Positions 1-28,235 of a stretch of 28,235 bases of DNA are shown one piece after another (within the stretch, counting starts at the first letter, position 1; each line of letters starts with the position of its first letter). Position numbers and translations under genes: made by a program. The stretch spans positions 1 to 28,235 of the IMG/VR virus record IMGVR_UViG_3300033142_001439; one strand, 5' to 3'. Source of the stretch: a virus. The notes under the pieces were generated by a model, which had not been told where the DNA came from, searched no databases, and worked only from the letters and a program-made list of their open reading frames with translations.

Positions 1-518
1 GCGGTATACGAAGCGGATAGTATCTTAACAATATCGTTCACTGCAATTTCAAGCTGTGGAAAGCTCATTTCCTCACCGGAGATTGCAACGTCTCCGACCA
101 AAATTGTTTGTTCATCCCTGTCGACGGCAACGAACTCGGCCGCGGATCCGTTACCAGAAGCCGCAACGTCAGACCATGGTAGTGATAGTGCATCGGCAAC
201 GCCGGTAACGGACGATCCAAAGGCGGGATTCCCCATAAGGATTGTCGCCAGCAGGGTTATGCCGCCAGCAGTGTAGATTTTGATGCGGCCCTCGCTGTTT
301 GCGCTACCGATATCGAAAAGGGCCACAAGAGCGTCGGCAATAACATTGCGGGCATCGTTGTTGTGCTGGAGTTCACAGGGAAGTGGGATAAAGCGGCGGC
401 GCGACGAGCCGGGAACGCGACAGTTTAATTGAATAGGTTGCTTGATCGTTCCATCTGGCTTACAAATCACGCCGCCGATTGTAAGTCGGCATGGTTGAGC
501 AGCAAATTTTGAGGACAT
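1..518 (-). CDS. Probable beta-rich virion protein, N-terminal part
   Basis: The frame opens with ATG at 518 and stays open for 172 codons to the window edge, so the C-terminus is missing. The start overlaps the stop of the upstream gene (ATGA), indicating coupled translation. After a short N-terminal part the protein becomes rich in small residues and beta-prone segments (GRIKIYTAGGITLLATILMG, then GNGSAAEFVAVDRDEQTILV, then VAISGEEMSF). This pattern resembles a family of small phage structural proteins that I know only as unnamed virion proteins. It lies in the leftward late operon that starts with small terminase, which supports a structural role. The exact function (decoration, head fibre or minor tail) cannot be told. 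Confidence 0.6.
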   Translation of the reverse strand, partial: MSSKFAAQPCRLTIGGVICKPDGTIKQPIQLNCRVPGSSRRRFIPLPCELQHNNDARNVIADALVALFDIGSANSEGRIKIYTAGGITLLATILMGNPAFGSSVTGVADALSLPWSDVAASGNGSAAEFVAVDRDEQTILVGDVAISGEEMSFPQLEIAVNDIVKILSASYT

Positions 519-793
519 CAGTAAATCTCCACAGTGATTAGGTCAACGTCTGCCGTTCCCCTCTCATCACTGACGGTTATCACCTGTTCCTCAGTCGCCT
601 CAAGTGGGAGCTGGACTGTAACCGGCCCCGCCGTCCTAACGCCGATGATATTACTACCGGCGATCAGGTCTGTAAATAAAACTCTTATTGGGCTCGCGCC
701 TTCTGCCACCAGATAATTGACATTGGCGTCGGTTCTTCGTACCTCAGCGATGCTGAGATATTGACTGGTGCCTTTCCGGGTAGTGTCTACCAT
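518..793 (-). CDS. Small beta-rich phage protein, unknown
   Basis: A 91-residue ORF starting with MVDTTRKGTSQYL. The second half is strongly beta-patterned (VTVQLPLEATEEQVITVSDE, then ITVEIY at the C-terminus) and looks like the small beta domains found in head-fibre or tail proteins. That is a resemblance only. No membrane segment, cysteine pair or catalytic motif is visible. Its stop overlaps the start of the gene at 518 and it begins 10 bases after the stop of the 109-residue gene, so it belongs to the late operon. Virion component is the best guess. Confidence 0.6.
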   Translation of the reverse strand: MVDTTRKGTSQYLSIAEVRRTDANVNYLVAEGASPIRVLFTDLIAGSNIIGVRTAGPVTVQLPLEATEEQVITVSDERGTADVDLITVEIY

Positions 794-802
794 CTGACTT
801 GA

Positions 803-1132
803 TCAGCGCAGAAGGAAGTAGGCCAGAATAGCAACGACAAGGGCCAGCACGACGCGGCCGATAACCTTCGCGCGCCGTCGAGCTGCTTGGCTAAGCGCAT
901 ACTCGATCCGCTCCATCTCTGTCATTGAAGTGCCGATCGCAGACACAGATCCCTTCAAAGGTTTGCCGTCAGGAGATCTCCACTTGGCTTTCTTCATCTT
1001 CTCGTCCCACGGATTGCGGCCGGAAAGACCGTCGCAGTGGTGAGAGCAATATTCTTCAAAGGTCATTGGGCGGTGACAATAATCACAGTCCATCACCTGC
1101 CCGGGCTGGACGCGCTGCTCGCCCGCCTTCAT
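803..1132 (-). CDS. Zinc-finger protein with C-terminal membrane anchor
   Basis: A 109-residue protein. Residues around 16-33 hold a Cys/His cluster (CDYC, then CSHHC) likely to bind zinc. The last ~20 residues (VIGRVVLALVVAILAYFLLR) form one hydrophobic helix directly preceded by a basic run (ARRRAK). This is the layout of a tail-anchored membrane protein with its zinc domain in the cytoplasm. The start overlaps the end of the 150-residue gene by four bases (ATGA). No known family is recognised. A role at the membrane late in infection is an inference from topology and operon position. Confidence 0.6.
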   Translation of the reverse strand: MKAGEQRVQPGQVMDCDYCHRPMTFEEYCSHHCDGLSGRNPWDEKMKKAKWRSPDGKPLKGSVSAIGTSMTEMERIEYALSQAARRRAKVIGRVVLALVVAILAYFLLR

Positions 1133-1581
1133 CCGGGCTGCCTTCTCTTGCCAAGGATACCCTTGGTTCTTGTCAAGGATACGGTACCGGTCGGCGTCAA
1201 CCGAGACCTAGATGCTTGGCTCAATTCTGACTTTAGCTGATCTTCAATCGCATGCTCTTCGTCCTTCCTTTTCTTGACCAGCTTGACTGTTTTGGCCGCA
1301 GTGACAACGGCGCCGATTGGCCCGGTCATTATCATACGCACCATCTGTCGAGTTCCGAGTTGCCACGGCTTGAGCTTGCCGATCTGCTGAGTCTTTGGAT
1401 CAGTGGAGCCGCCGGCGTCCGCCAACAATTTATTGTTTTCCTCAAAATTGATTTGCTTGTCTCTGCGATCGCGGGCCGAAGCATTCTGCCTGAGTTCTTT
1501 CGAGGTTGGAGATCCTTTCCAGTGAGCAGGGTCGACATCGCCTTTAGCAACCCGTTTTAGCATCTCTCCAAGATTGCTCAT
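1129..1581 (-). CDS. Basic hypothetical protein
   Basis: A 150-residue, lysine/arginine-rich protein with one moderately hydrophobic stretch (MIMTGPIGAVVTAAKTV, about residues 83-99) that could be an amphipathic or membrane-dipping helix. The rest is charged, and the C-terminus (LTRTKGILGKRRQPG) is basic. The ATG overlaps the stop of the upstream small gene. Neither sequence nor motif gives a function. It could bind nucleic acid or be a minor virion component. Confidence 0.55.
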   Translation of the reverse strand: MSNLGEMLKRVAKGDVDPAHWKGSPTSKELRQNASARDRRDKQINFEENNKLLADAGGSTDPKTQQIGKLKPWQLGTRQMVRMIMTGPIGAVVTAAKTVKLVKKRKDEEHAIEDQLKSELSQASRSRLTPTGTVSLTRTKGILGKRRQPG

Positions 1582-1763
1582 TTCTTGCTACCCCGATTCC
1601 GGGCGGCCTTCATGTGATGTTGCACAGATTTTCGACCATGCGCGAGCGCGATCTTCCTGGAAGCCGCCTTCATCGTCTTGCCGACACCAATTCCGGTACC
1701 GTCGCCACCCCAATGTTTTGCGAGGCCAGCATGTGCCTTCGCCCTTGTCGTATGATTTTTCAC
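1578..1763 (-). CDS. Small basic peptide after the tRNA, GTG start
   Basis: A 61-residue, His/Lys/Arg-rich peptide ending in RNRGSKK. The longest possible ORF starts at 1829 inside the tRNA gene, and its first residues (MAHNHEVGGSNPSRATN) are simply a translated tRNA-Met, so that start is an artefact. I place the start at the GTG at 1763, which has GGAG eight bases upstream and lies 17 bases after the tRNA CCA end. Glycines and histidines in the middle (HWGGDGTGIGVGKT) vaguely suggest a nucleotide-binding turn, but no family is recognised. Confidence 0.5.
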   Translation of the reverse strand: MKNHTTRAKAHAGLAKHWGGDGTGIGVGKTMKAASRKIALAHGRKSVQHHMKAARNRGSKK

Positions 1764-1780
1764 AAGCCAGTCTCCAAGGT

Positions 1781-1857
1781 TGGTAGCGCGAGAGGGATTC
1801 GAACCCCCGACCTCGTGGTTATGAGCCACGCGAGCTGCCGGACTGCTCTACCGCGCA
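1781..1857 (-). tRNA. tRNA-Met (CAU), initiator-like
   Basis: A complete 77-base cloverleaf with encoded CCA. The anticodon is CAT, complementary to 1821-1823. The anticodon stem is CGTGG/CCACG with loop CTCATAA. The T arm (GGGGG, TTCGAAT, CCCTC) contains one G-T wobble. Three traits match bacterial initiator rather than elongator tRNA: no Watson-Crick pair at 1-72 (U opposite U); A11-U24 in the D stem; and a D arm and variable region very like E. coli tRNA-fMet. The anticodon stem carries G30-C40 and G31-C39 but U29-A41, so the classic three G-C pairs are incomplete. The gene directly abuts the stop of the upstream coding sequence, so it must be cut out of the late mRNA. Confidence 0.93.
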
Positions 1858-2055
1858 TCAATCAAATTTATCAATAACAGTAATTTTGTTGCCGCCAGCA
1901 ACATACAGCTTCCCATTGTGGACGGTCATGCAGGTGACTTCGTGCGACAGATCAAGAACCTTGGTTGCTCCGGGCCGAGTGGTGATGTCTCCTGCGGCGG
2001 TAATTGGAACCACAACAGCAGCGGCCGCCCCTGTAAGAAAATGTCTGCGCTTCAT
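1858..2055 (-). CDS. Mini-protein with Tat signal and one beta-propeller-like blade
   Basis: A 65-residue protein. The N-terminus MKRRHFLTGAAAAVVVPITAAG is a textbook twin-arginine (Tat) signal: RRxFL, then an Ala/Val h-region, then a likely Ala-rich cleavage site. The mature part has only about 40 residues and resembles a single beta-propeller blade (LSHEVTCMTVHNGKLYVAGG, then KITVID). GGAG lies eight bases before the ATG. The TGA stop is immediately followed by the tRNA 5' end. Full Tat-exported propellers are several hundred residues long, so this is either a truncated host-derived fragment or a genuine exported peptide. It is unusual for a phage late operon. Confidence 0.6.
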   Translation of the reverse strand: MKRRHFLTGAAAAVVVPITAAGDITTRPGATKVLDLSHEVTCMTVHNGKLYVAGGNKITVIDKFD

Positions 2056-2173
2056 CGTCAGTTCTCCGTTGAAAAAACTATACGCCGAGAAGTTGAAAAA
2101 GGGAAATTTGAAAAGGTGCGTGAGGTGGAGGACATACCGGGGGAGGGCGCGCCGTTTTTAACCCCCATGCCGT

Positions 2174-2554
2174 TTAACTGAGATCGATAGAGACTTTGAT
2201 ATTGCCCTGATGATGGACGTGCTGGCGAGTGACTGGCTTGCCGAGATGCCTGTCTAAGATGTTCTCAGCAACACTTGCCTTGACATGATCGGAGGGCGAA
2301 GTGAGTAGCTCTTGCTGAGTCCGTGCCGCGAAGGGAGCGAGAATGCCAATATGCTCCAGCGTACGTTCACGTAAGTAGTTCTTTACGTGGGGCTTTCGCA
2401 GATCACGATACACATTCGTAGCTTGGGTAGAGAAGTGCTCTGCACATTCAGCAACGCTGCATCCAGTGGATAGGATGTGATCCACGAAACCCTGCTGTCG
2501 CTTCGTAACTGGTCGCTGGGCATCCACGCTTTGCGGTAAGTGTTGTTGAGACAT
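2174..2554 (-). CDS. terS: Terminase small subunit (TerS)
   Basis: A 126-residue protein with the layout of podoviral small terminases. An N-terminal helix-turn-helix reads TKRQQGFVDHILSTGCSVAE followed by QATNVYRDLRKPHVKNYL (about residues 17-62). A helical oligomerisation region follows (AARTQQELLTSPSDHVKASV), and then a short tail. TerS recognises the packaging site and hands DNA to the large subunit. Here the large subunit is not adjacent and must lie outside the window. This is the first gene of the leftward late operon. No clear ribosome binding site precedes the ATG at 2554, so a later or leaderless start is possible. Confidence 0.75.
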   Translation of the reverse strand: MSQQHLPQSVDAQRPVTKRQQGFVDHILSTGCSVAECAEHFSTQATNVYRDLRKPHVKNYLRERTLEHIGILAPFAARTQQELLTSPSDHVKASVAENILDRHLGKPVTRQHVHHQGNIKVSIDLS

Positions 2555-2587
2555 CTGAATACTGTAAACCTACGTGGCTGAGTTCGT

Positions 2588-2619
2588 ATATTACACAATC
2601 CGTGCCAACATCGAGTCAA
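2588..2619 (-). promoter_or_regulatory. Weak candidate late promoter upstream of terS
   Basis: Reading leftward, TTGACT (2619-2614) and TAATAT (2593-2588) resemble -35 and -10 boxes, and the -10 has an extended TG two bases upstream. The 20-base spacer is too long for a standard sigma70 promoter, so the extended -10 may act alone or an activator may be needed. The position, 34 bases before the terS ATG, is right. This is inference from motif and position only. Confidence 0.25.
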
Positions 2620-2659
2620 CTACTCATTTGGAATAAGCCAAGAAAACAACCACATGAGC

Positions 2660-2668
2660 TGTGGATAA
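2660..2668 (-). promoter_or_regulatory. Perfect DnaA box
   Basis: TGTGGATAA on the plus strand is the exact complement of the strongest DnaA 9-mer, TTATCCACA. A weaker match (TGTGGGCAT) begins at 2671, and A/T-rich sequence lies just to the left (2620-2650). One perfect box in the only long intergenic region suggests host DnaA-assisted replication or DnaA-controlled transcription, though a single 9-mer can occur by chance. Confidence 0.45.
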
Positions 2669-2745
2669 GCTGTGGGCATCTCGAGATCCCTTCGTGAACA
2701 GCGCAAGAACCTCAAGTCCTAACTAATCTGTTGTCCTCGGTTCAC

Positions 2746-2762
2746 ATCCAACTACGTTGGAT
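2746..2762. repeat. 17-base inverted repeat, possible operator
   Basis: ATCCAAC, TAC, GTTGGAT: perfect 7-base arms around a 3-base centre, inside the divergent control region. The tight spacing fits a dimeric repressor or ParB-type binding site better than an RNA hairpin. No second copy was noticed nearby. Confidence 0.4.
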
Positions 2763-2863
2763 CGCTACGCTCTAGGATCACGCTGCGGAACAGATGAGTT
2801 GCAAGCAAGCTTGCCGGACTTGATGCGCTACTTACGGGAGATCGAGATACCCACACCTTACAT

Positions 2864-3136
2864 TCAATCAAGCATCGACGAACGCTCATTGATAGAGACA
2901 ACAAGAGCCACACGAATAAACGCAGGTGCCAGGTAGTCGAGACTCGCAGGGGTGCTCATTCCTGCAATTAAGAAATCGGCACACACAATCCGATTTCCGC
3001 CTTCGGCGTGGGCGGCGCGTTGAGAGGCGTATCCCCGGAAAGACTCTACTGCATAAAGACTTCGCTCGATCATTGCAGGGTCAACTAGCGGAGATACGCC
3101 CAAACCCGCTTGTAAATAACGGCGAGCTTGACCCAT
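2864..3136 (-). CDS. Doubtful ORF in the control region
   Basis: A 90-codon ORF whose translation has a fairly protein-like composition (SPLVDPAMIERSLYAVESF, LDYLAPAFIRVALVVSINE). It has an ATG but no ribosome binding site, no recognisable domain, and its gap to terS (about 300 bases) is untypical of this tightly packed phage. It could be a small early regulator or a chance ORF. I list it because no better coding frame exists in this stretch. Confidence 0.25.
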   Translation of the reverse strand: MGQARRYLQAGLGVSPLVDPAMIERSLYAVESFRGYASQRAAHAEGGNRIVCADFLIAGMSTPASLDYLAPAFIRVALVVSINERSSMLD

Positions 3137-3206
3137 TAACAGCAGGGCACCGGGATACCTGCGATCTGGGACGAGAGATGCCTATTGTCTACTTGAAGGA
3201 AGAAGC

Positions 3207-3332
3207 ATGCTCCGCCAGATCCGCGTACTGCAAGTGACCCAATCAGGATGCTTTAGTACCGCGACCGCCACGACGAGTAAACCCCTGCCGCGCGTCCATG
3301 CGCGGCCCCGGCAAGCCGGCTGCGGGGGTTGA
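3207..3332 (+). CDS. Possible 41-residue leader peptide
   Basis: ATG at 3207 is preceded by AAGGA six bases upstream, a better ribosome site than many accepted genes here. The peptide (MLRQIRVLQVTQSGCFSTAT...) is basic and ends CGG. Its last third is read through the GC-rich branched fold at 3280-3330, so translation would open that structure. That arrangement is typical of leader-peptide control, but chance is equally possible. No family is recognised. Confidence 0.25.
   Translation: MLRQIRVLQVTQSGCFSTATATTSKPLPRVHARPRQAGCGG
3280..3330 (+). ncRNA. Branched GC-rich RNA fold (candidate)
   Basis: An outer stem AACCCC (3280-3285) with GGGGTT (3325-3330) encloses two hairpins. The first is CCGCGC/GCGCGG with loop GTCCAT (3288-3305). 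The second is CCGG/CCGG with loop CAAG (3308-3319). The three stems can coexist as a three-way junction. The stretch is much richer in G+C than its surroundings. Not matched to any known RNA family; could be a leader-RNA control element or the DNA site of a protein. Confidence 0.35.
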
Positions 3333-3334
3333 CA
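3329..3334 (+). promoter_or_regulatory. Candidate -35 box of the early promoter
   Basis: A perfect TTGACA lies about 90 bases upstream of the first rightward gene. No good -10 hexamer sits 16-18 bases downstream (CGGTAG at the 17-base spacing), so either an activator is required or the match is fortuitous. Confidence 0.25.
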
Positions 3335-3367
3335 CGCCGCGTAATCCTTGTCGGTAGCGGTACTTGT

Positions 3368-3397
3368 GAATTTACCACTCGTTCCTCGTGGTAATTC
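3368..3397 (+). promoter_or_regulatory. Leader hairpin or operator before the first early gene
   Basis: GAATTTACCAC and GTGGTAATTC are inverted repeats with one unpaired T and a 9-base loop (TCGTTCCTC). The element ends 25 bases before the ATG at 3423, and 11 bases before the ribosome site AAGGA. It can act as an mRNA 5' hairpin or as a palindromic binding site. Confidence 0.45.
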
Positions 3398-3406
3398 AAC
3401 TTTCAT

Positions 3407-3420
3407 ATAAGGACTTAGCG
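3407..3420 (+). repeat. 14-base repeat carrying a ribosome binding site, copy 1
   Basis: ATAAGGACTTAGCG occurs here and again at 8168-8181. In both places it sits directly in front of a start codon (3423 and 8182) and contains the Shine-Dalgarno core AAGGA. Identity over 14 bases goes beyond what ribosome binding needs. Confidence 0.6.
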
Positions 3421-3422
3421 CA

Positions 3423-3977
3423 ATGAATGACAAAGACAAAAAAGCACAACAAGCAACAGTGGATGCGAAGGTAGCATTCCTTAAGACGGTCTCAATCCCG
3501 TTCAATGCAGCACTCGAGCAGATCCTGTCCGATGCTGCAATCGGCAACACTCTCGCCATGTACAACACCGGCGTAGAATTCAAGCCCGAAGAAATTGCGA
3601 ACGAAGCAGGATTGTTCGTGATTAAGGGTTTGATCGGCTCCCTCTGCTACAACGTTATTGAGGGCGCAAAACGGGGAGTTCAGAAGCTCGCCGAAGCCGA
3701 AGATCAGATGGACTCGGCTTCCAATCGTGACGATACGTTCCGAACGGAGAAGAGTGCCGATCAGCTCCACCAGCGGATAGTCTGGTGCGCCAAGATGGAT
3801 GTGCAGCAGGTTTACAGAGCTGCGCTGCAAGAGTTCGTTCTTGGCCTCTACACTTCCATTACGGGAGAGCGGTACCAGCAATCGGCTGCGCGCTCTGATC
3901 GTAAGGGTGGCGTAGATTCACCTGAGCAATCAGTCGTTGAGAAGATGCGTGCTCGTAAGGCTGCCGCATCCGCTTAA
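3423..3977 (+). CDS. First early-region protein, unknown
   Basis: A 184-residue protein beginning MNDKDKKAQQATVDAKVAFL with a good AAGGA ribosome site. It looks mostly helical, with a hydrophobic middle (LFVIKGLIGSLCYNVIEG, residues 64-81) and a charged C-terminus. No domain is recognised. As the first gene of the rightward operon, behind a structured leader and the shared 14-base element, it is probably expressed early and strongly. That makes host takeover, antidefence or a replication accessory role plausible, but this is inference from position. Confidence 0.65.
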   Translation: MNDKDKKAQQATVDAKVAFLKTVSIPFNAALEQILSDAAIGNTLAMYNTGVEFKPEEIANEAGLFVIKGLIGSLCYNVIEGAKRGVQKLAEAEDQMDSASNRDDTFRTEKSADQLHQRIVWCAKMDVQQVYRAALQEFVLGLYTSITGERYQQSAARSDRKGGVDSPEQSVVEKMRARKAAASA

Positions 3978-3988
3978 CATCCACCCAC

Positions 3989-4010
3989 GCCGCGACAAGG
4001 ACGTTGCGGC
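3989..4010 (+). other. Intergenic hairpin
   Basis: GCCGCGAC and GTTGCGGC pair over 8 bases (one G-T) around a 6-base loop between the first and second early genes. No T tract follows, so it is more likely an mRNA stability or processing hairpin than a terminator. Confidence 0.35.
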
Positions 4011-4029
4011 AACTTTAGGGAGTTCGATC

Positions 4030-4221
4030 ATGGAAACTCGCATTCAAATTGCTACATCGCTCAGCATTCTCTTATTCATGTACCTGATGATTGGCCCGAT
4101 CTTTTTTGACTTTGTAGGCGACATCTACCTTCACGTGGAGTTGCTCTTCAAAGTATCTCCGGCCATATTCATTACGCTCTTCTTTGGCACTATCGCTGAA
4201 GAGATTGCGGGGTACCGATAA
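4030..4221 (+). CDS. Small two-helix membrane protein
   Basis: A 63-residue protein starting METRIQIATSLSILL. I chose the ATG at 4030, which has GGGAG nine bases upstream, rather than an in-frame ATG at 3937 that lies inside the previous gene. Two hydrophobic segments (about residues 8-25 and 39-55) suggest a hairpin inner-membrane protein. Early membrane proteins of this size in phages can be superinfection-exclusion or host-membrane effectors, but nothing here is specific. The stop overlaps the next start (TAATG). Confidence 0.55.
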   Translation: METRIQIATSLSILLFMYLMIGPIFFDFVGDIYLHVELLFKVSPAIFITLFFGTIAEEIAGYR

Positions 4222-4469
4222 TGTCTATCGCAGAATATGTCGCTCTGAACGTATCAGGTGAATTCGTTCGTGATGCTCTCAGATCCCAACGTGAGCATTA
4301 CTCGAATCCGCTCAACAATGTCGGTAGCAACACGATCGACGAGCTGACGGAGATGCTCGCGTCCCCATTCAAGAGCACAAGGAAAATTGTCCATAAGGCA
4401 AGGTCGCTGTTTATGCGAACCTCTTATGATCCTCGTAATCACACAGGACGCCGTTCTCTCAAGCGGTAA
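4221..4469 (+). CDS. Hypothetical basic early protein
   Basis: An 82-residue protein overlapping the upstream stop by one base, so translationally coupled to the membrane protein. It is basic towards the C-terminus (DPRNHTGRRSLKR) and predicted helical. No domain is recognised. It may act with the membrane protein just upstream, given the coupling. Confidence 0.55.
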   Translation: MSIAEYVALNVSGEFVRDALRSQREHYSNPLNNVGSNTIDELTEMLASPFKSTRKIVHKARSLFMRTSYDPRNHTGRRSLKR

Positions 4470-4705
4470 GCATTTCATATCGAGGCTAGGTGCAACGCCT
4501 AGCTTCGGCACTTCGACCAGGCACCATCTCACCAATCGAATCTCGCCTACGCAACGAATTCCTTTCGACATTCCCTCGAACCTCGGAACCTCCCCCTTCT
4601 CTCTTAATGGGCAAATCTTGCCTCAATCAATGCCGTCCCAAGATTCCATCGAACGAACACAAGTTCTTTCAATGGGATTTTCAGTAACGGACAAAGGATA
4701 GGGTC
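4470..4705 (+). other. Early intergenic gap with a small hairpin
   Basis: These 236 bases contain no convincing gene; the frames open here lack ribosome sites and have poor composition. A stem-loop GCTAGG(TG)/(CG)CCTAGC lies at 4485-4503. It is followed by TTCGGC rather than a T run, so a terminator is uncertain. No clear sigma70 promoter is visible before 4706. Confidence 0.4.
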
Positions 4706-5116
4706 ATGCCAAATGTAAACGTGAATCAAATTGATTATGCACATCTAGCTCACCTTGCAGAAACAAGCAGGGTTCCATTTCATACGCTCTGCCAAAGGGC
4801 CGAGAAAGGCGAATCGATGGAAGACTACGTTCAAGAAGATCCAAGAGAATGGGTCGACTATCACGAAGCAGCGAAGATCCTCTCGATGTCCTATTCATCG
4901 CTTGCGTCGACATTCACAAGCCATCATTGCTTGGCTGATTACTTCGGCGTGAAATGGAGATCCAAATCAAGAAACAACCCGAAGAGCAAACGCGGATGTG
5001 GTGTGCTCTTCAAAAGAGAAGACCTGGTAAGAATCACTGAAATCAAGAAAGTAATCGGGATCTCACAATTTGCAGCCCTCAAAGTCTTCCAAGCAATGCG
5101 CTTGGGGAACATCTAA
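4706..5116 (+). CDS. Putative helix-turn-helix DNA-binding protein
   Basis: A 136-residue protein with AAAGGA seven bases before the ATG. The middle (WVDYHEAAKILSMSYSSLAS, residues 49-68) reads like a helix-turn-helix of the kind that selects DNA sites, followed by a basic stretch (KWRSKSRNNPKSKRG) and a second helical region (VRITEIKKVIGISQFAALKV). A transcription regulator of the early region is the best guess. No exact family match is known to me. The stop overlaps the next start (TAATG). Confidence 0.5.
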   Translation: MPNVNVNQIDYAHLAHLAETSRVPFHTLCQRAEKGESMEDYVQEDPREWVDYHEAAKILSMSYSSLASTFTSHHCLADYFGVKWRSKSRNNPKSKRGCGVLFKREDLVRITEIKKVIGISQFAALKVFQAMRLGNI

Positions 5117-5295
5117 TGTTTTTATTCGATAAACAAAAGAGAGGGGTGAAGCTGCCAACAGTGCGCGACGAATGGGGTGTCTTGCGTGAAAGTTCAAACA
5201 GGGTCACAAAGGGCACTCCATTTTTAACAGATCAACAACTCGCCGACGAGCTCGAGGTCGGCCTACCCACAGTCATAACCCATCGGAGAGACTGA
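5116..5295 (+). CDS. Small protein with short helix-turn-helix motif
   Basis: A 59-residue ORF beginning MFLFDKQKRGVKLPTV, overlapping its neighbours on both sides (TAATG upstream, TGATG downstream). The C-terminal half, FLTDQQLADELEVGLPTVI followed by THRRD, matches the core of small helix-turn-helix proteins. Together with the gene upstream it may form a pair of early DNA-binding regulators. No other feature is visible. Confidence 0.5.
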   Translation: MFLFDKQKRGVKLPTVRDEWGVLRESSNRVTKGTPFLTDQQLADELEVGLPTVITHRRD

Positions 5296-5726
5296 TGTTA
5301 AAGAAAACAGTAATAGAAATCGCTCTTAAGTCTGCAAAGACAAGCCTCAAGGAAGCAAAGCTTCGCAAGAAGAGAATAGAGAAATTCATCTCAGATTATT
5401 CTGATGAAATCAATCGGATCCAAAACGGAGCCGAAGCAATCAAACAATGGTTGATTGATGTGACCATCGACACTAGTTCAGAGTCTCTAGACTTTTCCTA
5501 CGCCGGCGACAAGCTTGTTCTCAAAGGTATCTATAATACATTTCGAAAGCTTGGTTATAAGACAAGCAAAACGCCTCAAGAAAACGCAACAGAATTTACT
5601 GCTTATTGGACGCACGAAGAAAGCGATATGCGAATTTGGATCAAGTTCACAAGTACAGTTTGTACTCGCAAAAAGGTTGGCACGAAAATGGTTGAGCAAG
5701 ACGTTTTCGAGACAGTTTGTGAATGA
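5295..5726 (+). CDS. Hypothetical protein with N-terminal coiled coil
   Basis: A 143-residue protein. Residues 1-55 are highly charged and heptad-like (KTSLKEAKLRKKRIEKFISD), suggesting a coiled coil. The rest is mixed alpha/beta with aromatic residues (FTAYWTHEESDMRIWIKF). No domain is recognised. The start overlaps the previous stop by one base and the end overlaps the next gene by 8 bases. Confidence 0.55.
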   Translation: MLKKTVIEIALKSAKTSLKEAKLRKKRIEKFISDYSDEINRIQNGAEAIKQWLIDVTIDTSSESLDFSYAGDKLVLKGIYNTFRKLGYKTSKTPQENATEFTAYWTHEESDMRIWIKFTSTVCTRKKVGTKMVEQDVFETVCE

Positions 5727-5958
5727 CAGGGCGCGTGGCGCGACCCAAGAAGGTGCCATACAACGCGCAACACTATTCGCCGACGTCGACGGACTCATCG
5801 ACTGGAAAAAAGAGAAAGAATTAACCGATGAGGCAATGCTGAAAGGATGCCAGGCATTACTCGAGAGCGTGGAGTTAATCACCAATCGAATTGACATGGT
5901 GAATAAACGTCTTCGCAAACTCGAAAAGATTACGGAGTGCCTGAAACTAGCGGAGTAA
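5719..5958 (+). CDS. Hypothetical helical protein, GTG start
   Basis: I start this 79-residue protein at the GTG at 5719, because the longer in-frame ORF would overlap the upstream gene by over 200 bases. The C-terminal half is a probable coiled coil (LLESVELITNRIDMVNKRLR, then KLEKITECLKL). The start call is uncertain because only a weak GAG precedes it. Function unknown; the tandem coiled-coil proteins here may interact. Confidence 0.45.
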   Translation: MNDRARGATQEGAIQRATLFADVDGLIDWKKEKELTDEAMLKGCQALLESVELITNRIDMVNKRLRKLEKITECLKLAE

Positions 5959-5963
5959 CCGAA

Positions 5964-6221
5964 ATGAAATCAACAACATTCTTTAAGGTTTATCTTTTCA
6001 CTGTGCTTGTGATCGTAGCCATCATCGCAACAGCCTGCGGTGGAACACAAGACAATTTCAAATGCACAATCACAAGAATAGAAGGCGAATTCTTTGCTGA
6101 ATATGTGCCAAGAGATAGCAAAACAATTCGGCTATGGAGATATGACGAGAACAATGTCAAAAGGTTCTATGCGTTTCCAACTGAAAGAATTGAAATGTGC
6201 GAGCTAATCCAAGATGAATAA
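5964..6221 (+). CDS. Putative small lipoprotein
   Basis: An 85-residue protein starting MKSTTFFKVYLFTVLVIVAI, with GGAG nine bases upstream of the ATG. The long hydrophobic N-terminus ends in ATAC-GG, a plausible lipobox with Cys 25 as the lipidated residue. The mature domain is about 60 residues of mixed beta character (KTIRLWRYDENNVKRFYAF). An early exported lipoprotein could serve superinfection immunity, a role known for small phage lipoproteins, but this one matches no named family. Confidence 0.55.
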   Translation: MKSTTFFKVYLFTVLVIVAIIATACGGTQDNFKCTITRIEGEFFAEYVPRDSKTIRLWRYDENNVKRFYAFPTERIEMCELIQDE

Positions 6222-6483
6222 ATGGAAATGCTTCAAATGTGGATGGGTCGGCCTCGAAGATGAAGTCGATCGACACCTGGTATATCCAGAAACACGGCAT
6301 GACCCCGCCGAATGGGAATTTTATTGTCCCGAATGTAAAAGCGAAGAGGTCGAAGAAGACACAATAATTTATTGCGACGGGTGCGGAGATGTACCAGTCA
6401 AAGACGAAGACGAACGATGTACCGAATGTTTAACGTGCGAAGCAGAAGCAAAAGCCGACGCTGCAAGGGAGGGCCATGTTTAA
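6214..6483 (+). CDS. Double zinc-ribbon protein
   Basis: An 89-residue acidic protein with cysteine pairs that suit two zinc ribbons: CFKC with CPEC (residues 6-43), and CDGC with CTEC plus an extra Cys (residues 54-76). Such small phage proteins usually bind nucleic acid or a protein partner, but the function is not known. It overlaps the end of the lipoprotein gene by 8 bases and the start of the next gene. Confidence 0.6.
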   Translation: MNKWKCFKCGWVGLEDEVDRHLVYPETRHDPAEWEFYCPECKSEEVEEDTIIYCDGCGDVPVKDEDERCTECLTCEAEAKADAAREGHV

Positions 6484-6643
6484 ACTAAAACCCAACATAG
6501 GGAGATATGCGCCACATGGATTGAGTGGCGATACTTGGGGAATCATGGATAGAAAAACCGGAGAACTGCTAAAGCGCAACAACCAATTAGAACGTTACCC
6601 CTACCAATGGGCCACACAACGCTGTGATGATCTCAACAAATGA
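6476..6643 (+). CDS. Small hypothetical protein
   Basis: A 55-residue ORF starting MFKLKPNIGRYAPHGLSGDT that overlaps the zinc-ribbon gene by 8 bases and has GGGAGGG just upstream. The composition (WGIMDRKTGELLKRN, then YQWATQRCDDLN) resembles small phage proteins with a beta hairpin and one helix. No named family is recognised. Confidence 0.5.
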   Translation: MFKLKPNIGRYAPHGLSGDTWGIMDRKTGELLKRNNQLERYPYQWATQRCDDLNK

Positions 6644-6658
6644 AAAAGGAAATTTGAT

Positions 6659-7459
6659 ATGCAAGCAATGATGCACTGTGGAGCAAAACCGATACCCTAT
6701 CCTCATCTAATGGAACTTCCCATTCCAGAATACACGCCGACTCACCTTCCAATACCACACCATCAGTTCTTTGAACTCGCGCAAAGCAGATTACTAAAAC
6801 AAGGCTACTCAGTTACCAACCCGCAACACTACATCAATCGAGAAGGTGCACACTATTTCGCTATAATGCAGATTCAACACGAAGACGAAGACCAGGCCGC
6901 AGAACATTCAACGATGTGTGCCTTGCGAAACTCTCACGATAAAACATTCGCTGCTTCACTCGCGGTAGGTGCAAGGGTGTTCGTTTGCGATAACCTGTCG
7001 TTCAGTGGCGACATCGTAGTGGGGCGCAAGCACACGCCGAAGATTTGGGACGAGCTTCCGGAAATATTTGAGGGAGCTATCGGCAAAATTCACGTAATGC
7101 GAAAGCGCCAAGACGTACGGTTTGCTGAATACAGGCAAGCACCCCTCGATGATTACACTGCCGATCATCTGATCATGGAGTGCTTCCGGGAAGGCATCAT
7201 CAACCTCAAGCGAATTGGGAAAGTAAACGACGAGTGGCACAACCCGAGTGCAAATCACGGCGACAAAAGTGTGTGGCGCTATTTCAATGCAGTGACAGCG
7301 GCACTTGGGCCAACCAGTACAAATCAACTCATTCAACTGCCAAAAAAGACGATTGACCTTCACTTGATGCTCGATACTTATTGCGACGTCGACTTTGCAA
7401 TCGAGAGGGCCGAAAGAAAAGACGGCATGGCCGACCGACTAAAACGGATGTTTAACTGA
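6659..7459 (+). CDS. DUF932-family protein
   Basis: A 266-residue protein. Residues 87-118 carry the family signature, a conserved CALRNSHDKTFAA stretch followed by VGARVFVCDNLSFSG. DUF932 proteins are common in phages and plasmids and are thought to act on DNA or in replication, but no reaction is established. AAAGG lies about a dozen bases before the ATG. The position at the head of the recombination genes suits an accessory role in DNA metabolism. The stop overlaps the next start. Confidence 0.75.
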   Translation: MQAMMHCGAKPIPYPHLMELPIPEYTPTHLPIPHHQFFELAQSRLLKQGYSVTNPQHYINREGAHYFAIMQIQHEDEDQAAEHSTMCALRNSHDKTFAASLAVGARVFVCDNLSFSGDIVVGRKHTPKIWDELPEIFEGAIGKIHVMRKRQDVRFAEYRQAPLDDYTADHLIMECFREGIINLKRIGKVNDEWHNPSANHGDKSVWRYFNAVTAALGPTSTNQLIQLPKKTIDLHLMLDTYCDVDFAIERAERKDGMADRLKRMFN

Positions 7460-7650
7460 TGGCAAGGAAGCCCAACAAACCAGAAGTCGGCGACGTCATA
7501 ACCTACGAGTTCGAGGCATACTCCACCGTACTCAAAGGTGAAGTTATCGACCTTCTCAGCTCTCAATTTACAATTCGCATCCAAAATCCTGAATCCTTCA
7601 AAGGTAAAACGCACTTTATTTCTTACTCAGATGAATGGCATCTCGCATAG
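7459..7650 (+). CDS. Small hypothetical protein
   Basis: A 63-residue beta-rich protein (VGDVITYEFEAYSTVLKGEV) resembling a small barrel. The start overlaps the DUF932 stop. Its 3' end overlaps the 3' end of the leftward nuclease gene by 35 bases, so the two operons run into each other here. Function unknown. Confidence 0.5.
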   Translation: MARKPNKPEVGDVITYEFEAYSTVLKGEVIDLLSSQFTIRIQNPESFKGKTHFISYSDEWHLA

Positions 7651-7909
7651 CTGCGATTGCCTCTTTACCAGAACGAACCAGATAAGCTGGCGCCCTGGAC
7701 TTCTTGAAAAATTTCAGTTGATCATCTTCCATTCGATTCTTTCCATTCGGATTCTTCACTTCAAGTAAAACCCAAATTCTCTTATATTCGACAAGCAAAT
7801 CGACTGGCCTTTCGATCTCATAGACACAGCAACCGATCGACTCAAGTGCCTCGATAATCTCGGGTTGATTCGCATCCGTAGCATGAGCTTTGGCGAATCT
7901 ATTCCGCAC
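7616..7909 (-). CDS. VRR-NUC-like PD-(D/E)XK endonuclease
   Basis: A 97-residue protein with a minimal PD-(D/E)XK nuclease core: Glu 17 in the first helix (NQPEIIEAL), Asp 37 (PVDLLV), Glu 50 and Lys 52 (LLEVKN), and Gln 64 in the helix after it. The size and the DANQPEI opening match a small VRR-NUC-like family seen in proteobacterial phages, which probably cuts structured or branched DNA. It overlaps the HTH gene by 11 bases and is transcribed against the surrounding early genes, so it looks like an inserted module. Confidence 0.7.
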   Translation of the reverse strand: MRNRFAKAHATDANQPEIIEALESIGCCVYEIERPVDLLVEYKRIWVLLEVKNPNGKNRMEDDQLKFFKKSRAPAYLVRSGKEAIAAMRDAIHLSKK

Positions 7910-8096
7910 TTACACGCCGATCCAAGATGTATCTGTCGAGATCCGATTGTCGATACTTGATGCTGCGCTCGCCGAGCCGGATGTAGTCTGGCCCGGCCTT
8001 GTCCTGTCGCCACCGTTTAAGAGTGGCATCAGACACGCCAAGGTAGAGCGCAGCAGCCTTTGAATTCATAGTTCCTGCTAACAAAGCCGACGTCAT
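7899..8096 (-). CDS. MerR/excisionase-type HTH protein
   Basis: A 65-residue protein that is almost entirely one winged helix-turn-helix (SKAAALYLGVSDATLKRWRQ, then IKYRQSDLDRYI), as in AlpA, Xis and HTH_17 proteins. GGAG sits five bases before the ATG. It is divergent from the exonuclease gene, across an 85-base gap that holds a paired operator-like repeat, so it may be a local repressor or activator. An excisionase role is less likely because no integrase is seen. Confidence 0.7.
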   Translation of the reverse strand: MTSALLAGTMNSKAAALYLGVSDATLKRWRQDKAGPDYIRLGERSIKYRQSDLDRYILDRRVSAE

Positions 8097-8125
8097 TAGA
8101 ACTCCTAGTTATAAGCTAATGGGTC

Positions 8126-8154
8126 ATATGGTATCACCTAAAAGCATACCGTAT
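8126..8154. promoter_or_regulatory. Paired operator-like repeat over the exonuclease promoter
   Basis: ATATGGTAT (8126-8134) and ATACCGTAT (8146-8154) form an inverted repeat with 8 of 9 matches, centre to centre 20 bases apart, about two helical turns. The second arm is itself a palindrome around its central C. They overlap the -35 region and the -10 box of the rightward promoter, as a repressor site would. Confidence 0.5.
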
Positions 8155-8157
8155 AAT
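8152..8157 (+). promoter_or_regulatory. -10 box of the exonuclease promoter
   Basis: A perfect TATAAT lies 24 bases before the ATG at 8182. The sequence 17 bases upstream (TGGTAT, 8129-8134) is a poor -35, suggesting an activated or tightly repressed promoter. Confidence 0.5.
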
Positions 8158-8167
8158 GCAAGTCTTG

Positions 8168-8181
8168 ATAAGGACTTAGCG
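8168..8181 (+). repeat. 14-base repeat carrying a ribosome binding site, copy 2
   Basis: ATAAGGACTTAGCG, identical to 3407-3420, immediately before the ATG at 8182. AAGGA is the ribosome binding core with seven bases of spacing. This repeat helps fix the exonuclease start. Confidence 0.6.
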
Positions 8182-8760
8182 ATGTATGATAGAAGCAAAA
8201 CCATAGGCGCATCCGACGCCGTGCACATCCAGGCCGGCAGTTGGGCCCAGCTCTTCGACCGAAAGACCTCCTCAGATGCTCCAGAATACGGCCTAGCGGC
8301 CGAACTCGGGCACGTACTCGAACCGTTTAACCTCGAGCTCTTCACCCGCGACACAGGCTTGAGTCTCCTTGTAGCAACTAAATGGCAAACAGAGCCGATG
8401 CGCAGCAGCGAGTACGACTGGTGCACCTATCTGCCAGATGCCTTGATCCATTCAGGGGACAACGAAGAGTTCTTCGATTACCGGATCCCGGTCGAGGCCA
8501 AGTGCATCAACATGATGTGGAATCCGCAGAATCTTCTCACAAAATATATGCCCCAATTGCAACATGCAATGCGGATCATGGCGGCACCTTACTGCTTCTT
8601 CTCAGTGCTGTATTTGAATACCAAGTTTGAAATAACCAAGGTGCCATACGACCCGCCTTACGATGATGCTCTGCTTGAAAAAGAAAAATTATTCTACTGG
8701 CATCTTGAGCAAAGCATCCGTCCACCTGAATATCTTGGCAAAAGGAAGGGATGGGTATGA
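8182..8760 (+). CDS. YqaJ-type recombination exonuclease
   Basis: A 192-residue lambda-exonuclease-type PD-(D/E)XK nuclease. Visible motifs: IGASD near the N-terminus (8-12), GHVLEPFN with the structural Glu (43-50), PDALI with the catalytic Asp (95-99), VEAKC with the Glu and Lys (104-108), and YMPQLQHAM with the Gln (122-130). It should resect double-stranded ends to give single strands for the annealing protein downstream. An in-frame ATG at 8119 would include the promoter, so I start at 8182, directly after the shared 14-base ribosome-site element. Confidence 0.8.
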   Translation: MYDRSKTIGASDAVHIQAGSWAQLFDRKTSSDAPEYGLAAELGHVLEPFNLELFTRDTGLSLLVATKWQTEPMRSSEYDWCTYLPDALIHSGDNEEFFDYRIPVEAKCINMMWNPQNLLTKYMPQLQHAMRIMAAPYCFFSVLYLNTKFEITKVPYDPPYDDALLEKEKLFYWHLEQSIRPPEYLGKRKGWV

Positions 8761-8975
8761 AACGACAACACTTTGAATGCGGAGAAATGAAAATCACGCG
8801 AGGATCTGATGAAAAATTAAACGTAGTGGTTGAGGTATACAGGCCGAGCGGTTGGTCAGAAATCCATTTCAAAATGTCAGCGTGTTCCATTCGACCAATA
8901 GCAGAAATGCTCAATAGCATATTGATCAGCTACGAAAGGGACATTCAAGACGCAAGACGGCACATCAAACCATGA
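8757..8975 (+). CDS. Small hypothetical protein
   Basis: A protein of about 72 residues (MKRQHFECGEMKITRGSDEK...) between the exonuclease and the annealing protein. An ATG at 8751 gives two more residues; the one at 8757 makes the usual ATGA overlap with the exonuclease stop. The fold looks like a beta sheet plus a C-terminal helix (AEMLNSILISYERDIQDARR). No family is recognised; it may be a recombination accessory because of its place. Confidence 0.5.
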   Translation: MKRQHFECGEMKITRGSDEKLNVVVEVYRPSGWSEIHFKMSACSIRPIAEMLNSILISYERDIQDARRHIKP

Positions 8976-9283
8976 CGCCGGCACAGCTTCACTACGCAGA
9001 GACACACTGGCGAGAATACCCGGCAAGATTTTTCAAATGGCTTGAAGACAATGAACACATATGGATTGCCTTCGAGAAGCAAGCATTGAGAATGGCAAGC
9101 ATTCGCTCACACTATTCAGCTCGTACCATCATCGAAGTTCTTCGATGGAACAGTGACATATCGGAAGGAAGTAACGAGCTATTCAAAATCAACGATCACT
9201 GCATACCTGGACTGTCTAGGTTGTGGATGTCCAAGCACGGAAAAAAACATCCCAAATTTTTTGAACACCGGAGATTGAAATGA
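8972..9283 (+). CDS. Conserved phage protein of unknown function
   Basis: A 103-residue protein with a pattern I know from many proteobacterial phages: SIRSHYSARTIIEVLRWNSD, then FKINDHCIPGLSRLW, then a C-terminal HPKFFEHR. No reaction is known for it. It overlaps both neighbours (ATGA type) in the recombination block, so a supporting role in DNA recombination or modification is possible. Confidence 0.6.
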   Translation: MTPAQLHYAETHWREYPARFFKWLEDNEHIWIAFEKQALRMASIRSHYSARTIIEVLRWNSDISEGSNELFKINDHCIPGLSRLWMSKHGKKHPKFFEHRRLK

Positions 9284-9999
9284 GTAAAACAAGTGAAGCG
9301 GCAATAAAGAGAGACAACGAGATCGAAGAGAACATGGCGATATGGAATCGGGTTTGCCAAACCAACGTCGACCATACTAAGGAAGTTTCGTTCGGTCGAA
9401 AATTCACGGCGATCGACGCACACTCGCAAATAATGGAAGCAACCAGAACCTTCGGGCCAATCGGTGAAGGTTGGGGATATGACAACGAATACGGAGAAAT
9501 CCACCTTACTGACGGTCGAGTAATTGCATGGTGTGACGTTCGCTTTTGGTGGTCTGCAATGGGCGAATGGGAAGGCAACAAATCTCGAAATCCGAAGAAA
9601 CATTTCGGACCTGTACGCGGTGCCGCAATGCTGATTGGATTCGACAAGGGTGGAAAGCTAAAAGCACCAGACACCGACGCATTCAAGAAAGCATCGACAG
9701 ATGGATTAACGAAGCTGATCTCTCATCTTGGATTCAATGCTGATGTCTTCCTCGGTATGTTCGACGATAACAAATACGTTACCGGACTGAAAAAAGAAGC
9801 AGAGAAAATCCAGACTGCAAGCGCAGCAGCTTACGCAGAAGACAGAGCCAAGTTCATCAAACTGGTAACTGATTGCAAGAAAGCCAGCGACATCGACAAG
9901 GTGCTTGAGAATAGTAACCTGTGGATAGCTGGACTCGACGCCGGCACGCAAGCAGAATTGCGTTCATGGTGCATGCAAAAGAAAACCGAGCTGAAGTGA
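9280..9999 (+). CDS. Single-strand annealing protein (Rad52/Sak-like)
   Basis: A 239-residue protein. Residues 110-166 contain the recognisable core: GPVRGAAM, then DAFKKASTDGLTKLISHLGF, then ADVFLGMFDDNKY. This fits phage Rad52-like annealing proteins, which pair the strands made by the exonuclease. The C-terminal third is helical and charged, probably for partner binding. It lies two genes after the YqaJ exonuclease and three before SSB, the usual phage recombination set. The family assignment is by pattern; a different annealing superfamily (Erf-like) cannot be excluded. Confidence 0.65.
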   Translation: MSKTSEAAIKRDNEIEENMAIWNRVCQTNVDHTKEVSFGRKFTAIDAHSQIMEATRTFGPIGEGWGYDNEYGEIHLTDGRVIAWCDVRFWWSAMGEWEGNKSRNPKKHFGPVRGAAMLIGFDKGGKLKAPDTDAFKKASTDGLTKLISHLGFNADVFLGMFDDNKYVTGLKKEAEKIQTASAAAYAEDRAKFIKLVTDCKKASDIDKVLENSNLWIAGLDAGTQAELRSWCMQKKTELK

Positions 10000-10250
10000 A
10001 AACGTCCGTAACAAAAGAATCGTCTTGTCCTGATTGCGGTAAAAAATTAAACGGCGCAACAGACTTTGAAAAAGATAACGTGCCAAAGCCAGGAGATATT
10101 GGAATATGTATCCACTGTCAAGGCATACATATTTTCTCTGCAACAATGACAAGACGATTACCTACTGAAGAAGAGATAGCAGAACTACCTTTGCTTGAAA
10201 TATCTCGTCTTCAAAATCGATTGACTCAAGCAAAGGTAGAAAGCAAATGA
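9996..10250 (+). CDS. Small zinc-binding protein, GTG start
   Basis: An 84-residue protein with CPDC and CIHC pairs (about residues 9-45) likely forming one zinc ribbon, and a leucine-rich, charged C-terminus. The ORF could start further upstream, but the GTG at 9996 makes a GTGA overlap with the annealing-protein stop, matching the style of this phage. Function unknown; it is one of four zinc proteins clustered around SSB. Confidence 0.55.
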   Translation: MKTSVTKESSCPDCGKKLNGATDFEKDNVPKPGDIGICIHCQGIHIFSATMTRRLPTEEEIAELPLLEISRLQNRLTQAKVESK

Positions 10251-10420
10251 CTTGCTGCTCAAGCTGCGGTCTTTCAATACCAGAAGGCCAAGGAAAATCC
10301 TGCTCTATGTGTTACGGCGATATCGACTACGGCACCGACGGCTACTATCGCGATCACATGGAGCAACAACCTCAACCAGAACAGGAACAACAGGAGCAAC
10401 AACCCGATGGATCTGAATAA
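10247..10420 (+). CDS. Tiny Cys-rich protein with Gln/Glu tail
   Basis: A 57-residue protein. MTCCSSCGLSIPEGQGKSCS followed by MC gives four to six cysteines able to bind one zinc. The C-terminus is low-complexity (QPQPEQEQQEQQPDGSE). It starts on the previous stop (ATGA) and its end overlaps the SSB start by 14 bases, so it is coupled to SSB. Function unknown. Confidence 0.55.
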   Translation: MTCCSSCGLSIPEGQGKSCSMCYGDIDYGTDGYYRDHMEQQPQPEQEQQEQQPDGSE

Positions 10421-10883
10421 AGTCACGCTAATGGGCCACGTCGGACAAGAGCCGACGTATCACATGATGGGGTCAGGGACAGACCTCTGTAAATTTTCCA
10501 TTGCTACATCGAGGCGATGGAAAGACAAAGCCACTGGCGAAAAAAAGGAGGACACCAGTTGGCATAACATCGTTGTCTTCAGCCCCTTTCTAGTTGAAAT
10601 CTGCCACTCATGGTTGCAAAAAGGAACGCGCGTCTACATCGAGGGCGAACTGAAGACACGCACCTACGAAAAAGACGGAGAAAAGAAATACATCACCGAA
10701 GTAATTGTTCCTCAAGTCAAGGGCGAACTCTTCGTAATCGAAAAAGGGAAAGGTTGGAACGTAAACGAAACGCCCGGAGCTGACCGAGGAAGAGGCAGCG
10801 GTGATAATGGGCCAAAACCGGCCGGGGATGCTGCCAAAGCCGCGATAGGAGGCGATGATTTTGACGACGACATCCCGTTCTAA
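10407..10883 (+). CDS. ssb: Single-stranded DNA-binding protein
   Basis: A 158-residue SSB. The N-terminal ~110 residues are a typical OB fold (NKVTLMGHVGQEPTYHMMGS, SWHNIVVFSPF, GTRVYIEGELKTRTYEKDGE). A flexible Gly-rich linker follows, and the C-terminus DDFDDDIPF is the acidic tip that recruits repair and replication enzymes. It covers single strands during phage replication and recombination. With exonuclease and annealing protein it completes a recombination set. Length and tail match bacterial SSB. Confidence 0.93.
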   Translation: MDLNKVTLMGHVGQEPTYHMMGSGTDLCKFSIATSRRWKDKATGEKKEDTSWHNIVVFSPFLVEICHSWLQKGTRVYIEGELKTRTYEKDGEKKYITEVIVPQVKGELFVIEKGKGWNVNETPGADRGRGSGDNGPKPAGDAAKAAIGGDDFDDDIPF

Positions 10884-10893
10884 TTGGCACCCT

Positions 10894-11280
10894 ATGATGG
10901 CGTGCGGTCACGCAGCTAACGCAGTATGCAGCGCGAAAGGTGGCATCAAGTACGAACCTGCCATTCCTTCGTGTGCTATCTGTAGCTGTATCGAAGTTTC
11001 ACTCGAGCAACCAGACCTGACAGGCAGGATTGCTACATGCTGCGGTGAGACTAGCTGGAAGCCCTCAAGCTTTCAACTTGCCTTCTTTGAATACCGTGGC
11101 CCTGGAAGCAAGGTTGCTCTTACAACGTGCAAGCACTGTCACTATTCAGAATTTGCACACACCAACAAAGCTAAACAAACCGAACGCGGACGAAAGAACA
11201 ATAACATCTGCGATAGCTACCTACCCAACGGGCCATGGGAAATGGATCGTTATTACTGTGGTTGCAGAGGTTGGGACTAA
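10894..11280 (+). CDS. Cys-rich phage protein (CGCRGWD family)
   Basis: A 128-residue protein with three groups of Cys/His: MACGHAANAVC at the N-terminus, CAICSC and CC in the middle, and CKHCHYSEFAH. The C-terminus RYYCGCRGWD is a signature I know from small zinc proteins of proteobacterial phages. I start at the ATG at 10894, just after the SSB stop; a longer in-frame start at 10855 would overlap SSB. The function is not established. The stop overlaps the next start (TAATG). Confidence 0.6.
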   Translation: MMACGHAANAVCSAKGGIKYEPAIPSCAICSCIEVSLEQPDLTGRIATCCGETSWKPSSFQLAFFEYRGPGSKVALTTCKHCHYSEFAHTNKAKQTERGRKNNNICDSYLPNGPWEMDRYYCGCRGWD

Positions 11281-11507
11281 TGCTTCCCAATCGAAAGGCT
11301 AAGAGGAAAAAAATAAACAAGAGCAACCACAAAGAAAGAAAAGTAAGAAAATTTAGCTGCGGCAAACTGGTCTACGCTTCAAAATCAGCAGCAAACAAAG
11401 CAAATAAAAAACAGTTCGCAGAAATAAAAGGGCGAACGATTCCGTACCAGTGCCCCAAATGTAATCAATGGCACTTAACCACTCTCAAAACTGAGGAACA
11501 AAAATGA
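11280..11507 (+). CDS. Small basic zinc-finger protein
   Basis: A 75-residue, very basic protein (RKAKRKKINKSNHKERKVRK) with a zinc site made from SCGK and CPKC and ending QWHLTTLK. This is the pattern of small phage zinc proteins that probably bind nucleic acid. It starts on the previous stop and ends overlapping the ParB-like gene, so all three are one translational unit. Confidence 0.6.
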   Translation: MLPNRKAKRKKINKSNHKERKVRKFSCGKLVYASKSAANKANKKQFAEIKGRTIPYQCPKCNQWHLTTLKTEEQK

Positions 11508-13048
11508 CTGAGATAACGCTTAAGATTGACGAACTCAAACCATCGAGCTCCAACGTCAGACCTTCCCACACCAAGGAAGATATCGCGATGATGGCGAACA
11601 GCATCAAAAGCAGAGGCATCATCAACCCGCCGTCCGTTGCAAAGAGCAATGGCAAGTTCGAGATCATCGCCGGCCGACTCCGATATGAAGGAGCAAAGAA
11701 AGCAGGCGTGAAAGAGATTCGATGTATCGATGTGACTGCACTCAATGAATCACAACGAATTGAAATCTCTCTATCGGAGAACGTCGATCGCCGACGCATG
11801 ACTTCGATGCAGTACCACACTGCATTTTCTAAGCTATACAAATCCGGCATGGCAGTACCAGTGATTGCATCTCGATTCGATAAGAGCGAAAGGGAAGTCC
11901 AACAGATCCTTGCGATCGGTGGGCTACCGAAAAAAATTATCGCGCTTGCCGAGAACAATGAGATCGGTGACCGCACATTACAGATGCTTGCAATCGCAGC
12001 ACCAAAAGATGTTGCTCGCTTCTCAAAACTAACGGCCAAGTCTTGGCCGAAAGATTGGGAAATGCAGGAATGGCTCGCCGGCCCAACGGGTATGTTCTTG
12101 CAAAGCAATGCTTACTTCGATATCGACGAGTACAAAGGCCCGAAGATCGTAGATATGTTCGACGATGATGATGTCGTATGGCTGACTGACGGCGCACAGT
12201 TCATGGATCTACAGAAGCAGGCAGTCAGTGACCAGGTAGACGCCCTCGAAAAAAAGGGATGGAAGGTTACGCTGGCTGAATACTTCGAATCATGGGCATA
12301 CACCAAAGCAGCCAAAGCCGACGGCGGACAAGTTATCTACACCTTCAAAGAAAAAACTGGAGTAGTACGATTCTATGTCGGCTATAAGCGAGGCAAAGCA
12401 GCAGGAAAATTACCGGCCGGAAAAAACAAAAAGGCCGAGAAGAAGCCGGATACATCCAAAGCCTTCGATGCTTACATGGCGGAGACTCGTCACGGTGCAG
12501 TCGCACGACACATGCTAGACGACAAAACCGCAGGCCTGGTCGGTACTCTTATCATCCTGCTCAAGCAGTGTGACAACGTGCAGTTCAGACGTGGAGCTCA
12601 GTTGGTAAAAGGCGAAGCGTATTGCGATTCACTCAATGAAGGCGACAATCATCAGGTCATAAAAAGTGACTTCGCCGAAATGATTTCGGAGATTGGATAC
12701 AAGCAAGGTCAATTGTTGAATGCACCAATAGAAGAGCTTGGAAAGAAGCTCCTCAAGTTCACAACGCCGACACTTCAACGGTGGATCGTAACCGTAGTGG
12801 CCGCAAGTTGGGAGATAGAATACTCACCCATCAATAGCGATGCGATCGGCAAGGTGATCGGGCTAGATCAAGTCAAGATGTGGAAAGCTGACGATGCTTT
12901 CTGGAATGGAATCAGCAAGTCCACGCTTATCAAGATTGCCAAGAAGAGCAAGATCGCTATCAACGAGAAGGCAACCGGAAAAATTATCCGCGCAATTTTG
13001 AAAGAAAAAATTCCGGCTACATGGCGTCCAGACTGGTTGAAATTCTGA
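11504..13048 (+). CDS. ParB-like protein (ParB/Sulfiredoxin fold)
   Basis: A 514-residue protein whose first ~140 residues are a ParB N-terminal domain: NVRPSHTKEDI (17-27), the nucleotide-binding box AGRLRYEGAKKAG (56-68), SENVDRRRM (91-99), then a helix-turn-helix (108-140). The remaining ~370 residues include a Lys-rich linker and an unknown C-terminal domain ending TWRPDWLKF. ParB proteins bind CTP and DNA; phage versions may act in DNA maintenance, transcription or nuclease roles. No ParA partner is visible. The length exceeds chromosomal ParB (about 300 residues). It is the last large early gene. Confidence 0.75.
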   Translation: MTEITLKIDELKPSSSNVRPSHTKEDIAMMANSIKSRGIINPPSVAKSNGKFEIIAGRLRYEGAKKAGVKEIRCIDVTALNESQRIEISLSENVDRRRMTSMQYHTAFSKLYKSGMAVPVIASRFDKSEREVQQILAIGGLPKKIIALAENNEIGDRTLQMLAIAAPKDVARFSKLTAKSWPKDWEMQEWLAGPTGMFLQSNAYFDIDEYKGPKIVDMFDDDDVVWLTDGAQFMDLQKQAVSDQVDALEKKGWKVTLAEYFESWAYTKAAKADGGQVIYTFKEKTGVVRFYVGYKRGKAAGKLPAGKNKKAEKKPDTSKAFDAYMAETRHGAVARHMLDDKTAGLVGTLIILLKQCDNVQFRRGAQLVKGEAYCDSLNEGDNHQVIKSDFAEMISEIGYKQGQLLNAPIEELGKKLLKFTTPTLQRWIVTVVAASWEIEYSPINSDAIGKVIGLDQVKMWKADDAFWNGISKSTLIKIAKKSKIAINEKATGKIIRAILKEKIPATWRPDWLKF

Positions 13049-13275
13049 TGGAATTCAAACCAACACAACATGCCATTGATCTCGCCGTTGCCTCTTTGAC
13101 CAATGAAAAAGAAAACAACGTAGTAATGATTGAGCGTCGCAGTCCGGACTTCTTCATTGTGAAAGTCTTCAAGACAGGTGACAAAGAAGCTCTTTTCACG
13201 TTGGGGCCAGTACGGTTAATGCCCGGAGATATGCTGACACTCGAAGGTGTCAGTACATCATTCACTATTAGCTAA
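13048..13275 (+). CDS. Small hypothetical protein, last early gene
   Basis: A 75-residue protein beginning MEFKPTQHAIDLAVASLTNE. It starts on the ParB-like stop (TGATG); an in-frame ATG at 13021 is less likely. The fold looks like one helix followed by beta strands. Its TAA stop (13273-13275) directly abuts the stop of the convergent late operon, leaving no room for a terminator. Function unknown. Confidence 0.55.
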   Translation: MEFKPTQHAIDLAVASLTNEKENNVVMIERRSPDFFIVKVFKTGDKEALFTLGPVRLMPGDMLTLEGVSTSFTIS

Positions 13276-13569
13276 TCAGCGATTGCGACAGTAAGTATCG
13301 TCCGGCATTTCGTAGCACAATTCATCGAGCATTGACTCGAGTGCTTCTTCAAGAATGGCACGTACCTCTGGCGCAAGGTTCGGAGTCGCCAAGTCCTTAC
13401 GCATTTCGCGGATCTCACTCTTGAGATCCAGCACATAGGACTTGGTGAACTCCGATACCGTCATGTACCGAGACTCATGGCCGGCGAAGGCAAGGCCGCC
13501 AATCAAAATGCCTGCCAAAGTGAGTTGAACCGGCCGGGGTATCAACTTCAATAGCTCTAGAAAATTCAT
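13276..13569 (-). CDS. Membrane protein at the end of the lysis operon
   Basis: A 97-residue protein: a short amphipathic start (MNFLELLKLIPRP), one membrane helix (about 15-30), then a charged helical domain of about 60 residues (KSYVLDLKSEIREMRKDLAT) that probably faces the periplasm or cytoplasm as a coiled coil. It could be a lysis accessory (antiholin or second holin). It overlaps the end of the outer spanin gene (ATGA). Function inferred only from place and topology. Confidence 0.5.
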   Translation of the reverse strand: MNFLELLKLIPRPVQLTLAGILIGGLAFAGHESRYMTVSEFTKSYVLDLKSEIREMRKDLATPNLAPEVRAILEEALESMLDELCYEMPDDTYCRNR

Positions 13570-13868
13570 TGCAATTCCTTCAATCGCTTCACTAAAGCAT
13601 TGTGTCTTGCACGACAGATACCAGATGTTTCAGCGTTCCTTCCACTGGTAAAAATTATTTCAGAGACATCACCCGAACTAAAGGGTTGAAGTTCAGGGCA
13701 CTCCCTCAACCAGCTCGGCGGGAGGATCGGGAGCTTCGTCTTCACGATTGTTGCTGGCTCTGATTTGAGCATTGAGCAGCCCTGCAATACCACTACCAAG
13801 ATCAGCGCAGTCAGGCCGCAAAGTAACCAGTTCCGTAACCACAACAGGTATCTCTTTTTCAATTTCAC
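13566..13868 (-). CDS. Rz1: Outer-membrane spanin lipoprotein (Rz1-like)
   Basis: A 100-residue protein read in another frame and starting inside the Rz gene, with a GTG start. Residues 1-31 are a lipoprotein signal with lipobox LQGC, so Cys 31 is lipidated and the protein sits in the outer membrane. The rest is periplasmic, with prolines near the start (LPILPPSW) and extra cysteines. It would pair with Rz to bridge and fuse the membranes in the last step of lysis. The overlapping layout is the classical mark of spanin pairs. Confidence 0.75.
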   Translation of the reverse strand: MKLKKRYLLWLRNWLLCGLTALILVVVLQGCSMLKSEPATIVKTKLPILPPSWLRECPELQPFSSGDVSEIIFTSGRNAETSGICRARHNALVKRLKELQ

Positions 13869-14097
13869 GGATCACCTCTACGATCTTTTCTTCAATAACA
13901 ATGACAGGCTCAGCCTGTACCTGAGTCTCTACCCACTCAGCCATGCGATCGTCAACAGCTTTGTTCTGTGCTTTGATCGCATCATCCCTTAGCTCGGAAT
14001 CTCGCTTGTCGTATCCGCTGCTATGACCAGCAGCATAGGTGCCGCCGATCGCCGCAATCAATGCGAGAACAATAATCACATAGGCATAAACTTTCAT
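13693..14097 (-). CDS. Rz: Inner-membrane spanin (Rz-like)
   Basis: A 134-residue protein with an N-terminal membrane anchor (YVIIVLALIAAIGGTYAAG, about 5-23) and a long, charged periplasmic part rich in Glu/Val/Ile helix (VIVIEEKIVEVIREIEKEIP). This is the form of an i-spanin. The start overlaps the stop of the holin gene (ATGA), and the Rz1 gene begins inside its 3' half. Confidence 0.7.
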   Translation of the reverse strand: MKVYAYVIIVLALIAAIGGTYAAGHSSGYDKRDSELRDDAIKAQNKAVDDRMAEWVETQVQAEPVIVIEEKIVEVIREIEKEIPVVVTELVTLRPDCADLGSGIAGLLNAQIRASNNREDEAPDPPAELVEGVP

Positions 14098-14273
14098 ATG
14101 AGAACCGTTTCCTTCTTCCAGTAGCCTACTAAGCTGGCAGCAAGAGCAACCGACTCAGCAACAAGAGCGACACTCGGCTCGAAAGCTGTAAACATTTCAA
14201 CAAGTCCCCAACAAATGGCGACCACCTGGCCAGCTATAAATGCTGCTGTAATTGTGCTCGAAGGTTTGTTCAT
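14094..14273 (-). CDS. Holin
   Basis: A 59-residue protein beginning MNKPSSTITAAFIAGQVVAI. Two hydrophobic helices (about 10-25 and 34-50) with a short charged tail (GYWKKETVLI) match small phage holins whose second helix ends in a GY motif. It would permeabilise the inner membrane to let the endolysin out. It starts on the endolysin stop (TAATG) and ends on the Rz start (ATGA), the standard order of a lysis cassette. Confidence 0.65.
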   Translation of the reverse strand: MNKPSSTITAAFIAGQVVAICWGLVEMFTAFEPSVALVAESVALAASLVGYWKKETVLI

Positions 14274-14617
14274 TACATTACTCCATTGTGTTCAAAGGAA
14301 AAGTGAACTGCATCTCGTCGCCTGAAGTCTCCACCCCATCGAGCTGACGGGTGAAAAGTTTTCCATTTCTCTCCAGCCTTGCGATAGTCTTCTTTGTTCC
14401 AGCTTATCTTGCCATTAACCAAACGAAACAAATCAATCGCCAACTTCTTGCGGTGCACACTATTTTTTATTCCAACACCATTCGCAGCATTTATCGCTGC
14501 CTGTTCAGGCGAACGAAACAACTCAGCACCGATGAACTCAATGCCTTCTGACTCACACCACACACCAAAGCGGCAGAGCGTATGAAAAAACTCAGCCTGC
14601 TTTTGATTCAGAGTCAT
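14273..14617 (-). CDS. Endolysin, M15 family peptidase
   Basis: A 114-residue enzyme that should cut the peptide stem of peptidoglycan (L-Ala-D-Glu or D-Ala-D-Ala type). The zinc-site residues are visible: Arg 35 (LFRSPEQ), His 55 and Asp 62 in SVHRKKLAID, and His 105 in AVHFSF. I start at the ATG at 14617; the longer ORF from 14827 would run through the preceding gene in another frame. No signal peptide, so export depends on the holin next to it. Confidence 0.8.
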   Translation of the reverse strand: MTLNQKQAEFFHTLCRFGVWCESEGIEFIGAELFRSPEQAAINAANGVGIKNSVHRKKLAIDLFRLVNGKISWNKEDYRKAGEKWKTFHPSARWGGDFRRRDAVHFSFEHNGVM

Positions 14618-14831
14618 GGTTTGGCCCGTGGAAATGACTGACGTGAGAAGAGATGCGATCGTGCAATTGGCTGATCGAACGATCGTGTCGAGCAAGACTA
14701 TCCTTGATCCACTCGATCTCTTTTCCGAGAACTTTAATAGCGACGACGGCTCCACCGAATCCAGATAACACTCCGGTAAACAAAACAAGAGCAATGCCGG
14801 CAAGAAACTCACCTGTTGAAAACTCAATCAT
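14592..14831 (-). CDS. Membrane protein of the lysis cassette
   Basis: A 79-residue protein with a short N-terminal lead, one or two closely packed hydrophobic segments (LAGIALVLFTGVLSGFGGAV, about 10-33), then a coiled-coil-like region (IEWIKDSLARHDRSISQLHD) and a His-rich tail. This topology is seen in holin-like or XhlA-like lysis accessories. It directly follows the tail fibre stop (TAA then ATG) and overlaps the endolysin start by 26 bases. It may be an antiholin; unproven. Confidence 0.5.
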   Translation of the reverse strand: MIEFSTGEFLAGIALVLFTGVLSGFGGAVVAIKVLGKEIEWIKDSLARHDRSISQLHDRISSHVSHFHGPNHDSESKAG

Positions 14832-15785
14832 TTATCTCGGCTCCGATGTGTTGACTGCAAAGTTTCCCCACTCCGCAAACAACGAAGCTGAATCAGATCC
14901 AATGGGATAGATGTCAATACCTACCAGCAATGTGCAATTGCCATTGGAATAATCAATGTCTTCTGCAATGTCCATGAAGTTAAATGGAATGGCTGACGTT
15001 GGCCCTATTCTAATGGGGTATGAACTGTTACCGATCTTCGTGATCATCGAATAGCAATCAACCTGGTATCGATATCGAATATAAAACGAAGCCTCAGCTC
15101 CGCCTCTGTTTTGAAGCGTCGTGTAAAACTGAGTAAGCAAGTCAAAGGTTTTGACGGCGCCAACTATTCCGCCTTGAATTACAATTCCTGTTTGAGAGAA
15201 AACTGTATTCCACATATCGACAGCACCAATAGCTGACTGTGCATTATTGTTTTCAATCCAGTTCGGGCCATTCGCATCAACCTGACGATTGGTTGAAGCA
15301 CAAGCAGCCCCGGCACTCTCCTTGAGATTGCAGAGACTTCGCAAAGCTGCGTCCCAACTCGTAGCATCAAGAGAATTATCAGGCAAGGAAATGTATTTGC
15401 TCTTCTGTTCGTCAAGCTCCTGCATGATTGCAATGAATTTGTTCAGCTCGGTATTCAGAAGATCAATGCTGATCGGCCCTGTGCTTGGATAGTTGTTTAC
15501 CCTGTCGATCACAACGGATCTGTAAATTTTGAGAGTTACATCAGACTGCGCAACCAACATAGAAAGAGAGCCACCGTCAAAGCCGCCATCAACAGGGGTG
15601 CCAGTGACATCGAAATCTGTAATGTTCTCAAAGTCTGTAATGACGCCGGCAGAATCTTCAGTTGAAACACGGATGTCATCATCATCAAAGAAACTGAACG
15701 GGATAACGAATGGCCCGGTTGTCGGAGTTACGCCGATCGAGTATTCAACCTCAGTAGCTTCGTTTGGAATCGTGAGCTCAGTCAT
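14832..15785 (-). CDS. Tail fibre with T7-type N-terminal domain
   Basis: A 317-residue protein. The first ~140 residues match the T7 gp17 virion-attachment domain in pattern: an aromatic beta start (FVIPFSFFDDDDIRV), a GG-containing middle, the LKIYRSVVIDR segment, and a helix ending in FIAIMQELDEQ. The remaining ~170 residues are a short beta-rich end, much smaller than a full receptor-binding fibre (T7 gp17 has over 500), so this may be an adaptor that carries another protein. AGAGGA sits seven bases before the ATG. Confidence 0.7.
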   Translation of the reverse strand: MTELTIPNEATEVEYSIGVTPTTGPFVIPFSFFDDDDIRVSTEDSAGVITDFENITDFDVTGTPVDGGFDGGSLSMLVAQSDVTLKIYRSVVIDRVNNYPSTGPISIDLLNTELNKFIAIMQELDEQKSKYISLPDNSLDATSWDAALRSLCNLKESAGAACASTNRQVDANGPNWIENNNAQSAIGAVDMWNTVFSQTGIVIQGGIVGAVKTFDLLTQFYTTLQNRGGAEASFYIRYRYQVDCYSMITKIGNSSYPIRIGPTSAIPFNFMDIAEDIDYSNGNCTLLVGIDIYPIGSDSASLFAEWGNFAVNTSEPR

Positions 15786-15787
15786 GG

Positions 15788-18700
15788 TCAGTCCTCTATA
15801 TAATCTGTCGCGCTACGCTGAATCCGATTGATGTATTCATTCCACCAGATGAGATTATTGTAAGGGATCATGTATCGCAACGCTCTCGTTTTGTGCCTGG
15901 TAGTAGAGTCATCATCAAGAAAGGCATGAAGCAATGTCATCATCTGATTGGGAACCGCGCCAGCCGTACCTAAACGAGTAGCCCAATTAGGATCTCGCTC
16001 ACGAATCGGCATACCCAACGTTGGACGAACACCAACAGCACCAGCAGATGCGCGCTCGAGAGAATCATTGAAATCAAGAATGACACCGGTAACGCCAGAC
16101 AGCTCGACGGCACGAAGCACCTGTTCCTCAAGAGACATCTTGATGTAATCAGGTCTCTTCGCTGAATCTACCATCATTGCAATTGAGATCATCGCAGACA
16201 TACCCATCCATTTATCCGCGCTCTTTGTCTGTAGGCCAGCAGCCATGATCCTGTGGGTAGCACCAATGGAGAACCCTCGATACTGACCAACCATTTTCCA
16301 CCACTCATTACTAAGCAAGCTCTTTGGTTTATCAGCAGCGCCCGGAGTTGGAACCATTCGATTGATCTCGGTGTTCAAAGCAGAGCGAAACATTCTTTTT
16401 GCTTCAGCGCTTACCCACTGCTCTGTATTAGCAATGAACATATCTCCGTGCATGAGCTTTCCGGACTCTTCCCACTCTTCAAGGAATTGAGCGGCGACTG
16501 TTTTGTTCACACCTAACCGGTTCATTACCTTGATCTGCTCATCGTCCATGACTCCATCTCTCCATCGAATAGCGTTCTCGATGATCCTCGACTGAAGCAT
16601 AGATCCTGAAACCTTCCGCATCATGTCAGTCCAGGGAGCCATCATGTTGTGTAAGAAAAATCTCTGCGCCATATTTTGTGTAGCAACTTCGACACGATTA
16701 AACATGCTGCCAGTTCGATAGACAGTGCCGCCCAATTCTGTGAGCTGGTGGAAGCGTTGGTTCATTACAACTTCAACGGCGGAGCCGGCGAGCAATACTT
16801 CTTTCTCCATCATTTGAACACCGCTCTCGCCAATTCCTTTGACGAAGTGTTTGAGCAACTGACGATTGGTATTCATAAATCCCTGGCTGATCATTACATT
16901 GCCAGTGTCACCAAATGCCATGAGAGTTGATCGACCCATAGCAGAGACAAGATTCAAATTGCGAAGCAGTCTCAACACTCGCCCAGTTATCGCACTCGGA
17001 TCGTCGGGTATTCCATACGTTCCTTGAACGATGTCTCGCAGATCCTTCATTGCGGTACGAACTCGGTCTGCTTCTTTGTTGAGAGCCCTAGCTTTTTCTT
17101 TATCTCCAGCTCGCCACGCTGCTCTTGCTTCTTTTTTGATAGCGGTATATGTACCAAAAATTTCTTTCTCGGCCATGCCGTCACCAAAAATTCTAGCCGT
17201 CTCAATCTGTGGAGCAATTCGCATGCCATAGTGAGAGGCCCAAGAGGTAACGCTTTGTTCAATCACTCCCATCTCGTGCAAAATTTTATCGTCAAGATCA
17301 AGGCTTCGGCTAATCAGTCCGCCGCTTGTCCCTGAAGGTTGTCCATTTCTAATGCGCTCTAGTTTCCGGTCGATTATCTCGATGCGAAGTGCGGCGTTTT
17401 TCTTTTCCGCGGCCGTTCCCGTTTCCAACCTCGCCTCTAGAATGTCTCTGCGTTTTTGCAGCCAAGGTCTTTTGTCTGTGCCCCTTACCATGAAGTCAGC
17501 ATCGCCACCATGATCTGCTTCCTTCAGGATGGATGAATAAGCCTCATCAACTCGAGCTTGAATTGCATCCGGATCTGACATATCAATAACGACAAGCTCA
17601 TCGTCAATTCTAACGCTCACCTTTCCGTCGCTAGGATCTTCAGTAAACCTCTTGGTTAGATAGGCTTTGAGCTCACCCTCTTTTGCCATGACATCATCTT
17701 TTCTCCAGACCCGGTGAATCCATCCGGTGCCACCTTGACCTACATCGCTGCCTGCTTTGTTGTATGCGTTTAGCATATCTTCAGCGTGCATGATCGAGAC
17801 TTCAAGATCGTCAAGAACCGGATTGTTCAATGAGATGTCGTCGCCGTCGACGGCAGATACTTTTGAATTTGGATCCGATCCGATTGACTCGAGATATTCA
17901 TCGTAACTTTCGTTGTCTGCTTTTTCGCCTAAAGCTTTTCTCAAATTTTTTGCTTCGAGCTTCAATGATTCTATCTTGCGAGCAAGGTTTTTCTGTGTGG
18001 CAAGAAGTCCCATTGATCTTGCTTGCTCTCCTATCTCTTCAATCCATTTGATGTAATGGGATGCAGCTTCGGCAACTTCCTTTATGGAATGCTTTCCTTT
18101 CTGCAGGATCGCAAGAGTTATCTCGTTGTCCCATTCTTTCATGGAGAGCTTGCCTTCCCTGGCTACGTTGGATCCTGCTCTACCTCTTGCAACATTGAGC
18201 ATGCCCCTAACTCGCTGGCCCTGATCGACCATGTAAGTATTGAACCCTGTCGTATGCTCTCCGAGATCCATGTACTTTAGATACAGTCTGTTCGCTTCAG
18301 TCTTCGCACTTACAAAGCTGGCGTAATGAACTGGTGCAGTTGCCTCGACAGATCGGCCGGCGCTATGTCCAAGTGCATGACCTTCCGTATTAAGGCCCGG
18401 TGTAGAGGCCATGCGTAAAGCAAACAGTTGAGCTCGACGTGCCAACTCCGGCGATGCTTCCATCAGTCCTTTGTTTTTCATCAAGACCCAAAATGGAAAC
18501 TGGTCAATGTTCCCGAGAATAGTATTGTATCCAGTTGGCAATAGGTTCCAACTATCAGCAACCTCGGCATCGAGCATCAAAGACATTCGTGTGTTTGTGT
18601 CTGCAAGTTGAGACATTTTAGTTCTAACAATTCCTTCAACTTGAACAAGATTTTGATTAACCACATTGATTCGATCTTGCATCTTTTTACGGCGACCGCC

Positions 18701-20053
18701 TTTGTTGTCAGGCATATCGCTAAGTTGTTTCTCAAGGTCAGACAAATGGGCTTTTATTTTTGCAACAGTTTCTTTGGCAAGCTTCAAATCCGTAGTATAT
18801 TCTTCAAAGTTTTTTATCTCAGACCTTGGGATCTTCTTTGAAGCTTCGTCGAGCAGAGGCATTACTTCATAGTTTGGCTTGGCCGACGAGTCAGACAAAA
18901 GAACATCATCGCCCTTGATGTTCTTCCCCATCTCCGAGCCTTCGTTAACCCGGATGTTAAAGCCTTCACCCTTCAGTTTTTCCCACACACCCATAGCAGA
19001 GGGACTGGTTTCTATGTCTGAAACAACCTTGAGATTGTTGTCCTGTCCATACTTGATAAGAGACTTATAAGCGGCAGTGCCTATCCCTTGGTTTCTCATG
19101 TTCTCTGGAACGCGAGCATCTTGTATGTGCAGAGTGTCGCCGCCTCGAACGATTCCAATTGCTACCTCTCCGTCGATATCATCGTGAGTAACCCGAACAG
19201 TATCGAGATCGTCTGCGTCAACAACGCGATCGACTTTGATCTTGGGTATGTGAATATCAGATTTGTTGCCACCCAGGTTGTCGTACGATCTCAGGTTGTC
19301 GTGGATGCGCCTCATCATCCCGCTTCCCATGTATCGAAGGAAGTTGAACATGCCGGCCTCAGATGCGGGGATAGGCTTGTCGAGCGGAGTAAGGATCTTG
19401 ACTGCATCCATCACTGTCATTTTTCCAACGGGCTTGTATTTGCCGGCGATACCACCGATCAATCCGGAGAACAAAAGGCTGCCCATCGTGGAGAACAAAA
19501 GCTCTGAGGACTCGGCGGTAGGATCCATGTCAATTCGCCATGCCTCTGTACCTACGACCAATGGGACATTGATTGTTGCGGCCTTCTTCGCTCCGTTCCA
19601 AAACCCCTTGCCAAGCAGTAACGGAACTGGAATCAGATTGATAGGATCAATGAACCCTTCGGCAAGGAACCGGGTAACAGGAAAGTCTTCGACGTTGTGG
19701 CGAAGATCATTGTTGATGTCGATCTGATACTTGCGAGCAGCCAGATCCTTTGCTGATACAGACTCGATGAGCTCTTCGATATATGGCTCGTACCCTCGGA
19801 AGTCCCCATCTCGAGCAGCGTTAAAACTCCAGTCGATCTCTCTGGCCCTAAGAGCAGAAGGAACGCCAGCCATTTCAGCGCCGATCCCCTTGACGTTGAG
19901 TTGGCCCCACCAGGTGAGGAACATCGCATCCCAACCAGCCTCGAAAGCATCGGGGCCACTACCGAACATATCAATACGTTCAGGCAGGCCAACAGGAAGA
20001 TCCTCTTGGAACTGAGTGTGTTGGATTGTGCTTGGAATATTATCTTGTGGCAC
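15788..20053 (-). CDS. Internal virion (ejection) protein, gp16-like, with GNAT domain
   Basis: A 1421-residue protein in the place of T7 gp16 (1318 residues), which is ejected ahead of the DNA and spans the envelope. The C-terminus (ALRYMIPYNNLIWWNEYINR) and the hydrophobic stretch near residue 145 fit this class. Residues about 285-370 look like a GNAT acetyltransferase: RVPENMRNQGIGTAAYKSLI (314-333) carries the acetyl-CoA motif Q/RxxGxG, and MGVWEKLKGEGF (354-365) follows. Residues 405-490 are a coiled coil. No transglycosylase motif is obvious at the N-terminus, unlike T7 gp16. The GTG start overlaps the previous gene by 14 bases. Confidence 0.75.
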   Translation of the reverse strand: MPQDNIPSTIQHTQFQEDLPVGLPERIDMFGSGPDAFEAGWDAMFLTWWGQLNVKGIGAEMAGVPSALRAREIDWSFNAARDGDFRGYEPYIEELIESVSAKDLAARKYQIDINNDLRHNVEDFPVTRFLAEGFIDPINLIPVPLLLGKGFWNGAKKAATINVPLVVGTEAWRIDMDPTAESSELLFSTMGSLLFSGLIGGIAGKYKPVGKMTVMDAVKILTPLDKPIPASEAGMFNFLRYMGSGMMRRIHDNLRSYDNLGGNKSDIHIPKIKVDRVVDADDLDTVRVTHDDIDGEVAIGIVRGGDTLHIQDARVPENMRNQGIGTAAYKSLIKYGQDNNLKVVSDIETSPSAMGVWEKLKGEGFNIRVNEGSEMGKNIKGDDVLLSDSSAKPNYEVMPLLDEASKKIPRSEIKNFEEYTTDLKLAKETVAKIKAHLSDLEKQLSDMPDNKGGRRKKMQDRINVVNQNLVQVEGIVRTKMSQLADTNTRMSLMLDAEVADSWNLLPTGYNTILGNIDQFPFWVLMKNKGLMEASPELARRAQLFALRMASTPGLNTEGHALGHSAGRSVEATAPVHYASFVSAKTEANRLYLKYMDLGEHTTGFNTYMVDQGQRVRGMLNVARGRAGSNVAREGKLSMKEWDNEITLAILQKGKHSIKEVAEAASHYIKWIEEIGEQARSMGLLATQKNLARKIESLKLEAKNLRKALGEKADNESYDEYLESIGSDPNSKVSAVDGDDISLNNPVLDDLEVSIMHAEDMLNAYNKAGSDVGQGGTGWIHRVWRKDDVMAKEGELKAYLTKRFTEDPSDGKVSVRIDDELVVIDMSDPDAIQARVDEAYSSILKEADHGGDADFMVRGTDKRPWLQKRRDILEARLETGTAAEKKNAALRIEIIDRKLERIRNGQPSGTSGGLISRSLDLDDKILHEMGVIEQSVTSWASHYGMRIAPQIETARIFGDGMAEKEIFGTYTAIKKEARAAWRAGDKEKARALNKEADRVRTAMKDLRDIVQGTYGIPDDPSAITGRVLRLLRNLNLVSAMGRSTLMAFGDTGNVMISQGFMNTNRQLLKHFVKGIGESGVQMMEKEVLLAGSAVEVVMNQRFHQLTELGGTVYRTGSMFNRVEVATQNMAQRFFLHNMMAPWTDMMRKVSGSMLQSRIIENAIRWRDGVMDDEQIKVMNRLGVNKTVAAQFLEEWEESGKLMHGDMFIANTEQWVSAEAKRMFRSALNTEINRMVPTPGAADKPKSLLSNEWWKMVGQYRGFSIGATHRIMAAGLQTKSADKWMGMSAMISIAMMVDSAKRPDYIKMSLEEQVLRAVELSGVTGVILDFNDSLERASAGAVGVRPTLGMPIRERDPNWATRLGTAGAVPNQMMTLLHAFLDDDSTTRHKTRALRYMIPYNNLIWWNEYINRIQRSATDYIED

Positions 20054-22784
20054 CGGGTTTCGCCCATGGCCCTAGTTGTTGGTTCTCATATAGCGACTGC
20101 TTGTTCCTTTCGGTCTCTTCTATCCTCTCTAGCTTTTCTTCGTCTGCTTGGAGAACGGCAATATGATCGAACCCTATGTAGACGGGCTCGCCTAAGTAGT
20201 GGACGTCCTGAGTGAGTTGTCGCGGCGAACTATCGTTTTCCGCAATGTGTATTTCCCACAGACGTTCGCCACGTATCAGTGAAAGAGATCCGTTGTATTT
20301 TAGAAACGCATTCTTCCCGGCCTTCAGTCCGGCCTCGTAGACATTCAAGCGCTTTTGAAATTCAACCTTAATCGCATCCATATCCTCCGGACGATAGAAT
20401 TTGTCTGGCGGATAGAGAGAGAACCCGTTGTTTGGTTGGTAGCTCAGAGCATCAGAGAACGCACCGAACCCACGTAAAAATTCATCCGGGCCAAACATAT
20501 CAAAGAAGGCGCCCGCGCGATCCTGATTTAGACCTAGCTCACTCCACTGCCAGCCGGAAGACTCGATCAGAGAATCAACGGCTTGAGCTGCATGGCGATC
20601 GAGCTCATCATTGGAAGGATCGTCACCCACCCTATGAGCAAATCCAGGAATACTGTCATACAACTGTTGGCGCATCTCAACCGGTATGCCGGCTCCGTCA
20701 GCTCCAAGCCAACCTCCATCATTCATTCTCTTAAGAGCGCCGTTGAACCGCTCGTATATGTAAGAGATGCTCTCAGAGGTCATGTCTTTGTAATGATCGT
20801 AAAGTTCCCCTTTTGATGCACGATCAAAAACGGCCTGAACCTCTGCGCTGTCTTTCATTGATTCAGGGTTGAAGTGCTTCAGAAGGAAATCGAGACCATC
20901 CGTATTCACTGATCCAAAGGCATTGTCTAGTTTGTTACGAAGGTTTGGCTCATCGCGCATCAGCTTGTAAAAATCGAGAACACGAACAACGTCAGTAGAG
21001 TTTTCTTTTTCTATGTTGCTCAGGGTGTTGTTAAAATAGTTGATCGCATCCTGATCTATGATTCCAAGCTTCTGCATAGTTTGAGCAATGTGCGATCGAA
21101 GGAAGCCAGGTGAGTCAGTATTCCAATCAACCTCATAACGCCCTATATCCTCATACCACTGGATTGCTTTTTCGGCCGACTCCGGGCCTTGTTGCAGGTT
21201 GAAGTTTGCCGCCCGACCATCGAGAGAATCTTCCCACTTCGTGCGCTTTTCAATAGAAATGTCTTCGTAATTTTCGACGCCCTCAGACTCGATAAAGTCA
21301 TTGCGCCACTGAATGAAATCGTCGCGCATATTTGTTGCTTGTCGTAGAAACTCACGATCAAGGCGAGTGCCATTAGATCCGGCCGGGAAATGTATTCCAG
21401 CTTGTCTAATGGCGTCCTTGAGCTCGGTCGCGTAGCGCATGAACGATTCGTTACGAGCCCCTTCAACTTGCTCACCTGCAACAACCGCATCTAGGGTGGC
21501 GCCAGGGATCTTCTCTGCAAGAATGTCTCCCACGAATTCAAGTTGTTCTTCTGTCAGCGTAGGTAAAATATTTTTAGATATGCTGTTGAGCTCGAACTGC
21601 ACAAGCTCAGCCTCAGAGTCAAACTCGTTGCTTGCCATTTCGTTCTGATAGTTCAGTCCAAAGGCCGCTTCTATTTGTGCCACAAGCTCAAAGTTATTAG
21701 ACCTTACAGCCTCCTCTCGAATAGGGTAGTAGGGTGTCGGGTCGAACGGCTTGCCTCTGTTGATAGGATCCAGCAGATCCTTCATAAAGATTCGGTTCCA
21801 ACGAATGTCCTGATCGTGGTGATATGCCTTTTCGTTCAAGGCCCTGATCGTCTCCCGGTCTGAGAAAAATTTTATTGCTCTCTTGCCGGCAACCTCACGA
21901 TCGGCCCAATCCGGATAAAGCTCCTCTATGGGGATCTTGACCATCTTTCCATCTCTGAATATAGAAAGATCGCCCTCGCCTTTGACGAACTGCTGATAGA
22001 CGGACATCGCCTGTGCGTTGCCCATTTGCGTGTTCGGAATATCTGAGACATAGCCAGCCAGGTCTGCCATAGCAAAGCGCTTGTTGACCTCTTCGATCGC
22101 TGCGGCCGCTGTCGCATCGTTGTAGTAGGTGTTCATTGCTCCATCAAGAACCGTCGATAAAACCTTATCGTACTGTTCAGCAATCTGAAAATCCGGTGAG
22201 TGAGTTGATGCAAGGCCCATAAGCTCTTTGATCTGCGCATCCACATACAGGCCGTGCTCGTCAGAAAGGTTTTGCTTTTCCCACTCGGATGTTTTGTTAA
22301 CAATGTGGTTGAAGTGGCTAACCATTATTTTCTGAGCAAGACCGTTTACTGTTCCCTTGATCAGATCAGGAGCAAGAGCCCTAACCTTGTCGATGTACGC
22401 TTCAGCAACCGTCTTGTATCCATCGGGATCAAGGGCGAAGTCTGTTGCAATTTTGTTCAGCCTCACAGTCAAATCTAGCTCGGTCTGCTGAAGATACCTT
22501 TGACCAACCATCTTTGTGTATTGCTCTGAATAAACATTCGCAATAACCAATCCGTTTTTATCGACCGGCAACGCTGGAGCGAGAAGGTTTCCTTCGCCGT
22601 CGCGCTCAAAGTTCATCTGTTGAGCAGCGAGGTTTGCCTCCTTTGTTCGCCGGGCAATTCCTTTCTGTGCGGCAATGTCTTTTACGGTCTGAGCCGTCTT
22701 GATCATTGCGGGGCCGATGCTTGCACGCTCAGGCAAGCTAACCCGCACAGGATTGATGCCAACTTGTCTGGTGAGTCTGCCCAT
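20040..22784 (-). CDS. Internal virion protein, gp15-like
   Basis: A 914-residue, mostly helical, acidic protein without signal or membrane segments. Its place between the small gp14-like protein and the large gp16-like protein, and its size (T7 gp15 is 747 residues), identify it as the middle ejection protein that forms the periplasmic tunnel. No enzyme motif was found by eye. The ATG overlaps the previous stop by one base (TAATG). Confidence 0.7.
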   Translation of the reverse strand: MGRLTRQVGINPVRVSLPERASIGPAMIKTAQTVKDIAAQKGIARRTKEANLAAQQMNFERDGEGNLLAPALPVDKNGLVIANVYSEQYTKMVGQRYLQQTELDLTVRLNKIATDFALDPDGYKTVAEAYIDKVRALAPDLIKGTVNGLAQKIMVSHFNHIVNKTSEWEKQNLSDEHGLYVDAQIKELMGLASTHSPDFQIAEQYDKVLSTVLDGAMNTYYNDATAAAAIEEVNKRFAMADLAGYVSDIPNTQMGNAQAMSVYQQFVKGEGDLSIFRDGKMVKIPIEELYPDWADREVAGKRAIKFFSDRETIRALNEKAYHHDQDIRWNRIFMKDLLDPINRGKPFDPTPYYPIREEAVRSNNFELVAQIEAAFGLNYQNEMASNEFDSEAELVQFELNSISKNILPTLTEEQLEFVGDILAEKIPGATLDAVVAGEQVEGARNESFMRYATELKDAIRQAGIHFPAGSNGTRLDREFLRQATNMRDDFIQWRNDFIESEGVENYEDISIEKRTKWEDSLDGRAANFNLQQGPESAEKAIQWYEDIGRYEVDWNTDSPGFLRSHIAQTMQKLGIIDQDAINYFNNTLSNIEKENSTDVVRVLDFYKLMRDEPNLRNKLDNAFGSVNTDGLDFLLKHFNPESMKDSAEVQAVFDRASKGELYDHYKDMTSESISYIYERFNGALKRMNDGGWLGADGAGIPVEMRQQLYDSIPGFAHRVGDDPSNDELDRHAAQAVDSLIESSGWQWSELGLNQDRAGAFFDMFGPDEFLRGFGAFSDALSYQPNNGFSLYPPDKFYRPEDMDAIKVEFQKRLNVYEAGLKAGKNAFLKYNGSLSLIRGERLWEIHIAENDSSPRQLTQDVHYLGEPVYIGFDHIAVLQADEEKLERIEETERNKQSLYENQQLGPWAKPGATR

Positions 22785-23272
22785 TATGTAACTACCTCTG
22801 CTCTCTTCGGCTCAAGGGTGCCCTTAGCCCCACCAAAAATTGACTTGCCCTCGCTCATTCCTGATGCAACCGTTCCTATCATTTGCAGGATCCCGCTGGT
22901 TAGGGTGGCCCTGGAGTTTGATTGCAATATGCTGATTTGAGCAGAAATTCCAGACCTAAGTCCAGCAATGTTGTAACGGATATTCTCGATGTCAGCAATT
23001 CCAGTGGTGAAATTGAACATCCGTCCAGCGACAAGCGACGGAGAAGCGTAAGCGTCGACCCCTCCAGCTCCAGCGAGAAGCTCATCGTTCGCCATTCTTA
23101 TCGCAATCAAGCGTCTGTTTTCTTCGTCCAGCGCAGCAAGCTCATTCGATCGAAGCTCGGCCTCCAGTATGAGCTCTCGCTCCTTGTTGGCCTTGATCGT
23201 ATCAATGGTCTGGACGGCAGTTCCGGCCGCCATAGCCGCCATTGCGATATAGAAGGTTGCTCCGCCGTCCAT
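22784..23272 (-). CDS. Internal virion protein, gp14-like
   Basis: A 162-residue protein with a hydrophobic, Ala/Gly-rich N-terminus (FYIAMAAMAAGTAVQTI), a long charged helix (KERELILEAELRSNELAALD), and a Gly/Ala-rich C-terminal part. This matches small podoviral ejection proteins that form the outer-membrane pore (T7 gp14, 196 residues). It is encoded directly after the nozzle gene, with a one-base stop/start overlap on each side. Confidence 0.7.
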   Translation of the reverse strand: MDGGATFYIAMAAMAAGTAVQTIDTIKANKERELILEAELRSNELAALDEENRRLIAIRMANDELLAGAGGVDAYASPSLVAGRMFNFTTGIADIENIRYNIAGLRSGISAQISILQSNSRATLTSGILQMIGTVASGMSEGKSIFGGAKGTLEPKRAEVVT

Positions 23273-25467
23273 TAGTATTCCACCTCTGCCCCAATCGAAA
23301 GTGCCTCACACGGTACAGGAATCTCATTTTCGATCAGCACCGTTGGCCTCTCACTGTACCCAAGATTGTAAAACTTTCGTAGCCCGGTGATTGGATCCGG
23401 CTTAACAGTCAAATCATTCTCGCTACTGAACGTCCGAACCTTGTTCCCGTTTGCCTTTATAGCAAGTGTCGACTCCATGTAGACATCGCAGTAAACAACT
23501 CTCTTCGGCATTCCGGTTGTGATCCCCTGCTTGTCTTTTACCTCAATCGGCATGGTCTCAAGAGTCTGCTTAAAGCCGAGCCCTATTGTCACGTTGTCGA
23601 CCTCGATATCAAGTGACAGATCGCCTCCATTACCAGTAAGGTAAGAGCCGATATAATAATCCGGCTTGATATCATCTACGTCTGACGAGACAACGGCCTC
23701 CAGTCCAGCTTGATTTGGAAAGTGCGGAGCAAGGCCGGGCCATATTTTCTTTGCCGTTACGTCTGTAGCTGAGACGCTGTTATCAAGAGTCAGGTCGAGC
23801 TCGAAGCGCTCGAGCATATTTATTGAAACGCCGTTTTGAGTACGCAAAACAAGAGCATACAATTTGTCCTGAATCACAGTGAGCGATCTATACGCTCCCT
23901 GCGTGACCCACTCGCCCCACGTGCGGATAGACTCTGCCCGGGCAGAGTGATACCAGGCGATCCTTCCGTCCTCATTGACAAAAAATGCGATTTGCTCCGG
24001 ACGGTCATAGCCACCATAGAGAATTTCTACTTCCCTGATGCTTTGAATAACATCTTCTGATATCAATGAGATCGCATCAGCAGAGTAGCCCTTCTGAGTG
24101 TCCTGCCAAATAAACTCACGAACCGCGGTGCCTCTTGACTGCACAAATATTGTCGATTCATCAAATACCTTCGGCTCAATTTTTCTTTTAGAGCCATATC
24201 GAGTTTGCGGTATCAGGTCAAATGTTTCAGGGATCAAAGGAAGGTCGTCCGACTGTGGAGCGTAGAACTCGCCCTTGTCGGTGAATACCTGCAAGTGTCG
24301 GCCACTGACAATATCGGTAACAAGATTGATTTGCTTGCCGGCGATCGCAACCTGAATCGAGTCGGCCGGAAATCCGTCTCCTACATCAAAATTAAAAAAC
24401 GCAGCAACCCTTGACCCGAAGATATGGGCTGGAAGTGAGGAACTACCTCCGAACCAAAGGCGCTGCGAGTGGAACTCGGTAACACCAGGCCAACCACGAT
24501 TGTCAGAAAATGCTTCTTCATCCCAATCGGCTGACTCAGGCGGATTTGTGTTTGAGTTGGCGTTAATTTTTGCGATGTTTCCGCTGGTAAGACCTTCAAC
24601 CTCTTCTGTTGTAAGCGACGCAAACCTGCCAGCAATCATCGCAACAGTAATTGAGTTGGCTCCCGTTGCTACAACCTCGGCCTTTACACCAGAGTCGCGT
24701 CCAACAACGATCTCGCCAACCTCAAAATCGTGCGGCTTGTAAGCACCAGAGTTGAAGTTCAAAACCGCTCCCTGATCCAACTCTTCCAGGATTGTACCGG
24801 CTAACTCTGTTGGAGAATTGACGGCGGTAACCATGATCTGCTTCGATCGATATCGAATGGCACGGCCAATAAGATCAGCGTCAAAGGAATCTTCGCTAGC
24901 AGTAACGACAACATTCGCATTTTTGGCGTATGCGTTTGGCTGGATGGTGACTTCTTGTTGACTGAATTTTGCGAACGGCATGAATTTTGGATATGCGTTC
25001 GTCGGCCCTGTTCCTTCAAATTCAAAATCAGTAAACGTGAATGAGCTAAAACCAGTTCTGGTCAGCTTCTTAGTTTTTCCGGAAGGGTGAGCAACGAGCA
25101 TAACGTCGCCCTTTTGTGTAATCGAAAGCTCGTCTACTTCTGAGACACTGTAATCAGTATCGCCGTTCGCAATGCCAGCACCGTCGAGATCGTAAACCCA
25201 CCATTTGCCTGTGGCAAAAATTACAATGTAAGCTTGGGTTTCACTGAAGACGAAAGATTCAAGTCGACCTTCTCCGGAGGCGACAACCCCGATCGTTGCC
25301 AACCACAGTGATCCGGGCCTGCGGCGCATACCGCCAGTGACCTTCGGCCACCAGTTTGTCAGTTGCTTGCAGCCGTTCTCGTACTGAGCCAGATCAACGC
25401 GACCAAGCATCCCCTTTGACAACAACCCGCCAGAGAAGTTGGTTTGAAAATTCCGAAATTTTGGCAT
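23272..25467 (-). CDS. Tail tubular protein B (nozzle)
   Basis: A 731-residue protein with the hallmarks of podoviral nozzle proteins: the N-terminus NFQTNFSGGLLSKGMLGRVD followed by NWWPKVTGGMRRRPG, and a central GWPGVTEFHSQRLWFGGSSS followed by FGSRVAAFFNF. It closes the tail tube in T7-like virions (gp12, 794 residues). It starts on the stop of the tail tubular protein A gene. Confidence 0.9.
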   Translation of the reverse strand: MPKFRNFQTNFSGGLLSKGMLGRVDLAQYENGCKQLTNWWPKVTGGMRRRPGSLWLATIGVVASGEGRLESFVFSETQAYIVIFATGKWWVYDLDGAGIANGDTDYSVSEVDELSITQKGDVMLVAHPSGKTKKLTRTGFSSFTFTDFEFEGTGPTNAYPKFMPFAKFSQQEVTIQPNAYAKNANVVVTASEDSFDADLIGRAIRYRSKQIMVTAVNSPTELAGTILEELDQGAVLNFNSGAYKPHDFEVGEIVVGRDSGVKAEVVATGANSITVAMIAGRFASLTTEEVEGLTSGNIAKINANSNTNPPESADWDEEAFSDNRGWPGVTEFHSQRLWFGGSSSLPAHIFGSRVAAFFNFDVGDGFPADSIQVAIAGKQINLVTDIVSGRHLQVFTDKGEFYAPQSDDLPLIPETFDLIPQTRYGSKRKIEPKVFDESTIFVQSRGTAVREFIWQDTQKGYSADAISLISEDVIQSIREVEILYGGYDRPEQIAFFVNEDGRIAWYHSARAESIRTWGEWVTQGAYRSLTVIQDKLYALVLRTQNGVSINMLERFELDLTLDNSVSATDVTAKKIWPGLAPHFPNQAGLEAVVSSDVDDIKPDYYIGSYLTGNGGDLSLDIEVDNVTIGLGFKQTLETMPIEVKDKQGITTGMPKRVVYCDVYMESTLAIKANGNKVRTFSSENDLTVKPDPITGLRKFYNLGYSERPTVLIENEIPVPCEALSIGAEVEY

Positions 25468-26078
25468 TATCGGTCACGCCAAAACTTGCTAATCCGGCCG
25501 CCGCGATTACGCTTGAGCCGACCAATATTCACCTTCTGGTTTGTCTGCGCCTGAGCATCCTCAGTTTTCGATCTTCGCCAATGTTCGTCGGCGAGCTCCT
25601 TCATGCTTGCCGCTACATCTGTCTTACGGGCGATGGAAAACGCGAGCATCGTAGCAAGACGATAGATGATCAGAAGCTTGAAATACGGGTTCCACAAAGT
25701 TTCGTCAGCGCGGTATCTGTATTTGATGATCACATCATCTGTGCGCGTATCGTTTGTGTGTATTTCGTCCTGGTGCCTGTCGTAGTCGATAGGAACATCG
25801 TTTACGAGAACCGTGTCAATGGACAAGACATCATTTGGAATTTTGTACGCGGTGTTGTACCGGGTGTTTGGCACGCCGGCGAGCAATGAATTAAGCAGGT
25901 TTTCTGTTTTGGTTGCGAACCTCCACTTGTAGAGTGAAAGCTCAGCTTCCGTCAGCAGCTCGTACCATTCATCACAAAAAATTGCTTCTGTGCTTCCGTC
26001 AGAAAAGCTATCGATCTTGTTGACGCCAGCACCCAAGCACGCTTTATTTGCATTGGAAATTCGTTGTTTCTCAGCCAT
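25467..26078 (-). CDS. Tail tubular protein A (adaptor)
   Basis: A 203-residue protein that joins portal and nozzle in T7-like tails (T7 gp11, 196 residues). Typical parts are the helical N-terminal half (AELSLYKWRFATKTENLLNS), a central RYNTAYKIPNDVLSIDTVLV, and the helical end (YFKLLIIYRLATMLAFSIAR). The ORF extends to a TTG at 26084, but the ATG at 26078 is the better start although no strong ribosome site precedes it. It follows the GC-rich hairpin at 26088-26118. Confidence 0.82.
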   Translation of the reverse strand: MAEKQRISNANKACLGAGVNKIDSFSDGSTEAIFCDEWYELLTEAELSLYKWRFATKTENLLNSLLAGVPNTRYNTAYKIPNDVLSIDTVLVNDVPIDYDRHQDEIHTNDTRTDDVIIKYRYRADETLWNPYFKLLIIYRLATMLAFSIARKTDVAASMKELADEHWRRSKTEDAQAQTNQKVNIGRLKRNRGGRISKFWRDR

Positions 26079-26087
26079 AAACAAATG

Positions 26088-26118
26088 GGGCCGGGGTCAG
26101 TCTGGCTAACCCCGGCCC
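26088..26118 (-). terminator. GC-rich hairpin between head and tail genes
   Basis: GGGCCGGGGT and ACCCCGGCCC pair perfectly over 10 bases around an 11-base loop. Reading leftward the stem is followed by CATTTGTTT, a weak T-rich tail, and then the tail gene ATG. It may be a leaky terminator that lowers tail relative to capsid expression; T7 has its terminator at the same place, just after gene 10. It could also hide or stabilise the 5' end of the tail mRNA. Confidence 0.5.
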
Positions 26119-26142
26119 GCACTCCTTTCCTCAGATCCGGGT

Positions 26143-26427
26143 TTACGTGCCGTTGGTAACAGTCACCGGCGTTGCATTGTCGGCGCTTGTAACCACAAGA
26201 ACATCGACCAATGGAGTACCACCGGCGCCAGATACAATCTCGATTCGATCATGCTGTCGCAGAAGCGGAGCATGAGCATCGAAATATGCAGAGGCGATAA
26301 TGGTAGCCAAAAGATCGGCTGACTCGTAAAACCATTTCGTTGTAGTGCCAATCTGCATACGGTTCATTTCCGTAGCATTGAAGGCACAGGGCAAGAACCG
26401 GAGCAAAATGTTGATAAAAGTCTTCAT
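26143..26427 (-). CDS. Small head-associated protein
   Basis: A 94-residue protein immediately after the capsid gene (TAA then ATG). It has a hydrophobic N-terminus (INILLRFLPCAF), then a beta-rich domain with WFYESADLLATIIASAYFD and a C-terminal VTSADNATPVTVTNGT. The pattern resembles small proteins found beside capsid genes in other phages, where decoration or head-completion is suspected. The N-terminal leader is like those of the capsid and scaffold proteins. Confidence 0.6.
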   Translation of the reverse strand: MKTFINILLRFLPCAFNATEMNRMQIGTTTKWFYESADLLATIIASAYFDAHAPLLRQHDRIEIVSGAGGTPLVDVLVVTSADNATPVTVTNGT

Positions 26428-27294
26428 TTAAGTCTCCGTCGAGCGGATTCGGTATCCGCCAATGTCGTCGATGAGAATAGCTTCCATCGACATAGAGCCT
26501 ACGGCCAAGTGCGCCTGCTCTTTGCCTTGCCAGGTGATGTCCATCTCAACATCTTGTCCAGACGCATGACCAACCGCAGACCTGTGATACGCGACGTTCT
26601 GACGAACGCCAGCAGGAATGGATAGTCCACTGAAACTGAAGATATTGAAAGAGAACCATTCCTTCGCACTAAACCCTACCCTCGGAAAAGGAAGGTCGGA
26701 TTCTGGAACGTAGTCCAGAGAGGCGAAGGCCGTTAGTCCCATGAGATTTGTCCAGCCTTGCGGAGAGACAGCAAGGAATCGCTGGCCATCGTCAGGAACA
26801 TCATTGTTCCCAAAGTCCTCATAAGCCTCTTCGATCTTAGGCTGAGTGAGAACACCGGTTGCCACGGTTTCTTTCGTGAACAAATCGGTTTGGGTTGTGA
26901 TGTCCTGATCAGATGCGCGACCCAGGGCGCCGGCGATTGACTGCGTTACCGCAGATCGCTCGTCATGCTCGATTTTCAATTCGTCCAACTTGTCGATGAA
27001 CTCACCGCCATAACGATCGACGAGAGTCACTTCAACATTGGTGTGAACGAGATTGAGAATCGGAACCTGACCGCCTCGGGTCTTGGTGCCGGCGATACCC
27101 TTGCCAATCTTCTGAAAGGTTGTGGACTTACCCACGACGTTTGTCTTCCGGCGAACAGTGTTGAGTAACTTGGAGCCCATTCGCTGGTAGGCGAGATGGA
27201 CTTCAGACTCAAACTGTTTCGTAAAGGCAACGTCAATGGAGTTATCTTGAATCGTCGGGAAGATCAGACCCAAGATGAACCGAAGTAAGTACAT
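26428..27294 (-). CDS. Major capsid protein
   Basis: A 288-residue protein identified by position (between scaffold and tail genes) and by its pattern: IQDNSIDVAFTKQFESEVHL, a Lys/Thr/Gly-rich loop (KSTTFQKIGKGIAGTKTRGG), PILNLVHTNVEVTLVDRYGG, and a C-terminal GYRIRSTET. It fits podoviral HK97-fold shell proteins. The ORF extends to a TTG at 27306, but that codon overlaps the GGAG ribosome site, so the ATG at 27294 (six bases after GGAG) is the true start. The resulting N-terminus MYLLRFILGLIFP is strikingly hydrophobic. Confidence 0.85.
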   Translation of the reverse strand: MYLLRFILGLIFPTIQDNSIDVAFTKQFESEVHLAYQRMGSKLLNTVRRKTNVVGKSTTFQKIGKGIAGTKTRGGQVPILNLVHTNVEVTLVDRYGGEFIDKLDELKIEHDERSAVTQSIAGALGRASDQDITTQTDLFTKETVATGVLTQPKIEEAYEDFGNNDVPDDGQRFLAVSPQGWTNLMGLTAFASLDYVPESDLPFPRVGFSAKEWFSFNIFSFSGLSIPAGVRQNVAYHRSAVGHASGQDVEMDITWQGKEQAHLAVGSMSMEAILIDDIGGYRIRSTET

Positions 27295-27371
27295 CGAATT
27301 CTCCAAGTAGATTGAGGTTTACCGTTTCAGGTTATCTCTACTTGCAGCCTTGATCGGTTCTGCCGGAAGGT

Positions 27372-27411
27372 ATCCGGGCCGAGGCAGTTTGTAGCGGCCT
27401 TCGACCCGGAT
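27372..27411 (-). promoter_or_regulatory. Strong hairpin in the capsid gene leader
   Basis: ATCCGGGTCGAAGGC and GCCTCGGCCCGGAT pair over 14 positions with one G-T and one bulged A, around an 11-base loop. It begins 11 bases after the scaffold stop and lies about 80 bases before the capsid ATG. No T run follows, so a stability or processing role (for example RNase III) fits better than termination. Confidence 0.5.
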
Positions 27412-27422
27412 AATAAAACGAT

Positions 27423-28235
27423 TTACTTGCCGGCGTAAAGCCTTGCATAACCATCGGTAACTTTTTTGATGAACGCAGGATCCTTCTGCTGCCAGTATCG
27501 CTTGTCTTCCTGCATCGTACGAAGCTCTTCCAGAGTAAGAGCGTCAGGCGAAGCGCCGCCTTCGAAGTCGCTCGGGCCGCTTGATTTCATTAGCGTTTCT
27601 AACGCTTCAACCTGGACGGCAGAGCTCAACAAAGGGTTGATAGCCGCGAACTGCTCGTCGCTCAACTTTGATTCAAGCCAGCTATGAACGCGCAACATCC
27701 GGTCTTGTCCGTGATCTCCAAGCTTCTCGATTTCGGCCGCAACATCCGGCATTGCCGCAAGTTCGATGCCGACGTATTCGTTCAAGGCTTTGTCGACCAA
27801 CTCCTGCGACATCCCGTTTTCTTTAGCGAAACCAAAAAACCAACTAATGAGCGGATCATCCTTCGATAGATCAAGCTCAACATTTTCAGGGATCTTCAGG
27901 TCTTCCGAAAGGTTCACCGTATATTCTTCTGGTGCGCCGGCTTTCATTTCGGCAAGAATCTCTTCTTTGATTACGTCGGTTTTCTCGCGGAACTTGCCCT
28001 CGAGCTCGTTGTAAGCTTTGCCAAGGATCTCGGTTCGTGGTGCCTTTAAGTCTTGATTCCAAAACTTTTCGGCCAGCCAGTCTGGTCGACCATCGGGATC
28101 TGTGTCTCCGCCCTTATCACCTTCACCGTCCTTGTCACCTTCGCCTTCGCCTCCCTTATCACCTTCACCGCCCTTGTCACCTTCGCCGCCGCCGTCTTCG
28201 CGCGGAATGAATAGCCATAATAGCCAGAGTAAATA
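27423..28235 (-). CDS. Scaffolding (capsid assembly) protein, start outside window
   Basis: At least 270 codons, open to the right edge. Acidic and helical, with a Gly/Glu/Asp/Lys linker near the N-terminus, then DWLAEKFWNQDLKAPRTEIL and a C-terminal helical part (WQQKDPAFIKKVTDGYARLY). Size and position before the capsid gene match T7 gp9 (307 residues). The first visible residues, YLLWLLWLFIPRED, are hydrophobic and probably begin just after the start codon off the edge. An internal ATG at 27947 is not the start, because the frame is clearly coding before it. Confidence 0.75.
   Translation of the reverse strand, partial: YLLWLLWLFIPREDGGGEGDKGGEGDKGGEGEGDKDGEGDKGGDTDPDGRPDWLAEKFWNQDLKAPRTEILGKAYNELEGKFREKTDVIKEEILAEMKAGAPEEYTVNLSEDLKIPENVELDLSKDDPLISWFFGFAKENGMSQELVDKALNEYVGIELAAMPDVAAEIEKLGDHGQDRMLRVHSWLESKLSDEQFAAINPLLSSAVQVEALETLMKSSGPSDFEGGASPDALTLEELRTMQEDKRYWQQKDPAFIKKVTDGYARLYAGK
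28107..28187 (-). repeat. In-frame degenerate repeat encoding GEGDKG units
   Basis: About five imperfect 12-18 base units encode repeats of Gly-Glu-Gly-Asp-Lys-Gly within the scaffold gene. The result is a flexible charged linker between the hydrophobic N-terminus and the helical body. Such tracts can change length by slippage. Confidence 0.65.

Follow-up and report, generated by a model that had tools for sequence, protein, structure and literature searches.

In a lineage of small podoviruses, several unrelated virion proteins carry a short leader, probably helical, that sits directly before their ancestral initiator methionine and is kept there by selection at the level of the peptide. The leader came to light in the window, i.e., the whole stretch of DNA that was analyzed, a linear viral record of 28 kb (28,235 nucleotides) whose late genes lie on the minus strand and encode scaffold, capsid, a small head protein, gp11-like and gp12-like tail proteins, a gp14-like protein and two large internal virion proteins. 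It comprises 11–16 hydrophobic residues, mostly with one to three arginines or lysines among them, and closes with a proline. A preliminary description of this DNA had noticed a common N-terminal leader on three head genes; we confirm this observation, and the carriers are more numerous than first thought (Table 1 gives the features of the three head genes). The label "T7-like" that had been attached to the phage suits its morphogenesis genes, but none of the genes of the window was seen to encode an RNA or DNA polymerase.

Table 1. Genes for scaffold, capsid and small head protein in the window, with leaders and ribosome binding sites.
Feature	Position	Strand	Remarks
Scaffold (capsid assembly) gene	27423..28235	-	5' end off window edge; Pfam PF05396, E 2.5e-07
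Scaffold leader, visible part YLLWLLWLFIP	28203..28235	-	start MK two codons off window edge; full start at L001:4054
Scaffold linker between leader and body, low-complexity acidic Gly (REDGGGEGDK...)	28098..28202	-	
Major capsid protein gene, leader and body	26428..27294	-	PF19821, E 2.6e-50; phrog_3437 from residue 17; PDB 9EG4 chain A
Capsid leader MYLLRFILGLIFP	27256..27294	-	ATG at 27294
Shine-Dalgarno GGAG of capsid leader start	27301..27304	-	
Small head protein gene, probable decoration protein	26143..26427	-	phrog_18004 from residue 15, which is model position 2
Small head protein leader MKTFINILLRFLP	26389..26427	-	ATG at 26427
Shine-Dalgarno GGAG of small head protein leader start	26434..26437	-	

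The capsid reading frame, when called mechanically, opens at a TTG (27306) upstream of the ATG of the leader. Clade loci covering this region have a Shine-Dalgarno sequence, GGAG or a near variant (AGGAG, GGGGA), at the same place, and in three relatives (L013, L014, L016) a stop codon stands directly before the leader ATG, so that the capsid start cannot lie farther upstream. Initiation at the ancestral position is excluded as well because the window capsid has lost the methionine that most relatives have there; it has threonine at this position (FP-TIQDN), and its next methionine is residue 39. In the small head proteins, an invariant cysteine replaces the ancestral methionine after the leader proline (LPC; window 26380–26388, residues 14–16) in 14 of 14 aligned clade sequences, which makes a shorter start impossible. 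The full scaffold start, MKYLLWLLWLFIP, with GAGG upstream, is seen in an overlapping contig, L001, that shares 100% identity with the window in scaffold and capsid and 99–100% in the head protein. Both the corrected capsid start and the off-edge scaffold start of the preliminary description were therefore right. The small head protein is likely, but not proven, to be a capsid decoration protein. Two points lead to this assignment: PDB 9EG4, which provides the best capsid match, also contains an orf16 to which the small head protein is weakly similar (E 0.45), and capsid and orf16 chains are equal in number in that entry (seven of each). Fold searches with this protein returned nothing significant from the PDB and solely uncharacterised or unnamed viral proteins from viral models.

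A capsid search of viral contigs retrieved 80 loci. When clade loci in which the gene start is present are tallied, scaffold, capsid and small head protein bear the leader in all of the approximately 20 viral contigs with a close relative of the window capsid. The more distant relatives tested, sister contigs included, have it on none of the three. Capsid loci with 82–100% identity that contain the capsid start possess the leader, and those with 58% identity or less start directly at MANTID, MADNTI or similar. Outgroup capsids begin with a methionine matching the residue right after the leader proline, and the outgroup small head proteins, which start with MAY, MAF, MAL or MPL, begin at the residue aligned with the position after this proline; outgroup scaffold N-termini are acidic or proline-rich. 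In a tree calculated for the capsid body, from which the leader was excluded, the 14 rows with leader fall on one side of a single branch (support 100/100), and two leaderless sequences, L022 and L023, adjoin the leader clade. The preliminary description had held that homologues lacking the leader would speak against it; all those tested outside the clade do lack it and all those inside have it, a distribution that indicates a clade-specific gain and not a miscalled start. The simplest history is that all three genes acquired it together in the ancestor of the clade. A scan of genome contigs with the capsid turned up 11 loci; none of them has the leader, so that no host was found. Methylophilales phage MEP301 was rejected as a carrier: its tblastn match begins at residue 4, a stop codon lies upstream and the annotated proteins start without leader. 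As a side observation, a gene in the terminase/portal interval (L001:1449–2024) is without Pfam or PHROG match, and in MEP301 this position is occupied by a putative acetyltransferase.

Leader sequences are very different from protein to protein in one genome, and those of the scaffolds also differ strongly from each other (e.g., MKYLLWLLWLFIP vs. MNHLRDALSYFLP) despite scaffold bodies that are about 70% identical. Replacements in the capsid leader are mostly hydrophobic for hydrophobic, with a strongly conserved arginine, and in the head protein the stretch RFLPCA is strongly conserved, LPC being invariant and FLPCA nearly so. In averaged hydrophobicity, polar positions recur every four residues back from the proline, and the family means for capsid, scaffold and head protein have their period maximum at 80–100 degrees per residue, as a helix with a narrow polar stripe would; the hydrophobic moments of single leaders exceed those of permuted sequences by only a modest margin (mean z 0.1 to 1.5). 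AlphaFold2 places a helix at residues 2–11 of the capsid and at residues 2–10 of the head protein, both with low confidence (local pLDDT about 54 and about 67, respectively), so that a helix is likely, though not firmly established; the capsid model, with a mean pLDDT of 58.8, was not used for contacts. Of 51 distinct leaders, 49 carry a net positive charge. A lipid-binding discriminant, devised for longer helices, exceeds the cut-off for 44 of the 51 and for 1 of 13 outgroup N-termini; the seven leaders below it belong to scaffolds and capsids. A Sec or lipoprotein signal was considered and rejected: there is no A-x-A, the leaders end in F/L/I/V/M-P, and LPC of the head protein is not a lipobox. 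A linker between leader and body is clear in the scaffold only, where it alternates within the clade between acidic glycine repeats and proline/alanine-rich repeats, so that disorder is kept and sequence is not; the leaders of capsid and fibre family join the body directly.

The same N-terminal element occurs on proteins that are unrelated to each other, namely scaffold, capsid, small head protein, a fibre family, a gp14-like protein and two proteins of unknown function. A protein of the GP4 fibre I (gp80) family, which matches PDB 8JOU chain a and is labelled fibre protein by Pfam, has it in two clade genomes (G002, G009) and two contigs (L099, L100). In three of these four the leader is joined exactly before MAEFST, and G009 has phenylalanine for the methionine; the clade junction reads ...LFFP-MAEF, whereas 22 outgroup homologues start MAEMSN without leader and the more distant L126 has the plain start MAALTD. 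The gp14-like protein of three near-identical contigs (L002, L003, L020), counted as one case, carries MFDRFLVWVLSRFIP before the ancestral methionine position, and that of other clade members starts MDGG, MADGG or similar, without leader; by comparison of these starts, the leader is a gain within the clade, in one lineage only. In peptide sequence, this leader of the gp14-like protein (L002:9127–9714) is similar to the one on the head protein of its genome; in DNA, the likeness is not above that of shuffles. A 168-aa protein of G002 and G009 (L083:3470–3976 and L092:12226–12732, both minus strand), without Pfam or PHROG match and present in these two contigs of the collection only, has the scaffold-like leader MKFLLKFLWLFLP or MKFFMKLLWLFVP, and a 1332-aa protein of G002 starts MRLRDFLRKVLSLFLP. 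No leaderless homologue was found for either family, so that addition of the leader is here deduced from the pattern. No leader is present on portal, terminase, gp11-like and gp12-like proteins or on the large internal ones. A predicted membrane protein of 97 aa near the lysis genes (window 13276–13569, minus strand) begins MNFLELLKLIP-RPVQ, leader-like, and runs into a hydrophobic segment; it is probably unrelated.

That the leaders are hydrophobic N-termini arisen by chance, or miscalled starts, is hardly credible. Signal peptides and holins also open with hydrophobic residues, but the leader motif, defined as a hydrophobic stretch with at least one polar residue and a closing proline within 26 residues, is present in 42 of 225 distinct predicted clade genes vs. 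2 of 367 outgroup genes, a ratio to be taken as descriptive because the motif was defined after the leaders had been seen and the genes were called with a home-made script. Forty of the 42 belong to the named carrier families; the two outgroup genes are not head genes and resemble a membrane protein and a secreted protein. The lost ancestral methionine, the upstream stop codons and the conserved Shine-Dalgarno sequence speak against miscalled starts, and scans of 2.9 million viral contigs provide independent support against a chance origin. A strict capsid-type pattern occurs in eight stretches, seven of which lie in clade contigs; the eighth, in L230, is out of frame and plainly due to chance. 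The head-type pattern is found in four contigs, all with clade identifiers, and the scaffold-type pattern in clade scaffolds, the gene for the 168-aa protein, ordinary signal peptides, holins, short ORFs and one unrelated small protein. A leader-like protein of 99 aa in L150, a replication-type contig, was discarded as unrelated. Quite improbable, too, is an idle peptide that is a side effect of some element in the DNA or RNA, or of tuned translation initiation. A strong Shine-Dalgarno sequence does precede the leader, and codons for hydrophobic residues are rich in pyrimidines. However, among 16 clade capsids synonymous change is as large in the leader (pS 0.604) as in the body (pS 0.620) and the character of the residues is kept (leader pN 0.221, pN/pS 0.37; body pN 0.093), a substitution pattern which argues that selection on the peptide, and not on the DNA, maintains the leader. 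Moreover, leader DNA is mostly unlike across one genome. A DNA cassette common to all leaders was accordingly rejected, as likeness beyond that of shuffles is clear only for scaffold and 168-aa gene in G009, whose leaders are close in DNA as well; in G002, fibre and 1332-aa gene show less of it.

As to function, we tentatively prefer the reading that the helix docks at a membrane and so collects the virion proteins where assembly takes place. The leader would act as a transplantable localisation tag, hydrophobic to amphipathic, net-positive, 11–16 residues long and ended by proline. Being too short to span the bilayer, it may form a helix that docks in-plane on the cytoplasmic face of the inner membrane and thus bring scaffold, capsid, small head protein and fibre proteins to one site, where their local concentration would rise; the flexible acidic or proline-rich linker of the scaffold may let the body work with the tag docked. 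An in-plane membrane anchor is favoured by carriers that would lie on both sides of the shell, by helical periodicity, by drifting sequence with kept character, by net-positive charge and by helices too short to span the membrane. Proheads of T4 and SPN3US assemble on the inner membrane (PMC9958956, PMC9026906). The portal without leader counts against membrane docking, and so do the modest hydrophobic moments, the seven leaders below the lipid-binding cut-off and the conservation of the capsid arginine and of RFLPCA in the head protein, which a pure membrane anchor does not require. Nearly as likely is that the leader serves as a protein–protein co-assembly tag and that the leaders bundle together or bind one partner before or during procapsid assembly. 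Several different proteins share the leader, with just this arginine and RFLPCA conserved, scaffold, capsid and gp14-like proteins meet inside the procapsid, and the hydrophobic helix of the scaffold followed by a disordered linker has the architecture of an encapsulation peptide (PMC12339742). Against such a tag stand the strong divergence of the leaders within genome and family, the lack of any partner found, and the leaders on proteins expected outside, i.e., the fibre family and the probable decoration protein. With carriers likely both exterior and interior, it is hard to see all of them bound at one site on a single face of the shell, and the fibre-family and other carriers beyond the head trio weaken a reading in which scaffold simply binds shell. 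It is unlikely that the leader is a propeptide removed at maturation after having served assembly. A cut would restore the old N-terminus, since in capsid and fibre families the boundary is exactly at the ancestral methionine, and T4 propeptides are cut off likewise (PMC9026906); yet several starts are without the ancestral methionine, the residue after the proline varies (M, T, R, C, L, F, K), there is no A-x-A signal-peptidase site, and comparison of 45 proteins with Pfam gave no match to a prohead protease family, nor was one among the 25 most-matched PHROG families listed.

Capsid and scaffold proteins of phages are as a rule regarded as soluble and freely diffusing, and our literature search of open-licence papers found no leader of this kind on them. 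The broader picture would be that a lineage of small podoviruses addresses its virion proteins by one transplantable N-terminal helix, much like a postal code: unrelated structural proteins carry it independently, so that the particle takes shape in a single spot, most likely on the inner membrane, in a general targeting system; we hold the case for this picture to be evenly balanced. If true, a phage can evolve subcellular targeting of its assembly through some 13 codons added to the front of one gene after another, and targeting of phage structural proteins would be general, something otherwise not known outside the head interiors of T4-like phages. The common tag makes the assembly site of small podoviruses directly testable, and it could also direct other proteins to the same site.

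The closest structural relative is the capsid of PDB 9EG4, which belongs to the same family (window capsid body vs. chain A, E 3.6e-32); in contrast to the window capsid, its residue 10 aligns with residue 25, which leaves no room for a leader. The scaffold body of the window matches the T7 capsid assembly family. With microcompartment encapsulation peptides, the leader has in common a short hydrophobic helix on different proteins; the disordered linker of those peptides has a clear counterpart in the scaffold only (PMC12339742). There is, however, no microcompartment here and the shell protein itself is tagged, and the likeness is one of architecture, with no sequence relation claimed. The N-terminal amphipathic helix of the MreB type is likewise short, net-positive and too short to span the membrane (PMC3163269), but so far we have not found it described on phage capsid or scaffold proteins or on several unrelated proteins of one assembly, and for the leaders lipid docking is predicted. 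In logic, though neither in sequence nor in the set of carriers, the leader resembles the capsid targeting sequence of T4, a transplantable element for which the first 10 residues of IPIII suffice (PMC9026906). Like T4 targeting sequences and propeptides, it is short, is shared by several head proteins and precedes their functional part at the N-terminus. Unlike them, it is strongly hydrophobic, closed by proline and borne by capsid, probable decoration and fibre-family proteins; it also has no LIE-type cleavage site or matched prohead protease, and the phage is a small podovirus. The proposal that head proteins are gathered at the inner membrane agrees with assembly in T4 and SPN3US (PMC9958956, PMC9026906). 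In T4, the portal nucleates assembly and makes the membrane link together with gp40 and YidC, whereas here the portal is without leader and it is shell and scaffold that carry it.
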